DNA of 64,000 nt from Polaribacter sp. Hel1_85 (GTDB lineage Bacteria > Bacteroidota > Bacteroidia > Flavobacteriales > Flavobacteriaceae). The DNA lies in assembly GCF_000766795.1 (NCBI RefSeq), contig NZ_JPDS01000003.1:1-64000 (forward strand). The letters run 5' to 3'. Below the pieces are notes generated by a model. It ran no database searches. It worked only from the letters and a program-made list of their open reading frames with translations, and was not told the origin of the DNA. Below are positions 1 to 64,000 of this stretch, one piece after another. The stretch's first letter is position 1, and each line of letters opens with the position of its first letter. Made by a program: the position numbers and the translations under genes.

Positions 1-49
1 TTTCGAATTCGGAAGGCTTTATATATTTCTAAACAACAACCTTCCAACC

Positions 50-97
50 CTAACAATTAGGATTATTGAAATTACGATTGTTATTATTGTTTGTCAT
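50..97 (-). other. Asn-rich mini-ORF, possible leader peptide
   Basis: A 15-codon reading frame starts at ATG (97-95) and ends at TAG (52-50). Nine of its 15 residues are Asn. Just downstream on the same strand, CCTTCC and GGAAGG (plus-strand positions 40-45 and 11-16) could form a stem. This arrangement would fit a leader peptide for a gene lying beyond the left edge. It could equally be chance in AT-rich DNA. The rest of positions 1-247 shows nothing else I can support. Confidence 0.15.
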
Positions 98-247
98 TTT
101 TGTTTTATTGCTGACAAATATAGACAGAATATATCTTATAAAAACTTCTTTTTTAAGATTTTGTCTAAGCTTTAAAGTATTCTTAAAAAATCAACTTTAT
201 ATTATGAATACATTAAAAAATCTCTAAAAAGAAATATTTAATTCAAT

Positions 248-1516
248 TTATTTTAAAGATATTTGATATTGCATTACAAACATTCCTTTGTAATCTTTCT
301 GCGTAATTGTTGCAGCATCAAAAATAGGTCTATGTTGATATCCCAAACTTAACTTTCTACCATGTTTACCATCCATTAAAAAGTTAACGGTAAAATCATA
401 AACTGTCATTGTATCATTTAAAACATCCCAATTAGAGCTTTGAACTGCAATATTAGGTTGAATTACCATTGGATAACTTAAAATTTTAGATTTTTTAAAA
501 GCATATCCAAATTGTGTATACCAAGTTGTTCCAGTACCAATCATTGGAAAAGCAACACCAGCTCCATTAAAGTCAGATCCACCTCCAGATGTAGGATTGT
601 TAGCTCCTACATTTCTAATATAATCTTTACCAAAATCATAATCATAGAAACCTAAATATGCAGTAATTGCTCCTTCATTATTTAAAGGCAAGTTTAAAAA
701 AGAATCTACCGCCCAATGGTTCATGTCATACAAATTAGTCCCTGCCAATAAAGCATCTCCATCACTCATCGCTTTTTCTTGAAATTGAAATCCAGCTCCT
801 ATGTTAAAAACTTTTTTATCCTGTACATATGTCCCTGTTTGATAAGCAGATTTATTAGACTCATGCTCAAAAAACTGATATTTAACATATGATGAAGTTT
901 TAACTCTTGGTCTGTTATTAGCAAAATCAACTCCACCAGTTGGTATACTAGTTACAGCTATTGGATTTCCAAAACTTATTCTATAATCAATTTTACCTAC
1001 CTGTCCTTTTGCCCAAACACCAATAACTCGACCAATATCATCTGTTTTATTTACTGTGTTTAAAGAAAAAAGAGGAGAGTCTAATCCCATTAATGTTTTA
1101 TTAGAACGGACATTCCACCTATTTAAACCTTGCCATCCAGATTTTCCCACACCTACTTCAAAAGCCTTACTGAAAGCATATTCTGCATATAAATCCAAAA
1201 TTTGCATTGGAAAATTTTTAGATTTAAAACTATGATTATTACCACCTATAATTGAATAAAAATATAGTTTGGGAGTTAACTGAGAAGTAACAGGAATTCT
1301 CAACCTTCTTATAGAAACATCGGTATAACTACTTGTAGACTCTCCATTTACCAAAGAACCTTCATTTAAATCTGAGTAACGCATCCATAATTGTGCTCTC
1401 ACATTCCATTTAATAGTTGGCTTAAACTCTTTCTTTTCTTGTGCATTTACAAACATTGATGACAATAAAATAATTGCTATCAAAAATTTATTCATGTTAC
1501 TCTGTACTAACTTCAT
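248..1516 (-). CDS. Outer-membrane porin (OprO/OprP-like beta-barrel)
   Basis: A predicted outer-membrane beta-barrel of about 420 residues. A signal peptide (MNKFLIAIILLSSMFVNAQ) is followed by alternating hydrophobic and polar strands rich in Tyr, Phe and Gly, and the chain ends in MFVMQYQISLK, a typical final barrel strand. Length and pattern match the phosphate-selective porin O/P group common in Bacteroidota; substrate specificity cannot be read from the sequence. The longest frame begins at 1516 (MKLVQSN), but the signal peptide begins at the Met at 1495, so the true start may be 1495. A TAnnTTTG-type element lies at 1549-1542 on this strand. It stands alone, divergent from gyrB. Confidence 0.75.
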   Translation of the reverse strand: MKLVQSNMNKFLIAIILLSSMFVNAQEKKEFKPTIKWNVRAQLWMRYSDLNEGSLVNGESTSSYTDVSIRRLRIPVTSQLTPKLYFYSIIGGNNHSFKSKNFPMQILDLYAEYAFSKAFEVGVGKSGWQGLNRWNVRSNKTLMGLDSPLFSLNTVNKTDDIGRVIGVWAKGQVGKIDYRISFGNPIAVTSIPTGGVDFANNRPRVKTSSYVKYQFFEHESNKSAYQTGTYVQDKKVFNIGAGFQFQEKAMSDGDALLAGTNLYDMNHWAVDSFLNLPLNNEGAITAYLGFYDYDFGKDYIRNVGANNPTSGGGSDFNGAGVAFPMIGTGTTWYTQFGYAFKKSKILSYPMVIQPNIAVQSSNWDVLNDTMTVYDFTVNFLMDGKHGRKLSLGYQHRPIFDAATITQKDYKGMFVMQYQISLK

Positions 1517-3813
<2,297 letters not shown>

Positions 3814-3845
3814 TCATTCAATTATCTTTAATAATATTTATTTTA

Positions 3846-3873
3846 AACCCCAACATTTTTGTTGGGGTTTTTA
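3846..3873 (+). terminator. Rho-independent terminator of gyrB
   Basis: Stem AACCCCAAC / GTTGGGGTT with a short ATTTTT loop, followed by T-rich sequence, 32 bases after the gyrB stop. Confidence 0.85.
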
Positions 3874-4008
3874 TTGAAAAATAATGGGTGTTTACACGGT
3901 ATTTTTACCAAAACAACAACTTATTCTACAATACTTTAACATATTTTTATATATTAGCCTACACAAACACTAACTTTTAAACAAATATTAACCAAAAACT
4001 ATTAACAA

Positions 4009-5040
4009 ATGAAAAAGTGTATTTTAATTTTTATAGGTGTATTCGCCTTAACTTTTAACACAAAAGCACAAGAAGGATTTGAAGCTATTCTTCTAGCTGA
4101 TGCAGCAGATTCTAAAAAATTGATGCAATCTTATTTTGCTCCAGGAATGGAAGGTTTTATCAATGCCATGAACAATGGGTGGTATCATACAGCTAAAGTT
4201 CACAAACCTTTTGGTTTTGATTTAGCTATAGGCTTAAGTGGTGCAATGATTCCTACTGAAAAAGAATTATTTAACATTTCTGCCTTAGGATTAACATCTA
4301 TAACTTCCTCTGCAACAACTGCTTCAACATTTGCTGGACCAAGTAACACTACATCAATGACTGTTAACACAACAATTAATGGGCAAAACGTAACTGCAAC
4401 TTTTGATTCTCCTGGTGGAATTCTATCTGACTTACCAGCTAAAGCTGTACCTGCTCCTATTGTTCAATTAAGTGTTGGATTACCTTGGAAACTAGAAGGT
4501 ATGCTTAGATTTGTGCCTGAATTAAGTATTGGTGAAGATGATGGTAAAGTGAAAATGCTCGGTTTAGGTGTTAAAAAAGAAATTACAGATTGGTTTGGTC
4601 CAATGGAAAAAACTCCTTTACATGTATCTCTTTTAGCAGCGTATACAACAATGGATGTAAGTTATGGTATTGCTGACCAAAATTCTGGAGAAATTCAAGT
4701 TCAAAATGCTTTAACAGAATTTAATTTAAAAGCATTTACTGTTCAGGCAATTGCTTCTTTAAATTTTCCAATTATAAATATATATGGAGGTATAGGATAT
4801 AATAGTGGTAGCTCTAGTTATGCAATGTCAGGTACTTTTATTGGTGAATTTACTGACACTACAAGTGGGCAAAAAGTTACAAAAAACTTAAGCGTTCCAA
4901 CTGATTTAGAATTTGATTCAAGTGGGTTTGCAACTACTGTTGGTGCTAGATTAAGCTTAGGATTCTTTAAAATATTTGCAAGTTATGCTTTACAAGATTA
5001 TAATACTTTCTCAGCTGGAGTTGCATTAAGTATTAGATAA
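4009..5040 (+). CDS. Secreted beta-rich protein, DUF6588-like
   Basis: A 343-residue exported protein with signal peptide MKKCILIFIGVFALTFNTKAQ. The mature part begins with a helical segment and continues with amphipathic beta strands ending in FASYALQDYNTFSAGVALSIR, which suggests an outer-membrane barrel or a barrel-like protein. Its pattern (a conserved Trp-Tyr-His near the N-terminus, FGFDLAIGLSGAMIP, and PAPIVQLSVGLPW) resembles what I recall of the Bacteroidota family DUF6588; I could not check this. Function unknown. It is transcribed alone between the gyrB terminator and its own terminator. Confidence 0.65.
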   Translation: MKKCILIFIGVFALTFNTKAQEGFEAILLADAADSKKLMQSYFAPGMEGFINAMNNGWYHTAKVHKPFGFDLAIGLSGAMIPTEKELFNISALGLTSITSSATTASTFAGPSNTTSMTVNTTINGQNVTATFDSPGGILSDLPAKAVPAPIVQLSVGLPWKLEGMLRFVPELSIGEDDGKVKMLGLGVKKEITDWFGPMEKTPLHVSLLAAYTTMDVSYGIADQNSGEIQVQNALTEFNLKAFTVQAIASLNFPIINIYGGIGYNSGSSSYAMSGTFIGEFTDTTSGQKVTKNLSVPTDLEFDSSGFATTVGARLSLGFFKIFASYALQDYNTFSAGVALSIR

Positions 5041-5060
5041 GAAAACAATAAAAATATAAC

Positions 5061-5095
5061 AAAAAAAGACATCTCGTGTAGATGTCTTTTTTTTG
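5061..5095 (+). terminator. Rho-independent terminator
   Basis: AGACATCT / AGATGTCT stem with loop CGTGT, flanked by A7 and T8; closes the DUF6588-like gene. Confidence 0.85.
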
Positions 5096-5127
5096 TTTTC
5101 AAGAAGTTAATCCTTGTGTAATTTTTG

Positions 5128-5135
5128 TACTTTTG
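5128..5135 (+). promoter_or_regulatory. mdh promoter -7 element
   Basis: TACTTTTG matches TAnnTTTG and lies 41 bases before the mdh ATG. No properly spaced TTG was found upstream. Confidence 0.4.
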
Positions 5136-5175
5136 CATTTATCAAATTTGAATATAAATATTAAAAATAAAAGAT

Positions 5176-6102
5176 ATGAAAGTTACAGTAGTAGGAGCTG
5201 GTGCAGTAGGTGCAAGTTGTGCAGAATATATTGCAATTAAAGATTTTGCTTCAGAAGTTGTTATTTTAGACATTAAAGAAGGTTTTGCAGAAGGTAAAGC
5301 AATGGATTTAATGCAAACTGCTTCTTTAAATGGTTTTGACACAAAAATTACAGGAAGCACAAATGATTATACAAAAACAGCTGGTTCTGACGTTTGTGTA
5401 ATTACTTCTGGTATTCCTCGTAAACCAGGAATGACTCGTGAAGAATTAATTGGAATTAATGCAGGAATTGTAAAAACTGTTTCTTCTAATCTAATTGAAC
5501 ATTCTCCAAATACAATTATTATTGTAGTTTCAAATCCTATGGATACTATGACTTATTTAGTTCATAAAACTACAGGATTACCTAAAAACAGAATTATTGG
5601 AATGGGTGGAGCTTTAGATTCTGCTCGTTTTAAATATAGATTAGCAGAAGCTTTAGGAGCTCCTATTTCTGATGTTGATGGAATGGTAATTGGTGGTCAT
5701 TCTGATAAAGGAATGGTTCCTTTAACAAGATTAGCAACTCGTAACTCTATTCCTGTTTCAGAATTTATTTCTGAAGAAAGATTAGAACAAGTTTTACAAG
5801 ACACTAAAGTTGGTGGAGCAACATTAACTGGTTTGTTAGGTACTTCTGCTTGGTATGCTCCTGGAGCTGCAGTTTCTGGAATGGTACAAGCAATTGCATG
5901 TGATACTAAAAAAATATTCCCTTGTTCAACTTTATTAGAAGGTGAATTTGGTTTAAATGACTTATGTATTGGTGTTCCTGTTGTTTTAGGTAAAAACGGA
6001 ATTGAAAGCATTGTAGAAATTAATTTAAGTGATGCTGAAAAAGCACATTTACAAGAATCTGCTGTTGGTGTTTCTAAAACAAATGGTTTATTAGAATTAT
6101 AA
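5176..6102 (+). CDS. mdh: Malate dehydrogenase
   Basis: NAD-dependent oxidation of malate to oxaloacetate in the TCA cycle; cytoplasmic. The 308-residue protein belongs to the LDH-like MDH type. It has the Rossmann motif GAGAVG at residues 7-12, an Asp ending beta-2 (ILDIKEG) that suits NAD, the substrate-loop Arg residues in GIPRKPGMTREEL, VSNPMD, and the catalytic His in IGGHSDKGMVPL. The Arg residues in the mobile loop favour malate over lactate. It is flanked by terminators and is probably monocistronic. Confidence 0.95.
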   Translation: MKVTVVGAGAVGASCAEYIAIKDFASEVVILDIKEGFAEGKAMDLMQTASLNGFDTKITGSTNDYTKTAGSDVCVITSGIPRKPGMTREELIGINAGIVKTVSSNLIEHSPNTIIIVVSNPMDTMTYLVHKTTGLPKNRIIGMGGALDSARFKYRLAEALGAPISDVDGMVIGGHSDKGMVPLTRLATRNSIPVSEFISEERLEQVLQDTKVGGATLTGLLGTSAWYAPGAAVSGMVQAIACDTKKIFPCSTLLEGEFGLNDLCIGVPVVLGKNGIESIVEINLSDAEKAHLQESAVGVSKTNGLLEL

Positions 6103-6137
6103 AATCAAATTACTATTTAGTAATTTTTAGATATTAA

Positions 6138-6168
6138 AAATCCAGCTTAATGCTGGATTTTTTTTTAT
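6138..6168. terminator. Bidirectional terminator between mdh and the SRPBCC gene
   Basis: AAATCCAGC / GCTGGATTT with loop TTAAT, A-rich on one side and T-rich on the other. It sits between two convergent genes and could serve both. Confidence 0.8.
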
Positions 6169-6584
6169 TTCTCTAAATATTCTTTTAACCTGTTTGCAAA
6201 ATAATTCCATCCACCAAGACAACTTTCTCTTGTAAATTCAGGTATATTTTTAGGCAAACTTTCCAAACCAAAGCAACTAATTGTTAAAATTGATTTACCA
6301 TCAACATCTTCAATCTCAAAAACAGATAAAGATTCTCCAATAATGTCTTTATAATTCCAAGCATAAGAAATCCTTTCATAAAGCATAACTTCTTTAACCT
6401 TCCATTGATGATAAAAATCTCGAGTTGTAGATTTTACATTAAATGAAGTTTCAAAACCGACTTTGGCTTCAAAATCTGGAATTTTTTCAAAAAACCATTT
6501 TGTCATTTGATTGACTTCAGTTATTGCTTGCCAAATTTTTTCTTTGGAAGCATTTGTTTCTATTTTAACAACTATTGGAATCAT
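6165..6584 (-). CDS. SRPBCC (AHSA1-like) domain protein
   Basis: A 139-residue cytoplasmic protein of the START/SRPBCC fold, the group of Aha1-C-like small ligand-binding proteins. Evidence is the opening IPIVVKIETNASKEKIWQAIT, the WFFEKIPDFEAKVG segment, and the closing long helix GGWNYFANRLKEYLEK with the conserved Trp. Ligand and function are unknown. It lies 10 bases downstream of fhs on the same strand and is probably co-transcribed with it. Confidence 0.75.
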   Translation of the reverse strand: MIPIVVKIETNASKEKIWQAITEVNQMTKWFFEKIPDFEAKVGFETSFNVKSTTRDFYHQWKVKEVMLYERISYAWNYKDIIGESLSVFEIEDVDGKSILTISCFGLESLPKNIPEFTRESCLGGWNYFANRLKEYLEK

Positions 6585-6594
6585 AATTTAAAAT

Positions 6595-8271
6595 TTAAGA
6601 CAATCCAGAAATCACTCCATTATTATCAATCGTCATATTTTCTGAGGCAGGAATAGATGGCAACCCAGGCATTCGCATCATTTTTCCTAAAATAGGAATC
6701 ACAAATTGTGCTCCAGAAGCAATTTCTATCTCCCTAACTGTTACAGTAAATCCTTCTGGCCTACCAATTAAAGAAGCGTTATCTGAAAATGACTTCTGAG
6801 TTTTTGCCATACAAATTGCAAAATCATCAAAACCTAACCTACTAATTCTTCTTAGATTTAATTGAGCCTTCTTACTATACTCAACATTCTTAGCTCCATA
6901 AATTTCTTTCGCAATTATTTCAATTTTATCTTTTATTGGAGATTTCCAATCATACAAAGATTTGTAATGAGTTGCTTTATTTTCAACCACATTTACAACT
7001 GCGGTTGCTAAGCTTTTTGTACCTTTTCCTCCATTTCCCCAACCTTCAGATAAAACTGCTTCAACACCTAATTTTGCACATTTTTCAATTACAAAATCAG
7101 CTTCTTCCTTCGAATCAGAAATAAATGAATTAATTGCAACTACTGGCTCAATATTAAACTTTCTAATATTCTCTATGTGTTTTTCTAAATTGATAAACCC
7201 TTTTGATACTTTTTCTAAATCAGGAATATTATATTCTTCTGGCTTTGCTCCTCCATGATGACGTAAAGCTCTAATAGTAGCAACCAAAACAACACATTTT
7301 GGATTTAATTTTGCAAAAGTAGATTTAATGTTTAAAAACTTTTCTGCGCCTAAATCTGCTCCAAAACCAGCTTCTGTAACTACATAATTAGACAATGACA
7401 ATCCCATTTTAGTTGCAATTATGGTGTTTGTTCCTTGAGCAATATTTGCAAAAGGGCCTCCATGAATAATTGCAGGGTTTTCTTCTAAAGTTTGCACCAA
7501 ATTTGGCTTTATTGCATCTTTTAGCAAAATTGCCATCGCATTTTCCGCTTTTAAATCTCTAGCAAAGATTGGTTTATTATCAAAAGTAAAACCAATAAAA
7601 ATATCACCTAAACGTTTTTTTAAGTTTTCTAAATCAGAAGCCATACATAAAATAGCCATAACTTCTGATGCAGGTGTAATGTTAAATCCATCTTGCCTTG
7701 GAACTCCATTCATAGTTCCTCCTAAACCAATTGTAATATCGCGTAAAGCTCTATCATTCATATCAATTACACGTTTCCAAAGAATTGTTCTTGGATCAAT
7801 ATTTAAATTATTGGTTTTACTTTGAATATTATTATCAATTAAAGCAGACAACAAATTATTTGCTTTTTCTACAGCGTTAAAATCTCCTGTAAAATGCAAA
7901 TTGATATCTTCCATAGGAACAACTTGCGAATATCCTCCTCCAGCTGCTCCTCCTTTAATTCCAAAAACGGGTCCTAAAGAGGGTTCTCTTAAAACAACAG
8001 TTGCTTGTTTTCCTATTTTATTTAAACCTTCTGTTAAACCAATAGAAACCGTTGTTTTACCTTCTCCTGCGGGAGTTGGAGTTAATGCAGTAACTAAAAC
8101 TAAATTATTTTTCTTAACTTTTTCATCATCAATTAAAGACAACGGAAGTTTTGCTTTGTATTTTCCATACATTTCTATATCATCTTCATCTACTTTTAAT
8201 TTTTGAGCAATTTTTTTAATATGAATAAGTGTCTTTGATTGAGCAATTTCAATATCAGATAGATGTGCCAT
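6595..8271 (-). CDS. fhs: Formate--tetrahydrofolate ligase
   Basis: ATP-dependent formation of 10-formyl-THF from formate and THF in one-carbon metabolism. The 558 residues fit the family. P-loop TPAGEGKTT lies near residue 70, followed by REPSLGPVFGIKGGAAGGGYSQ near residue 100. FTGDFNAVEKANNLLSA and the EKFLNIK and GAKPEEYN regions are also typical. The start MAHLSDIEIAQ is the usual family start. It heads a two-gene unit with the SRPBCC protein. Confidence 0.96.
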   Translation of the reverse strand: MAHLSDIEIAQSKTLIHIKKIAQKLKVDEDDIEMYGKYKAKLPLSLIDDEKVKKNNLVLVTALTPTPAGEGKTTVSIGLTEGLNKIGKQATVVLREPSLGPVFGIKGGAAGGGYSQVVPMEDINLHFTGDFNAVEKANNLLSALIDNNIQSKTNNLNIDPRTILWKRVIDMNDRALRDITIGLGGTMNGVPRQDGFNITPASEVMAILCMASDLENLKKRLGDIFIGFTFDNKPIFARDLKAENAMAILLKDAIKPNLVQTLEENPAIIHGGPFANIAQGTNTIIATKMGLSLSNYVVTEAGFGADLGAEKFLNIKSTFAKLNPKCVVLVATIRALRHHGGAKPEEYNIPDLEKVSKGFINLEKHIENIRKFNIEPVVAINSFISDSKEEADFVIEKCAKLGVEAVLSEGWGNGGKGTKSLATAVVNVVENKATHYKSLYDWKSPIKDKIEIIAKEIYGAKNVEYSKKAQLNLRRISRLGFDDFAICMAKTQKSFSDNASLIGRPEGFTVTVREIEIASGAQFVIPILGKMMRMPGLPSIPASENMTIDNNGVISGLS

Positions 8272-8437
8272 ATTTAGATTTTAAAAATTTATTTTTACGA
8301 ATTTAAACGAATAAATATAATGATTTTTAAGAATCAATAAAATAATATTGTTATTTACTTAAAAAATTACATATAATTAAATTAAATAAGATTAGATATT
8401 TCAGAACTATAAAGCAATCTTTTTATATATTTGACAC

Positions 8438-9040
8438 ATGAAAGTAAAATGGTACATCAGTACTTTATTCTTACTATTTATTTGTTTTGGAGCATTTCAA
8501 GAAGAGGTTACAATCCCTAATCAAGAAATTGTTCTAGAATTTGTTGATGCTAAAATCAATAAAAAAAATATTGAAAATACAATTACTGATGTAAAAGAAA
8601 AACTGCTAAAAGTTGGTGTTACTAATATTAAAATTAGTGAAACGCAAAACGGTACTTTAAAAATTTCTTACCATAGTGATTTTCATATCGATAACATTAA
8701 AAAAGAGCTTGCTAAAGAGAATGAATTAGTTTTAAATCAGCATTCTGAAAATCAACCAAAAAACAAAGATTCTTCTAATTACAATCTTGATATTTATGAG
8801 TTAACAAACGAAACTGATATATCAAATTCAGATTTTAAATTTGTATTTGAGGTTAAGTATAATTCTGATAGATTTACAACTTATAATTATTTTGCTTTTC
8901 TTAAAAAAATAGATCAACACAAAGCTGATCAACTTTTTAAAAACACATATAAAACAAACAAAAACAATCCTTTTATAAAGGATCATTCTTCACACAAAGA
9001 ACCAGAAGTTAGAGCAGGTCCCAAAAAACACTATAGTTAA
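8438..9040 (+). CDS. Hypothetical secreted protein
   Basis: A 200-residue protein I do not recognise. MKVKWYISTLFLLFICFGAFQ looks like a signal peptide. The mature part is Lys- and Asn-rich, with a short ferredoxin-like pattern (residues 25-95, IVLEFVDAKINKK ... NIKISETQNGTLKISY) that recalls SecD-P1-like or small periplasmic modules; this is only a fold impression. It sits just upstream of secDF but is separated from it by a palindrome and a promoter. TATATTTG (8426-8433) ends five bases before the only Met codon, so the transcript may be nearly leaderless. Confidence 0.6.
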   Translation: MKVKWYISTLFLLFICFGAFQEEVTIPNQEIVLEFVDAKINKKNIENTITDVKEKLLKVGVTNIKISETQNGTLKISYHSDFHIDNIKKELAKENELVLNQHSENQPKNKDSSNYNLDIYELTNETDISNSDFKFVFEVKYNSDRFTTYNYFAFLKKIDQHKADQLFKNTYKTNKNNPFIKDHSSHKEPEVRAGPKKHYS

Positions 9041-9081
9041 AAAATGTAATTATTTACATTTTTCTATTACCGCTTAACATC

Positions 9082-9097
9082 ATGAGTTTAAACTCAT
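9082..9097. repeat. 16-bp perfect palindrome upstream of secDF
   Basis: ATGAGTTTAAACTCAT reads the same on both strands. It lies between the 8438-9040 gene and the secDF promoter. It could be an operator or a weak hairpin; there is no T-run. Confidence 0.4.
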
Positions 9098-9126
9098 AAT
9101 ATCAAATAAACAATCAACAAAAATAA

Positions 9127-9157
9127 TTGTCAGGTTTTACGAGAAGCTATATATTTG
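9127..9157 (+). promoter_or_regulatory. secDF promoter
   Basis: TTG (9127-9129), 20 bases, then TATATTTG (9150-9157): a near-ideal Bacteroidota promoter. The predicted transcript starts near 9164, about 30 bases before the secDF ATG. Confidence 0.7.
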
Positions 9158-9194
9158 CTCGTTTTAAAAACCTTGACTCTAAAATAAATATAAA

Positions 9195-12173
9195 ATGCAA
9201 AATAAAGGACTTATAAAATTATTTGCAATCCTTTTTGGATTGGTAAGTTTATATCAATTATCATTTACGTTTTTAGCTAATAAAGTTGAAGACAATGCTG
9301 TAAGTTATGCAGAAAGCAAAGGATCAGATTCTGATGCAAGACAAAGAGCTACTTTTGAAAGAAAGTACTTAGATAGTGTTGCCAACAAAGACATTATTGA
9401 TCTAGGTGTTACTAAATACAGCTACAATGATGTTAAAGACAAAGAAATGAATCTTGGTCTTGACTTAAAAGGTGGTATTAATGCAATCCTACAAGTATCT
9501 GTAAAAGAAGTTTTAAAAAGTTTATCTAACGATTCTAAAAACGAAGTATTTAATCAAGCATTAACTGCAGCAGATGAAGCTCAGAAAAATGACAATGCTA
9601 ATTATTTAGATTTGTTTTTTGAAGAGTTTGAAAAAATTGCAGGAGACACTAAATTAAGTGACCCTTCTATTTTTGGAACAAAAGCTTTAAGTGACAAAAT
9701 TACTTTTAACGAAGATAATACAACTGTAAAAGAAACTTTACAAGATGAAATTAACAGTTCTATTGGTACTGCATTTGAAGTATTAAGAAGTAGAATTGAT
9801 AAGTTTGGGGTTACACAACCTAACATTCAAAGAATTGGAAATTCTGGAAGAATTCAAATTGAATTACCAGGAGCTAAAGATATTGAGCGTGTTACAAAGT
9901 TAATTACTAGTAAAGCAGAATTACAATTCTGGGAAGTTTATACAAATGCAGAAGTACAAAACTTCTTTTTCTCTGCAAACACTAAGGTTGCAGAATTATT
10001 AAAAGATACTACTGTTTTAGAAAAAGCCGTAGATTCTACAAAGAAAGATGATATTGATGATTTATTAGGTGAAACTACAGATTCTACAAGTGTAGCTCAA
10101 AAAAATCTTTTTACTTACTTTTTTCCTAATGTAGCACAGTCTCAACAACAAATGAGTTCTTTAGTAGGACAAGCTAAAGTTTTAGATACTGCAACCGTAA
10201 ACGATTTATTAAACAGAAAAGAAGTAAGAGCTTTATTACCTAATGAATTAAAGTACGTTAAGTTTTTATGGGATTACAAATCTAACAAAAGTGCTGATGG
10301 TACAACTGAGTTAATTGGTTTATACGCAATTAAAGGTAGTAGAACAGGTAAAGCTACTATTGAAGGTGATGTAATTTTAGATGCTGCTCAAGTATTTGAC
10401 CAGTTAAACAAACCAGAAGTTAGTATGACTATGAATAGTTCAGGTACTAAACAATGGGCTAAAATGACTACTGAAAATCAAGGTAAATTTGTTGCTGTTG
10501 TATTAGATAACTATGTGTATACTGCTCCTTCTGTTAATTTACCTATTACAGGTGGTAGAACTTCTATTTCTGGTGGAAGTATGACAATTGCAGAAGCTGA
10601 AGATATTTCTACTGTTTTAAAAGCAGGTAAATTACCAGCTGCTGCTAGAATTATTCAAGCAGAAGTTGTTGGACCATCATTAGGTCAAGAAGCAATTGAT
10701 GCGAGTTTCTTATCTTTTGGATTAGCAATTTTATTAGTTTTACTTTGGATGATTTTATACTATGGTAAAGCAGGTTTATATGCAGATGTTGCCTTAGTAG
10801 TAAACATCTTATTCATCTTCGGAATTTTAGCTTCATTTAATGCTGTGTTAACATTACCTGGTATTGCAGGTATTATATTAACAATTGGTATGTCTGTTGA
10901 TGCAAACGTTATTATCTTCGAAAGAATTAAAGAAGGATTATTCAAAAAGAAAGGATTAAAACAATCTGTAGAAGAAGGATTCTCTGTAAAAGGAGCTTTG
11001 TCTGCAATTATTGATGCAAACATTACTACCTTATTAACAGGTATTATTTTATATGTTTTTGGTACAGGACCAATTAAAGGTTTTGCATTAACATTAATGA
11101 TTGGTATTGCTACTTCTTTATTTACAGCTGTATTTATTACTCGTTTGTTAATTGACAGATCTGTAAACAAAGGAAATAACTTAACATTTAATACTTCTAT
11201 CTCTAAAGGGTGGTTCCAAAATATAAATGTAGAGTTCTTAAAGAAACGTAAAATTGCTTATGTAATTTCTGGTGCTATTATTGTTGCTGGTATTGTTTCT
11301 ATTTTCTCTATTGGATTAAAACAAGGAGTTGACTTTAAAGGTGGACGTTCTTATGTAGTTCGTTTTGATCAAGCAATGAGCGCAACAGATGTTGCAGGAA
11401 CTTTAAAAGATGCTTTTGGTACTGCTCCAGAAGTTAAAACTTATGGTTCTGATCATCAATTAAAAATTACAACAGTTTATAAAATTGACGAAGAAGGTAC
11501 AGAAGTAGATGACCAAGTGCAAAGTGCTTTATATACAGGATTAAAATCTTATTTAGGAGATACTACTTATGAAAACTTTAAACCAGGTTTCGAAAAAGAA
11601 GGAGCAGGCGTAATGAGTTATATGAAAGTAGAACCAACAATTGCAGATGATATTAAAACATCAGCACTATATGCAGTTTTAGGTTCTTTACTAATAGTTT
11701 TCTTATACATTTTATTACGTTTTAGAAAAATATCATTCTCTATTGGTGCTGTAGTAGCAGTTTTCCATGATGTATTAATTGTATTAGGTGTATTCTCTAT
11801 TACTTATAGTTTTATGCCTTTTGATATGGAAATTGGTCAATCTTTTATTGCAGCAATTCTTACTGTGGTTGGTTATTCTCTGAATGATACCGTGGTAATT
11901 TTTGATAGAATTAGAGAGTTTACAGGCATACATACTAACTGGAAATATAGTGAGGTTGTAGATAAAGCATTAAGCTCTACTTTAGGTAGAACAATAAATA
12001 CCTCTTTAACAACTTTATTAGTAATGTTAGCCATCTTCTTATTTGGAGGAGATTCAATTAAAGGATTTATGTTTGCTTTAATTGTGGGTGTAGCAGTTGG
12101 TACGTATTCATCATTATTTGTGGCAACACCAATTATGTATGATACTTCTAAAAAAGAAGAAAAGAATAAATAA
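9195..12173 (+). CDS. secDF: Protein translocase subunit SecDF (fused)
   Basis: Inner-membrane RND-type protein that uses the proton gradient to assist Sec export. The 992 residues contain SecD followed by SecF, as usual in Bacteroidota. SecD part: one N-terminal membrane segment, the motif NLGLDLKGGINAIL, a large periplasmic P1 domain, and a membrane block with SVDANVIIFERIKEG. SecF part, from about residue 670: GVDFKGGRSYVVRF, then a membrane block with LNDTVVIFDRIREF. It is preceded by its own promoter and followed by a terminator. Confidence 0.95.
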   Translation: MQNKGLIKLFAILFGLVSLYQLSFTFLANKVEDNAVSYAESKGSDSDARQRATFERKYLDSVANKDIIDLGVTKYSYNDVKDKEMNLGLDLKGGINAILQVSVKEVLKSLSNDSKNEVFNQALTAADEAQKNDNANYLDLFFEEFEKIAGDTKLSDPSIFGTKALSDKITFNEDNTTVKETLQDEINSSIGTAFEVLRSRIDKFGVTQPNIQRIGNSGRIQIELPGAKDIERVTKLITSKAELQFWEVYTNAEVQNFFFSANTKVAELLKDTTVLEKAVDSTKKDDIDDLLGETTDSTSVAQKNLFTYFFPNVAQSQQQMSSLVGQAKVLDTATVNDLLNRKEVRALLPNELKYVKFLWDYKSNKSADGTTELIGLYAIKGSRTGKATIEGDVILDAAQVFDQLNKPEVSMTMNSSGTKQWAKMTTENQGKFVAVVLDNYVYTAPSVNLPITGGRTSISGGSMTIAEAEDISTVLKAGKLPAAARIIQAEVVGPSLGQEAIDASFLSFGLAILLVLLWMILYYGKAGLYADVALVVNILFIFGILASFNAVLTLPGIAGIILTIGMSVDANVIIFERIKEGLFKKKGLKQSVEEGFSVKGALSAIIDANITTLLTGIILYVFGTGPIKGFALTLMIGIATSLFTAVFITRLLIDRSVNKGNNLTFNTSISKGWFQNINVEFLKKRKIAYVISGAIIVAGIVSIFSIGLKQGVDFKGGRSYVVRFDQAMSATDVAGTLKDAFGTAPEVKTYGSDHQLKITTVYKIDEEGTEVDDQVQSALYTGLKSYLGDTTYENFKPGFEKEGAGVMSYMKVEPTIADDIKTSALYAVLGSLLIVFLYILLRFRKISFSIGAVVAVFHDVLIVLGVFSITYSFMPFDMEIGQSFIAAILTVVGYSLNDTVVIFDRIREFTGIHTNWKYSEVVDKALSSTLGRTINTSLTTLLVMLAIFLFGGDSIKGFMFALIVGVAVGTYSSLFVATPIMYDTSKKEEKNK

Positions 12174-12192
12174 TTTTATTTAAAAATAATTT

Positions 12193-12237
12193 GAAACCGT
12201 TTTTAATGCCTGACTTTCAGATTAAAAACGGTTTTTT
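12193..12237 (+). terminator. Rho-independent terminator of secDF
   Basis: AAACCGTTTTTAAT pairs with ATTAAAAACGGTTTT across a 13-base loop and is followed by a T-run. Confidence 0.75.
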
Positions 12238-12254
12238 CATTAAACATATACTAT

Positions 12255-12262
12255 TATATTTG
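12255..12262 (+). promoter_or_regulatory. hpt-adk promoter -7 element
   Basis: TATATTTG matches TAnnTTTG and ends seven bases before the ATG at 12270, so the leader would be very short or absent. Confidence 0.4.
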
Positions 12263-12269
12263 CAATCTG

Positions 12270-13388
12270 ATGAGCATAATTAAACTTCAAGACCTTTATT
12301 TTAAACCTTATATTAATGAGGCAGAAATTGCTACAATTGTTAAACAATTAGCATTACAAGTAAAAGCAGATTTACCAAAAGAAGAAGTTCCTATTTTTGT
12401 GGGAATTTTAAATGGATGTTTCTTATTTGCAGCAGATTTTATTAGAGAATTTAATGGAGATTGTGAAGTTTCATTTGTAAAATTAGCTTCTTATAGCGGT
12501 ACTTCTTCAACCGAAAACGTAAAACATTTGGTTGGTATTAATGAAGATTTAACAGGAAGAACTGTAATTATATTAGAAGATATTATTGATACTGGAAACA
12601 CGCTTCAGGAAATTTATAATATCTTTAGAGATAAAAATTTAAAACAACTAAAAGTTGCGACGTTATTTTTTAAACCAGATGTATTTAAAAAAGAATTGCC
12701 AATTGATTATATCGGAAAAAGTATTGAAGATAAATTTATTGTTGGTTACGGATTAGATTATAATGGTTTAGGTAGAAATTACCCAGCAATATATCAACTA
12801 TCAACACAACCGAAAATGAAAAACATAGTATTATTTGGCCCTCCAGGAGCCGGAAAAGGAACACAAGCAGAATTCTTAAAAGACATGTACAACTTAGTGC
12901 ATATTTCTACAGGAGACGTGTTTCGTTTCAATATTAAAAACCAAACTGAACTTGGTTTATTAGCTAAAAAATACATGGATGAAGGAGATTTAGTTCCAGA
13001 TGAAGTAACGATTAATATGCTAAAAGCAGAAGTAAATAAAAATGCTGATGCTAATGGTTTTATTTTTGATGGTTTTCCAAGAACACAATCTCAGGCAGAA
13101 GCTTTAGATGCTTTTTTAGCTGAAAAAGGAGAACAAATAAATGGAATGGTAGCTTTAGAAGTTCCAGAAGATGTTTTAGTAACTCGTTTATTAGAAAGAG
13201 GGAAAACTAGCGGAAGAACAGATGATACTGATGAAAGTAAAATCAGAAATCGTTTTAACGAATACAATACAAAAACTGCAATTTTAAAAGACTTTTTTGA
13301 TGAGCAGCAAAAATACTATGGAATTAATGGTGTAGGGTCTATTGAAGACATTACACAACGTATTGCAACAGTATTTGATACACTATAA
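12270..13388 (+). CDS. Hypoxanthine phosphoribosyltransferase - adenylate kinase fusion
   Basis: A 372-residue two-domain enzyme. Residues 1-182 form a PRTase fold that salvages hypoxanthine/guanine with PRPP; the PRPP loop is VIILEDIIDTGNTL. Residues from the internal Met at 183 form a complete adenylate kinase (AMP + ATP to 2 ADP), with P-loop GPPGAGKGTQ, STGDVFR, DGFPRTQSQAEALD and a short LID with RGKTSGRTDD. The fusion links purine salvage to adenylate balance. The internal Met (12816) could allow separate translation of the kinase. Such fusions occur in Flavobacteriia; the adk and hpt functions are both confident. It is followed by obg. Confidence 0.92.
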   Translation: MSIIKLQDLYFKPYINEAEIATIVKQLALQVKADLPKEEVPIFVGILNGCFLFAADFIREFNGDCEVSFVKLASYSGTSSTENVKHLVGINEDLTGRTVIILEDIIDTGNTLQEIYNIFRDKNLKQLKVATLFFKPDVFKKELPIDYIGKSIEDKFIVGYGLDYNGLGRNYPAIYQLSTQPKMKNIVLFGPPGAGKGTQAEFLKDMYNLVHISTGDVFRFNIKNQTELGLLAKKYMDEGDLVPDEVTINMLKAEVNKNADANGFIFDGFPRTQSQAEALDAFLAEKGEQINGMVALEVPEDVLVTRLLERGKTSGRTDDTDESKIRNRFNEYNTKTAILKDFFDEQQKYYGINGVGSIEDITQRIATVFDTL

Positions 13389-13390
13389 AA

Positions 13391-13478
13391 CGTGTAACTG
13401 TGTAAATGTTTAATTGTGTAAACTTTTAAATACTATTCACAGAATAATTACACAGACAAACAATTACACGATTAAACA
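13391..13478. repeat. Inverted and iterated GTGTAA repeat between hpt-adk and obg
   Basis: The 96-base spacer contains GTGTAA-type units and a long imperfect inverted repeat. TGTTTAATTGTGTAA (13407-13421) pairs with TTACACGATTAAACA (13464-13478) with one G-U position. It could fold into an mRNA hairpin between the two genes. Confidence 0.6.
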
Positions 13479-13484
13479 ACAATA

Positions 13485-14474
13485 ATGACTGAAGGAAATT
13501 TTGTCGATTACATAAAAATATATGCTTCTTCTGGTAAAGGCGGACAAGGTTCTATGCATTTACATAGAGAAAAGTTTATTACCAAAGGTGGACCTGATGG
13601 TGGAGATGGAGGACGTGGAGGACACATCATTTTACGTGGTGATAAAAATATGTGGACATTATTTCACTTAAAGTTTAAACGTCATTTTAGAGCAGAAAGT
13701 GGTGGTGGTGGAAGTGCTAGTAGAAGTTCTGGTGCAGATGCAGATGATATTTATATTGACGTTCCTTTAGGAACTATTATTAAAGATGCAGATACTGATG
13801 AAGTAATTGTAGAAATTACTGAAGACCAAAAAGAAGTTATTTTATTACGTGGTGGAAAAGGTGGACTTGGAAACTGGAATTTTAAATCTTCTACAAATCA
13901 AACACCAAGGTACGCACAACCAGGAATGGAAGGTTTTGATGGTTGGTTTAGATTGGAATTAAAGTTATTAGCTGATGTTGGTTTGGTTGGTTTCCCTAAT
14001 GCAGGAAAATCTACTTTATTATCTGTTTTAACAGCTGCAAAACCAAAAATTGCAGATTATGCTTTTACAACTTTAAAACCCAACTTAGGAATTGTAGAAC
14101 ACAGAAATCATAAAACATTTGTAATTGCAGATATTCCTGGAATTATTGAAGGTGCTGCAGAAGGAAAAGGTTTAGGACATCGTTTTTTACGTCATATTGA
14201 GCGTAATTCTGCGCTATTATTCTTAATTCCTGCTGATAGTGATGACATTAACAAAGAATATGAAATTCTTTTAAATGAACTTAAAAAACACAATCCTGAG
14301 TTGTTAGATAAAGCTAGATTATTAGCTATTTCTAAATCTGATATGTTGGATGATGAATTACAAGAAGAAATTAAAGCTGAATTGCCAGAAGGTGTTGAAG
14401 CTTTATTTATCTCTTCTGTTACTCAAAAAGGTTTGCAAGAATTAAAAGACAAACTTTGGGAAATGCTGAATTAG
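13485..14474 (+). CDS. obg: GTPase Obg/CgtA
   Basis: Essential ribosome-associated GTPase involved in 50S maturation and stress control. The N-terminal glycine-rich Obg fold (about residues 3-160) shows [13 protein letters not shown] and [13 protein letters not shown]. The G domain has [20 protein letters not shown] and SKSDM. With 329 residues it lacks the C-terminal OCT extension found in Firmicutes, the normal length for Bacteroidota. It may be co-transcribed with hpt-adk and ends at a strong terminator. Confidence 0.95.
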
Positions 14475-14510
14475 TGAATAATTAGCTTTAAAACAAAAAA
14501 TAATAGATCA

Positions 14511-14541
14511 AAAACTCAAACAAATTCTGTTTGAGTTTTTT
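14511..14541. terminator. Bidirectional terminator after obg
   Basis: AAAACTCAAACA / TGTTTGAGTTTT with loop AATTC and a T-run. It lies between convergent genes. Confidence 0.88.
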
Positions 14542-15016
14542 ATTCTTTTAATTGTATTCTAATTGGTAACTGATACTTTGTAGTAACAGGAATTCCTCTC
14601 TTATTTGCAGGAAATATTTGAGGTAAATTTTGAACGCTAACTTTTAGCAAACTATCTAATTGAGGCAATTCTTTTTTTATGTTATTTGAAGACTGAATAG
14701 AATCCAAAATAAAAATCCCTTTAGAATTAATTAGCAAATCAACATAAATAATTTCGTCTATTGAATCTTTAATCGTAAATAAATTCTTTTGCAACTCCTC
14801 TCCTATTTTTTGATGAATTGTATTTCTAAAACAATCAGATTTTTTTGTTTTATCAATAATAGAATCACAAGGTTTAAATGAAGGAAAAGTATCTACGGAA
14901 GAGAAATCTACAATAGTATCTAAAACTTGAATATTTTTGTTTTTTGATAAAGAAATTTTATCACACGAAGTGATAAAAAATATAATTAATAAAAAAGAAA
15001 AAATACGTTGAAACAT
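14540..15016 (-). CDS. Lipoprotein with TonB C-terminal-like domain
   Basis: 158 residues. MFQRIFSFLLIIFFITSCDK is a lipoprotein signal with the modified Cys in TSC. The C-terminal half (IIYVDLLINSKGIFILDSIQ ... LPQIFPANKRGIPVTTKYQLPIRIQL) has the beta-alpha-beta pattern of TonB C-terminal domains, and resembles the tails of the two upstream proteins. No TonB box-binding role is implied; stand-alone copies of this domain are common in Bacteroidota. Its start overlaps the upstream gene by about 56 bases in another frame, so it belongs to the same transcript. Confidence 0.6.
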   Translation of the reverse strand: MFQRIFSFLLIIFFITSCDKISLSKNKNIQVLDTIVDFSSVDTFPSFKPCDSIIDKTKKSDCFRNTIHQKIGEELQKNLFTIKDSIDEIIYVDLLINSKGIFILDSIQSSNNIKKELPQLDSLLKVSVQNLPQIFPANKRGIPVTTKYQLPIRIQLKE

Positions 15017-15554
15017 GAAAACCTAATAATAAGTGAAAATAGTAAATTAAAAGATTAGTTTTTGTTTTTTTATCCATTCTTTCTTTTTTCCTTCTCGCTT
15101 TTTTTTGTGATTTTGTTTCTTCTACTAAAATTGTAAAAGGTATTGAATATTTTACAGCAACATTTTCTCCTTTTACTTTACCTGCAATCATTTTAGGTGA
15201 TAAATTCATAACTCTCTTAACCTCCTCTTTTAATTTTGGATGCGGTGCTCTTACAACAACATTCACAACGTCTCCAGAAGCAGTTATTTTAAAACCTATA
15301 AAAACTCTATACTTTCCTTCTTTAAGAAGTAATTGATTAGGTAAATCTGAATCAAAGTTCTCAATAAATAATCTTTGAATACCTTGACTAAAGCAATTTT
15401 TTAAATCTTGTTTACTTCCTTTACACCCAGGATAAACAGGCACCTCATCAATAATCAAAAAAGAAACTTCTTTTTCGGCTTTCTTATCCTGAGAAGAGAC
15501 CGTTAAATTAAAGGACAGAAATACAATTATAAAAAAACAAAACTTTTGCAGCAT
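14961..15554 (-). CDS. Secreted TonB C-terminal-like domain protein
   Basis: 197 residues from the ATG at 15554 (MLQKFCFFIIVFLSF, signal peptide); a TTG nine bases earlier is less likely. Residues about 35-145 are homologous to the tail of the M56 protein upstream: VPVYPGC, SDLPNQL, VRAPHPKLKEEVKRVM and ENVAVKYSIPFTILVEETK are nearly the same in both. After a basic stretch (SQKKARRKKERMDKK) comes a hydrophobic tail of about 35 residues, unlike the family. It reads over the start of the next gene, suggesting that the original stop codon was lost. Function unknown; probably a periplasmic partner of the M56 protein. Confidence 0.65.
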   Translation of the reverse strand: MLQKFCFFIIVFLSFNLTVSSQDKKAEKEVSFLIIDEVPVYPGCKGSKQDLKNCFSQGIQRLFIENFDSDLPNQLLLKEGKYRVFIGFKITASGDVVNVVVRAPHPKLKEEVKRVMNLSPKMIAGKVKGENVAVKYSIPFTILVEETKSQKKARRKKERMDKKTKTNLLIYYFHLLLGFHVSTYFFFFINYIFYHFV

Positions 15555-15657
15555 TTTTAACAAGTTAAATAAATATTATTAATACGTGAAATTACAAAAC
15601 TTTAATGACTTCTGTTCTAAACTTTTTACCTCAAAATACAACTCATTTTTTAGATAT

Positions 15658-15750
15658 TTAAAAAGCTGTTTTTAACAACAAAAAGGTCGAAGTTTGCGCT
15701 TCGACTTTTAATATTGCAAATAATAATACAAGTAAAATTTTCTTTTTCAT
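15658..15750 (-). pseudogene. Signal-peptide relic (30 codons)
   Basis: Six bases after the M56 stop a frame opens with MKKKILLVLLFAILKVEAQ, a convincing signal peptide, but stops after only 11 more residues (TSTFLLLKTAF). A GTCGAAG / CTTCGAC hairpin with an A/T-rich flank (about 15682-15710) lies inside the frame. It looks like the 5' remnant of another exported TonB-C-type gene, cut short by deletion. A genuine small secreted peptide cannot be excluded. Confidence 0.35.
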
Positions 15751-15756
15751 AAAAAT

Positions 15757-17196
15757 CTATTTGGTTTTATCTATATGCAAAGTAAATGGAATTGAATACT
15801 TTACAGCTACTTTGTTACCATTATCTTCTCCCGGAATCATTTTTGGTAATGTACTCATAACTCTTATAACTTCTGCTTTAAGTTTTGGGTGTGGTGCTCT
15901 TGCTTTTATTTGTACAACTTTACCTTCTTTATCAATTTTAAAAGCGATAAAAACTCTTTTCTTGCCTGTTTCTAAACCCAATTGGTTAGGTAAATCTGCA
16001 TTAAAATTTTTACCAAAATGCATTTGTACCATTTTAGAAAAACAATATTTATCTCCTGTTTCGCAACCGGGAAAAGTTGGTGCTTTATCTATTGTCATAA
16101 ATGAAACTGAACCATCTGAATTTATTCTTTCTTCACCACTCTCAGATAGTTTTTTTTCATATAGTTTTCTCTTAACAAACTCATTCATCTTTTCATTAAG
16201 TTCGCTTTCCTTATTTAATATAGTTATAGAATCTTTTAGTTTTTTATTAGCTAGAATAGCAGCTTCCAACTCTAAATTTTTAACTTTTAAGTTATTTTGT
16301 GCAAGTCTTTCTGATTCTGTAAGTTTATTAACAGTTGCTTTTGAAGCACAAGAAGTATAAAATAGCATACACACTAATACAGGAATCAATACTAAATACT
16401 TTAACTGATTCATTTTTTTGGATTGATTTTTCTTCATCATAATAATTCTTTTTTTAATTAATGTTTGTTTGTAAAATTGGTTGACAAACGCAATGTTTTC
16501 AACCTGAAAAAAGTTGGATAGCAAATTATTTATATAGATTTCTCTGGTTTCTGATTTTGTAGCAATATCATCAGAAATGTATTCGTGTATTAAAGTGATT
16601 CTTTTTTGATAAAAGAAAATCATAGGATTAAACCACATGACAATTTTTAAAAATTCAAAGAACAATAAATCTAACGAATGTTTTTGTTTACTGTGTACTA
16701 ACTCATGTGCTATAATTTGTTCTTGTTGGTTTTTAGGGATTTCTTTTCCTAAAAATATATAATTGAAAAACGAAAATGCTTTGGTTTGTTTAGGTATAAA
16801 AACTAAAGTAAATTGTTGTTTCTTATCAACTTCATATTTTCTAATTAATGTGGCTATTTTAAATAATTTGACTAGAAATAGTATGGTAAAAATACTTACG
16901 CCAATCCAAAATAAAATGCTTAGATAATTGACTACAGAAACTGATTGATAAATTTCTGTTTGCTGAATTACTTTTTCTGGTGATAAAACAATTTCTGGTA
17001 AATAAATAATAAACTCTTCTGGAACTGCTTTTTGAAACGTCGGAATTTTAATAAATGGTAAAATGAAAGATAAAACTGGTGTACTTATTAAATACCATCT
17101 GTTTTTAGCAAAAAAAGTTTCTTTACTAAGGAAGAAATCATAAATAGCCAAGAATAACACTTGGAATAAAATTACTTGTAGAATATAATTTATCAT
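15757..17196 (-). CDS. M56 (BlaR1-like) membrane metalloprotease with TonB C-terminal domain
   Basis: 479 residues. The N-terminal part has several membrane segments (residues 1-20, 32-50, about 90-112) typical of the M56 sensor-protease family. The cytoplasmic zinc site is H164-E-L-V-H168, with a third ligand probably in LIHEYISDD near residue 206. A further membrane segment near 270-285 (YLVLIPVLVCMLFYTSCAS) is followed by a coiled-coil stretch (about 290-345). A TonB-C-like domain follows (PTFPGCETG, DLPNQLGLETGKKRVFIAFK, ARAPHPKLKAEVIRVM). By analogy with BlaR1/BlaI it probably senses an envelope signal and cleaves the BlaI repressor encoded just upstream. The signal is unknown. Confidence 0.85.
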   Translation of the reverse strand: MINYILQVILFQVLFLAIYDFFLSKETFFAKNRWYLISTPVLSFILPFIKIPTFQKAVPEEFIIYLPEIVLSPEKVIQQTEIYQSVSVVNYLSILFWIGVSIFTILFLVKLFKIATLIRKYEVDKKQQFTLVFIPKQTKAFSFFNYIFLGKEIPKNQQEQIIAHELVHSKQKHSLDLLFFEFLKIVMWFNPMIFFYQKRITLIHEYISDDIATKSETREIYINNLLSNFFQVENIAFVNQFYKQTLIKKRIIMMKKNQSKKMNQLKYLVLIPVLVCMLFYTSCASKATVNKLTESERLAQNNLKVKNLELEAAILANKKLKDSITILNKESELNEKMNEFVKRKLYEKKLSESGEERINSDGSVSFMTIDKAPTFPGCETGDKYCFSKMVQMHFGKNFNADLPNQLGLETGKKRVFIAFKIDKEGKVVQIKARAPHPKLKAEVIRVMSTLPKMIPGEDNGNKVAVKYSIPFTLHIDKTK

Positions 17197-17218
17197 ATTT
17201 TTTATTTTTATTTTAGAT

Positions 17219-17294
17219 TTGTCATTTCGACCTTGTGGAGAAATCTCAATTTAAAAGATTTCTCAATTTCACTACGTTTCATTCGAAATGACAA
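17219..17294. repeat. Long imperfect palindrome (GTCATTTCGA type)
   Basis: TTGTCATTTCGA (17219-17230) and TCGAAATGACAA (17283-17294) are inverted. Inside, GAGAAATCT (17238-17246) pairs with AGATTTCTC (17256-17264). It fills the spacer between the BlaI and M56 genes and looks like a dispersed REP-type element. In RNA it would be a large hairpin that could lower expression of the M56 gene relative to the repressor. Confidence 0.7.
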
Positions 17295-17327
17295 GGTTTT
17301 ACGAAAACTACAACTGCAAACTGCTTA

Positions 17328-17690
17328 CTAATTTTTCTTATTTACTTCTTTTAAAATTGATTCCAATTCAGAAACATCCATTTTGTTCTCTTTTACAAAA
17401 AAGGAAACCATGCTTTTAAAAGAACCATCAAAATAACCATTCATTAATTTATGTAAACTTTGGTTACTATACGCTTCTTTTTCTATAATAGGAAAATACA
17501 CAAACCCTCTCCCAACAGGTTTATGATTTACAAATTCTTTAGTTTCTAAAATTCTAATAATAGTAGAAACTGTGTTGTATGCAGGTTTAGGTTTTGGTAA
17601 TTTATCAATTACTTCTTTTACAGACGCTTCTTCTAGAGTCCATAAAACTTGCATTATTTGTTCTTCTGCTTTTGTTAATTGTTTGCTCAT
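17328..17690 (-). CDS. BlaI/MecI/CopY-family transcriptional repressor
   Basis: 120 residues with the winged-helix pattern of the family: LTKAEEQIMQVLWTLEEASVKEVIDKL, then PAYNTVSTIIRILETKEFV (recognition helix and the scissile region), then VYFPIIEKEAYS. The C-terminal part is a dimerisation helix set. Proteins of this family bind dyad operators and are inactivated by M56 proteases. It starts four bases after the DUF4350-type gene and precedes the M56 gene. Probable target: the palindrome at 18639-18672. Confidence 0.9.
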   Translation of the reverse strand: MSKQLTKAEEQIMQVLWTLEEASVKEVIDKLPKPKPAYNTVSTIIRILETKEFVNHKPVGRGFVYFPIIEKEAYSNQSLHKLMNGYFDGSFKSMVSFFVKENKMDVSELESILKEVNKKN

Positions 17691-17694
17691 AATT

Positions 17695-18612
17695 TTATTT
17701 TTTACTTAACCAATATATTAGGTTTCTTATAAACTCAATATTATTTGGTGCTTGTTCAGAATGAAATCCAAACTTATAGGTTCCTGAATTATTAGTAACA
17801 GTTTGTGCTGTAAACATTGCAGCTTCTCCAAAAACTGCTAATTTTCCTTTTCCAAAATTTAAGATTGCCCCTTGAAAACTATCTTTTAAATCTGTATTTG
17901 GTGTATTCTCTAAAAATTGCCAAGCAACTTCTGGTGCTAAACAACAATCTCCCTTTTTAAATTTTAAAATTCCTTTTGCTTTTTTAGGAATAGAAAAAGA
18001 AGAGCCTGTAAATGTTGTTATTTCATCTAATTTTTCACCCAAAAAGCCATTGGTTATATTTGTATTTAATAAACGTTTATTTGATATTGAAAAAACATCT
18101 GGCGAATTTTCTACTTCTTTATTTAGATATGCAAAACCATCACAAAAACTAAATCCAAAAGCATTAGCTAAACCATTACTTGCTCCAGAAAAAGGCATAT
18201 GATCTGCAATTAACAAAAGTTTACCTCCATTTTTCACCCATTCTTTTAAATATAGAATTTCATCTTTTGTAAATGCTTGGTGAATAGGTTTCCTCCAATT
18301 TCGTAAATTATTTACATGAATTGGGTTAGCAATAACTAATATATCTTCATTTTTTAACTTTTTTAAATTAATAATACTATCAACTTTATATCCATCAGAA
18401 ATTAACAAATCAGAAAACGGTTTAAATCTACCTGATTTTTGATGAAAATTTTGATGGCTTTGATCTATATAAAGGTTTGGTCCTTTACCCTTTTGAAATC
18501 TTGGTTTACTAATTTTCGGAATTTCTACCACATCTGCTCTTTGTTGAGAAAAGCCTACGATTGAGATAAAAAACACTATTAATATCACTATTTGATATAC
18601 TAATTTATTCAT
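17695..18612 (-). CDS. DUF4350-type secreted protein
   Basis: 305 residues from the ATG at 18612 (MNKLVYQIVILIVFF, signal peptide ending near GFSQQ). The longer frame starts at a GTG at 18630 that would lie at or before the predicted transcription start. GPNLYIDQSHQNFHQKSGRF, DILVIANP, LKEWVKNGGKLLLIADHMPFSG and the final FGEAAMFTAQ ... NIEFIRNLIYWLSK give the class-I glutamine-amidotransferase-like fold of DUF4350 proteins. No catalytic Cys is evident at the nucleophile elbow (LLLIADHMP). First gene of the BlaI operon; probably periplasmic. Function unknown. Confidence 0.7.
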   Translation of the reverse strand: MNKLVYQIVILIVFFISIVGFSQQRADVVEIPKISKPRFQKGKGPNLYIDQSHQNFHQKSGRFKPFSDLLISDGYKVDSIINLKKLKNEDILVIANPIHVNNLRNWRKPIHQAFTKDEILYLKEWVKNGGKLLLIADHMPFSGASNGLANAFGFSFCDGFAYLNKEVENSPDVFSISNKRLLNTNITNGFLGEKLDEITTFTGSSFSIPKKAKGILKFKKGDCCLAPEVAWQFLENTPNTDLKDSFQGAILNFGKGKLAVFGEAAMFTAQTVTNNSGTYKFGFHSEQAPNNIEFIRNLIYWLSKK

Positions 18613-18631
18613 GATAGGAATTTTAATCACA

Positions 18632-18683
18632 CAAATATAACTAAAAAATTAGTTTAAACTAATTTTTTAGTTGAATATATTTG
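18632..18683. promoter_or_regulatory. Divergent promoter pair around a 34-bp perfect palindrome
   Basis: Left-facing TATATTTG (18639-18632) and right-facing TATATTTG (18676-18683) flank a 34-base perfect palindrome, 18639-18672. Its left half reads AACTAAAAAATTAGTTT and its right half is the exact complement. Each half is itself a dyad, ACTAA-N4-TTAGT. The palindrome covers the -10 to -35 zone of both promoters, where a repressor would block both. BlaI, encoded in the left operon, is the obvious candidate. Confidence 0.65.
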
Positions 18684-18766
18684 TAACAAACAATTCAATT
18701 TTTCGTCTTATATTTAAAAAACTGGCGCGATTATTGACTTTAAGCTAGTATAATTATTAAAAAACA

Positions 18767-19267
18767 ATGGATATATTTTTATTACTCTTAGGCTTCGTAT
18801 TTGTTTGTCTAGGAATTATTGGCTCTTTTTTACCCGTTTTACCTGGACCATTAACAAGTTGGTTTGGTTTATTGCTATTACATACAACCAAAATTATTCC
18901 GATGGATTGGACTTTTTTAGGAGTCACTCTAGGATTAGCAGTTCTAATTTGGATTCTCGATTATTTTATACCTGCAATGGGAACAAAACGTTTTGGCGGA
19001 ACTAAATATGGCGTTTATGGAACCATAATTGGTTTAATTGTTGGTTTGCTCTCTCCTATTCCTTTTGGAATGTTAATTGGTGCTTTTTTGGGTGCATTTA
19101 TAGGTGAAATGCTATTTGACAGTAAAGACACAAATAGAGCAATTAAAGCTTCCTTTGGTGCATTTTTAGGCTTTTTAGCTTCAGCAACTATTAAATTTTC
19201 TATAGCTGCCGTGTATTTTGTGCTATTTATCATTCAGTTTTGGGAATATAAAAGTGTTTTCTTTTAG
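18767..19267 (+). CDS. DUF456 family membrane protein
   Basis: 166 residues with four or five membrane segments and the family pattern: LGIIGSFLPVLPGPLTSWFGLLLLH, DYFIPAMGTKRFGGTKYGVYGTIIGLIVGLL, and GAFLGAFIGEMLFDSKDTNRAIKASFGAFLGFLAS. The glycine-zipper-like repeats suggest tight helix packing. Function unknown. It is divergent from the BlaI operon and shares its palindrome. Its stop codon touches a dispersed repeat that starts at 19267. Confidence 0.85.
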   Translation: MDIFLLLLGFVFVCLGIIGSFLPVLPGPLTSWFGLLLLHTTKIIPMDWTFLGVTLGLAVLIWILDYFIPAMGTKRFGGTKYGVYGTIIGLIVGLLSPIPFGMLIGAFLGAFIGEMLFDSKDTNRAIKASFGAFLGFLASATIKFSIAAVYFVLFIIQFWEYKSVFF

Positions 19268-19374
19268 AAGCTATTTCCTGCTTTCACTACTCGCTTTTTT
19301 TTATGCTGAATTTATTTCAGCATAAAAAAAGAGCTCAAACAGACCGTTCAATCAGGGCTAAAACTGTTTGCCAA
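19267..19374 (+). repeat. Dispersed structured repeat, copy A
   Basis: Left motif GAAGCTATTTCCTGCTTTC and right motif TCAATCAGGGCTAAAACTG bracket a CTTTTTTT ... AAAAAAAG arm. Inside the arm is a perfect ATGCTGAA / TTCAGCAT hairpin. Compared with copies B and D the middle motifs are the CTACTCGC / GAGCTCAAACAGACCG variant. The central hairpin could also terminate transcription from the DUF456 gene. Confidence 0.75.
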
Positions 19375-19483
19375 CTTATCACAACTTTAATATACTAACT
19401 GATTTTTTAAATACTTTTTAGGGGTTCTTGCCTGCGCAGAAATGACAAGCAATTAATAAATTATAAGATTTACAAAAAAACAA

Positions 19484-19611
19484 CAAACAAGTCTAGCCCT
19501 GATTGAAACGACATCCTTTTTACTGTCAGTTCGAGTGAATTTGTGAAGAATGAGTAAATTTGTATCGAGAACAGTAGTAAAAAGATACAGTGTAAAGCAG
19601 GAAATAGCTTC
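19484..19611 (-). repeat. Dispersed structured repeat, copy B (inverted to A)
   Basis: On the minus strand this reads GAAGCTATTTCCTGCTTTAC, TATCTTTTT, a middle containing TTCTCGATACAAATTT and CACTCGAACTGACAG, then AAAAAGGATGTCGTTTC and AATCAGGGCTAGACTTG. It is close to copy D at 63067-63200 over its full length. Between A and B (19375-19483) lies a partial TTCTTGCCTGCGCAGAAATGACAAG-like element. Confidence 0.8.
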
Positions 19612-19630
19612 AAAAAAAAAGTAAAATAAA

Positions 19631-19651
19631 ATCCTGAAGTAAATTCAGGAT
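19631..19651. terminator. Second hairpin downstream of the small RNA
   Basis: ATCCTGAA / TTCAGGAT with loop GTAAA, just beyond the small-RNA terminator. It may act as a back-up terminator on the minus strand. Confidence 0.5.
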
Positions 19652-19759
19652 AAAAAAAAAGCGACCCGTTTCAGGGTAGCTTTCCATTGGTTAACAAAAC
19701 CACGACGCTTTTACTAAAACGCCAAAACAACACAACTAATACTGCCCTAACAAAAAGCA
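19652..19759 (-). ncRNA. Small RNA candidate divergent from lysS
   Basis: A minus-strand unit of about 108 nt with no reading frame but both ends marked. Upstream is TTTG (19795-19792), exactly 19 bases, then TATATTTG (19772-19765). It ends in the GC-rich hairpin GCTACCC-TGAAAC-GGGTCGC (19680-19661) followed by nine T. The body starts near CCAGCTGCTTTTTG and is more GC-rich than the surrounding spacer. I see no SRP-RNA tetraloop region, tmRNA frame or tRNA arms. It may belong to a known flavobacterial RNA family such as Flavo-1 or 6S, or be new; I cannot decide by eye. Confidence 0.7.
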
Positions 19760-19764
19760 GCTGG

Positions 19765-19795
19765 CAAATATACAACGTTTTTAGATATTCGCAAA
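19765..19795 (-). promoter_or_regulatory. Promoter of the small RNA candidate
   Basis: TTTG-N19-TATATTTG on the minus strand, the strongest match to the Bacteroidota sigma consensus seen in this window. Confidence 0.75.
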
Positions 19796-19825
19796 TTTTA
19801 TAGCTCTTTTTTATTTTATTCTCAA

Positions 19826-19856
19826 TTGTCTATTAAATCAAAGCATTGTATCTTTG
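19826..19856 (+). promoter_or_regulatory. lysS promoter
   Basis: TTG (19826-19828), 20 bases, TATCTTTG (19849-19856). The transcript would start near 19863, about 30 bases before the lysS ATG. Confidence 0.7.
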
Positions 19857-19893
19857 CATTCTTTAATAAATAACAGAAAATAAAGACATTAAA

Positions 19894-21588
19894 ATGCAAT
19901 TATCAGAACAAGAAGTTGTACGTAGAGAAAAGCTTGTAAAGTTACGTGCTTTAGGCATCAATCCTTATCCTGCAGATTTATATCCTGTTGATTCAAACTC
20001 AACTAAAATAAAGGAAAAATTCTCTGAAGGAAAAAAGGTAATTATTGCTGGTAGATTAATGTCTATTAATATACAAGGAAAAGCTTCTTTTGCACAACTA
20101 CAAGATGGTGAAGGTAGAATTCAAGTCTATTTTAATCGTGACGAAATTTGTGCTGGAGAAGACAAAACGAAATACAATGATGTTTTTAAAAAATTATTAG
20201 ATTTAGGTGATTTTGTTGGTATAGAAGGTGAGTTATTCACTACTAAAGTAGGAGAAAAAACAGTACGTGTTAAAGACTTTACTTTATTAAGTAAAGCTTT
20301 AAAACCTTTGCCTTTGCCAAAAGAAAAAGATGGTAAAATTTACGATGCTTTTACAGATCCTGAATTACGTTACAGACAACGCTATGCAGATTTAGTGGTA
20401 AACCCACATGTAAAAGAAGTTTTTGTTAAGAGAACAAAATTATTTAATGCAATGCGTTCTTTCTTTAATGACGCTGGTTATTTTGAAGTTGAAACTCCGG
20501 TTTTACAACCAATTCCTGGAGGAGCAGCAGCAAGACCTTTTATTACACATCACAACTCGTTAGACATTCCATTATATATGAGAATTGCTAACGAATTGTA
20601 TTTAAAAAGGCTAATTGTTGGTGGTTTTGATGGAGTTTATGAATTCTCGAAAAACTTTAGAAATGAAGGAATGGACAGAACTCATAATCCTGAATTTACA
20701 GCCATGGAAATCTATGTTTCTTACAAAGATTACAATTGGATGATGGATTTTTGTGAGCAGCTTTTAGAACATTGTGCAATTGCTGTAAACGGAACTTCTG
20801 AAGCTACTTTTGGTGAACACAAAATAGACTTTAAAGCGCCTTACGCAAGAGTTACCATGGCAGATTCTATTAAACATTTTACTGGTTTTGACATTACAGG
20901 AAAAACAGAAGATGAAATTAGAGAAGCTGCAAAAGGAATGAATATTCCTGTTGACGAAACAATGGGTAAAGGAAAATTAATTGATGAAATTTTTGGAGAA
21001 AAATGTGAAGGAAACTACATACAGCCAACTTTTATTACTGATTATCCAAAAGAAATGTCTCCACTTTGTAAAGAACACAGAGACAATCCTGAATTAACGG
21101 AGCGTTTTGAATTAATGGTTTGTGGTAAAGAAGTTGCAAATGCATATTCTGAATTGAATGACCCAATTGATCAACGTGAGCGTTTTGAACATCAATTAAA
21201 ATTGGCTCAAAAAGGTGATGATGAAGCTACCGAATTTATAGATGAAGATTTCTTAAGAGCTTTAGAATATGGTATGCCTCCAACATCTGGAATGGGAATT
21301 GGAATGGACAGACTAATTATGTTTTTAACAAACAATCAATCTATACAAGAGGTTCTTTTCTTTCCGCAAATGAGACCAGAAAAGAAAGCGCCGGCTGTAG
21401 AATTAAATGATGAAGAAAAAGCAGTTTTAGCAATCATTACAAAAGCTGAAAAAATTGATTTATCTGAATTAAAAACACAATCTGGATTATCTAACAAAAA
21501 ATGGGATAAAACCATTAAAGGTTTAACTAAAAAAGAAGTTGCCAAAGTTTCTAAAACCGATGACGGTTTGTTTGTGGAAATTGTTTAA
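19894..21588 (+). CDS. lysS: Lysine--tRNA ligase (class II)
   Basis: Charges tRNA-Lys. 564 residues: an N-terminal OB-fold anticodon-binding domain (IIAGRLMSINIQGKASFAQLQDGEGRIQVYF) and the class II core, with motif 2 FRNEGMDRTHNPEFTAMEIY and motif 3 GMGIGMDRLIMFLTNN. After the usual end (FFPQMRPEKK) about 70 extra residues form an acidic linker and a small winged-helix-like module (VLAIITKAEKIDLSELKTQSG ... KKWDKTIKGLTKKEV). E. coli LysS lacks this; it seems to be a clade extension. The gene has its own promoter and terminator. Confidence 0.96.
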   Translation: MQLSEQEVVRREKLVKLRALGINPYPADLYPVDSNSTKIKEKFSEGKKVIIAGRLMSINIQGKASFAQLQDGEGRIQVYFNRDEICAGEDKTKYNDVFKKLLDLGDFVGIEGELFTTKVGEKTVRVKDFTLLSKALKPLPLPKEKDGKIYDAFTDPELRYRQRYADLVVNPHVKEVFVKRTKLFNAMRSFFNDAGYFEVETPVLQPIPGGAAARPFITHHNSLDIPLYMRIANELYLKRLIVGGFDGVYEFSKNFRNEGMDRTHNPEFTAMEIYVSYKDYNWMMDFCEQLLEHCAIAVNGTSEATFGEHKIDFKAPYARVTMADSIKHFTGFDITGKTEDEIREAAKGMNIPVDETMGKGKLIDEIFGEKCEGNYIQPTFITDYPKEMSPLCKEHRDNPELTERFELMVCGKEVANAYSELNDPIDQRERFEHQLKLAQKGDDEATEFIDEDFLRALEYGMPPTSGMGIGMDRLIMFLTNNQSIQEVLFFPQMRPEKKAPAVELNDEEKAVLAIITKAEKIDLSELKTQSGLSNKKWDKTIKGLTKKEVAKVSKTDDGLFVEIV

Positions 21589-21616
21589 AAAGTAATTTTT
21601 TAATAAAAATTAATAG

Positions 21617-21649
21617 AAGGAATTACAGCAATGTAGTTCCTTTTTTTTG
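21617..21649 (+). terminator. Rho-independent terminator of lysS
   Basis: AAGGAATTACA / TGTAGTTCCTT with loop GCAA and one T-G pair, followed by T8. Confidence 0.8.
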
Positions 21650-21663
21650 ATTTAGACTTTCTG

Positions 21664-21694
21664 TTGTTTTGTAAACTATTTTCTGATAGATTTG
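21664..21694 (+). promoter_or_regulatory. glsA promoter
   Basis: TTG (21664-21666), 20 bases, TAGATTTG (21687-21694). It overlaps the in-frame TTG at 21692, which therefore cannot be the start codon. Confidence 0.65.
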
Positions 21695-21712
21695 TTAAAT
21701 AATAAAACATCA

Positions 21713-22630
21713 ATGAAAAATTATAAAAAAATTATTGAAGACATTTATAATGACGTTAAACAAGTTGATGACATTGGTAAAGTTGCCAATTACATTCCTG
21801 AATTAGCAAACGTAAATGAAAATAATTTTGGAGTACATATAACCACTATTAATGGAGAAGAATTTAGCATTGGAGATGCTGATAAAAAATTCTCAATTCA
21901 AAGTGTTTCAAAAATTTTAACCCTAACATTAGCTTACAAACTAATTGGAGAAAAAATTTGGAATCGTGTAGATGTTGAACCTTCTGGAAATCCATTTAAC
22001 TCATTATTACAATTAGAAGCAGATTTAGGGAAACCTAGAAATCCGTTTATAAATGCTGGAGCAATTGTTGTCTGTGATGTTTTAATAAGTGAATTAAAAA
22101 ACCCGAAAGAAGATTTTTTATCATTTTGTAGAAATATTACCAACAACCAATCTTTAAATTATTCTGATAAAGTAGCGCAATCTGAAAAGAATACTGGTTT
22201 CAGAAATATTGCGCTTTGTAATTTTATAAAATCGTTTGGAAACATTAAAAATGATGTTAATCGAGTATTAGATTTTTATTTTTACACATGCTCGTTAGAA
22301 ATGAGCTGTAAAGAATTATCTGAAATATTTCTTTATTTGGCTGATGACAATTATAAAAATGATAAAGAAGAAACCATTTTATCTACAAGTGAAGCTAAGA
22401 GAATAAACGCAATAATGTTAACTTGTGGTTTTTACGATGAATCTGGCGAATTTGCTTTTAGAGTTGGTCTACCAGGAAAAAGTGGTGTTGGCGGAGGAAT
22501 TATTGCAATTCATCCAGATGAGTTTTGTATAACTGTTTGGAGTCCTAAATTAAACCCAAAAGGAAACTCTTATAAAGGAATGTTGTTTTTAGAAAAATTC
22601 ACATCAAATACAGAGAATTCTATTTTTTAA
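21713..22630 (+). CDS. glsA: Glutaminase
   Basis: Hydrolyses glutamine to glutamate and ammonia. 305 residues of the serine-dependent beta-lactamase-like glutaminase family: FSIQSVSKILTLTLAY holds the catalytic SxxK, followed by VEPSGNPFNSLLQLE, PRNPFINAGAIVV, a Tyr/Asn motif near NKNTGFRNIALC and the closing LPGKSGVGGGI. The ATG at 21713 (MKNYKKIIEDIYND) is chosen over the upstream TTG at 21692, which lies in the promoter. Monocistronic. Confidence 0.93.
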   Translation: MKNYKKIIEDIYNDVKQVDDIGKVANYIPELANVNENNFGVHITTINGEEFSIGDADKKFSIQSVSKILTLTLAYKLIGEKIWNRVDVEPSGNPFNSLLQLEADLGKPRNPFINAGAIVVCDVLISELKNPKEDFLSFCRNITNNQSLNYSDKVAQSEKNTGFRNIALCNFIKSFGNIKNDVNRVLDFYFYTCSLEMSCKELSEIFLYLADDNYKNDKEETILSTSEAKRINAIMLTCGFYDESGEFAFRVGLPGKSGVGGGIIAIHPDEFCITVWSPKLNPKGNSYKGMLFLEKFTSNTENSIF

Positions 22631-22773
22631 AAAAGATATTTTATATATTAAAAATTATGATGAAGCTTCAACATTTCATCACTACCAAAAGGTTTGTATA
22701 TTTTAACAATTTCTGACTTAGAGAATAAAGATTCTAAAACTTTTAAAATTATTAAAGAATAATAAAACTTCGC

Positions 22774-22781
22774 TAACTTTG
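22774..22781 (+). promoter_or_regulatory. Possible -7 element for the DUF1826-like gene
   Basis: TAACTTTG matches TAnnTTTG and lies about 50 bases before the ATG at 22832; no clear TTG is present at -33. Confidence 0.35.
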
Positions 22782-22831
22782 GTAAAAGTCATTAGAACGA
22801 CATTATTTAATTATTAAAAGTTAAAATTATT

Positions 22832-23530
22832 ATGATTCATTTATCTGATACTGAGAGTCAAATTCAGAATGTCTTAAATTTTCAAGACCTAATTTCTACA
22901 CCTTTTCAAGGAGAAATTAATGCAATGTGCTGGAATCGTAATCTTATAGGTGATTTTTCTGAGATTGTTAAAAAGATAGAATTAAAAGAAAATATGATTG
23001 AACTTGATTTAGAAAAACTTCGGGAACTTCAATTAAGTGAACAAGGACAATTAGCTCGTAAAATTCTTTTAAATGACTTTAACTTACTAAAAGAACATGG
23101 AGCATCTCCAACTCTTAATATTATTAAAAATTATGAAAGAGATGACGCCTTTCCATTTTTTCCAACTGATGTGTATTCTTATCATGTAGATCGATCTCCA
23201 ATACCAACAGCTACTTTTTTATGTACATATTATGGAGCATCGAGTGATATTTTACCAAATTCACAAGCTACACAAAAAGTATTGATTCCAGAAATACGTG
23301 CAGAGCTCAAAAAACTACATGGTGAAGATGAAAAAGGTTTTGAATCTTTTTTAAGTGAATATTTCTTTGATTTACATTATCAAGAAAAACCTAAATCGCA
23401 ACCCATTAACTTAGGAATTGGTCATTTATGGAAACTAGCAATTGATCACCCAGAAAGTAAAGTACTTCCTTGCATTCATAGAGCCCCAAATGAAAAACAC
23501 GGAGAGAGTCGATTATTATTAATCTGTTAA
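22832..23530 (+). CDS. DUF1826-like protein
   Basis: 232 residues, cytoplasmic, no signal peptide. The C-terminal half reads YHVDRSPIPTATFLCTYYG, a segment of about 60 residues, then GHLWKLAIDHPESKVLPCIHRAPNEKHGESRLLLIC. His-x-Asp ... His-Arg with a late Arg recalls a 2-oxoglutarate-oxygenase-like double-stranded beta-helix core, and the pattern fits what I recall of DUF1826 (HxD, later VHRSP, RLLL). The assignment is by memory of the pattern; function unknown. Confidence 0.5.
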   Translation: MIHLSDTESQIQNVLNFQDLISTPFQGEINAMCWNRNLIGDFSEIVKKIELKENMIELDLEKLRELQLSEQGQLARKILLNDFNLLKEHGASPTLNIIKNYERDDAFPFFPTDVYSYHVDRSPIPTATFLCTYYGASSDILPNSQATQKVLIPEIRAELKKLHGEDEKGFESFLSEYFFDLHYQEKPKSQPINLGIGHLWKLAIDHPESKVLPCIHRAPNEKHGESRLLLIC

Positions 23531-23568
23531 AGAAAGGTTTTCAAGTATTTAAAGAAGAAATAAAAAAT

Positions 23569-24198
23569 CTATCCTTTATATTTCATCGCTAAGTGAACCA
23601 CTTTTTTAGTTTCAAAAAAGTCTTCCTCAAAATAATCTGTTAAATTATAAATAGTTGCAGATGTGTATAATTTTAACTCTTCTGTTAAATCACCACCTTT
23701 TAAATATAAGATTCCGTTTTTTAACTCATGGTTTTGCTTTTTAGCAATTTTTCCTTTGTTCCAACGTACAAAAGTTTCCATTTGAGCAACTGCTCTACTT
23801 ACAATAAAATCATACGTATCTTTTACTTCTTCTACTCTACCATGTGTAGTTTTTACGTTTTCTAAACCTAAACCAGCAACAACTTCGTTTACAACTTTTA
23901 TCTTTTTACCAATAGAATCTACCAAATGAAACTGAGTTTCTGGAAACAAAATTGCTAACGGAATTCCAGGAAATCCTCCTCCTGTACCAACATCCATTAC
24001 TTTTGCTCCAGGTTTAAAACTCATCACTTTAGCAATTCCTAAAGAATGTAAAACATGACGTAGATATAACTCATCAATATCTTTTCTAGAAACCACATTT
24101 ATTTTTAAATTCCAATCTTGGTATAAATCTTGTAGCTTAGAAAATTGTTCTATTTGAGTAGTTGTTAAATTTTTAAAATATTTGTGTAATAATTCCAT
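23569..24198 (-). CDS. rsmG: 16S rRNA (guanine-N7) methyltransferase RsmG
   Basis: Methylates G527 of 16S rRNA using SAM. 209 residues with the SAM site VMDVGTGGGFPGIPLAILFPET, the LVDSIGKKIKVVNEV acidic loop, and FIVSRAVAQM. The N-terminal helices LQDLYQDWNLKINVVSRKD are typical. It is convergent with the DUF1826-like gene and divergent from the desaturase. CAAAAATA at 24216-24223 (TATTTTTG on this strand) is a likely -7 element. Confidence 0.95.
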   Translation of the reverse strand: MELLHKYFKNLTTTQIEQFSKLQDLYQDWNLKINVVSRKDIDELYLRHVLHSLGIAKVMSFKPGAKVMDVGTGGGFPGIPLAILFPETQFHLVDSIGKKIKVVNEVVAGLGLENVKTTHGRVEEVKDTYDFIVSRAVAQMETFVRWNKGKIAKKQNHELKNGILYLKGGDLTEELKLYTSATIYNLTDYFEEDFFETKKVVHLAMKYKG

Positions 24199-24289
24199 AG
24201 AAAAAGTATCAGCTGCAAAAATAGTTATTGTTCACAAACAATTAGCAACAAAATGATACGTTTGTTACATAAAGCTGTTTTAAAAATCA

Positions 24290-24297
24290 TATTTTTG
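24290..24297 (+). promoter_or_regulatory. Desaturase promoter -7 element
   Basis: TATTTTTG matches TAnnTTTG, 18 bases before the ATG at 24316. Confidence 0.4.
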
Positions 24298-24315
24298 TAA
24301 ATTATAGATAGATAA

Positions 24316-25407
24316 ATGAAAACAATAAACTTTTCTAGAGTAGATAAAGCCAAGTTCTTTAGAACTCTTAATAAAAGAGTAAATACATATTTTAAAGAAA
24401 ATAAGCTAAAAAGAACAGGTAATTGGAAACTGTATACAAAGGCAATTATTATGTTTTCTTTGTTCTTAGTTCCTTTTATATTAATATTAACCGTTTCGAT
24501 GCCTCAATGGGTTATGGCTTTATTAATGGTGGTTACAGGAATTGGAATGGCTGGTGTTGGTATGAATGTTATGCACGATGCTAATCACGAATCTTTTTCT
24601 AAAAGAAAATGGGTAAATAAACTCATGGGAAGCAGCATATACATTTTAGCTGGTAACGTTTATAACTGGAAAGTACAACACAATGTTTTACACCATACTT
24701 TTACAAATGTCGAAGGTCATGATGAAGATATTGATGCTGGTAGAATTATTCGTTTTTCTCAACATTCCAAATGGTTTAACATTCATAAATTTCAAAAATA
24801 TTATTCAATTTTCTTATACGGATTATTAACAATTAACTGGGCAATTACTACAGATATAAAACAAATGCACCGTTATTTAAAAAGAAAGTTATCTTATGGT
24901 AAGTTCCCAAATCCTGCTACAGAATGGACAAAGTTGGTAATTTCTAAAATTGTTTATTATTCGCTTTGGATTGTTTTACCAATCTTAGTTTTAGATATTG
25001 CATGGTGGAAAGTATTTATAGGTTTTTTTGTAATGCATTATACTGCTGGTATGATTTTAAGTTTGGTTTTTCAACTAGCTCATATTGTACCAAATACAGA
25101 AATGCCAATTCCTGATAAAGAAGGAAATTTAGAACACACTTGGGCAGTCCACCAATTATACACTACATCTAACTTTGCACCTAGCAACTGGTTGGTAAAT
25201 TTCTATACTGGTGGGTTAAATCATCAAGTTGAACATCATATTTTTCCACACATTTCTCATGTACATTATGATAAATTAGCTAAAATTGTAAAAGAAACTG
25301 CCAAGGAATTTAATTTGCCTTACAATGAATATGACACAATGCGCAAAGCCATTGTAGAACACTTTAGACATTTGGGAGTTTTAGGTAAAAATCCTGAAAT
25401 AGCATAA
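24316..25407 (+). CDS. Membrane fatty acid desaturase
   Basis: 363-residue membrane di-iron desaturase that puts a double bond into lipid acyl chains. The three histidine boxes are HDANHE, HNVLHH and NHQVEHH; the QVEHH form is typical of front-end (delta-5/6-type) desaturases, here without a cytochrome b5 domain. Four main membrane segments are evident (about residues 42-85 and 205-250). In cold marine Flavobacteriia such enzymes adjust membrane fluidity. It precedes the aminotransferase by 35 bases; an operon is possible but no metabolic link is evident. Confidence 0.9.
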   Translation: MKTINFSRVDKAKFFRTLNKRVNTYFKENKLKRTGNWKLYTKAIIMFSLFLVPFILILTVSMPQWVMALLMVVTGIGMAGVGMNVMHDANHESFSKRKWVNKLMGSSIYILAGNVYNWKVQHNVLHHTFTNVEGHDEDIDAGRIIRFSQHSKWFNIHKFQKYYSIFLYGLLTINWAITTDIKQMHRYLKRKLSYGKFPNPATEWTKLVISKIVYYSLWIVLPILVLDIAWWKVFIGFFVMHYTAGMILSLVFQLAHIVPNTEMPIPDKEGNLEHTWAVHQLYTTSNFAPSNWLVNFYTGGLNHQVEHHIFPHISHVHYDKLAKIVKETAKEFNLPYNEYDTMRKAIVEHFRHLGVLGKNPEIA

Positions 25408-25442
25408 GTAAAACAACAATACAACAACAACTAACAGTAAAA

Positions 25443-26630
25443 ATGAAACATCCATTATCGGACAGAATTAACAGTTTACCTGTATCTCAAACTTTAGCAA
25501 TGGCTGCTAAAGCAAGAGAATTAAGAGCGGAAGGAAAAGATATTATCGGTTTAAGTTTGGGAGAACCAGATTTTAACACACCAGAGTTTATCAAAGACGC
25601 TGCCATTGAAGCTATCAACCAAAATTACAACTCATATTCTCCTGTAGACGGATATGCAGATTTAAAAGAAGCCGTTTGTAAAAAATTTAAACGCGATAAT
25701 GACTTAGTTTACAAACCAAGTCAAATTGTAGTTTCTACAGGTGCAAAACAATCCATTGCAAACATTGCACAAGTTTTATTAAACCCTGGTGATGAAGTTT
25801 TATTACCAGCTCCTTATTGGGTAAGTTATTCTGCAATTGCAACATTATGTGAAGCAAAATATATAGAAATCCCTTCTTCTATTGACACTGATTTTAAAAT
25901 TACACCAGAACAGTTAGAAGCAGCAATTACGCCAAAAACAAAAATGATTTTCTTTAACTCACCTAACAACCCAAGTGGAACTATTTATAGTGAAGCTGAG
26001 TACAGAGCGTTAGCAGCAGTTTTAGAAAAACACCCACAGATTTACATCTTATCAGATGAAATTTACGAACACATAAACTACGATTCAAAACCTTTTAGTT
26101 TTGCAGCTATAGAAAGCATGTACGATAGAACAATTACTGTTAACGGTTTGGCAAAAGCATTTGCTATGACAGGTTGGAGAATTGGTTTTATTGGTGCTCC
26201 AGAATGGATTGCCAAAGCTTGTACAAAAATGCAAGGCCAAATTACATCTGGTACAAATTGTATCGCTCAAAGAGCAGCAATTACAGCATTATTAGCACCG
26301 GTTTCTAAAATTCAATTTATGGTAGATGAGTTTAAAACTCGTAGAGATATCATTATTGGATTGTTAAGAGAAATAGACGGATTTAAAGTAAACGTACCTG
26401 AAGGAGCTTTTTACGTTTTTCCAGACGTATCTGCATTCTTTGGTAAAACAATAGACGGTGTAAAAATTGAAACAGCTAGTGATTTTTCTTTATTCATTTT
26501 AGAAAAAGCAAATGTAGCAACTGTAACTGGTGATGCTTTTGGTACACCAAATTGTATTAGAATTTCTTATGCAGCATCTGAGTTACAAATTAGAGAAGCA
26601 ATCAAAAGAATTAAGACAGCATTAAGCTAA
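25443..26630 (+). CDS. PLP-dependent aminotransferase (aspartate aminotransferase type)
   Basis: 395 residues of fold-type I, class I/II aminotransferases. Features are the N-terminal LSLGEPDFNTPEFI, NYNSYSPVDGYADLKEAV, substrate motif FNSPNNPSGTIYS, DEIYEHINYD, PLP lysine in VNGLAKAFAMTGWRIGF, and the C-terminal Arg in NCIRISYAAS. It matches the Ib-type aspartate (or aspartate/prephenate) aminotransferases; exact substrate not provable here. It is followed by a strong terminator. Confidence 0.9.
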   Translation: MKHPLSDRINSLPVSQTLAMAAKARELRAEGKDIIGLSLGEPDFNTPEFIKDAAIEAINQNYNSYSPVDGYADLKEAVCKKFKRDNDLVYKPSQIVVSTGAKQSIANIAQVLLNPGDEVLLPAPYWVSYSAIATLCEAKYIEIPSSIDTDFKITPEQLEAAITPKTKMIFFNSPNNPSGTIYSEAEYRALAAVLEKHPQIYILSDEIYEHINYDSKPFSFAAIESMYDRTITVNGLAKAFAMTGWRIGFIGAPEWIAKACTKMQGQITSGTNCIAQRAAITALLAPVSKIQFMVDEFKTRRDIIIGLLREIDGFKVNVPEGAFYVFPDVSAFFGKTIDGVKIETASDFSLFILEKANVATVTGDAFGTPNCIRISYAASELQIREAIKRIKTALS

Positions 26631-26673
26631 ATAACTGCTTTTGTTAGTTCGAGCGCAGTTGAGAACAAAAATT

Positions 26674-26705
26674 AAATCCATCTTTTTTAGATGGATTTTT
26701 TTTGA
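26674..26705 (+). terminator. Rho-independent terminator of the aminotransferase gene
   Basis: AAATCCATCT / AGATGGATTT with a TTTTT loop and a following T-run. A TTAGTTCGAGCGCAGTTGAG fragment of another dispersed element lies just before it (26645-26664). Confidence 0.88.
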
Positions 26706-26711
26706 CTTTAT

Positions 26712-26886
26712 TTTGGCGTGTTTTTGAAAAAACAAAAACCGCGCTTTTCACTATATCTTTTTATGTTGAATTTAATTCAGCATCTCAATTTTCAAAAAAA
26801 GTATTTAATTATTTTAACAAATTCTAAATCGAGTTAAGCATAAAAAGGATGCCGTTTCAATCGCTCACGCAAGCTTGTTTGCAAAC
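26712..26886 (+). repeat. Dispersed structured repeat, copy C (variant ends)
   Basis: It shares TTTTCACTATATCTTTTT and AAAAAGGATGCCGTTTCAATC with copies B and D, but the outer arms differ. Here GCGTG (26716-26720) pairs with CACGC (26866-26870) and a small GTTTTTG / CAAAAAC hairpin sits inside the left arm. The middle holds a TGAATTTAATTCAGCAT-type stem. Confidence 0.75.
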
Positions 26887-26914
26887 TAATAGCCAATTAT
26901 TAGTTAGATCTTTT

Positions 26915-27130
26915 TTAAGAAGCAATTAAAATAATAGCAACTACAAATAAAGAAACTTGTAAGATAGTACCTGCTTGACTTTCTATTTTTTCATGATGAT
27001 TTAAAATCATAGATTTAATTTTAGATACAGATTTAGATTTCTCTATTCTCATGTGCTGTTTTATCTCTTGTTTATAAGCAGAAGTTAAAATTCCTCTTTC
27101 TTTTACGGATACTGTTTGTAAATATTTCAT
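26915..27130 (-). CDS. Small single-pass membrane protein
   Basis: 71 residues: a basic cytoplasmic part (VKERGILTSAYKQEIKQHMRIEKSKSVSK) and one C-terminal membrane helix (ILQVSLFVVAIILIAS). I do not recognise the family. The clear reading frame and tail-anchored layout support a real gene. It stands alone, between repeat copy C and the T9SS gene. Confidence 0.5.
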   Translation of the reverse strand: MKYLQTVSVKERGILTSAYKQEIKQHMRIEKSKSVSKIKSMILNHHEKIESQAGTILQVSLFVVAIILIAS

Positions 27131-27267
27131 GGTATTTGGTTTTGTTGATTATATAAAGTAGACGACAATTAAAATATTTTGTTACAAAAAAAAATCAGAA
27201 ACACCTAAAAAAAACAAGCATTTGCAGTACTGATGGTTTACGACAATATGAAAAAAAAAGTAAAAAA

Positions 27268-27303
27268 AAATCTCATAATTAAATTCATTATGAGATTTTT
27301 TAA
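27268..27303. terminator. Terminator downstream of the 880-residue T9SS gene
   Basis: AAATCTCATAAT / ATTATGAGATTT with loop TAAATTC and A/T-runs on both sides. It can act for the minus-strand gene ending at 27326. Confidence 0.75.
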
Positions 27304-27325
27304 TAAAATTTAGAGACTTTTTTTT

Positions 27326-29968
27326 TTAATTTACAACCAATTTTATGGCCTTATAATTTCTAAAATCATTTCTAATTTTCACAAAATACATTCCAGGTTT
27401 TAACCCTTCTCTTTGTAAAGAAACTTTGTTGTTTCCAATAGCTGTATTTTCTTCTGTTCTTCTAATTAAAGCTCCTGTTAAATTATAAACTTCAATTTTT
27501 GTATTTGAATTTGTTTCAGCATAAAAACTTAATTCAGAACTTACATGCATCGGATTAGGCATTAAAATAGCCTCATTTTCTGCAATCACTTCATTTCCCA
27601 CACTAAGTACTTGTTGTGTAAACTGAATATCTTTTAAACTCATTTCTTTATTTAAAACCTCTACTCCATCAGAAGACATTGTAAAAACAATATTTACTGC
27701 ATCATTTAAATCTAAATCACCTCCTGCTACTGAAACAAAGTGTGCAAAAGGAATTGCAAAATGACTCTCTGTTTCGTTTAATTTAATAGTAGTTCTGTAT
27801 TGGTTTTCCCAAGCATCAATACTTTCTTTAACAATCGTAATTTCTACATCTCCTGTTCCAAAAGCATCTAACTCTAATACATCATAGTCAGATAAATCTA
27901 TAGCTGTAAATCTTGGAGTAAAAGATCTAAAAGCAGATACATATTCACTGGTAGTTGCTTTTAAAGAAATATTTCTCTCTACTCTATAACCACTTCCCGC
28001 ATAAATATTATCGTTTTGAGTTATAGAAAACTCATTTACTGTTGTTCCTTCTGGCGAATCATCATTACCCCAAACTCCATCAGACATAAATAAATCGTCT
28101 GGTGTTAAATCATATTCATTTTCTATTCTAAAACCAATATCAAAAATGTTTCCTGTTTCAATTACTAAAGATTCTATATAATTACCTGTTAATTCTACAG
28201 TATTATTAAAATACTCTGTATTTGAAGTTTCAGTTCTTTTAAAACCTGCATCAATCACAACGCTTTTAGTTCTTCTAACGTTTATTAATTCTAACTCTAA
28301 AGTTCCATTTACGTATTTTCCTTTTTTAACAAATACAGGTGGTGGAGTAGATGTATTATAGTTTGATACTGGCCTTTGAATATCAAATAAAGCAATTGCC
28401 TCATGACCTAAAGTTAATAAATCATCTACACTATTAGACCAAATTTGAAAATTATAATACGTAGCACCTGCCTCATATTTATCAATATTCCAATGACTAT
28501 CTATTTCAAAATTTTCTTCACTATTAATTAACCTTCCAGAAAAACTTAAAACAAATTCTTTAGTACCATTACTGTTTTTTATGATTGACTTAATAAATTG
28601 TACTCCTTCTACACCTTCGTCTTCTCCTTCTTCTCCAAATAACTCAATTGTAGAAACTGATAATAATTCTGCACCTAATAATCGATCACAAATAAACTTT
28701 GTATGCTCATATACACCATTTTCTGTTTTTGTTGCTAATACAACAGCTATTGTTTCATCATCTTTTACATAATCTACAGAATACAATTCTGTTGCATTTG
28801 TAATAGCAATTAAATCTAATGGAGAAGACTCTACGGCTGTTGCTCCAGAAAGAACATCTAAAGGAATTAAATCTTTTAATTCAAAAGTAGTAGATTTAGA
28901 TTTAGCTAAAGTCTTTTTATAACTTTTAGTCTTAATTACTTTCTTTGCTTTTAATTTATCAAATTTAAAATTAGATTTTTTTCTTAAATAATTTCTTTTA
29001 TTAATCTGTTGAGAAAGACGATCATTACTTTCTAAACCTCCTTCATTACCACTAGAAACCTCTGGAGTTATTACAGGGCAAGCCGCAACACCAGAACAAG
29101 CAGGGTCATCACAATCTACCAATCCATCACCATCATCATCAATTCCATTAATACAATCTTCTTGAGGAACTGGTGCTGTAGGACATCTAGCTCCATCATT
29201 AGAACTACTAGCAGGACCAAAAGCAAAAAGATTAGACTCCATTTCACCTCCAACTTCTAAACCTTGTACATCTTTAATCATATAAACAGTACCTGTTTGA
29301 TTTGCAGACACGTAAAAACGACCAGAAGCATCAAAATAAACGGCTCCAAAATGATAATTTAATCCTGTTAATATTGGCACTTCACCTAAATCTATAATTT
29401 CACTTGTTGTTGCATTTATTCGATATAAATGATTTGTACCTTTTTCTACAGTGTATAAATGTCCATCAACAGAATTAAATGCCCAATCATGAATACTTAA
29501 ATTTAAAGAAAATGTTCCTTGGCTTATAAATTTTGTATAATTTTCAGATTCTGGATTTAAATCAATTGTATAATATTTTGTTCCTGCTCCTTTTAAATAA
29601 TAGATTCCTTCTGAACTAACATCACCAATATAAATACTAGAAGTAGGCAGTTCATCTATATAAAAACTTTCTACATTAAAACTCTTTCCAATTCTTACAA
29701 TTGTTTGAGAACCGTTAGTTAATGCTCCCCAAATGTATCCATCTGCAGGGTTATAACCTACAGCATTAATATTGCCTTCGGTAACATCTTCTTTTACTAA
29801 ATAAGAACTTCCTGAAGCTAAATCTAATGCATAAATATCATTTCTTTGAAATAAATATGCATTATAATCACAATTAAAAGGTTCATTTTGCGCACTCAAA
29901 GAAATGCTTAAAATTAGAGTAAATAAAAATAAAATTCTTGTCGTTGATTTTTGTAAATGTGTTGTCAT
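27326..29968 (-). CDS. Large secreted protein with T9SS type A sorting domain
   Basis: 880 residues. Signal peptide ends near SLSAQN. Residues about 30-260 look like a beta-propeller of the DUF6923/LVIVD kind, with repeats ending in YALD, YTID and YRIN. CINGIDDDGDGLVDCDDPACS (about residues 272-292) is a calcium-type Asp-rich linker. A basic stretch (about 315-350) precedes a beta-rich region and a carbohydrate-binding-like domain near 690-800 (DLSDYDVLELDAFGTGDVEITIVKE). The C-terminus (MPNPMHVSSELSFY ... GLKPGMYFVKI) is a T9SS type A signal, so the protein should be exported and anchored at the cell surface. No catalytic motif recognised; possible adhesin. Confidence 0.8.
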   Translation of the reverse strand: MTTHLQKSTTRILFLFTLILSISLSAQNEPFNCDYNAYLFQRNDIYALDLASGSSYLVKEDVTEGNINAVGYNPADGYIWGALTNGSQTIVRIGKSFNVESFYIDELPTSSIYIGDVSSEGIYYLKGAGTKYYTIDLNPESENYTKFISQGTFSLNLSIHDWAFNSVDGHLYTVEKGTNHLYRINATTSEIIDLGEVPILTGLNYHFGAVYFDASGRFYVSANQTGTVYMIKDVQGLEVGGEMESNLFAFGPASSSNDGARCPTAPVPQEDCINGIDDDGDGLVDCDDPACSGVAACPVITPEVSSGNEGGLESNDRLSQQINKRNYLRKKSNFKFDKLKAKKVIKTKSYKKTLAKSKSTTFELKDLIPLDVLSGATAVESSPLDLIAITNATELYSVDYVKDDETIAVVLATKTENGVYEHTKFICDRLLGAELLSVSTIELFGEEGEDEGVEGVQFIKSIIKNSNGTKEFVLSFSGRLINSEENFEIDSHWNIDKYEAGATYYNFQIWSNSVDDLLTLGHEAIALFDIQRPVSNYNTSTPPPVFVKKGKYVNGTLELELINVRRTKSVVIDAGFKRTETSNTEYFNNTVELTGNYIESLVIETGNIFDIGFRIENEYDLTPDDLFMSDGVWGNDDSPEGTTVNEFSITQNDNIYAGSGYRVERNISLKATTSEYVSAFRSFTPRFTAIDLSDYDVLELDAFGTGDVEITIVKESIDAWENQYRTTIKLNETESHFAIPFAHFVSVAGGDLDLNDAVNIVFTMSSDGVEVLNKEMSLKDIQFTQQVLSVGNEVIAENEAILMPNPMHVSSELSFYAETNSNTKIEVYNLTGALIRRTEENTAIGNNKVSLQREGLKPGMYFVKIRNDFRNYKAIKLVVN

Positions 29969-30092
29969 CTGTGCTATTTTTATGTAAAAGTATTATTATT
30001 TAACCATTAAGAATTACAATTCAAGACAAATAACAATAAAGTATAGACGAATTGTAACTTTAAAATGTTGAGTTAATTTTTCTATAATAAAG

Positions 30093-30125
30093 AAAAAGCC
30101 ACATCTACGTGTAGACATGACTTTT
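30093..30125. terminator. Relic copy of the ftsZ terminator
   Basis: AAAGCCACATCTA-CGTG-TAGACATGACTTT closely matches the hairpin after ftsZ (33225-33254). It lies at the same position relative to the ftsZ-tail relic. Confidence 0.6.
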
Positions 30126-30153
30126 TGGCTTTAGGGGTTACCTCTTAAAATAT

Positions 30154-30365
30154 CTAATCTACATTATCATGTAAAAAAGAATTATTCAATTTTAATTGAA
30201 TATCATCATTTTCGGTATTTAAAGTAGTTTTAGACTTACTCATAGAAGCATTTGTTGCATCTAAATCTACTCCCATTCTCTTATATGCTTGCTAACGTTC
30301 TATTTCATCAATGTTTTTATTCATTTGATATGTGAACTTATAATTGAATCCTTTTATCTTTTGAT
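30154..30365 (-). pseudogene. Relic of the 3' end of ftsZ
   Basis: Reading left, this encodes KIKGFNYKF, QMNKNIDEIER, a TAG stop, QAYKRMGVDLD, a variable stretch and NNSFLHDNVD, then stops. It matches the last ~67 codons of the intact ftsZ (33282 onward), including the conserved C-terminal peptide. The similarity continues through the stop, terminator and about 80 bases beyond (to about 30024; partner to about 33155). Differences are mostly conservative (L/M, I/M, S/T) with a one-codon length change, as between orthologues of related species. The break is upstream of KIKG. 29969-30092 otherwise shows nothing recognisable. Confidence 0.85.
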
Positions 30366-30552
30366 GAAACTATTTTACCTAAAAACTTCTGTTTTTTTTT
30401 ACATTTACAACTTCTTCTTTAAAACTTAATTCCTAAAAAAAAAGATTTAACACTCAAAAAACACACTTTTATCCCTATTATTTGTTATTAAGGTATATCA
30501 TTATTAGTTTTAGCCTTATATTTAATTTCAATTTTAAGTCTTTTAAAGATAA
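30366..30552. other. Spacer between the ftsZ relic and the 30553 fragment
   Basis: AT-rich, no recognisable gene or repeat. ftsZ similarity ends at its left edge. Confidence 0.4.
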
Positions 30553-31074
30553 ATGCAATCATTTTTAAAAATAGCGCTAAATTTTATAATCTTTTTTTTT
30601 CTTTCTATATCTTATAGTCAATCATTAGATTCACTTAAAATAAGTATAACTGATGTTGAGAATAAAAACGATTTTAAAGAGGTTGCATTGTTTTTTAAGG
30701 AAGTAGAAAATCAGAAAACGAATAACAACTTTAAGTTATTAGAAGAACATTTAATACTTGCTCAAAAAAACCTTATTTGGGCAGTAAAAGAAGGAACAAT
30801 TGAAGAACAATTATTAGCGAAGTATTTTATCTTCTTATATTATAATAGTAATAATAATGAAGTTGAAATAATAACAAGAGGTAATGAGCTAATTTCTATA
30901 CCTGAATTCCTTAAACTTCCAGAGTCAATTTTTACACTATTTTGTTTAAAAGCAAGTTTAGAAAGAACAGACCAATTTAATACTCTATTACAAATTCTCC
31001 CATTATATTATAAACATATGGAAGATTATGGCGCCGTTTTTGGAGTAAAGTTAGAACAGTTAGTGAGATTTTAA
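30553..31074 (+). pseudogene. 5' fragment of an exported helical (TPR-like) protein gene
   Basis: 173 codons: signal peptide MQSFLKIALNFIIFFFLSISYSQS, then helical pairs (FKEVALFFKEVENQKTNNN, NFKLLEEHLILAQKNLIWAVKEG, EEQLLAKYFIFLYYN). These recall the sensor part of TPR-containing regulators or histidine kinases. After about codon 160 the frame enters DNA that, in the +1 frame, encodes the end of a LamG-type domain. So the last ~14 residues (AVFGVKLEQLVRF) are foreign and the gene has lost its 3' part. Confidence 0.6.
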
Positions 31075-32777
31075 CAAATAAAGATGTTGAAGTATCAAAT
31101 ACTGAAACCGATTTATTGGCATATTATCAATTTAATCAAGGTGCAGACGCTGCAAATAACTCAAGTGTTACAACGTTAACAGATAATAGTGTTAACAATT
31201 ACACCGGAACACTCATCAATTTTGCTTTAACGGGTGCAACTTCTAATTGGCGTTCTTCAAATACTTGGACAGGAGCAACTGATACAAACTGGGCAAATGC
31301 AAGTAACTGGAGTTTTAATACTATACCATTCGCTTATACTAATTTAGTAATACCAAATGTAACTAATAAGCCAGTTGTTAGTTCAAGCACAGGAGCTGTT
31401 GCAAATGATATTACAATAGACGCTTCTTCTTCTGTAACTGTAGAAAGTGGAGGTTCTTTAATTATTGAAGGAACTGCTACTGTAAATGGAGATTTTAATT
31501 ATAATGTAAATGTTGCAGATGATAAATGGCATTTAGTTTCTTCTCCTGTTGTAGGAGAACAATATGGTGATATTTGGAACACTGCAAACAGTATTGATCA
31601 CAATCTACCAAATGAAGCAGTAGCTCGTTATATAAATACAAGTGATACAGATGGTGATTGGATCTATTTTCAAGATTCGGGTTCATCAACTACGTTTGGT
31701 TCTGGTTCTGGATATTCATTAAAAAGAACTGCTGCTGGTAATTATACCTTTACAGGTACTTTTCCTGCACCGCCTGTTAATCCAACAATTACTGCAAATG
31801 ACATTGGTGGAGGTGCTGAAAACAGATGGAATTCTGTGGGTAATCCTTTTCCTGCACATATTAACATTGCTACTTTTTTAGCTGATAACACAACTCCATT
31901 AACAGATACACACGAAGCTGTTTATGTTTGGAATGCTACTGCAGATGAATATCAAGATTTAACAACTGGTCAAATTCATCCTGGTCAAGCATTTTTTGTT
32001 AGTTCTAATGTAGCTTCTACTTCCGTAACTTTTACTAAAGCAATGCAAAGTGACCAAAATGGAGTTACTTTTTACAGAACTACATCAAACCCAAAATTAA
32101 CCTTATTAATGGCTGATGATACCAAAACAAAATCTACAGAAATTAATTATTTAGAAGGTAAAACTACCAGTTTAGATCCTGGTTTTGATATTGGTACCTT
32201 TACAGGTCAATCATCTAGCTTAAATATTTATACTCATTTAGTTAGCAATAGTGAGGGTGTAGATTTTAAAAGACAAGCATTACCAGATACTAATTTCGAA
32301 AACATGATTATACCTGTTGGTGTTTCTGTTACAGCTGATAAAGAAATTACTTTTACTGCAGAAGGCTTAAATTTACCATCGGGCATTAAAATTTTTTTAG
32401 AAGATAGAATCACAAATACATTTACGCGTTTAGATGAAGCCAATAGTAATTATAAAATTATTCCATCTGAAAATTTAAACGGAATTGGCAGATTCTATTT
32501 ACATACAACCAACAGTGCACTAAGTGTTGATAATAATGTAGCTTTAGAGAATGTTAGTATTTATAAATTAGACAAATCTACTTTAAGAATTGTTGGTTTA
32601 TCACAAGAAAAAACAACAGTTTCTATATTTAATTTATTAGGAAAACAAGTGTTAAATACTTCTTTTACTTCTAATGGTGTTAAAAATATTGATTTACCAA
32701 ACCTATCTAAAGGTGTTTATCTGGTTCAACTAAAAACCAATTCTGGCAAGTTGAACAAAAAAATAATTTTAGAATAA
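31032..32777 (+). pseudogene. 5'-truncated T9SS protein gene (LamG remnant to sorting domain)
   Basis: The frame can be followed upstream of the nominal start (TTG at 31116) to a stop at 31011. It reads FWSKVRTVSEI, then DLLAYYQFNQG, the normal end of a concanavalin/LamG domain. The signal peptide and most of that domain are missing. Then come a beta-helix-like stretch (NWANASNWSFNTIPFAYTN ... GGSLIIEGTATVNGDF), a large surface domain (WHLVSSPVVGEQYGD ... NRWNSVGNPFPAHIN) and a complete T9SS type A tail (VSIFNLLGKQVLN ... GVYLVQLKTNSGK). Without signal peptide it should not be exported. Confidence 0.75.
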
Positions 32778-32802
32778 TCTAACTTTTAAAAGACAAAACA
32801 TC

Positions 32803-32970
32803 ATGAAAAAAAATATAGAAAACAAACAAGACATCACAAGAAAAGAAGCAATTAAAAAAATAGGAAATTACGGTAAATATGCAGCTTTAACTGCATTGGG
32901 AACTTACCTAATTTTAAATCCGCAAAAAGCTCAGGCTTCAAGTCCTGAAGCGCCGGGAGAAGGGTTCTAA
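32803..32970 (+). CDS. Small exported peptide (55 residues)
   Basis: It starts 25 bases after the T9SS gene. MKKNIENKQDITRKEAIKKIG is a basic N-terminal part, then a hydrophobic stretch (YAALTALGTYLILNP) ending in the cleavage-like QKAQA, and a short mature tail SSPEAPGEGF. I believe similar peptides follow surface-protein genes in other Flavobacteriaceae, but cannot verify it here. The long basic lead before the hydrophobic core is unusual for a Sec signal and has no RR pair for Tat. Function unknown. Confidence 0.6.
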   Translation: MKKNIENKQDITRKEAIKKIGNYGKYAALTALGTYLILNPQKAQASSPEAPGEGF

Positions 32971-33000
32971 TAATCAAGCTTAATTTTATAGTATTCATAA

Positions 33001-33033
33001 AAAAATCACATCTATATCTAGATGTGATTTTTT
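33001..33033 (+). terminator. Terminator after the small peptide gene
   Basis: AAAAATCACATCTA / TAGATGTGATTTTT with loop TATC, perfect stem. The stem sequence and the following AAGGGGTAA resemble the ftsZ terminator region. Confidence 0.85.
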
Positions 33034-33224
33034 GGTAATCAAGGGGTAAGCATACGTAAAGGGTAATGTTTTTCTATTATCTTATTATCGTTATAAATAC
33101 TTTTCTAACTTACTATAAAGATATTATTACTTACTCTAAATAAATAAACTATTAGACAAACAAGCAAAAACAATAGACGAACTGTTACAGTTAAGTCGTT
33201 AACTTACATTTTATTAACAAAAAA

Positions 33225-33254
33225 AAGCCACATCTACGTATAGACATGGCTTTA
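33225..33254 (-). terminator. Terminator of ftsZ
   Basis: AAAGCCACATCTA / TAGACATGGCTTT with loop CGTA and two internal mismatches, followed on the minus strand by a T-run. It closes the mraZ-ftsZ cluster. Confidence 0.7.
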
Positions 33255-33281
33255 TGACCTTAGGGGTTACCTCTTAAATAT

Positions 33282-35183
33282 CTAATCTACATTATCATGT
33301 AAAAAAGAATTATTTGATTTTAAACTGATTTCGTCAGTATCTTTTTTAATCGATGTTTTTGTATTACTAATAGAAGTATTTGTATCTAAATCTACTCCAA
33401 GTCTTTTATATGCTGGTTGACGCTCAATTTCATCAATATTCTTGTTCATTTGATCGTTGAACTTATAATTGAAACCTTTCATCTTTTTTCTTCTCTCTTC
33501 TGCTCTTTTTTGTAACTCAGTAATTGTTAAATCTAAAGGAGAAACTTCTTCACTTTGTGTTTCAATTTTATTAATCTCTACTTGTGGAGTTCTAGTCTTT
33601 AATTCAAACTGAACTTCTTCTTCTTCTTCAACTTTCTCTTCAACAAAAGCAGAACTTTTACCAATAGTTGGTTGTGCATCAAACTCTTCTAAAACATAAC
33701 GTTTTTCAACCTCTTTTCTCTCAAAAACAATTTCTTCAGTGCCTAAAACTTCAATCTCATTAACATTTACTTTTGGCTCTTCTTGCAAACTAAAACGAAT
33801 TTCTTCCTCTTCTTTTACTTCTGTATAAGAATTTAAAGGTAAATCAAACAATAAATCTGCTTGTATTTGCTTAGGTTCTTCAACAACTTTCTCTTCTTGA
33901 ACTGGTGTTGCATCTGTAATTACAAAATCATCCTCAGAAACAGTTTCTATTTGAACCTCTTCAAAAAGAACAGACATATTAGCAATTTCATTGGTAGTTT
34001 TTACCAAGTTTGCTTTAGGAGTAACTACTTCTACTTCATCTTCTAGTGTGTGTACAATTTTCTCCTCAACTTTATTTGTTAACGGCTCATCTAACGTTGG
34101 TGATTTTGTGATTTTTTTCTCACTAAAATCATAAGTCGCTTTTTGTTCATCTTCTAAAGTATGTACAATCTTCTTAACTTCTGTATTGGTAATTGTACTT
34201 TGTTGATCTGCTGCAAAACCTGTAGCCACAATAGTTACAGCAATAGCATCACCTAAATCTTCATCTTCTCCAATTCCCATAATGATGTTTGCATCATAAC
34301 CTGCCTCATCTTGTATATAGTCATTAATTTCTCCAATTTCATCTAATGTAACTTCATTAGTACCAGATACAATTAATAACAATACATTTTTAGCTCCAGT
34401 AATTTTGTTATCATTTAACAAAGGAGAGTCTAATGCTTTTACAATAGCATTTTTAGCTCTAGTTTGTCCTTCTTCTTTTGCAGAACCCATAATTGCTGTT
34501 CCACTATTAGAAAGTACAGTTTTGGCATCGTGTAAATCAATATTTTGCTTATAGTGATGTGTAATAACCTCTGCAATTCCTCGAGAAGCAGTAGATAAAA
34601 CTTCATCTGCTTTAGAAAAACCAGCTTTAAAACCAAGGTTTCCATAAACTTCACGTAATTTATTATTATTAATTACAATTAAAGAATCTACATTTTGGCG
34701 CAGTTGGTCGATTCCTATTTGTGCTTGTTTTGATCGTCTTCTACCTTCAAAAGCAAAAGGCATTGTAACAATACCCACAGTTAGGATATCCATATCTTTT
34801 GCAATTTTTGCAATTATTGGTGCTGCTCCTGTACCAGTTCCACCACCCATTCCTGCAGTTATAAATACCATTTTTGTTTGGGTATTTAACATTTGCTGAA
34901 TTTCTTGCATGCTTTCTTTAGCTGCTTGTGCACCAACTTCTGGATTTGCACCAGCACCTAAACCAGATGTTAAGTTTGCTCCTAATTGAATTTTATTAGG
35001 AACAGGACTGTTTTCTAAAGCTTGTGAATCTGTATTACAAATTACAAAGTCTACTCCTTTAATGTGTTGCGTAAACATGTGGTTTACTGCGTTGCTTCCT
35101 CCACCACCTACACCAATTACTTTAATGGTGTTAGATTGTGTTTTTGGCATGTCAAATGAAATGTTATCGAATTCTGCGCTCAT
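33282..35183 (-). CDS. ftsZ: Cell division protein FtsZ
   Basis: Tubulin-like GTPase forming the Z-ring. 633 residues: GTPase core (about 15-330) with IGVGGGGSNAVN, tubulin signature GGGTGTG, NNNKLREVYGN and the T7 region NTDSQ/ADEVLS. Then comes a very long acidic linker (about 330-560) rich in Glu/Val repeats (EEKVVEEPKQ, KVEEEEEVQFEL). It ends with a basic helix and the conserved tail GFNYKFNDQMNKNIDEIERQ ... SFLHDNVD, presumed to bind FtsA. Long linkers are usual in Bacteroidota. Last gene of the cluster. Confidence 0.97.
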   Translation of the reverse strand: MSAEFDNISFDMPKTQSNTIKVIGVGGGGSNAVNHMFTQHIKGVDFVICNTDSQALENSPVPNKIQLGANLTSGLGAGANPEVGAQAAKESMQEIQQMLNTQTKMVFITAGMGGGTGTGAAPIIAKIAKDMDILTVGIVTMPFAFEGRRRSKQAQIGIDQLRQNVDSLIVINNNKLREVYGNLGFKAGFSKADEVLSTASRGIAEVITHHYKQNIDLHDAKTVLSNSGTAIMGSAKEEGQTRAKNAIVKALDSPLLNDNKITGAKNVLLLIVSGTNEVTLDEIGEINDYIQDEAGYDANIIMGIGEDEDLGDAIAVTIVATGFAADQQSTITNTEVKKIVHTLEDEQKATYDFSEKKITKSPTLDEPLTNKVEEKIVHTLEDEVEVVTPKANLVKTTNEIANMSVLFEEVQIETVSEDDFVITDATPVQEEKVVEEPKQIQADLLFDLPLNSYTEVKEEEEIRFSLQEEPKVNVNEIEVLGTEEIVFERKEVEKRYVLEEFDAQPTIGKSSAFVEEKVEEEEEVQFELKTRTPQVEINKIETQSEEVSPLDLTITELQKRAEERRKKMKGFNYKFNDQMNKNIDEIERQPAYKRLGVDLDTNTSISNTKTSIKKDTDEISLKSNNSFLHDNVD

Positions 35184-35239
35184 AATAACCTATCTATTGT
35201 TTATTATTGATTTTTGTTTTTGTTTCTTATTTACAATTT

Positions 35240-36571
35240 TTACTCTGCGTTGTCTAGAAAATCTTTAAGACCTTCAGTAAACTTTTCAAAAAACGACTTC
35301 TTTTTTGGTTTTGGCTTTTCTTCAACAATTGGCTGTGTTTCCTGTTGATTTTCTTCTTGATTTTCATCAATAACTTCTTCAACAATCTCCGCAACTTCCT
35401 CTTCAGTAGAACCTTTTTCTAAACCTTCCATTAATAAACCAACAGCTGTTGCATAAGAAGGACTAGATAATGTCTCATCAGAATCTCCAGCTAAATGTTC
35501 ATTAGGAAAACCAATTCTAGCATCCATACCAGTAATATATTCTACTAACTGACGTAAATGTTTTAATTGAGAACCTCCACCTGTTAACACAATACCTGCA
35601 ATTAATTTTCCCTTTGCAGTTTCATGTCCATAATTTTTTATTTCTAAATATACATGCTCAATAATTTCTTGAACTCTAGCATGTATAATTTTTGATAAAT
35701 TCTTTAATGTTATTTCTTTTGGCTCTCTACCTCTTAATCCAGGAATCGAAACAATTTCTGTTTCTTTATTTTCCCCTGGCCACGCAGAACCAAACTTAAT
35801 TTTTAATAATTCAGCCTGTTTTTCTATAATTGAACAACCTTCTTTAATATCATCTGTAATTACATTTCCTCCAAAAGGAATTACAGCCGTGTGTCTAATA
35901 ATTCCGTCTTTAAAAATAGCTAAATCTGTAGTTCCACCTCCAATATCAATTAGTGCAACTCCGGCTTCTTTTTCTTCTTGACTTAATACAGCTGATGCTG
36001 ATGCTAATGGTTCTAATGTAATTTCACTTAAACCTAAACCTGCACTTTTTACACAACGTCCTATATTTCTAATCGATGAAACTTGCCCAACAACAACATG
36101 AAAATTCGCTTCTAAACGACCTCCATACATTCCAATTGGTTCTTTAATATCAGCTTGAGAATCTACTTTAAACTCTTGTGGCAACACATGAATAATTTCT
36201 TCTCCTGGCAACATTACCAACTTGTGAACTTGATTTACTAAATTTTCAATATCGTTTTCATCAATAACTTCATCTGCATTGTTTCTTGTGATATAATCAC
36301 TGTGATGTAAACTACGAATATGTTGCCCAGCTATACCCACAACAACTTCTTCAATCTTAACACCAGAAACACTTTCTGCCTCATCTACAGCTTGTTGAAT
36401 AGATTGTATAGTTTGTGTAATATTACTAACAACACCACGTTTTACACCTAAACTTTTTGCTTTTCCAATACCAACAACCTCAATCTTATCGTATTCATTC
36501 TTACGACCAATCATGGCAACAATTTTGGTTGTACCAATATCTAAACCAACTGCTATTTTATTGTTTTCCAT
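35240..36571 (-). CDS. ftsA: Cell division protein FtsA
   Basis: Actin-like membrane tether for FtsZ. 443 residues: phosphate-1 loop GLDIGTTKIVAMIG, 1C domain (residues about 80-165), phosphate-2 LIDIGGGTTDLAIF, adenosine motif GIVLTGGGSQLKHL. The C-terminus has a Glu-rich linker, then KPKPKKKSFFEKFTEGLKDFLDNAE, an amphipathic membrane-targeting helix. It lies six bases after ftsQ and 56 before ftsZ. Confidence 0.96.
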   Translation of the reverse strand: MENNKIAVGLDIGTTKIVAMIGRKNEYDKIEVVGIGKAKSLGVKRGVVSNITQTIQSIQQAVDEAESVSGVKIEEVVVGIAGQHIRSLHHSDYITRNNADEVIDENDIENLVNQVHKLVMLPGEEIIHVLPQEFKVDSQADIKEPIGMYGGRLEANFHVVVGQVSSIRNIGRCVKSAGLGLSEITLEPLASASAVLSQEEKEAGVALIDIGGGTTDLAIFKDGIIRHTAVIPFGGNVITDDIKEGCSIIEKQAELLKIKFGSAWPGENKETEIVSIPGLRGREPKEITLKNLSKIIHARVQEIIEHVYLEIKNYGHETAKGKLIAGIVLTGGGSQLKHLRQLVEYITGMDARIGFPNEHLAGDSDETLSSPSYATAVGLLMEGLEKGSTEEEVAEIVEEVIDENQEENQQETQPIVEEKPKPKKKSFFEKFTEGLKDFLDNAE

Positions 36572-36577
36572 TTTGAT

Positions 36578-37309
36578 TTATTTTGTGCACACAACTTGGT
36601 TGTGATATTTTACATTAATCGTTTTATAATTCTGTATCGTTTTATCTTCAAATGTTTTGTTATAAAACGCTTTTAACTTCTTAAATTTCACTTCCATTTT
36701 GGTTAATTTTCCAAAATCAATTTTATAATTTCCACTTCTCACGGAAAATTGATACTCTTCGTCTGCGAATTTCTGAATTCCTACCACTTCTTTTTGCAAG
36801 AAATTATCTTCCAAAATGAACGATATCAAAGGCAATATTTCATTAATTTCTTCACCACCTTCAACACCAGAAACCAATAGTACTCTGGCTGAATAATTAC
36901 TAGACAAAGGTATTTTCACCCCTTGTTTATCAACATAATAAGAATCGTTCTCATTTACAATTCTAGCAACAGGAGTTCGCTGTTTTATGATTGATTTTAA
37001 TGTACCAGTAATGGTTAAAAACACAGATGCATTTTCTACATATGGATTTTTAGAAACCGTTTTTTCCAAACTGTATAAATTTATCACAGATTTTGCTTGG
37101 TTTTTCACACTTTCATCATTTTGTATTAACAATTTATCAACCATAGAATGTGTTAAAAAATTATTGTCTCCAGCTTCAAATTCAACGACAACTTCATCTA
37201 CATTTTTTTTCAAATTTCTACTTGAAGAAAAACTATACAAAAAACCCAAACAACCTATTAACAAAAGGAATGCTATATATTTTAAAAACTTCTTAAACTT
37301 CATTTTCAA
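36578..37309 (-). CDS. ftsQ: Cell division protein FtsQ
   Basis: Bitopic divisome protein. 243 residues: short basic cytoplasmic tail, one membrane segment (FLKYIAFLLLIGCLGFLYSF), then a POTRA/FtsQ-type periplasmic part (VEFEAGDNNFLTHSMVDKLL, NPYVENASVFLTITGTLKSIIKQRTPVARI, YYVDKQGVKIPLS). Sequence is weakly conserved, as usual for FtsQ; the position between murC and ftsA supports the call. It overlaps the murC end by 17 bases; a second Met two codons later is an alternative start. Confidence 0.9.
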   Translation of the reverse strand: MKMKFKKFLKYIAFLLLIGCLGFLYSFSSSRNLKKNVDEVVVEFEAGDNNFLTHSMVDKLLIQNDESVKNQAKSVINLYSLEKTVSKNPYVENASVFLTITGTLKSIIKQRTPVARIVNENDSYYVDKQGVKIPLSSNYSARVLLVSGVEGGEEINEILPLISFILEDNFLQKEVVGIQKFADEEYQFSVRSGNYKIDFGKLTKMEVKFKKLKAFYNKTFEDKTIQNYKTINVKYHNQVVCTK

Positions 37310-38696
37310 TAGGCTTTAAAAGTTGATTTGTTACTTCATTAATCATCACTCCAATGTCACCAGCTCCTAACATTGTTAACACTTTTGCTGATGAATTCTT
37401 AATATCTTTTATTAAATCCTTTTTTTGAGTCAATTTTTTATGTCTAGTAGTAATTTTACTCAACAACCACTCAGAATTCACTCCAGAAATTGGTTCTTCT
37501 CTTGCTGGATAAATATCTAACAATAAAACTTCATCGAATTTTGACAAAGCAGAAGCAAAATCATCTATAAAATCTCTTGTTCTCGAAAACAAATGTGGCT
37601 GAAAAACAACCAACACCTTTTCATTCGGATACATTTCTCTTACAGAGTTTTCAACTGCATTTATTTCTGTTGGATGATGTGCATAATCATCAATCAACAC
37701 AAAATCTTCTGTTTTAATTTTATATGAAAACCTTCGTTTTACACCTTTAAAAGTTGATAAACGTTGTTTAATATTTTCTAAAGAGACACCATACACATCT
37801 GCCATTGCCAATGCAGCTAGAGCATTCATCACATTATGCTGACCTGGTAAATGAAATTCAATATTTTTAATTTCTGATGATGGTGTTTTTACATCAAAAA
37901 CATACTTACCGCTTTCTATTTTTAAATTGAATGCTTTATAATCTGCATCTTCATCAACTGCATAGGTTAATCCTTTTAAAGGCAACCCTTTTGCAATTAT
38001 TAATGTATCCGTTACTTTATTTGAAAACTCAACAAAAGACTCGTTTAAAGCTTCAGAATCTCCATAAATATCCAAATGATCTGCATCCATAGAAGTTACA
38101 CACGCAATATTTGGACTTAATTTTAAGAAAGATCTATCAAACTCATCTGCCTCAACTACACTAATTTTATCTTCTCCTAAAATTAAATTCGAATTATAGT
38201 TTTCTGCAATTCCACCCAAAAATGAAGTTGCATTTTCTTTAGCCATAATATGACCTAAAATAGAGGAAGTTGTCGTTTTACCATGTGTTCCTGCAACTGC
38301 TAAACAAAAAGTGGATTTCGTTATTTCTCCTAAAATTTCTGCTCTTTTTAAAACTGTAAAATTATTATCTAAAAAGTAATTTAATTCAGTATGATTTTTA
38401 GGTATTGCAGGTGTATACACCACTAACGTTTCTTCATTGTTCAAAAAAGAAATAGGAATATTTTTTAACGCATCTTCAAAATGAATTTCTACTCCTAATT
38501 CTTCTAATTCTAATGTAATCTGAGAAGGAGTTTTATCATAACCAGCAACTTTTTTCCCATTAGACGCAAAGTAACGAGCAATTGCGCTCATTCCTATACC
38601 TCCAATTCCGACAAAATAAATATAAGCCCATCCTAAATCCTTCCCAAAGGGAAGAACTTTCTTACTCTTGTTTATATTTTTATCTTTATTACTCAT
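37293..38696 (-). CDS. murC: UDP-N-acetylmuramate--L-alanine ligase
   Basis: Adds L-Ala to UDP-MurNAc. 467 residues: YFVGIGGIGMSAIARYF (UDP-binding), P-loop GTHGKTTTSSILGH, DEFDRSF, DDYAHHPTEI, and QPHLFSRT. The first 23-24 residues (MSNKDKNINKSKKVLPFGKD) are not family sequence. They are encoded by an inverted-repeat-bounded insertion (38627-38768) that brought the present start codon; the usual N-terminus begins with a few residues before YF(I/V)GIGG. Translation from this start seems required because no other Met precedes YFVGIGG. Confidence 0.95.
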   Translation of the reverse strand: MSNKDKNINKSKKVLPFGKDLGWAYIYFVGIGGIGMSAIARYFASNGKKVAGYDKTPSQITLELEELGVEIHFEDALKNIPISFLNNEETLVVYTPAIPKNHTELNYFLDNNFTVLKRAEILGEITKSTFCLAVAGTHGKTTTSSILGHIMAKENATSFLGGIAENYNSNLILGEDKISVVEADEFDRSFLKLSPNIACVTSMDADHLDIYGDSEALNESFVEFSNKVTDTLIIAKGLPLKGLTYAVDEDADYKAFNLKIESGKYVFDVKTPSSEIKNIEFHLPGQHNVMNALAALAMADVYGVSLENIKQRLSTFKGVKRRFSYKIKTEDFVLIDDYAHHPTEINAVENSVREMYPNEKVLVVFQPHLFSRTRDFIDDFASALSKFDEVLLLDIYPAREEPISGVNSEWLLSKITTRHKKLTQKKDLIKDIKNSSAKVLTMLGAGDIGVMINEVTNQLLKPIENEV

Positions 38697-38768
38697 ATTA
38701 TTTTCACTTTCTTAGCACCACACTTTTCTCAATCGTGTTTCTTCCCTTTGGGAAGATTAAAGATGGGG
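38627..38768. mobile_element. 142-bp inverted-repeat-bounded insertion between murG and murC
   Basis: Left end CCCATCCTAAATCCTTCCC plus AAAGGGAAGAA; right end the near-exact reverse complement (TTCTTCCCTTTGGGAAG, then ATTAAAGATGGGG). Each end is itself a CTTCCC-TTT-GGGAAG palindrome. It provides the stop and last residues (PHL) of murG and the first ~23 codons of murC. No transposase; MITE-like. Confidence 0.65.
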
Positions 38769-39854
38769 TAATAATTTTTCTACTTCGTTAACAATATCTG
38801 TTGTTGCACCAGGTAATGCCAATTCATTTATATTTTCTGATAAATACTCTTGTTTTCCTTTGTCTTTTATTAAAGTTTCAAAAACAATTGGAAACGTATC
38901 TAATTCACTTTCTCTTAATAAAATTGCACCATGTTGATCTGCAATTGATTTTGCATTTTTTGTTTGATGATCTTCTGCCACATTAGGAGAAGGAATAAAA
39001 ATTACTGGTTTCCCTACGATACATAATTCAGAAACCGAACTAGCTCCTGCTCTAGAAATAATAATATCTGACGCTGCATAAGCAAAATCCATTCTGTTTA
39101 AAAATTGATGAACTTGAATATTTTCTAGTTCATTATATTTTTTATAATCCTCAAAATATAATTTTCCACATTGCCAAATAACTTGAACTTCTTGAGTTTT
39201 AAAAAAATCTAAATTATCTTCTATAAGCTGATTTATTTTTCTTGCCCCTAAACTTCCTCCTAAAACTAAAATAGTTTTCTTCTTTTTATCTAACTTAAAA
39301 AAGCCTTTTCCTTCTTCTGTTTTTGAATGAATAGATAATAAATCTTGACGCACAGGGTTTCCTGTTTTTACAATTTTATCAACCGGAAAAAAACGCTCTA
39401 AATTATCATAGGCAACACAAATTTTATGTGCTTTTTTACTCAATAATTTGTTCGTAATTCCTGGATACGAATTCTGTTCTTGTATCAGTGTTGGAATTCC
39501 TTTTCTGCTCGCCATAATTAATGTTGGTCCACTTGCAAAACCTCCAGTACCAATAGCAACATCTGGCTTAAATTTTTTGATAATTTTAGAAGCTTTCCAC
39601 AAACTACTTATCATTTTAAAAGGGAATGATAAATTCTCTACCGTTAATTTTCTTTGAATTCCAGAAATCCACAATCCTTTAATTTCATATCCTGCTTGTG
39701 GAACTTTTTCCATTTCCATTTTATCTTTTGCACCAACAAATAGAAAATTCGCATCAGGATAACGCAACTTTAATTCATTTGCTATTGCAATTGCAGGATA
39801 AATATGACCTCCTGTTCCACCACCAGAAATTAAAATGTTAATCGATCGTTTCAT
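38757..39854 (-). CDS. murG: UDP-GlcNAc:undecaprenyl-PP-MurNAc-pentapeptide GlcNAc transferase
   Basis: Makes lipid II from lipid I at the inner face of the membrane. 365 residues, GT-B fold: [60 protein letters not shown], and [35 protein letters not shown]. The last residues (LPHL) and the stop codon are encoded by the inserted repeat; they are dispensable surface sequence in this family. It overlaps the ftsW end by 17 bases. Confidence 0.97.
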
Positions 39855-41022
39855 GAAGTATGTCTAAAGGGTTATCATCTAAAATATCTTCTTCTGTTTC
39901 TTCTTTGGATGCACTTACACTTAGAATCATTCCTAAAGCAAAACATGTCATCCAAATAGAAGTACCTCCACTACTAATTAGCGGTAAAGTTTGACCTGTA
40001 ACTGGAAATAAATTCGTAGCTACTGCCATATTAATAGTTGCTTGAAAGATGATTGGAAAACCAACACCTAGCACTAATAAAGTTCCAAAAATTGTAGTTG
40101 TTTTTTTAACAACAACAAAAATTCTAAATAGTAATAAAAAGTAAATGGATACAATTAAAAACCCACCAACTAAACCATATTCTTCAACAATTATTGCAAA
40201 AATAAAATCTGATGTTGATTGTGGCAAAAAGTTCTTTTGCACACTTTTCCCAGGACCAACTCCAAATGTTCCTCCGGTTGCAATAGCAATTTTAGCCTTT
40301 TCTACCTGATATGCTTCTTTACCTCCTTCTTCAGCAAAACTTTCTATTCTACTTTGCCAAGTTTGTACTCTATTTGGCATTGCATCTGGAAATGCTTTTG
40401 CAATCAAAACAAATATTGATAAGGCTACAATGCCTGCTCCTAAAATAAATGCTATATATTTTATTGGATAACCTCCTATAAAAGTTACCATTAAAATCAT
40501 CACAAAAATAATAGCTGTTGTAGAGAAATTTGCTGGTAAGATCAAAATTAAAACAGCAGCCACAGGTAACCAAAGTTGCCATAAACTTTCTTTAAAATTG
40601 ATTACTTTTTCTTTATTCTTAGCCAAATACCTAGCTACATAAACCATTAAAACCAAACCTGCTAAAGTTGATGTTTGAAAACCAATTCCACCTATTCGTA
40701 TCCATCTACTTGCATTTGCTCCTCCAATTGTGGTTCCTTGTGCCAACGTAAAAATCAACAAAACAATAACAACAGGAAGCATTAAAACGGAACCTCCAGA
40801 AAAATATCGATAGGGCACTTTATGCACTCCATAAATAATTGCAAAACCCATAATTAGCAAAACAATATGCTTTACTAAATGACCTAAAGTAGACCCAGAA
40901 CCAACAACGTACACCAAGTTTGTGCTTGCACTATAAACTGGCATAAATGAGAATATTGCCAAAACAGCAACAATTGCCCAAATGGTTTTATCTCCTTTTA
41001 TATGTTGAAAAATGGTTTTCAT
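39838..41022 (-). CDS. ftsW: Lipid II polymerase / SEDS protein FtsW
   Basis: 394-residue SEDS glycosyltransferase with about ten membrane segments; polymerises septal peptidoglycan together with the FtsI homologue. Family motifs: [63 protein letters not shown], and [12 protein letters not shown]. RodA is a paralogue, but the location in the division cluster points to FtsW. The ATG at 41022 directly follows an insertion (41024-41162). Confidence 0.94.
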
Positions 41023-41023
41023 A

Positions 41024-41162
41024 AGCCTCTCTTAATCTCTCCAAAGGAGAGAAACACTCTTGTGTTTATCTTTGTTATTTATTTTTATTCTTTTTTAATA
41101 CGACCAACTCACCTCCTAACCTCAAACATGCTAATTCCTTCCCTTTGGAAAGGTTGGGATGC
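41024..41162. mobile_element. ~140-bp palindrome-bounded insertion between murD and ftsW
   Basis: Left end AGCCTCTCTTAATCTCTCC with AAAGGAGAGAA; right end CCTTCCCTTTGGAAAGG then TTGGGATGCG. The two ends are inverted relatives, each holding a YTYTCC-AAA-GGRGAR palindrome. Same design and size as the murG/murC insertion. It fills the only other large gap in the cluster and places a hairpin just before the ftsW start. Confidence 0.55.
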
Positions 41163-41163
41163 G

Positions 41164-42499
41164 CTACAAACTTCTTACAGCTCTTTTAAATTGACGTCCT
41201 CTGTCTTCATAGTTTTCAAATAAATCGAAACTAGCACAAGCTGGTGATAATAAAACAGTTTCTCCTTTTTCTGCTAACTTATGAGAAACCTTTACAGCTT
41301 CTTCTGCTCCTGCAGTTTCCACAATAATATCTACTACATTTCCGAATGTATTTTTAATCTTATCATTATCAAGACCTAAACAAACAATTGCTTTTACTTT
41401 TTCTCTTACTAATGGTAATAAATCATTATAATCATTCCCTTTATCTACACCACCAACAATCCAAACCGTCGTTTTATCCATGCATTCTAACGCGTAATAA
41501 GTTGCATTTACATTGGTTGCTTTAGAGTCATTAATATATTCTACACCTCTAACTTTAGCAACATTTTCCAAACGGTGTTCTGCTCCTTCAAAATCTTCTA
41601 AACTTTCTTTAATCGTTTGCTTTCTAACTTTTAATAATTGCGCAGCCATAGATGCTGCCATAGCGTTTTTTGTATTGTGTTTTCCTTTAATTGATAAAGT
41701 TGATAATGGCATAGTAAGTTTATCTTTATTGATGTTGATTATAATATTATTGTTTTCTAAAAAGGCTCCGTACTCTATTTTTTTTTCTACAGAAAACGGA
41801 ACTAATTTTGCTGCTGTTTTATTTTCTTTCAACCAATTATTGATAGCTTCATCATCTGCATCATAAATTAAATAATCGGTTGCTTTTTGGTTTTTTGTTA
41901 TTCTAAATTTTGATGCGATATACTTATCAAAATCATACTCATATCTATCTAAATGATCTGGTGTAATATTGGTTAAAACAGCAATATGACTGTTAAATTC
42001 CTCAATTCCATCTAACTGAAAACTACTGAGTTCTAACACATATTTATCAAAAGAATGTTCTGCAACTTGTTGCGCAAAACTGTCTCCAATATTTCCTGCA
42101 ACTCCAACATTTAATCCTGCATTTTTTTAAAATATGATGCACTAACAATGTTGTTGTTGTTTTTCCATTAGAACCTGTAATTCCAATAATAGTAGCATCT
42201 GTAAACTGTGCTGCAAATTCAATCTCAGAAATAACAGGAATTAAATTCTCTTTTAGTTTTTGAACTAAAGCTACTTTATCAGGAATTCCAGGACTTTTCA
42301 TCACTACATCAGCATTTAAAATTTTGCTTTCTGTATGATTTTTCTCCTCAAAATCTATTTCATTATTTAAAAGAACTTCTTTATATTTTTGTGATATTTC
42401 ACCTTTATCAGAAACAAAGACTTCATATCCTTTTTTCTTTCCTAAAAGCGCTGTACCAACTCCACTTTCTCCTCCACCAAGAATTACCAATCTTTTCAT
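41164..42499 (-). pseudogene. murD: UDP-N-acetylmuramoyl-L-alanine--D-glutamate ligase, one-base frameshift
   Basis: Adds D-Glu in peptidoglycan precursor synthesis. The gene is split: 42499-42047 gives the N-terminus (VILGGGESGVGTALLG, P-loop GITGSNGKTTTTLLVHHILKK) and then runs into nonsense. 42039-41164 continues the family (LELSSFQLDGIEEF, NDSKATNVNATYYAL, LLSPACASFDLFENYEDRGRQF). The shift is in TTTT-A7-TGC (plus strand 42122-42128); six A would restore HHILKNAGLNVGVAGNIGDSFAQ. As an essential gene in one copy here, a sequencing error in the homopolymer is most likely, though slippage is possible. Otherwise complete. Confidence 0.9.
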
Positions 42500-43726
42500 T
42501 TATCTCAATTTCAAAGTAACTATCGCAAATACTGCTAATAAAATTCCTACAATCCAAAAACGGACTACAATTTTACTTTCGTGATAACTTAATTTTTGAT
42601 AATGATGATGTAATGGCGCCATTCTAAAAATCCTTCTACCTTCTCCATACTTCTTTTTAGTAAACTTAAACCAAGAAACCTGCATGATTACAGATAGATT
42701 CTCTACAACAAAAATTCCTGCTAATATTGGAAGTAATAATTCTTTACGGATTGCAATTGCAATAACTGCTATAATCCCTCCTATAGTTAAACTACCTGTA
42801 TCTCCCATAAAAACTTGTGCTGGATAGGTATTATACCAAAGAAAACCGACTAAAGACCCTGCAAATGCTAGTATAAAAACTGTCATTTCTCCAGAATCTG
42901 GTATATACATTACATCTAAATAATCGGCAAAAATAATATTACCAGAAACCCATGCAAAAATGGCGAGTGTTATTACAATTATTGCTGAAGATCCTGCTGC
43001 CAAACCATCAATACCATCTGTTAAATTTGCTCCATTAGAAACTCCTGTTACAATAAAAACAGTGATAAAAATAAACACTATCCATCCGTATTTCTCATAA
43101 CCTTCTCCTAAAAAACTAAACGCTTTTGAATAGTCTAATTCATTATTCTTAAAAAACGGAACAGTTGTTTTAGTAGATTTATGAGCTTCTCCAAACACAA
43201 TTTTTCTTCCATCTTTATTTACAACCTGTTGTTCTTTTGGCAATTGTTCTTTTATAGTAACTCCATCATTAAAATATAGCATAGAACCTACAATTACCCC
43301 TAAACCAACCTGACCTATAACTTTAAACTTTCCACTTAAACCCCCTTTATCTTTTTTAAACACTTTTATATAATCATCAACAAAACCAATTAACCCCATC
43401 CAAAGTGTAGTTATTATTAGAAGAATTATATAAATATTATCTAATTTGGCTAATAATATAGCAGGAATTAAAGTTGCTAATATGATAATAATCCCTCCCA
43501 TTGTTGGAGTTCCTGCTTTTTGAACTTGACCTTCTAATCCTAAATCTCTGATAGATTCACCAACTTGCTGTCTTTGTAAAAAACCGATGATTCTTTTACC
43601 ATAAATTGCAGAAATTAATATTGATAAAATAAATGCTGCTGCTGCTCTAAATGTGATAAACTGAAACACACTTGCACCTGGTAAACCAAATTGACTCTCT
43701 AAATATTCGAATAAATAATACAGCAT
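42500..43726 (-). CDS. mraY: Phospho-N-acetylmuramoyl-pentapeptide-transferase
   Basis: Integral membrane enzyme that forms lipid I. 408 residues with about ten membrane segments. Motifs: [67 protein letters not shown], and the histidines in [11 protein letters not shown] ~50-residue insert near residues 170-220 ([19 protein letters not shown]) is usual for Bacteroidota. It abuts murD with no gap. Confidence 0.97.
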
Positions 43727-43732
43727 TCTTAG

Positions 43733-45196
43733 TTATTTTTTTAATTGATTGAAACAATTTCTCACTTCTTCTAAATCATCAAAATGAGATCTAACTCCAT
43801 TTATTTCTTGATAATTCTCATGTCCTTTTCCTGCAATTAATATGATGTCTCCACTTTCAGAGAATTTACAAGCTGTTTTAATTGCTTGTCTTCTATCTAA
43901 AATTGATAATGTTTTCTTATAGTTCTCAGAAGCAACACCAACTTCCATTTCATCTAAAATGGATTGTGCATTTTCTGTTCTTGGATTGTCTGATGTAAAA
44001 ATTGCCTGATTACTTAATTGTGAAGCAATGTGTGCCATTTTTGGTCTTTTTGTTTTGTCTCTATCTCCACCACATCCAACAACTGTAATTAGTTTTTCAT
44101 TACCTGTTCTAATGTCATTAATAGTTTCTAAAACATTTTTTAAAGCATCTGGAGTATGGGCATAATCTACAATCGCAGTAACACCTTCTTCAGAAACAAC
44201 ATATTCAAAACGACCACTTACATTTTCTAATTGACTGATAATTGTTAAGGTTTCTAGCTTTTCTAAACCTAATAATTCTGCAGTAGCAAAAATTGCTAGT
44301 AAATTTGAAGCATTAAATTGACCAATTAACTTTGTCCAAACTTCAGTATCATTAATTTTTAAAAGTGTTCCAGAAAATTGTTTCTCTAAAATCTTCGCTT
44401 TGTAATCTGCTACTGTTTTTAAAGCGTATGTTTTCTTTTTTGCTTTTGTGTTTTGCAACATAAAGTTGCCATTTTTATCATCAATATTTGTTAGCGCAAA
44501 AGCTGTTTTTGATAAAGAATCAAAAAAAGATTTCTTTACATTTCTATACTCAGCAAAAGTTTCATGATAATCTAAATGATCATGTGATAAATTGGTAAAA
44601 ATTCCACCAGCAAAAGTTAATCCTTCTGTTCTTTTTTGATGAATTCCATGAGAGCTTACTTCCATAAAACAATAATCAATACCAGCATCAATCATTTTAT
44701 CTAAATAAGAATTGATTGATACAGAATCTGGAGTTGTATGTGTTGCTTTAAATTCAGTTTCATCAACTAAAATTTTCACCGTAGACAACAACCCAACTTT
44801 ATAACCTGCTTTTTTAAATAATTGATATAAAAGTGAAGCGATTGTCGTTTTTCCATTCGTCCCTGTTACTCCTATAAGAGGCATCTTTTTAGACGGATTA
44901 TCATAAAAATTAGAAGCCATAATCGCTAAAGCAATATTTGCATCTGCAACTTGAATATAGGTTACTCCTACTTTTTTATCTGTAGGAAAGTCTTCACAAA
45001 TAACTGCAATCGCGCCTAAACTAATTGCTTTTTCTATATATAAATGACCATCAACTGTGACTCCTTTTTGAGCAACAAAAACATCATTCTTCTCAATCTT
45101 TCTAGAATCGAAAACAACATTATTCACCTCAATATTTGTAAGCCCAAATACTTGATTAATGGAAACCTGATATAATATGTCTTTTAAATTTTTCAG
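43733..45196 (-). CDS. murE: UDP-MurNAc-tripeptide synthetase, probable CTG start
   Basis: Adds the third peptide residue; the motif DNPRTEN marks the meso-diaminopimelate type. P-loop GVTGTNGKTTIASLLYQ, THTTPDS, EVSSHGIHQKR, DYAHTPDAL. The first ATG/GTG-type start is at 45127 (GTG-initiated MNNVVFDSRKIEK), but the frame extends upstream with family-like sequence KNLKDILYQVSINQVFG and TNIEV. The only plausible codon is CTG at 45196, one base after the ftsI stop. That gives 487 residues, the normal family length. Start at 45127 is the conservative alternative. Confidence 0.93.
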   Translation of the reverse strand: MKNLKDILYQVSINQVFGLTNIEVNNVVFDSRKIEKNDVFVAQKGVTVDGHLYIEKAISLGAIAVICEDFPTDKKVGVTYIQVADANIALAIMASNFYDNPSKKMPLIGVTGTNGKTTIASLLYQLFKKAGYKVGLLSTVKILVDETEFKATHTTPDSVSINSYLDKMIDAGIDYCFMEVSSHGIHQKRTEGLTFAGGIFTNLSHDHLDYHETFAEYRNVKKSFFDSLSKTAFALTNIDDKNGNFMLQNTKAKKKTYALKTVADYKAKILEKQFSGTLLKINDTEVWTKLIGQFNASNLLAIFATAELLGLEKLETLTIISQLENVSGRFEYVVSEEGVTAIVDYAHTPDALKNVLETINDIRTGNEKLITVVGCGGDRDKTKRPKMAHIASQLSNQAIFTSDNPRTENAQSILDEMEVGVASENYKKTLSILDRRQAIKTACKFSESGDIILIAGKGHENYQEINGVRSHFDDLEEVRNCFNQLKK

Positions 45197-45197
45197 T

Positions 45198-47219
45198 TTA
45201 TGAAAGTTTTAAAATGATAGTTGAACCTTTTATTAATTTATCTCCTTTACTCAATGATTGAGATTTTACTTTACCTACACCAGTAAATTTAACTTTGAGC
45301 CCAATATTTTCCAATAAGGACAATGCATCCATTCCTGACATTCCTCTAACATCTGGAATTTCTTGATACTCTTTGTTTAATTTAGTATTGTATTTTTCAT
45401 ACTGACTACCTATTGAAGCAAACTCTACTTTATCATCAACAGATTGATTATCTACAGGAGTTGTAGTATATATTTTTTGAGCAATTTCTTTAAAAACTGG
45501 CGCAGCAACTGTAGCACCATAATATCCTTTTTCTTTCTTAGGATCATGAATCACAACAATGCATGAGTATTTTGGATTATCCGCTGGAAAAAAACCAGCA
45601 AAAGAGGCTACATAGTGTTTTGTTGAATAATAACCACCTTGCCATTTGCCATTTTGATCTTTTGTTCTTGGAATGTATTTTTTTGCTGTTCCTGTTTTTC
45701 CTGCCATAGAAAAATTAGATGAATATATATTATCCGCAGTTCCTTTTATTACTACGTTTTCCATCACTTTTTTAATTTTATCTAAAGTTTCTGCAGAAGC
45801 TATTTTAGAATTTAAAACCTCTGTTTCAAAAACTTTTTCAGTTTTATCTTGCCTTCTTAATTCCTTAATAAATCTTGGTTTTACCATTACCCCATTATTA
45901 GCAACAGCGTTATAAAACATTAAGGTTTGCATTGGCGTAACAGAAACTCCATAACCCCAAGCCATCCATTCTAAAGAAATTTTATTCCAACGTTTTTTAT
46001 CTTTTGGCTTCGGTACATAAGGCCTACCCTCTCCTTTTATTTGAAATCCAATAGGTTTTGTAAACCCATATTCTTCTAACTTATCTATAAATTTCTGAGG
46101 CTTATCATCATAATGCTCTTTAATCATTTTCACGATTCCTACATTAGATGAAACTTCAAAAACTCTTGCAGCAGAAATTTTACCATAACCACCTCTATGA
46201 GAATCTTCAACTTTTCTATTATGAATATAAATCTTACCTTTTTCTGTATCAATTACTGTTGACGTATCTATAACTTTATCATCTAAAGCTATCATTAAAC
46301 TTGCTAATTTAAAAGTAGAACCTGGCTCATGACTTTCCCAAACAGCATAATTTCTTTTTTCAAAATAAGTTCCTTTTGATGTTCTTCCTAAATTTGAAAT
46401 CGCCTTAATTTCTCCTGTTGCAGTTTCCATAACTACAGCACAACCATGATCTGCTTCAAAATACTCTAACTTACTCAACAACGCATGATGTGTAATATCT
46501 TGAATATTTACATCTAATGTTGTTATAATATCATGTCCATCAATTGGCTCCTTCTCATTTACATCATTAATTGGTTTCCATTGGTTTTTAGCAATTTTTT
46601 GTTTCCAACGCAAACCATTTTCTCCCTCCATATAATCTGCAAAAGCTCCTTCTATACCAGCACCTCCTCTATAATCATCATAACCAATGGTACGTTCTGC
46701 AATTTTACCAATTGGATGCGCACGTACTGTTCTGTGTTCAGCGATAAAACCACCTTTATAAACGCCTTTATTAAATATTGGAAACTGTCTCATTTTTAGA
46801 TAATCCGTATATCCAATATTTCTTGCAATCAATAAATACCTGCTTTTTTTGTTTTTTGCTTTTCTAAGTTTATCCTGATAAAAAGCAGATGTTTTACCCA
46901 ACATTTTAGAAAGCTCTTTTGACAAACCTGCAATATTTTTCTCAAAAACACCACTATTAACAGCAGCAACAACATCCATTCTAATTGTAAATTTCGACAT
47001 TGATGTTGCTAGCAAATTTCCATCTGCAGCATATACATTTCCTTTATTAGCGTAAATAGTATCTTGCTTAATAGTTAGCTCCGTAGATAATTTTCTGTAT
47101 TTTTCTCCTTCTGAATACTGAATTGCAAACACACGAAAAACAACAGCCAACAAAAAAAGCGTCATAAAAGCAGCCACCAAGTAGAATTTTGTAAGTATGC
47201 TTTTTTTGTGAGTTGCCAA
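45198..47219 (-). CDS. ftsI: Division-specific transpeptidase (FtsI/PBP3 type) with PASTA domain
   Basis: Class B penicillin-binding protein of 673 residues. One N-terminal membrane helix (KFYLVAAFMTLFLLAVVFRVF), a pedestal domain, then the transpeptidase with SxxK in GSTFKLASLM, SxN in SSNVGIVKM, and KTG in AGKTGTAKKY. A C-terminal PASTA domain follows (IPDVRGMSGMDALSLLENIGL ... KGDKLIKGSTIILKLS), as in Bacteroidota. Together with FtsW it crosslinks septal peptidoglycan. Confidence 0.95.
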   Translation of the reverse strand: MATHKKSILTKFYLVAAFMTLFLLAVVFRVFAIQYSEGEKYRKLSTELTIKQDTIYANKGNVYAADGNLLATSMSKFTIRMDVVAAVNSGVFEKNIAGLSKELSKMLGKTSAFYQDKLRKAKNKKSRYLLIARNIGYTDYLKMRQFPIFNKGVYKGGFIAEHRTVRAHPIGKIAERTIGYDDYRGGAGIEGAFADYMEGENGLRWKQKIAKNQWKPINDVNEKEPIDGHDIITTLDVNIQDITHHALLSKLEYFEADHGCAVVMETATGEIKAISNLGRTSKGTYFEKRNYAVWESHEPGSTFKLASLMIALDDKVIDTSTVIDTEKGKIYIHNRKVEDSHRGGYGKISAARVFEVSSNVGIVKMIKEHYDDKPQKFIDKLEEYGFTKPIGFQIKGEGRPYVPKPKDKKRWNKISLEWMAWGYGVSVTPMQTLMFYNAVANNGVMVKPRFIKELRRQDKTEKVFETEVLNSKIASAETLDKIKKVMENVVIKGTADNIYSSNFSMAGKTGTAKKYIPRTKDQNGKWQGGYYSTKHYVASFAGFFPADNPKYSCIVVIHDPKKEKGYYGATVAAPVFKEIAQKIYTTTPVDNQSVDDKVEFASIGSQYEKYNTKLNKEYQEIPDVRGMSGMDALSLLENIGLKVKFTGVGKVKSQSLSKGDKLIKGSTIILKLS

Positions 47220-47224
47220 TTTTA

Positions 47225-47551
47225 TTAATCTTTAATAGTTACTTTTATTTTTTTTGGAGGGGACTGTAAAGGTTGCAAACCTCTTATTTTTGCTTTTTCT
47301 CTGATATTAGATTCCATTTTCATTCTCATTAAAATAGTACCTGTATCTACATATTCTGCTCGTAATTCTCTTTTCTCTTTATTCAATTTTGATATCTGAA
47401 TCACTTTTTTATCAGCCTTATGCGCACTTGTAATCATAATTAAAAGCAGCACAACAACAAAAATGATAATTCGCCAGTTTTTAAAAGCAGATTCATCTGT
47501 AAGGAAACTTCCTCTTAGAAAATCATAGACTCCTTTTTTAACTTTAGACAT
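47225..47551 (-). CDS. FtsL-like divisome protein
   Basis: 108 residues in the ftsL position between rsmH and ftsI. A short cytoplasmic part (YDFLRGSFLTDESAFKNWR), one membrane helix (IIIFVVVLLLIMITSAH), then a coiled-coil segment (VIQISKLNKEKRELRAEYVDTGTILMRMKME) and a short tail. This matches the bitopic coiled-coil design of FtsL; sequence identity to proteobacterial FtsL is not expected. One base after rsmH, five before ftsI. Confidence 0.85.
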   Translation of the reverse strand: MSKVKKGVYDFLRGSFLTDESAFKNWRIIIFVVVLLLIMITSAHKADKKVIQISKLNKEKRELRAEYVDTGTILMRMKMESNIREKAKIRGLQPLQSPPKKIKVTIKD

Positions 47552-47552
47552 C

Positions 47553-48452
47553 TTACTTCTTTAAAGTTGCTATTCTTAATTTAGCACTGCGAGCCCTATT
47601 GTTTAGTTTAATTTCATGCGGGGCAGGCACTATTAACTTTCCAACTTTCTGCAAGGGCACATCACTGTTTCCAAAAAAATCTTTTTCGGGCTCGCCACTA
47701 AATAATCCTGTTCTAATAAATCTTTTTACCAACCTATCTTCCAATGAATGATATGAGATCACACTTAACCTACCATCTTCTTTCAATAAACCTGGAGTCT
47801 GAAGTAGAAATTCTTTTAAAACTTCTAATTCTTCATTTACCTCAATTCTAATCGCTTGAAATATCTGAGCAATTATTTTATGCTCTTTTGCTTTTGGCAA
47901 ATACTTCTGCAACACTTTTCTTAACTGAAAACTTGTATCAATTTTCTCTTCTTCTCTTTTCTCAACAATTGTTTTTGCTATATTTCTAGAATTCCTCAAC
48001 TCTCCATATAAAAACAATATTTCCGCTAACTTTTCTTCAGAATACTTATTGATGATTTCTTTTGCTGAAACTTTAGACTTCTGATTCATTCTCATGTCTA
48101 AATCACCATCAAAACGGGTAGAAAAACCTCTTTCCGCTTCATCAAACTGATGAGAAGAAACTCCTAAATCAGCCAAAATCCCATCAACTTTTCTCACACC
48201 ATGAAACCTTAAAAATCTTGAGATATACCTAAAGTTCTCTGGAATCAAAACAAAACGTGCATCATCAATACTATTTTCTTGCGCATCTGGATCCTGATCA
48301 AAACCAAATAATTTTCCTTTTTCACCTAATCTTTTCAAGATTTCTCTTGAATGACCTCCACCACCAAACGTTACATCCACATAGATACCATCTTCCTTAA
48401 TAGCAAGACCATCTATACTTTCGTGCAATAAAACCGGATTATGATAATTCAT
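47553..48452 (-). CDS. rsmH: 16S rRNA (cytosine1402-N4)-methyltransferase
   Basis: 299 residues: HNPVLLHESIDGLAIKEDGIYVDVTFGGGGHS (SAM motif I), GILADLGVSSHQFDEAERGFS, DLDMRMNQ, IFQAIRIEVNEEL, SYHSLEDR and the tail NNRARSAKLRIA. N4-methylates C1402 of 16S rRNA. It overlaps the mraZ end by 14 bases, the usual mraZ-rsmH coupling. Confidence 0.97.
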   Translation of the reverse strand: MNYHNPVLLHESIDGLAIKEDGIYVDVTFGGGGHSREILKRLGEKGKLFGFDQDPDAQENSIDDARFVLIPENFRYISRFLRFHGVRKVDGILADLGVSSHQFDEAERGFSTRFDGDLDMRMNQKSKVSAKEIINKYSEEKLAEILFLYGELRNSRNIAKTIVEKREEEKIDTSFQLRKVLQKYLPKAKEHKIIAQIFQAIRIEVNEELEVLKEFLLQTPGLLKEDGRLSVISYHSLEDRLVKRFIRTGLFSGEPEKDFFGNSDVPLQKVGKLIVPAPHEIKLNNRARSAKLRIATLKK

Positions 48453-48906
48453 CTAATTCTGTATTTCCCATTACTTCTTCAGCCAAATCCGCAAAATCAT
48501 CAGACGCATCATCAATAGCTTTTTCATACTTGTCTTTATCCCAAATCTCAATAATATTTACCGACGAAGACATTACTACTTGTTTCTTTATCCCTGCGAA
48601 TTCAAATAAATCTTTCGGAATTAAAATTCTTCCAGTAGCATCTAACTCCACCATCTTTACACCTGCTGTAAATCTTCGAATAAAATCATTATTCTTTTTC
48701 TTAAACCTATTTAGTTTGTTGATTTTTTCCATCATCAAGTTCCACTCACTCATTGGATACAACTCTAAACACGGCTGAAAAACAGCTCTCTTTACCACAA
48801 AACCATCTTGCAAAACAGAAGACAATTGCTTTTTGAAAGCTGATGAAAACATCAATCTTCCCTTAGCATCTGCCTTACACTCATATGTCCCAATTAGGTT
48901 TATCAC
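48439..48906 (-). CDS. mraZ: Transcriptional regulator MraZ
   Basis: 155 residues with two SpoVT/AbrB-like repeats: LIGTYECKADAKGRLMFSSAFKKQL and VKMVELDATGRILIPKDLFEFAGI, both with the DxxGR(I/L) motif. In E. coli MraZ represses its own operon by binding direct repeats upstream. Here GTGG-type direct repeats lie upstream. The C-terminus carries an acidic extension (DDASDDFADLAEEVMGNTELDELS). Confidence 0.96.
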   Translation of the reverse strand: MINLIGTYECKADAKGRLMFSSAFKKQLSSVLQDGFVVKRAVFQPCLELYPMSEWNLMMEKINKLNRFKKKNNDFIRRFTAGVKMVELDATGRILIPKDLFEFAGIKKQVVMSSSVNIIEIWDKDKYEKAIDDASDDFADLAEEVMGNTELDELS

Positions 48907-48929
48907 TCTAAAAATTTATTAATTGAAAT

Positions 48930-48937
48930 CAAAAATA
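48930..48937 (-). promoter_or_regulatory. mraZ promoter -7 element
   Basis: TATTTTTG on the minus strand matches TAnnTTTG; the transcript would start near 48924, about 18 bases before the ATG. Confidence 0.5.
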
Positions 48938-48945
48938 GATAAAAT

Positions 48946-48972
48946 CTACCACTTTTTACCACTTTTTACCAC
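48946..48972 (-). promoter_or_regulatory. MraZ-box-like direct repeats
   Basis: Three GTGGTA units spaced exactly 10 bases apart (GTGGTAAAAA repeated) lie just upstream of the -7 element, across the -33 zone. The known E. coli MraZ box is TGGGN repeated with the same 10-base period. The spacing and position suggest a flavobacterial form of the box. Confidence 0.65.
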
Positions 48973-49076
48973 ATTGTTAATAAATAACGTATTTGTTAAC
49001 AACTCATTGCCTTTTTTTCTCTAAAAAATTAAAAACCCGAAACCTTAAAATCATTATTTAATTCATAAAAAAGGTT

Positions 49077-49084
49077 TACATTTG
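49077..49084 (+). promoter_or_regulatory. Promoter -7 element of the hydrolase-engB unit
   Basis: TACATTTG matches TAnnTTTG, 24 bases before the ATG at 49108. Confidence 0.4.
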
Positions 49085-49107
49085 CTTTTAAGCGAATTGA
49101 AAAATCA

Positions 49108-49875
49108 ATGACTGACGAGTTAATTACTGAAGGAAAATTTAAGTATGCAGAAGCTGGAGAAGGACCTGCAATCATTATTTTACATGGTTTAATGGGAGCT
49201 TTAAGTAACTTTGGTTCTACTTATGAACATTTTTCTAAAAATGGTTATAAAGTTTTAATCCCTGAACTACCACTTTACTCTCTTCCTCTTTTAAAAACCA
49301 ATGTTAAAAACTTAGCAAAGTTCTTAAAAGAATTTATGGAATTTAAAGAATTGGATAATGCTATATTATTAGGAAACTCCTTAGGAGGACATATCGCTTT
49401 ATATTTTACAAAACATTATCAAGAAAAAGTAAATGCATTAGTGCTTACAGGTAGCTCTGGATTGTACGAAAACTCTATGGGAGATAGTTACCCAAAAAGA
49501 GGAGACAGAAACTATGTTACTCAAAAAGCACAAGATGTTTTTTACGACCCTGCAATTGCAACTGAAGAATTAATTGATGATGTTTATGTTGTAATTAATG
49601 ACAGAAATTCTCTAATTAGAACTTTGGCAATTGCAAAAAGCGCTATTAGACATAATATGGCTAAAGATTTACCAGAAATGAAACTCCCAGTTTGTCTTAT
49701 CTGGGGAAAACATGATAAAGTTACGCCTCCAGAAGCGGCAAATGATTTTCATAAATTATTACCAAATTCGGAATTATTTTGGATTGATAAATGTGGACAT
49801 GCTGCAATGATGGAAAGACCAGAAGAATTTAATGAAGTTCTTGAAAATTGGTTGATTTCTAAAAATTTAAAATAG
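49108..49875 (+). CDS. Alpha/beta hydrolase
   Basis: 255 residues. ILHGLMGALSNFG is the oxyanion loop and GNSLGGHIALYF the nucleophile elbow with catalytic Ser. The Asp is in LIWGKHDKVTPPE and the His in WIDKCGHAAMMERPEEF. It has the layout of MhpC-type hydrolases; substrate unknown. Two bases before engB, an arrangement I believe is common in this family of bacteria. Confidence 0.9.
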   Translation: MTDELITEGKFKYAEAGEGPAIIILHGLMGALSNFGSTYEHFSKNGYKVLIPELPLYSLPLLKTNVKNLAKFLKEFMEFKELDNAILLGNSLGGHIALYFTKHYQEKVNALVLTGSSGLYENSMGDSYPKRGDRNYVTQKAQDVFYDPAIATEELIDDVYVVINDRNSLIRTLAIAKSAIRHNMAKDLPEMKLPVCLIWGKHDKVTPPEAANDFHKLLPNSELFWIDKCGHAAMMERPEEFNEVLENWLISKNLK

Positions 49876-49877
49876 CC

Positions 49878-50489
49878 ATGAAAATAAAATCGGCGGAGTT
49901 TATTATGAGTAACAGTAATGTTACCAAGGCACCAAAAGATAGAATGCCAGAATATGCATTTATTGGACGCTCAAATGTTGGAAAGTCTTCATTAATTAAC
50001 ATGTTAATGGAACGAAAAGATTTGGCTAAAATTTCTGGAAAACCTGGAAAAACACAACTCATCAATCACTTTAAAATAAATGATGAGTGGTTTTTAGTTG
50101 ATTTACCTGGTTATGGCTATGCTCAAGTTTCAAAAAAGAAAAGAACAATTTTTCAGTTTTTTATTGAAAACTATTTTAAAGAAAGAGAGCAACTAGTATG
50201 TACTTTTGTTTTAATTGACTCTAGACACGATCCTCAAAAAATAGATTTAGAGTTCATGCAGTTTCTAGGTGAGAATCAAATTCCGTTTTGCATTGTTTTT
50301 ACCAAAGCAGATAAATTAGGAAGCTCTAAATTAAACAAGCAAATTACTTCTTATAAAAAGAAATTATTAAACACTTGGGAAACGCTTCCAACATCATTTA
50401 TTACTTCTTCTTCTTCAGGACTTGGTAGAAGAGAATTTTTAGAATTTATTGATGGTGTAAATGAAGATGTTGCCAAAGATTTTAAATAA
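49878..50489 (+). CDS. engB: Ribosome biogenesis GTP-binding protein EngB/YsxC
   Basis: 203 residues of the TRAFAC GTPase class: G1 GRSNVGKSSLIN, G2 KPGKTQLINHF, G3 VDLPGYGYAQVSK, G4 TKADKL, G5 TSSSSGLG. It assists assembly of the 50S subunit. The start MKIKSAEFIMSNSNVTKAPKD is typical. Part of the hydrolase-engB-pseudouridine synthase unit. Confidence 0.96.
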   Translation: MKIKSAEFIMSNSNVTKAPKDRMPEYAFIGRSNVGKSSLINMLMERKDLAKISGKPGKTQLINHFKINDEWFLVDLPGYGYAQVSKKKRTIFQFFIENYFKEREQLVCTFVLIDSRHDPQKIDLEFMQFLGENQIPFCIVFTKADKLGSSKLNKQITSYKKKLLNTWETLPTSFITSSSSGLGRREFLEFIDGVNEDVAKDFK

Positions 50490-50495
50490 CTTCTA

Positions 50496-51182
50496 ATGCA
50501 TTCTACCAAAGAAAATTTACAAATTTTATTTGAAGACAATCACATTATCATTGTAAATAAACGCGCTGGTGATATTACACAAGGTGATAAAACTGGTGAC
50601 AAACCTTTAAGTGAAGTTGTAAAAGAATACATTAAAGACAAATACAATAAACCAGGAAATGTTTACTTAGGTGTTGTACACAGGTTAGACAGACCTACTT
50701 CTGGTATTATAATTTTTGCAAAAACTTCTAAATCTTTAGAACGACTTAATAAGATGTTGCGTGACAAAACAATCAATAAAACATATTGGGCTGTTGTAAA
50801 AAATCATCCGAAGAAAGAAAAAGACACATTAATCAATTACTTAAGAAAGAATCCTAAAAACAATAAATCTACAGCTTACACCAAAGAAATTAAAGACAGC
50901 AAAAAAGCCATTCTTCATTATAAAGTAATTAAAAAACTAGACAACTATTCTTTACTAGAAATTGATTTAGAAACAGGCAGACATCACCAAATTAGAACAC
51001 AATTATCTAATATTGGAAGCCCTATAAAAGGCGATTTAAAATATGGTTTCGATAGAAGCAATAAAGACGGAAGTATTCACTTACATGCTCGAAGAATTCA
51101 ATTTACACATCCTGTAAGTAAAGAACAAATAAACATAACTGCACCAACACCAAATGAAGTTATTTGGAAAGCTTGTTTGTAA
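50496..51182 (+). CDS. RluA-family RNA pseudouridine synthase
   Basis: 228 residues: ILFEDNHIIIVNKRAGDITQGD, catalytic HRLDRPTSGIIIFAKT (Asp in RLD), YWAVVKN, ETGRHHQIRTQLSNIGSPIKGDLKYG, and LHARRIQFTHPVSKE. It lacks an S4 domain, so it is closer to RluA/RluC-like short forms than RluD. Target site cannot be read. Six bases after engB. Confidence 0.92.
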   Translation: MHSTKENLQILFEDNHIIIVNKRAGDITQGDKTGDKPLSEVVKEYIKDKYNKPGNVYLGVVHRLDRPTSGIIIFAKTSKSLERLNKMLRDKTINKTYWAVVKNHPKKEKDTLINYLRKNPKNNKSTAYTKEIKDSKKAILHYKVIKKLDNYSLLEIDLETGRHHQIRTQLSNIGSPIKGDLKYGFDRSNKDGSIHLHARRIQFTHPVSKEQINITAPTPNEVIWKACL

Positions 51183-51248
51183 TTTTTGTACTTTGTAACT
51201 CTTTTACAAAAAGAGTCGATTTCTATTTCATTTAAAAAACTAAAACTT

Positions 51249-51986
51249 ATGTCAAAAGAGAAAACAGTATCTGAAGCTATTAATTATAGACGTTCAGTTA
51301 GAATTTTTGATACTGAAAAACCAATTGATAAAAAAGTTGTAAAAAAATGTATAGAACAAGCTGTTTTAGCACCTAATAGTAGTAACATGCAATTATGGGA
51401 ATTCTACCATATTACATCTAAAGATATTATTGAAAAGATTGCCCCTCTTTGTTTCAACCAAAATGCAGCAAAAACAGCGCAACAATTAGTTATTTTTGTC
51501 ACCAGAAAAGATTTATGGAAAAAAAGAGCAAATGCCAATTTAGCTTATTTAGATTCTGTTTTTGGTAAGAACAATCCAAAAAAAGAACAATCTAGCAGAG
51601 AAAAAGTAGCCAGAAACTATTATGGAAAAATCATTCCTTTTGCCTACTCTGAGTTTTTAGGAATTTTAGGTTTCTTTAAATATTTAATGATTTTAGGAAT
51701 TGGAGTTTTTAAACCAATTTACAGAGAAGTTAGAAAAAGTGACATGAGAATTGTTGCCCATAAAACCTGTGGATTAGCTGCACAAAACTTTATGATTTCT
51801 ATGGCAGCAGAAGGATATGATACTTGCCCCATGGAAGGTTCTGATACTTGGCGAATTAAAAAATTATTAGACTTACCATTTGGCTCAGAAATAAACATGA
51901 TTGTTTCTTGTGGCGTTAGAAAACCAGAAGGTGTTTATGGCGAACGTTTTAGAATTCCTTTTAATGAAGTTTATAAGGAGGTTTAA
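51249..51986 (+). CDS. Nitroreductase-family protein
   Basis: 245 residues from the ATG at 51249 (MSKEKTVSEAINYRRSVRIFD); the frame extends to 51186 but upstream residues are not family-like. FMN-binding features: RRSVRIFDTEKPI, VLAPNSSNMQLWEFY and the late GLAAQNFMISMAAEGYDTCPMEG. An insertion near residues 100-165 (KRANANLAYLDSVFGKNN ... FKYLMILGIGVFK) is longer than usual. NAD(P)H-dependent reduction of an unknown substrate. Confidence 0.88.
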   Translation: MSKEKTVSEAINYRRSVRIFDTEKPIDKKVVKKCIEQAVLAPNSSNMQLWEFYHITSKDIIEKIAPLCFNQNAAKTAQQLVIFVTRKDLWKKRANANLAYLDSVFGKNNPKKEQSSREKVARNYYGKIIPFAYSEFLGILGFFKYLMILGIGVFKPIYREVRKSDMRIVAHKTCGLAAQNFMISMAAEGYDTCPMEGSDTWRIKKLLDLPFGSEINMIVSCGVRKPEGVYGERFRIPFNEVYKEV

Positions 51987-52028
51987 TTATTTTGGAGAAT
52001 AGAATATCAACAATTTTTTAACTTTAAA

Positions 52029-52718
52029 TTAAAAAGAAACTCTTTTTTTACCAGACACAAATTCATAAAAAATACCAACGGTAAAACCTATTGTTATAAA
52101 ATAAAACATTTCTGTTAATGGAATATTTAAAAAGGTTATGTCGTATTTTGTGTTTGCTAGTAAGTAGTACTTTTTCCAATAAGTAGGACTAAAAAAAGTA
52201 AACAATGGTATGTAAAAAATTATTTGAATTACCCAGCTTAACAAACCAGTAATTAAAGATTCTTTTATCATACCTGATCTAAAGTACAACATAATAATTC
52301 CGTAAAAAATATAAATTCCACTGTAAACAAAAATTGAATTTATCTTTAAAACACCTGTCAGAATATAAACAATAATAAAACTTGCTATAAACATTGCATA
52401 AAAAATACGTTGTAATTTTTTTTCTTTTCTATAACTAATCAACTTTAAATTAAATACAGTTTCATAGATAGTTGCAACTACACTTATTATTAATGCCCCC
52501 ATTAAAACATCTTCAAAATAAGCATATTTAAAATTCAAAATAGATGGAGGAACCCAATAATCTCTGAAGTGAAAATAATCTGTAAAAGGAGCTACAATTC
52601 CACCAGCAATTGATGTTCTAACTAATTTTTTCCTTAAATCTTTTCGTTTAAAAAAAACGTATAACCAAATAGGCATATAACACAAACACAGATAAAAAAA
52701 AGCATATTCTTCTTTCAT
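52029..52718 (-). CDS. Multi-pass membrane protein, lycopene-cyclase-domain-like
   Basis: 229 residues with six or seven membrane helices. FTDYFHFRDYWVPPSILNFKYAYFEDVLMGALIISVVATIYETVF and the later LTEMFYFITIGFTVGIFYEFV have the paired acidic/aromatic pattern (FED ... YE; EM ... YEF) I associate with CarR-type lycopene cyclase domains. This is a weak fold impression and no carotenoid genes are nearby. Ten bases after the penicillin acylase gene. Confidence 0.55.
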   Translation of the reverse strand: MKEEYAFFYLCLCYMPIWLYVFFKRKDLRKKLVRTSIAGGIVAPFTDYFHFRDYWVPPSILNFKYAYFEDVLMGALIISVVATIYETVFNLKLISYRKEKKLQRIFYAMFIASFIIVYILTGVLKINSIFVYSGIYIFYGIIMLYFRSGMIKESLITGLLSWVIQIIFYIPLFTFFSPTYWKKYYLLANTKYDITFLNIPLTEMFYFITIGFTVGIFYEFVSGKKRVSF

Positions 52719-52728
52719 AAAAAATATT

Positions 52729-55110
52729 TTACATTGGTTTAAAAATCAACACATTTTCACTTTGCTCAATTTCAGATTGATTTAACCTCATCTTTACAAA
52801 CTCACCATTTAAAAATTTTTGCGTTTGGTCTTTATAATACTCACTAAACACATTACCAGATTGACCAGTAGGTATAATTGCTGAACTGTTTTCAATATCA
52901 GAGAAATCGATAATTCTTCTTGTTGATGGGCCCGCATTTATTTTATAATAACCTGTACTATCCAATTTAAAAATCTGATTATTAATCACTTCATTTCCTC
53001 CAATGGTTTCAAAAGGACCAACATTAAAAAAGCTACGCAACAAACCTCCTGCTTTTCCAATGGCATGTTCATATTCTACAGAAACAACTCTATTCCAAGT
53101 CCAATCATCTATATTTTCTCCTAACTGATTTTGTAAAAAAGAAATCGCTTTTTTAAATGAAATTTGAACAATATCACTTCTTGTTTCAATTTCATCTTTT
53201 GTATCAATATCATCCCACCAAACAGAATTAATTCTATTTATTTGAGTTGGCAATACTTGATCTTGTAATTGCGAATTTATAAATAATTCAAAACCATCAC
53301 CCAATTCATCATTATAAGTTGCTTTTAAAAATTCGTATAAAAAGCGATTATAAATTGTTGGACCTATAGAGGTTTTTAAGTGAGTTCCATTCCAGTTTTC
53401 TAATACAGAAAATACTTTTCTTTCTGAAGCAGTTAATTTAAATGTATCAACATTTTCTAATAAATCTGCACTAATTTCAGAAGCTGTAGAAGATTTTACA
53501 TCATAAATCATTTCTACAACATCTTCTTTTGTAAAATCATTTTTATCACCTAAAAATTCAACAATTCTTTTTGATCTATCTTGTGGTTGATAATATCCTG
53601 GGTACAATTTACCTCTCACAGAATCTATTTGATGATTTGCAGAATACACATAATTACTTCTTGGATTTATAGCTTGTGGATTTTCATCAAAAGGTAAATA
53701 CTCAATAATTTCATCATTTCCAGAAGCACCATTTAAATAGGTTTTAGAAGACAAACTATCTCTTAATTGATACAATTTAGCCGATGAAAACCAAGCAATA
53801 TTATCTTTTGCATCTCCATACATTACATTTAAACCTGGAGCATGAATTCTTGAAACAGAATTTCTAAAATCATCCATTGAATTCGAATGAGAAATTCCAT
53901 AAGAAACTTCTAACATTTCATTTGGTAATTGGGTGTAAATCCAATTCATTGCAATGGGTCTTTCATCTATAATATGCTCTACCAACCCATTCATTATTGG
54001 CCCATGTTTACTTACCTTTACTTGAAAAGAAGTATCAATTTCATTTTTTATACGGATAGTTTTCTCAATAATTTCATATTTCTCATAACCTTCAGGAGTT
54101 TTATATTCTAAAGAATTCTCAGGATTATTTTCTTCAATATAAAAATTCAAATCATCATTTGCCAACATTGTCAAACCATAAGCATATTCTCTATTATGCC
54201 CTAATAAAGGAAATGGCATTAACGCAATATTGAAACCATAAATTTCAAAATGGGGTGTTTTTATATGATTTTGATACCATACAGAAGGTTGTGAAAATGC
54301 AATATGAGGATCATTTGCAAAAATAACTTTTCCATTCTTCGTTTTTTCTGGTGCTATGACCCAAGAATTGCTTCCTATAAATGGCGAAACTGGTAAATCA
54401 TCCATAATAGAAGCTACCGTTTTAGAGAATGACGCATCTATTTTATCAGGAATACTAGTTCTATTAATTGTTAAGTTTTCGCTATAAGAACTTAACAATT
54501 CACTTAAATAAGAATCTCCTAATTTTTCTTTTATTTCTGTTAATAATGGATCTGTTTTATGAGCAACCGCAAAACTAAAAGACATGTAACCAAAAACATT
54601 ATATACATCTTTTAAGGTATATTTTTCTTTTTCTACTCCAACCATTGTAAACTCCAAAGGTGTTTTTCCTTCTTCTATAAACTGATTAATTCCATTTAAA
54701 TAAGCCTGTGTTAAAACATAAGCTTCTGAAGTAGTATCTATACTGGCAATTGTTTTCTCTGCAGCTTCTTCAATTCCTAATCCTCCAAAAAACTGATCAA
54801 CCCTTACCAAGTCTTTTCCAAAAATTTCTGCCAATCTACCTGCAGCAATTCTTCTTATCAATTCCATTTGCCACAACCTATCTTGAGCTTGCAAATAACC
54901 TAATGCTACATAGGCATCTTTTTGATTTTGAGCATTAATGTGAGGCACACCAATATCATCAAAATAGACTGTAACTTCTTCAGAAATATTTTTCAAATCT
55001 AACTCACCAGAATAATCTGGATGGTACATTTTAGAATACGACCAACCACAAATAAACACCAATACAATAATAATTAATAGAATTCTTAACGAACGTCTCA
55101 AAAACTTCAT
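52729..55110 (-). CDS. Penicillin acylase-family protein
   Basis: 793 residues, N-terminal nucleophile amidohydrolase. A signal anchor (LLIIIVLVFICGWSY) is followed by the alpha-subunit part (DDIGVPHINAQNQKDAYVALGYLQAQDRLWQMELIRR). Cleavage should occur before the beta-subunit Ser in IGSNSWVIAPEKT, then ANDPHIAFSQPSVWYQ. Later motifs: HGPIMNG, APGLNVMYGDAKDNIAWFSS and RSNYVYSANHQ. Periplasmic; in nature these enzymes act on N-acyl compounds such as acyl-homoserine lactones. Substrate here unknown. Confidence 0.92.
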   Translation of the reverse strand: MKFLRRSLRILLIIIVLVFICGWSYSKMYHPDYSGELDLKNISEEVTVYFDDIGVPHINAQNQKDAYVALGYLQAQDRLWQMELIRRIAAGRLAEIFGKDLVRVDQFFGGLGIEEAAEKTIASIDTTSEAYVLTQAYLNGINQFIEEGKTPLEFTMVGVEKEKYTLKDVYNVFGYMSFSFAVAHKTDPLLTEIKEKLGDSYLSELLSSYSENLTINRTSIPDKIDASFSKTVASIMDDLPVSPFIGSNSWVIAPEKTKNGKVIFANDPHIAFSQPSVWYQNHIKTPHFEIYGFNIALMPFPLLGHNREYAYGLTMLANDDLNFYIEENNPENSLEYKTPEGYEKYEIIEKTIRIKNEIDTSFQVKVSKHGPIMNGLVEHIIDERPIAMNWIYTQLPNEMLEVSYGISHSNSMDDFRNSVSRIHAPGLNVMYGDAKDNIAWFSSAKLYQLRDSLSSKTYLNGASGNDEIIEYLPFDENPQAINPRSNYVYSANHQIDSVRGKLYPGYYQPQDRSKRIVEFLGDKNDFTKEDVVEMIYDVKSSTASEISADLLENVDTFKLTASERKVFSVLENWNGTHLKTSIGPTIYNRFLYEFLKATYNDELGDGFELFINSQLQDQVLPTQINRINSVWWDDIDTKDEIETRSDIVQISFKKAISFLQNQLGENIDDWTWNRVVSVEYEHAIGKAGGLLRSFFNVGPFETIGGNEVINNQIFKLDSTGYYKINAGPSTRRIIDFSDIENSSAIIPTGQSGNVFSEYYKDQTQKFLNGEFVKMRLNQSEIEQSENVLIFKPM

Positions 55111-55183
55111 GAAAATTGATTTTTTTCAAAGATAACAGAAATATTATTTACGGATAACTACAAAGAAAATGAAAGGAAGTTCG

Positions 55184-55191
55184 TATTTTTG
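55184..55191 (+). promoter_or_regulatory. -7 element of the DegT-galE unit
   Basis: TATTTTTG matches TAnnTTTG; it overlaps the TTG at 55189, showing that the start codon is the ATG at 55210. Confidence 0.45.
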
Positions 55192-55209
55192 GTTTGCAAA
55201 ATTTTTTAT

Positions 55210-56358
55210 ATGAAAAAAATTCAAATGGTTGACCTACAAGGTCAATATAAACAAATAAAAGAAGCTGTAAACACTTCTATTGATCAGGTTTTAAATTCTT
55301 CTGCTTATATAAACGGACCTTTAGTTCATGAGTTTCAAGCAGACTTAGAAAAATATCTAGATGTAAAACATGTAATTCCTTGTGCAAACGGAACTGATGC
55401 ATTGCAAATTGCAATGATGGGTTTAGGTTTAGAACAAGGTGATGAAGTTATTACAGCAGATTTTACTTTTGCTGCAACAGTAGAAGTTATCGCATTATTA
55501 AAACTAACACCAGTTTTGGTAGATGTTGATGCAAAAACATTTAACATAGATATTGAAGCTTTAAAAAGAGCAATTACTCCTAAAACAAAAGCCCTTGTTC
55601 CTGTTCATTTATTTGGACAAGTTGCAAACATGGATGCTGTTATGGAAATTGCAAAAGAACATAATCTTTTTGTAATTGAAGATAACGCCCAGGCAATTGG
55701 CGCAGACTACACGTTTAAAGACGGAACAAAAAAGAAAGCTGGAACCATTGGAAATGTTGGAACAACTTCTTTCTTCCCTTCTAAAAACTTAGGTTGTTAT
55801 GGAGATGGTGGCGCAATTTTTACCAATGATGATGCATTAGCACACACAATTCGTGGAATTGTAAATCATGGAATGTACACTCGTTATTATCATGATGTAG
55901 TTGGTGTAAACTCTCGTTTAGACTCTATACAAGCAGGAGTTTTAAAAGCGAAATTACCTCTTTTAGATAGCTATTGTGATGCAAGAAGAAATGCTGCTCG
56001 TTTTTATAACAAAGCTTTATCAGTATCAGAACATATTATTACACCAACAACAAGTGCTTGTGGAGAAATCTGTGACACTTGCGATTGCCACGTTTTTCAT
56101 CAATATACATTACAAATTACAAATGGTAAAAGAGATGATTTACATAAACATTTGTTAGAAAAAGGAATTCCAAATGCAATTTATTACCCAGTAGCATTGC
56201 ATTCTCAGAAAGCATATGTAGATGCTCGTTATAAAGAAAGTGATTTCCCTGTAACAAATGGATTGATAAAAACGGTGATTTCTTTACCAATGCATACTGA
56301 GTTAGACAACGAACAATTAACATTTATAACGAAAACGATTTTAGATTTCGTTAATTAA
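55210..56358 (+). CDS. DegT/DnrJ/EryC1/StrS-family aminotransferase
   Basis: 382 residues: KKIQMVDLQGQYKQIKEAV, HVIPCANGTDALQIAMMGLGLEQGDEVITADFTF, VHLFGQVANMD, EDNAQAIGADY, PLP lysine in TSFFPSKNLGCYGDGGAIFTN. It transfers an amino group to a nucleotide-linked keto-sugar for surface polysaccharide synthesis. A four-Cys cluster (CGEICDTCDCHVFHQY, about residues 284-299) is an insertion next to the HVFHQYTL motif and might bind metal. Ten bases before galE. Confidence 0.9.
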   Translation: MKKIQMVDLQGQYKQIKEAVNTSIDQVLNSSAYINGPLVHEFQADLEKYLDVKHVIPCANGTDALQIAMMGLGLEQGDEVITADFTFAATVEVIALLKLTPVLVDVDAKTFNIDIEALKRAITPKTKALVPVHLFGQVANMDAVMEIAKEHNLFVIEDNAQAIGADYTFKDGTKKKAGTIGNVGTTSFFPSKNLGCYGDGGAIFTNDDALAHTIRGIVNHGMYTRYYHDVVGVNSRLDSIQAGVLKAKLPLLDSYCDARRNAARFYNKALSVSEHIITPTTSACGEICDTCDCHVFHQYTLQITNGKRDDLHKHLLEKGIPNAIYYPVALHSQKAYVDARYKESDFPVTNGLIKTVISLPMHTELDNEQLTFITKTILDFVN

Positions 56359-56367
56359 AACAACACA

Positions 56368-57378
56368 ATGAAAAAAATATTAGTAACAGGAGGATTAGGT
56401 TTTATTGGTTCTCACACAGTTGTAGAATTACAAAACGAAGGCTTTGAAGTTGTAATTATTGATGATTTATCAAATACCTCTATTGGTGTTTTAGATAAAA
56501 TTACAGAAATTACTGGAACAAAACCAGATTTTCATCAAATTGATTTAAGAGTTAAAAATGAAGTGAAAAACTTTTTCGACAACAATAAAGTAGATGGAAT
56601 TATACATTTTGCTGCCTTTAAAGCTGTAGGAGAAAGCATGCACAAACCTTTAGATTATTATGAAAATAATTTAGGCTCTTTAGTGTATTTATTACAAGAA
56701 ATGAGAGACAGAAAACTAGACAACTTTATTTTCTCTTCTTCATGTACAGTTTATGGACAAGCAGATGAATTGCCTATTACAGAAAATGCACCTGTTAAGA
56801 CAGCTGAATCTGTATATGGTAATACAAAACAAATTGGAGAAGAAATCTTAAAAGATGCAAGTAAAGCTCATGATTTAAATATTATTGCTTTAAGATACTT
56901 TAATCCTATTGGCGCGCATCCTTCAATAAAAATTGGTGAACTTCCTTTAGGTGTTCCTCAGAATTTAATTCCTTATATTACTCAAACTGCTGCTGGTATG
57001 CGTGATCAACTATCTGTTTTTGGTGATGATTATGATACAGTAGATGGAACTGCTGTACGTGATTATATTCATGTAGTAGATTTAGCAAAAGCACATATTG
57101 CTGCTTTAAAAAGGTTGATCAACAAGAACAACAAAAAAGCATTCGAATATTTTAATGTGGGTACAGGTACAGGAAGTTCTGTTTTAGAAGTTATAAAAGC
57201 TTTTGAAAAAGCTTCTGGAAAACCATTAAATTATAAAATTGTTGCAAGAAGAGAAGGTGATATTACAGCTGCGTATGCAGACACCACTATTGCAAACAAA
57301 GAATTAAATTGGAAAACAGAAAAAAGCCTTGAAGAAGCTTTAGCATCTTCTTGGAAATGGCAATTACAACAAAAATAA
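56368..57378 (+). CDS. galE: UDP-glucose 4-epimerase
   Basis: 336-residue extended SDR. NAD motif GGLGFIGSHTVVELQNEG, IIDDLSNTS, FAAFKAVGESMHKPLDYYENN, catalytic Ser-Cys in SSSCTVYG and YGNTKQ (YxxxK), RYFNPIGAHPS, VRDYIHVVDLAKAH, and RREGDITAAYAD. Interconverts UDP-Glc and UDP-Gal. Co-transcribed with the aminotransferase gene, suggesting exopolysaccharide or LPS sugar supply. Confidence 0.95.
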   Translation: MKKILVTGGLGFIGSHTVVELQNEGFEVVIIDDLSNTSIGVLDKITEITGTKPDFHQIDLRVKNEVKNFFDNNKVDGIIHFAAFKAVGESMHKPLDYYENNLGSLVYLLQEMRDRKLDNFIFSSSCTVYGQADELPITENAPVKTAESVYGNTKQIGEEILKDASKAHDLNIIALRYFNPIGAHPSIKIGELPLGVPQNLIPYITQTAAGMRDQLSVFGDDYDTVDGTAVRDYIHVVDLAKAHIAALKRLINKNNKKAFEYFNVGTGTGSSVLEVIKAFEKASGKPLNYKIVARREGDITAAYADTTIANKELNWKTEKSLEEALASSWKWQLQQK

Positions 57379-57390
57379 ACTCACGCTATA

Positions 57391-57425
57391 AAAACTCCAA
57401 TTTTTAAAAATTGGAGTTTTTTTTA
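57391..57425 (+). terminator. Rho-independent terminator of galE
   Basis: A 30-base perfect palindrome with AAAACTCCAATTTTT on the left arm, followed by T5. Confidence 0.9.
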
Positions 57426-57485
57426 TTTTATAGTCTATTTACTCTTTAAAATAAACCAATAATTAATTATCAACCCCTATTCTTA

Positions 57486-58421
57486 ATGAAATTCTCAGGG
57501 AAACGTTATTTAGATTACGCTTCATTTATAAAACTAACTTTTGGAGAAAGAGTTCAAAAAATATCTTTAGATATTGGTTTCTCTTGTCCAAACAGAGATG
57601 GATCTAAAGGTTTTGGTGGTTGTACCTATTGCAACAACAATACTTTTAATCCAGATTATTGTGAACCTCAAAAAGGTATAAAACAACAATTAGAAGAAGG
57701 AATTTCTAGATTTTCTGCGAAATATAAATCTCAAAAATATCTAGCTTATTTTCAAGCATACACAAATACATATTCTGATTTTGAATCCTTAAAAAGAATG
57801 TATGACGAAGCTTTAAGTGTGCCAAATGTTATCGGTTTAGTGATTGGTACAAGACCAGATTGTATTGAAGATGAAATTATTGATTATCTATCTTTATTAT
57901 CCAAAAAACACTTTATTTCTCTAGAGTTTGGTGTAGAAAGCACATTAAACAGAACCTTAAAAAAAGTAAACAGATGTCATTCTTACGACGACACTATTGC
58001 AGCTTTTGAAAAATGTAAAAACAGAGGATTTCATTTAGGAGCACATTTAATTATTGGCTTACCAGGAGAAACCAAAGAAGATCTATTAAACCATGCCATT
58101 GAAGTTTCTAAATTACCAATAGACACTCTAAAATTACATCACTTACAAATTGTAAAGCAATCTATCATGGCTTCTCAGTACAAACGAAATCCTGAAAATT
58201 TTGATCTTTTCACTTCTGAAAGTTATATCAATTTTATTATAGAATTTGTTGCTTTATTAAGACCCGATTTAGTAATAGAGCGGTTTATTAGTCAAGCTCC
58301 TTTTGATTTATTAATCGCGCCTAATTGGAACGGATTAAAAAATTTCGAAATCGTTTCTAAAATCGACAAACAAATGGAACTCGAAAATACTTGGCAAGGA
58401 AAAAATCATCAACCTTCATAA
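57486..58421 (+). CDS. TIGR01212-type radical SAM protein (YhcC-like)
   Basis: 311 residues: SLDIGFSCPNRDGSKGFGGCTYCNN contains the cluster Cys residues in the CX-rich spacing of the TIGR01212/YhcC group. Then KYLAYFQAYTNTYSDFESLK, IGTRPDCIEDE, FGVESTLNRTLKKVNRCHSYDD and GLPGETKEDLLNHAIEVSKLP. The fold is the Elp3-like radical SAM family; physiological substrate unknown. Confidence 0.92.
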   Translation: MKFSGKRYLDYASFIKLTFGERVQKISLDIGFSCPNRDGSKGFGGCTYCNNNTFNPDYCEPQKGIKQQLEEGISRFSAKYKSQKYLAYFQAYTNTYSDFESLKRMYDEALSVPNVIGLVIGTRPDCIEDEIIDYLSLLSKKHFISLEFGVESTLNRTLKKVNRCHSYDDTIAAFEKCKNRGFHLGAHLIIGLPGETKEDLLNHAIEVSKLPIDTLKLHHLQIVKQSIMASQYKRNPENFDLFTSESYINFIIEFVALLRPDLVIERFISQAPFDLLIAPNWNGLKNFEIVSKIDKQMELENTWQGKNHQPS

Positions 58422-58487
58422 AAATTAACAACCAAAAAGTATAAAACATCCGAAAATCTGTATACGTAAATAAGACTATTGCTACCT

Positions 58488-58495
58488 TAATTTTG
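58488..58495 (+). promoter_or_regulatory. -7 element of the SDR-MBL-AraC operon
   Basis: TAATTTTG matches TAnnTTTG; a transcript from about 58502 favours the ATG at 58528 over the in-frame TTG at 58504. Confidence 0.4.
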
Positions 58496-58527
58496 CCTTA
58501 TAATTGTTAATCATAAAAATAGGTGAA

Positions 58528-59478
58528 ATGAAAACAAATCAATTTGGTGAAAATGGTTGGACACCAAACAGAATTGGAAATTTAAATAGCAAAATATACC
58601 TCATTACAGGTACTACAAGTGGAACAGGTTTTGAAGCTGCAAAAATATTACTTTCTAAAGGTGCTAATGTGGTAATGCTTAATAGAAATATAAAGAAAGC
58701 AGAAAACACCATAAATACTTTACAACAAGAATTAGGTAATTCTATTAATGTAACCAACATACAAATGGATTTATCAAAACAATCATCTGTAAAAAAAGCT
58801 GCAGAAGAAGTTCTTAATACAGTTACTCAAATTGATGCACTAATTTGTAATGCTGCTATTGCACAAGTACCTAAACAAATACTAACAGAAGATGGTTGGG
58901 AAAGTCAAATGGGAACAAATTACTATGGAAACTGGACCTTACAAGCTTTATTATTTCCTCTTATTGAAAAATCTAAAGGACGAATTGTAACAGTAGGAAG
59001 CATGGGATATGATATGGGCCTAAAAACTATCAAATTTGACGATTTAAATTGGGATAAAGATTACACGCCTAATGATGCATATAGTCAAAGTAAATTAGCT
59101 CAAATTATGTCTATCTACGAATTACAAGACAGATTAAAAGCAGCAGAAAAATCAACTGTAAAAGCATATGCTTGTCACCCTGGTTCTTCAAAAACCAACT
59201 TAATAAATACAAGTGGTAGTTTTATGATGAAATTAATTTTTAATATCATGAAAATTTTCCCAATTGTACAATCTGCAGAAAAAGGTGCTTATCCACAATT
59301 AATGTGTGCAACAGAACCTAACTTAGATCAAAGTGGTTTTTATGGCCCTACAGGAAACAGAAATTGGGTTGGACCTGTTGGAGCACATCATATAGAACCA
59401 CATGCTAAAGATAAATCCGTTTCTAAAAGACTTTGGGAAGTTTCTGAAAAAGAAACTGGTGTCGTTTGGAATTTGTAA
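58528..59478 (+). CDS. Short-chain dehydrogenase/reductase
   Basis: 316 residues: ITGTTSGTGFEAAKILLSKGA (cofactor motif, TGxxSGxG variant), MLNRNIKKAE after beta-2 (Asn-Arg suggests NADP), CNAAIAQVP, TVGSMG and catalytic YSQSKLAQ. It resembles the protochlorophyllide-reductase/retinol-dehydrogenase-like SDRs. First gene of a four-gene unit with the metallo-hydrolase, AraC regulator and membrane protein. Confidence 0.85.
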   Translation: MKTNQFGENGWTPNRIGNLNSKIYLITGTTSGTGFEAAKILLSKGANVVMLNRNIKKAENTINTLQQELGNSINVTNIQMDLSKQSSVKKAAEEVLNTVTQIDALICNAAIAQVPKQILTEDGWESQMGTNYYGNWTLQALLFPLIEKSKGRIVTVGSMGYDMGLKTIKFDDLNWDKDYTPNDAYSQSKLAQIMSIYELQDRLKAAEKSTVKAYACHPGSSKTNLINTSGSFMMKLIFNIMKIFPIVQSAEKGAYPQLMCATEPNLDQSGFYGPTGNRNWVGPVGAHHIEPHAKDKSVSKRLWEVSEKETGVVWNL

Positions 59479-59486
59479 TTTTAACA

Positions 59487-60611
59487 ATGCGAATCTTAAA
59501 AAAAATAATGCTAGGAATCTTTTTTATCATCATTACTATTGGTGCAGTTACTTTTTTGTTCTTAAACACAGAACGTTTTGGTAAACATCCATCTGGAGAG
59601 CGTTTAATTAAAATAAAACAGTCTCCCAATTATAAAAATGGTAGTTTTCAGAACCTGAATCATACACCTACTTTAACAGAGGGAATTAGCATTAGCAAAG
59701 TGATGTATGAATTTATTTTTTCTGCAAAACCTAAAGAACCTTCTGCAGCAATCCCTTCTATTAAAACTGAATTAAAAACTCTTAATCCAAATGAAAATGT
59801 ACTCATTTGGATGGGGCATTCTTCTTATTTTATACAATTAGATGGTAAAAAATTTTTAGTAGATCCTGTTTTAAGCGGCAACGCATCACCATTATCTTTC
59901 ACTACCAAAGCTTTTAAAGGAACTGATATTTATAATACTGATGATTTACCAGAGATAGATTTTTTATTTTTATCTCATGATCATTGGGATCATATGGATT
60001 ATAAAACACTTAAAAAATTAATTCCGAAAGTTAACAAAGTAATTACTGGCCTTGGTAATGGAGCTCATTTAGAGTATTGGGGATTTAATCCTGAAATAAT
60101 TTTTGAAGGCGATTGGTATGATACTTTTACTTTTAAAAATGATTTTAAAATTCACATCACTCCAGCAAGACACTTTTCTGGAAGAGGTTTTAAACGTGCA
60201 AAAACACTTTGGGCATCTTTTGTATTAAAATCTTCAACCACTACTATTTATATTGGTGGTGATAGTGGTTACGATTCTCATTTTAAAGATATTGGTGATA
60301 AATACGGTCCAATTGACTTGGCTATTCTTGAAAATGGACAATATGACCATAAATGGAAATACATTCATATGTTACCAGGAGAGCAATTCAAAGCGGCTAA
60401 TGACTTAAAAACTAAAAATATTTTGCCTGTACATTCAGGTAAATTTACTTTAGCAAATCATGATTGGAATGAACCTTTCAATAAAATTACAAATCCAAGT
60501 AATTCATCAACAATAAAAGTAATGACACCTATGATTGGTGAACAGGTTAATTTAAAAGATAGTTTGCAGCAATATAAACCTTGGTGGAATCTAAAAACGT
60601 TAAAAAAATAA
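59487..60611 (+). CDS. MBL-fold metallo-hydrolase (NAPE-PLD/UlaG-like)
   Basis: 374 residues from the ATG at 59487; the in-frame TTG at 59466 overlaps the SDR gene. An N-terminal membrane anchor (KKIMLGIFFIIITIGAVTFLF) precedes the domain. Metal motifs: LIWMGHSSYFIQLDGKKFLVDP, LSHDHWDHMDYKTL (HxHxDH), TPARHFSGRGF, GDSGYDSHF, and LPVHSGKF. The layout resembles membrane-associated NAPE-phospholipase D-like hydrolases. Substrate unknown. Confidence 0.88.
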   Translation: MRILKKIMLGIFFIIITIGAVTFLFLNTERFGKHPSGERLIKIKQSPNYKNGSFQNLNHTPTLTEGISISKVMYEFIFSAKPKEPSAAIPSIKTELKTLNPNENVLIWMGHSSYFIQLDGKKFLVDPVLSGNASPLSFTTKAFKGTDIYNTDDLPEIDFLFLSHDHWDHMDYKTLKKLIPKVNKVITGLGNGAHLEYWGFNPEIIFEGDWYDTFTFKNDFKIHITPARHFSGRGFKRAKTLWASFVLKSSTTTIYIGGDSGYDSHFKDIGDKYGPIDLAILENGQYDHKWKYIHMLPGEQFKAANDLKTKNILPVHSGKFTLANHDWNEPFNKITNPSNSSTIKVMTPMIGEQVNLKDSLQQYKPWWNLKTLKK

Positions 60612-60616
60612 CCAAT

Positions 60617-61528
60617 ATGAAACATTTTAAAACATTATCATCATATCTAGATTATTTAAAACTTCCTAAACCTGAGCATCCTATGTTAAGCGTTTTCAGT
60701 TCAAAAGGAGATGGCAACTTACCTTGTCCAAGAGAAAGCTCGCCACCAATTACCAATGATTGTTACACCATCAGTTTTAAAAAATTTGTAAAAGGAGATT
60801 TAAACTATGGTAGAACTAAATACGATTTTACAAATGGTGCTTTAATTTTTATTGCACCAAGGCAAGTTTTACAATGGGATGAAAGTGTGGTTTTTGAACA
60901 AAAAGGATTTTCTATTAACTTTCACGAAGATTTTTTAAAAGGAACTGAATTAGCTCATCAAATAAAAAAATATGGTTTCTTTTCTTATTCCGTAAATGAA
61001 GCTTTACACCTATCACCAAAAGAAGAAAAGCAAATTGAATCAATTGTAGAAAACATAGAAACAGAATATCATAATAATCAAGATGCGTTTAGTAAAGAGA
61101 TTATTATTTCTCAATTAAATACTTTATTAAAATATGCAAATCGTTTTTATGAAAGACAATTTTTAAATAGAGAAAAAATATCTAACGATTTATTAGAGCA
61201 GTTTAATATGCATTTAACTGCATATTTTGAATCTGGTCAATTGCAAGAAAAAGGCATTCCTAGTATAGAACAGATTGCAAATAATATGTTAGTTTCTCAA
61301 AGATATTTAAGTGATACTTTAAAAAAAGAAACAGGCAAAACAACTACAGAACATTTACAATTGCATTTAATAGACGAAGCAAAAAATATTTTATTACAAC
61401 CTAGTAAAAGTATCTCAGAAGTGGCTTATGAATTAGGGTTTGAATATCCACCCTATTTTTCTAGATTATTTAAAAAGAAAGAAGGGATCAGTCCTACTAA
61501 ATATAGAGAAAAATACAAACTAAATTAA
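60617..61528 (+). CDS. AraC-family transcriptional regulator
   Basis: 303 residues from the ATG at 60617. The N-terminal ligand-type domain (residues about 20-170) has the cupin-like pattern GALIFIAPRQVLQW. The C-terminal two helix-turn-helix units include SIEQIANNMLVSQRYLSDTLKKETG and SISEVAYELGFEYPPYFSRLFKKKEGISPTKYR. It probably regulates its own operon. Five bases after the metallo-hydrolase. Confidence 0.92.
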   Translation: MKHFKTLSSYLDYLKLPKPEHPMLSVFSSKGDGNLPCPRESSPPITNDCYTISFKKFVKGDLNYGRTKYDFTNGALIFIAPRQVLQWDESVVFEQKGFSINFHEDFLKGTELAHQIKKYGFFSYSVNEALHLSPKEEKQIESIVENIETEYHNNQDAFSKEIIISQLNTLLKYANRFYERQFLNREKISNDLLEQFNMHLTAYFESGQLQEKGIPSIEQIANNMLVSQRYLSDTLKKETGKTTTEHLQLHLIDEAKNILLQPSKSISEVAYELGFEYPPYFSRLFKKKEGISPTKYREKYKLN

Positions 61529-61531
61529 ATT

Positions 61532-62044
61532 ATGGAAATCTTAAAACTAGCCACAGAGTGGGCAAAATCAGAAGTCTTTTCTACACGTTTTTTTATCATT
61601 TTTGCTCTTTTATTTTTAATTGCTAGTGTTGGATTTTGGCAATTAGGAAAAACAGATTTAGCAAAAGCCTATACCATTCCTACTTTGGTAGCAGGCCTTT
61701 TGTTAATGACTATAGGTCTTGGTTTATTTTACACGAATAAAACAAGAATTGTTCAATTTGAAAAAGCCTATAATAGTGATGTCTCTTTGTTTTATCAATC
61801 TGAAATTGAACGAACAGAAAGTACTTTAAAAGAGTATAATGTTGTATTTAAGGTCATTCCTATTTTAATTATTGTAGCTGCATTAATTTTGCTATTTATA
61901 AATATTCCTATCTGGAGAGCCATTAGCATTACCACAATTGCAATGTTAATTGTTATCTTATTGATTGATGGAACAGCATACTCAAGAATGGGAGTTTACC
62001 ACAAAGAATTGAAATTATCAACTATAGAAAATAGCTATACATAA
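61532..62044 (+). CDS. Four-helix membrane protein
   Basis: 170 residues, four membrane segments: FFIIFALLFLIASVGFWQLG, AYTIPTLVAGLLLMTIGLGLFYT, VFKVIPILIIVAALILLFINI, and ISITTIAMLIVILLIDG. A charged cytoplasmic loop lies between helices 2 and 3. Unknown family. It starts three bases after the AraC gene, so it is translated from the same mRNA. Confidence 0.7.
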   Translation: MEILKLATEWAKSEVFSTRFFIIFALLFLIASVGFWQLGKTDLAKAYTIPTLVAGLLLMTIGLGLFYTNKTRIVQFEKAYNSDVSLFYQSEIERTESTLKEYNVVFKVIPILIIVAALILLFINIPIWRAISITTIAMLIVILLIDGTAYSRMGVYHKELKLSTIENSYT

Positions 62045-62065
62045 GCCTTTAACAAAACCAATCAT

Positions 62066-62101
62066 AAAAAAAAACGCGAACTTAATAAGTTACGCTTTTT
62101 G
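62066..62101. terminator. Bidirectional terminator between the AraC operon and fabD
   Basis: AAAAACGCGAACTT / AAGTTACGCTTTTT, one base bulged, with A- and T-runs; sits between convergent genes. Confidence 0.7.
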
Positions 62102-62128
62102 TTATTTATAAGTATATCTAATTCTAGC

Positions 62129-63016
62129 TTATTCCGCCAAAGCAGCTCCACTTGCAGCAACAGATCTATCAATCTTACGCATTAAACCTTGTAAAACCTT
62201 ACCTGGTCCAACTTCAATAAATTCAGTTCCACCATCAGCAATCATTGCTTGTACACATTGCGTCCATTTTACTGGCGCAGTTAATTGTGCAATTAAATTT
62301 TCTTTAATTTCATCAGGACTCGTAACTGCTTTTGCAACTACATTCTGATACACAGCACAAGTAGGCTCACTAAATTCTGTTGCTTCAATAGCAGCAGCTA
62401 ATTCTTCTCTTGCAGGCTCCATCATTGGTGAATGAAATGCACCACCAACTGGCAATAATAAAGCTCTTCTTGCTCCTTTTTCTGTTAAAACCTCGCATGC
62501 TTTTTCAACTGCAGCAATTTCACCAGAAATTACTAATTGACCTGGGCAGTTGTAATTTGCAGCAACCACAACTCCATCAATTTCAGCACACGTTTCTTCT
62601 ACAATATTATCTGCTAAACCTAAAACTGCAGCCATTGTACTTGGTGCAGCTTCACATGCTTTTTGCATTGCCAAAGCACGTTTAGAAACCAATTTTAATC
62701 CATCTTCAAAAGTTAAAACGCCATTAGCAACTAATGCAGATAATTCTCCTAAAGAATGTCCTGCAACCATTTCTGGCTGAAAAGAATCTCCTAAAACTTT
62801 CGCTAAAATTACAGAATGTAAAAATATTGCAGGTTGCGTCACTTTCGTTTCTTTCAACTGTTCTGCAGTTCCTTCAAACATAATATCTGTAATAGAGAAT
62901 CCTAAAATATTGTTTGCTTTTTCAAAATATTCTTGTGCCAAAGGCGATTTTTCGTATAAATCCAATCCCATTCCTGTGAATTGCGCTCCTTGACCTGGAA
63001 AAACATATGCTTTCAT
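62129..63016 (-). CDS. fabD: Malonyl-CoA:ACP transacylase
   Basis: Loads malonyl groups on ACP for fatty-acid synthesis. 295 residues from the ATG at 63016 (MKAYVFPGQGAQFTGMGLDL). Nucleophile GHSLGELSALVANG, catalytic His in GAFHSPMMEPAREEL, and VSPDEIKENLIAQLTAPVKW. The longer frame starts at a TTG (63049) inside the -7 element, so it is not used. Confidence 0.95.
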   Translation of the reverse strand: MKAYVFPGQGAQFTGMGLDLYEKSPLAQEYFEKANNILGFSITDIMFEGTAEQLKETKVTQPAIFLHSVILAKVLGDSFQPEMVAGHSLGELSALVANGVLTFEDGLKLVSKRALAMQKACEAAPSTMAAVLGLADNIVEETCAEIDGVVVAANYNCPGQLVISGEIAAVEKACEVLTEKGARRALLLPVGGAFHSPMMEPAREELAAAIEATEFSEPTCAVYQNVVAKAVTSPDEIKENLIAQLTAPVKWTQCVQAMIADGGTEFIEVGPGKVLQGLMRKIDRSVAASGAALAE

Positions 63017-63046
63017 GTAATCGTTTTTTGTTGTTGTTTGTTTCGA

Positions 63047-63054
63047 CAAAAATA
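63047..63054 (-). promoter_or_regulatory. fabD promoter -7 element
   Basis: TATTTTTG on the minus strand; its -33 region falls inside repeat copy D, so the repeat contributes to or displaces the promoter. Confidence 0.45.
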
Positions 63055-63066
63055 ATCATTTTTATT

Positions 63067-63200
63067 GGAAGCTATTTCCTGCTTTCCACTATATCTTTTT
63101 TGCTTTGTTCTCGATATAAATTTGTTCATTCTTCACAAATTCACTCGAACTGACAGCAAAAAAGGATGCCGTTTTAATCAGGGCTAAACTTGTTTGCCAA
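63067..63200 (+). repeat. Dispersed structured repeat, copy D
   Basis: 134 bases: GGAAGCTATTTCCTGCTTTCC, ACTATATCTTTTTT, a middle with TTCTCGATATAAATTTG and TCACTCGAACTGACAGC, AAAAAAGGATGCCGTTTT, then AATCAGGGCTAAACTTG and TTTGCCAA. It is nearly identical to copy B. It lies between the divergent fabD and transporter genes. Confidence 0.85.
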
Positions 63201-63245
63201 TGAATAGAAATCTTAAACTAATAGAATATTTAGTAAATTCGCCAC

Positions 63246-63932
63246 ATGACCATAAAAGACAAACAACTAGCAAACAATATTTATTTAATTCTTGCTGCAC
63301 TATTTATAGCTTCTTTGGTTGCTTCGAATTTAATTTTTCAAAAATTCTTTTATTGGGAACCTTTTGGCATCTATCGATTTGAAATCTCTGTTGGTATTTT
63401 ACCTTATCCAATTACATTTTTAATCACAGATATTTTATCAGAAATCTACGGAAAGAAAAAAGCGAATCAAGTTGTTGTTGCAGGTATTTTTGCCTCTTTT
63501 TTCTCAATGCTTATTATTTTGATTGCAGATTTTGCACCTGCTATCAATAATTCTCCTGTCAATGATCAAACCTTTCATCAGGTATTTGGTTTATCTCCTT
63601 TAGCTGTATTGGCTTCTATGATGGCGTATTTATTTGCGCAGTTTATAGATATCAGAATATTTCACTTTTGGAAAAAACTCACCCATGGAAAACATTTATG
63701 GTTACGTAATAATTTTTCAACATTTGCTTCTCAATTTATAGATACTTTTACAGTAGTTTTTTTATTATGTTCTTTTAAAATTCTTCCTTGGAGTATTTTT
63801 ACAAGTTTGCTAATAAGTGGCTTCCTTTTTAAAATAATAATTGCTGCTTTAGACACACCTATTTTATATGGAGTTGTATATCTTTTTAGAAAAAGATTCA
63901 ACTTAAAAGTGGGAGAAGAAATTTTGGAGTAA
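63246..63932 (+). CDS. Queuosine precursor transporter
   Basis: 228 residues with six membrane segments and the YhhQ/VUT-1 family marks: NNIYLILAALFIASLVASNLIFQKF, GILPYPITFLITDILSEIYGKKKANQVV, FAPA, and FAQFIDIRIFHFWKKLTHGKHLWLRNNFSTFASQFIDT. Imports queuine/preQ precursors for tRNA modification. Confidence 0.92.
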   Translation: MTIKDKQLANNIYLILAALFIASLVASNLIFQKFFYWEPFGIYRFEISVGILPYPITFLITDILSEIYGKKKANQVVVAGIFASFFSMLIILIADFAPAINNSPVNDQTFHQVFGLSPLAVLASMMAYLFAQFIDIRIFHFWKKLTHGKHLWLRNNFSTFASQFIDTFTVVFLLCSFKILPWSIFTSLLISGFLFKIIIAALDTPILYGVVYLFRKRFNLKVGEEILE

Positions 63933-63944
63933 TTAAAAAATGTA

Positions 63945-63967
63945 TTTCGATGTTTCTAACATCGAAA
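63945..63967 (+). terminator. Hairpin after the transporter gene
   Basis: TTTCGATGTT / AACATCGAAA with loop TCT, 12 bases after the stop; no good T-run. The GTCATTCCCGTGAAAACGG at the window edge looks like the start of another dispersed repeat. Confidence 0.45.
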
Positions 63968-64000
63968 GTTCAATTAAAATTGTCATTCCCGTGAAAACGG

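Follow-up and report, generated by a model that had tools for sequence, protein, structure and literature searches.

The ftsZ gene of Polaribacter sp. Hel1_85 is followed at a distance of 3.1 kb by the tail and flank of a second, headless ftsZ 3′ end, as sequence comparison within the window (the whole 64,000-nucleotide stretch of DNA analysed) shows. The relic probably represents the ftsZ 3′ end of another lineage of the genus rather than a duplicate of the present tail that has decayed, and the DNA between the two tails appears to be a collapsed module of kinase, regulator, surface-protein and peptide genes. The best explanation, to which we give roughly an even chance, is that foreign DNA with a 3′ piece of ftsZ formed a circle, integrated by a single crossover, and later decayed.

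Two ftsZ Tails in One Locus

The locus contains the following features.

27326–29968, minus strand: gene for a DUF6923/T9SS surface protein of 880 aa, the former neighbour of ftsZ on the downstream side (family matches and gene order in relatives)
29969–30153, minus strand: flank copy 2, with a terminator hairpin (30126–30093) and the T9SS-gene upstream region, the ancestral ftsZ–T9SS spacer (length and alignment)
30154–30366, minus strand: relic ftsZ tail, with one in-frame TAG and the normal stop after it
30367–30552, no strand: DNA between the relic and the kinase fragment (the FtsZ match ends at 30366; alignment)
30553–31074, plus strand: 5′ fragment of a TPR-type histidine kinase gene, 173 codons plus a tail in another frame (distant kinase matches)
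31035–32777, plus strand: surface-protein gene of the LamG/T9SS type, 3′ part (Por_Secre_tail; relative at C1 of the same genome)
31340–32974, plus strand: tract 95% identical, in patches, to C2:364928–366562 of the same genome (self-comparison)
32803–32970, plus strand: intact gene for a 55-aa peptide of a multicopy family (genus-wide matches)
32981–33154, no strand: extra spacer with a second hairpin (33000–33033), common to the spacer of genome G062 (alignment and inverted self-match)
33155–33281, minus strand: flank copy 1, with the ftsZ terminator hairpin (33253–33224) and, in decayed form, a copy of the region upstream of the T9SS gene (repeats and alignment)
33282–35183, minus strand: intact ftsZ, 633 aa (Pfam Tubulin and FtsZ_C)

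The second ftsZ 3′ end beside the intact gene is real, as the earlier note had proposed for a diverged copy with its flank. Direct repeats at a spacing of 3125–3129 pair 30255–30362 with 33380–33487 (84% identity), 30148–30255 with 33276–33383 (79%), and 30080–30149 with 33209–33278 (86%). The intact tail matches bases 4–342 of the 342-base relic segment with 80% identity, and the E value of 5.4e-78 rules out chance similarity of the two tails. The FtsZ protein matches the relic at 30157–30366 on the minus strand over residues 565–633 (70%, E 3.3e-23, one TAG). Alignments contain both the in-frame TAG and the one-codon length difference that had been described from the sequence, and each copy has a terminator-like hairpin, again as described. 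Third codon positions hold 24 of the 37 base differences between the tails. In 60-column windows, identity is 73, 80, and 65% in the coding part, 95% in the stop region, 80% in the hairpin, and 62% and 49% farther out. The insert is thus flanked by direct repeats of the target, of which the relic-side repeat is truncated; the 5′ edge of the relic at 30366 is abrupt both in the alignment and as the end of the FtsZ match, and is taken as a foreign junction.

FtsZ also has a match in 159 other genomes, and with at most seven candidates scored per genome, none of them gave a second ftsZ tail. Second FtsZ matches in G044, G071, G109, G131, and G135 represent one gene that is interrupted or split over contigs, and that in G158 is an extra N-terminal piece (residues 1–221) on another contig, not a tail. 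Some genomes gave two or three matches in the search with tail DNA; in the ftsZ regions compared, the relic protein matches only the gene's own tail.

Ancestry of the Relic Tail

For the tree of tails, the relic and the intact tail were combined with those of 54 genomes, out of 160 in which FtsZ has a match; these 54 were the nearest matches from the FtsZ and tail searches plus G050 and G130, and G121 was left out because its tail match was too short. A sister relationship of relic and intact tail is rejected (p-AU 0.0013), as is the grouping of the relic with the intact tail and its nearest kin, G062, G109, G135, and G052 (p-AU 0.0019). The test does not reject a relic that branches immediately outside the native clade of 35 rows, nor does it force the relic out of that clade (p-AU 0.342); for the native group of 21 rows, the evidence for exclusion is of borderline significance (p-AU 0.0655). 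Pairing the relic with G073, with G125, or with the G125 clade lowers the likelihood in each case, and none of these is rejected (p 0.326, 0.103, and 0.338, respectively). The relic sequence is short, and its bootstrap values had not stabilised.

Outside Hel1_85, the relic is matched best by G073 (83%), G125 (82%), and G123 (81%), which represent different lineages of the genus, and the intact tail with its flank is closest to G062 (87% over query positions 3–283). The block SKSKTTL.TENDDIQL is common to the relic and G073. A similar form occurs in G125, G158, and G082, together with an extra codon at the same place as in the relic; G073 lacks this codon. Because the sister relationship is rejected and the differences lie mostly at third positions, the data support the view that the relic came from another ftsZ lineage, in agreement with the earlier note, which had argued against a decayed recent duplicate and suggested the tree that has now separated the copies.

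In comparisons of matches, the coding part of the relic is foreign-like and its flank native-like. Any switch point between donor and native DNA is blurred by the site counts: sites shared by the relic and the intact tail without G062 number 32 versus 18 the other way (p 0.065). The dS value is 0.61 between relic and intact tail and 1.46 between relic and G062. There are thus hints, which are not significant, of a later exchange between the two tails that would have blurred the crossover point.

Flanks, Empty Sites, and the Scar in G062

Spacers were compared in 36 genomes with a complete ftsZ tail and downstream DNA. The insert is absent from all 15 relatives among them that have the T9SS gene directly behind ftsZ, which answers the suggestion that gene order be compared for empty sites. 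Flank copy 2 is 185 bp long, and the corresponding spacer measures about 165–189 bp in 14 of the 15 relatives, as judged from alignment starts. The relic-side flank scores above all 100 shuffles against the spacers of eight of eight relatives.

The closest relative by FtsZ, G062, carries a scar in which both flank units stand in tandem without a second tail. Flank copy 2 matches the distal unit of G062 (z 9.9); against the first unit alone, 16 of 300 shuffles reach the score of the relic flank, and this match lacks significance. The segment 32971–33154 outscores all 300 shuffles in its match to the G062 spacer (z 6.5), and the distal part of flank copy 1 (33205–33155) likewise outscores all 300 against the relic-side flank (z 5.6). 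When only the first flanks after a stop are compared, the two flanks of the Hel1_85 locus are most alike (71.8%). The event is probably older than the split from G062, because the G062 scar holds both flank units. Alignment of the segment 33155–33490 with the second copy holds, as noted earlier, but position 33155 is the end of the match between the copies and not the start of foreign DNA, because the ftsZ-side flank resembles that of G062 past this point to about 32981.

Contents of the Insert

As had been claimed, the insert contains only fragments and a small peptide gene. The 5′ end of a kinase gene accounts for 173 codons, the 3′ end of a T9SS-protein gene stays open over 568 codons or more, and a gene of 55 codons is intact. 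The kinase fragment, which has no Pfam match above the cut-off, runs into the T9SS fragment near 31035 in a different frame; this start of the T9SS fragment was placed by eye from its resemblance to the C1 protein and is approximate. Relatives of the kinase fragment are all distant; within the genus, 2 of the 165 other genomes have one, and in the family sample, 3 of the other 396. Its identity to the kinases of G150 and G359 is 30–31%, and in those genomes LytTR regulators and then T9SS-type proteins follow. The same kinase–regulator–T9SS order occurs at C1 of the Hel1_85 genome, where the kinase has the architecture of the fragment's kinase type, yet is not a detectable relative of the fragment; the C1 relative of the T9SS fragment is complete and has a Laminin_G_3 domain. 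G023 has a related kinase and regulator without a T9SS gene. No donor with the module beside ftsZ was found when the kinase fragment was searched in 166 genomes of the genus and 397 of the family, and G073 and G125 lack a T9SS gene behind ftsZ.

The C2-like tract ends 4 bases beyond the peptide stop, and the best match of the C2 stretch among seven relatives is 75%; the tract seems to be the product of recent ectopic conversion or copying. Searches for the 55-aa peptide family gave matches in 147 of the 166 genus genomes, that of Hel1_85 included. Inspection of 32 rows, of which 5 repeated a gene in another locus, left 27 distinct loci; in 26 of these, the peptide gene lies 3′ of an ORF ending like T9SS cargo, and the remaining one abuts masked N. 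The insert also points to a small protein accompanying T9SS cargo, which is unnamed in the two family libraries scanned.

Proposed Single-Crossover Integration and Its Rivals

In the preferred explanation, the foreign fragment would have carried a 3′ piece of ftsZ from another lineage together with genes for a histidine kinase, a response regulator, a LamG/T9SS protein, and the 55-aa peptide. Closed into a circle, it would have entered by one homologous crossover near the ftsZ stop codon, leaving a whole ftsZ, the module in between, and a headless copy of the tail on the far side. Because the crossover would lie near the stop codon, the intact gene would keep its native coding tail, and the relic would consist of a foreign coding part and the native T9SS-gene flank. 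Later, an internal deletion would have collapsed the module and the relic would have gained its stop. The lineage of G062 would have lost both the module and the relic tail, with a switch point within a hairpin. The two tails, the distinct ancestry of the relic, the flanks, the empty sites, the G062 scar, and the module remnants are features of the genomes themselves. From them we infer the circularisation, the crossover point, and the order of events.

A close rival, possible but rather doubtful, is one-sided (homology-facilitated illegitimate) recombination or tip displacement. In its one-sided form, a linear foreign piece would pair by homology on the ftsZ or the T9SS-gene side and join non-homologously at 30366; in its displacement form, the relic would be what is left of the recipient's own tail, and the newcomer would be the tail that ftsZ has now. 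The abrupt edge at 30366 fits this reading, as does the shift of the best match from gene to gene left of the insert (aspC, G116, 92.0; rsmG, G006, 88.2; the middle of the T9SS gene, G053, 85.6; its N-terminal part, G145, 81.8). Silent displaced 3′ ends are known for rhs (PMC2935791), and homology-facilitated illegitimate recombination has been proposed for Vibrio T6SS arrays (PMC5361080). However, the variable part of ftsZ, ftsA, ftsQ, and murC (with murC values from four genomes only) all match G062 best, so that the data lean toward the relic, not the present tail, as the part brought in by foreign DNA, although the tree also allows a relic just outside the native clade of 35 rows. Nor is the left side simply foreign: G062 is again the best match for desat (89.8) and, level with G118, for tm71 (84.3). 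A separate origin of the module is needed unless it was carried in the same piece. Of the earlier proposal that foreign DNA recombined here and left the old tail behind, the foreign-type tail thus survives, but the roles of old and new tail may be reversed. At such a mosaic locus, later recombination could also mimic the pattern of the relic.

The other readings are much less probable. An old tandem duplication in an ancestor, with the main ftsZ later replaced by allelic recombination and the relic keeping the old sequence, is unlikely: the ftsZ neighbourhood is mosaic in the genus and G062 has two tandem flank units, although without a second tail, but two events and insertion of the module exactly between the copies would be required. 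Simple local duplication of the tail followed by decay is very unlikely, since the rejected sister relationship and the dominance of third-position differences oppose it, despite the same orientation of the repeats and the likeness of the two first flanks. Gene 3′ ends are common integration targets, and the flanks resemble left and right target copies, so the geometry is that of an element that integrated at ftsZ and restored the gene, as had also been proposed. Only the geometry agrees, however: ORFs and family searches reveal no recombinase gene in the insert, no tRNA lies in the window, the insert DNA has no phage match, the 55-aa peptide has no plasmid match, and a second tail is lacking in the other genomes scored. 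An integrative element, transposon, phage, or plasmid targeting the ftsZ 3′ end is accordingly the least probable reading. At Rfam gathering scores, the single match in 20000–45000 lies outside the insert.

Known Systems and Other Headless Tails

The event is of a known kind at an unusual gene. In E. coli, the interpretation of 14 sequenced recombinants with a homologous gene-end duplication of 109–950 bp was that circular molecules had entered by single crossovers (PMC3240628). As in the ftsZ case, a truncated duplicate gene end flanks foreign DNA in these conjugation integrants without a recombinase, whereas the ftsZ event is natural and old, involves diverged lineages, lies at ftsZ, and has a second tail of other ancestry. 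Three other systems are comparable. Displacement of rhs C-terminal tips leaves a silent downstream 3′ end with foreign DNA between, and a circular intermediate has been proposed, but rhs tips undergo repeated exchange and form arrays, in contrast to the single housekeeping gene without an array seen here (PMC2935791). T6SS effector–immunity arrays share a homology anchor on one side and a non-homologous end on the other, but keep displaced immunity genes, whereas the ftsZ relic is broken (PMC5361080). Transformation merodiploids of pneumococcus likewise tie partial duplication to DNA uptake, but are tandem duplications of about 100–900 kb formed by unequal crossing-over at repeats (PMC3784515). 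Neither the ftsZ-tail relic nor the 55-aa peptide appears in the titles and abstracts of the top open-access literature matches, which is not proof of absence from print. The locus can be regarded as a legible record of a route by which accessory surface-protein modules may enter beside an essential cell-division gene without a recombinase, with recombination using the 3′ end of that gene and depositing a foreign tail.

Two candidates for further headless tails look like ordinary paralogues, namely a BlaR1-like gene tail in the window (15479–15111, within its own complete ORF 14961–15563) and the lipoprotein copies flagged in G110. Headless core-gene tails are a recurring pattern, because headless rsmG tails (G010, G076) and a headless aspC tail (G125) occur in relatives in the same neighbourhood as ftsZ, and this suggests that a systematic search for such marks could map this kind of import. 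Across the genus, 3′ ends of core genes might, on a tentative reading that we consider somewhat less probable than its opposite, serve as habitual landing pads for recombinase-free foreign DNA, each headless tail being the receipt of one entry; the entering DNA would use the gene's own tail as homology and leave the gene whole. If so, receipts lie at three core genes within about 12 kb (ftsZ, rsmG, and aspC), and a genome-wide count of them could trace import that needs no integrase.

Two ftsZ Tails of Different Ancestry

The 3.9-Mb genome (4 contigs), of which the window covers bases 1-64000 of contig C3, carries a second ftsZ 3′ end (the relic) in the same orientation as the intact gene:

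33282-35183 (minus strand): intact ftsZ
30154-30366 (minus strand): relic ftsZ tail, matching FtsZ residues 565–633 at 70% identity, with one in-frame TAG

The diverged second 3′ end described in the earlier note is thus present: relic bases 4–342 give an 80% DNA match to the intact tail (E 5.4e-78), and the direct repeats run on to about 30024/33155, taking in the stop codon and a terminator-like hairpin. Third codon positions hold 24 of the 37 differences between the two tails, and dN/dS for this pair is 0.24, compared with 0.10, 0.12, 0.13, 0.17, and 0.26 for the relic against the relatives G062 (the closest by FtsZ), G123, G073, G125, and G021, respectively, and 0.04–0.12 among living tails (seven pairs). 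Because the differences sit mostly at third positions and dN/dS is low, the relic was under selection for a long time; ordinary divergence dominates, with some decay likely on top of it.

A tree of the tails (54 genomes and both copies, 213 columns), in which the bootstrap had not settled, places the intact tail close to G062 and G052 in a group of 21 rows, and a 35-row clade (support 97/94) encloses this group and leaves the relic outside. A constraint that joins the relic and the intact tail lowers the likelihood by 32.7 log units (p-AU 0.0013), which rules out the relic as a copy of the present tail; its origin as a copy of that tail's near kin is likewise ruled out by the constraint with G062, G109, G135, G052, and the intact tail (p 0.0019). 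The ancestry of the relic differs from that of the present tail, which bears out the earlier proposal that it is the tail of another ftsZ and no decayed recent duplicate. A constrained placement of the relic in the 21-row group has p 0.0655, and one with the 35 rows p 0.342. Its best outside DNA matches are in the G073 (83%) and G125 (82%) lineages, and constraints with G073, with G125, and with the G125 clade (0.326, 0.103, and 0.338) are all unrejected; therefore, no donor can be named. The branching point of the relic may lie immediately outside the native clade or among the G073/G125 lineages.

Empty Sites and Age of the Duplication

Gene order behind ftsZ, a comparison that the earlier note had called for, was read in the 36 genomes for which DNA beyond the gene was available. 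An orthologue of the T9SS surface protein gene (27326-29968), the old downstream neighbour, lies within 3 kb behind ftsZ in 15 of them, and the site is empty of the insert in all 15. Measured from alignment starts, the intervening spacer is about 165–189 bp in 14 of these relatives and about 400 bp in G062, where it aligns as two flank units. The first unit aligns with the intact-tail flank and continues past a second hairpin as far as about 32981; the second aligns with the relic flank. In shuffle tests, none of 300 shuffles scored as high for the intact spacer 33154-32971 against G062 (z 6.5), for its hairpin part alone (z 4.9), for the relic flank against the second unit (z 9.9), or for the intact flank against the relic flank (z 5.6). 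Weaker results were obtained for 33208-33070 against the first unit (3/300), the intact flank against the second unit (1/300), and the relic flank against the first unit (16/300). As a query, the relic flank finds two separate matches in G062 only, among the 36 genomes. Since the G062 spacer keeps both flank units, the duplication is probably older than the split from G062; to judge from the alignment, that lineage would afterwards have lost the module and the relic tail, with a switch in a hairpin arm. Two FtsZ matches occur in seven genomes, namely this one and six with split genes or an N-terminal piece; the search of the 159 further genomes that have an FtsZ match yielded no second FtsZ tail.

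The Insert as a Probable Collapsed Module

The segment between the two tails contains the following:

start of 30553-31074: histidine-kinase 5′ end, 30–31% identical to proteins in G150 and G359
near 31035: out-of-frame fusion of the kinase fragment to a LamG/T9SS gene 3′ end (by eye)
32803-32970: 55-aa peptide gene, multicopy, with copies genome-wide

In both G150 and G359, the kinase relative (HisKA_2 by Pfam in the former, by motif only in the latter) has behind it a LytTR response regulator and a large protein that carries a T9SS tail domain; G023 has a related kinase and regulator without the large T9SS-type protein behind. The three-gene order kinase, LytTR regulator, large T9SS-type protein recurs at loci L138, L151, and L153. 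On contig C1 of the same genome, the relative of the LamG/T9SS fragment is complete; kinase and regulator genes precede it, in that order, and a peptide gene follows. Given this intact order and the fused fragments, a four-gene module probably collapsed through internal deletion.

The tract 31340-32974, which ends 4 bases beyond the peptide stop codon, is 95% identical to C2:364928-366562 of the same genome, the two being unlinked T9SS 3′ ends. Identity along it is patchy (70% to 100% across inner 60-base bins), and in seven relatives the C2 stretch has no match better than 75%. This contrast speaks for recent ectopic conversion or copying within the genome.

Within the genus, 147 of 166 genomes have matches to the 55-aa gene, with as many as 17 in a single genome; in an order-wide sample of 395, 11 genomes match (six of the genus and five outside; E at most 1e-4). 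Pfam and NCBIfam hold no match for the peptide. Its sequence shows an R-K motif together with a hydrophobic stretch and an AxA site, which suggest a short peptide that is exported. The gene starts 15–42 bases past the stop of an ORF with a T9SS-cargo-like ending in 26 of the 27 distinct loci read, and the family may represent a so far undescribed, exported partner of T9SS cargo. Elsewhere in the window, a Flavo-1 RNA is called at 26733-26879 (minus strand), just over its gathering score.

Mechanism and Mosaicism

Single-crossover integration of a circularised fragment fits the locus, given the direct repeats, the headless far copy (a 3′ end without the 5′ part), the native-like near copy, and the lack of recombinase, tRNA, phage, or plasmid signs: the insert has no recombinase gene and no phage match, the 64-kb window no tRNA, and the 55-aa peptide no plasmid match. 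In E. coli, PMC3240628 describes duplications of 109–950 bp of the homologous gene end via such integration of circular DNA. One-sided recombination (PMC5361080) and tip displacement (PMC2935791) are close rivals of single-crossover integration.

Best matches were also compared gene by gene, not every genome having every gene in hand. G062 is best on the ftsZ side (ftsZ variable part 83.3 and 86.3, ftsA 90.0, ftsQ 87.4, murC 88.4) and on the left side (desat 89.8; tm71 84.3, tied). The first 330 codons of ftsZ match G097 best (92.3), aspC G116 (92.0), rsmG G006 (88.2), and the T9SS gene G053 (middle 85.6, C-terminal 85.3) and G145 (N-terminal part 81.8). The best match shifts from gene to gene, and recombination has occurred at this locus more than once.

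Headless Tails of Other Core Genes

Among 358 ORFs of at least 150 aa, drawn from the window and from 37 ftsZ regions, C-terminal-only second copies are a recurring pattern, found for three core genes: ftsZ (in the window), rsmG (G010, G076), and aspC (G125). No start-only copies of core genes were flagged among these ORFs, and the remaining flags are paralogous genes only.

L061:11645-11785 (G010): headless rsmG 3′ end of 46 codons, with 93% DNA identity to the full gene and some 1.2 kb behind it
L128:11078-11227 (G076): headless rsmG 3′ end of 49 codons, with 97% DNA identity to the full gene and some 1.2 kb behind it
L122:5214-5396 (G125): headless, diverged aspC 3′ end, residues 336–395, 52%, adjoining a second tm71 copy

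A reverse-direction ORF separates the full rsmG from the second tail in both G010 and G076; as these second tails are 96% alike, one event is probably common to the two species. Among the relatives, the cargo of the ftsZ–aspC slot varies by species (L056, L057, L126, L129, L132, L133) and, named by eye, includes secreted proteins, T9SS–peptide units, a transposase-like gene, and a beta-barrel-like gene.
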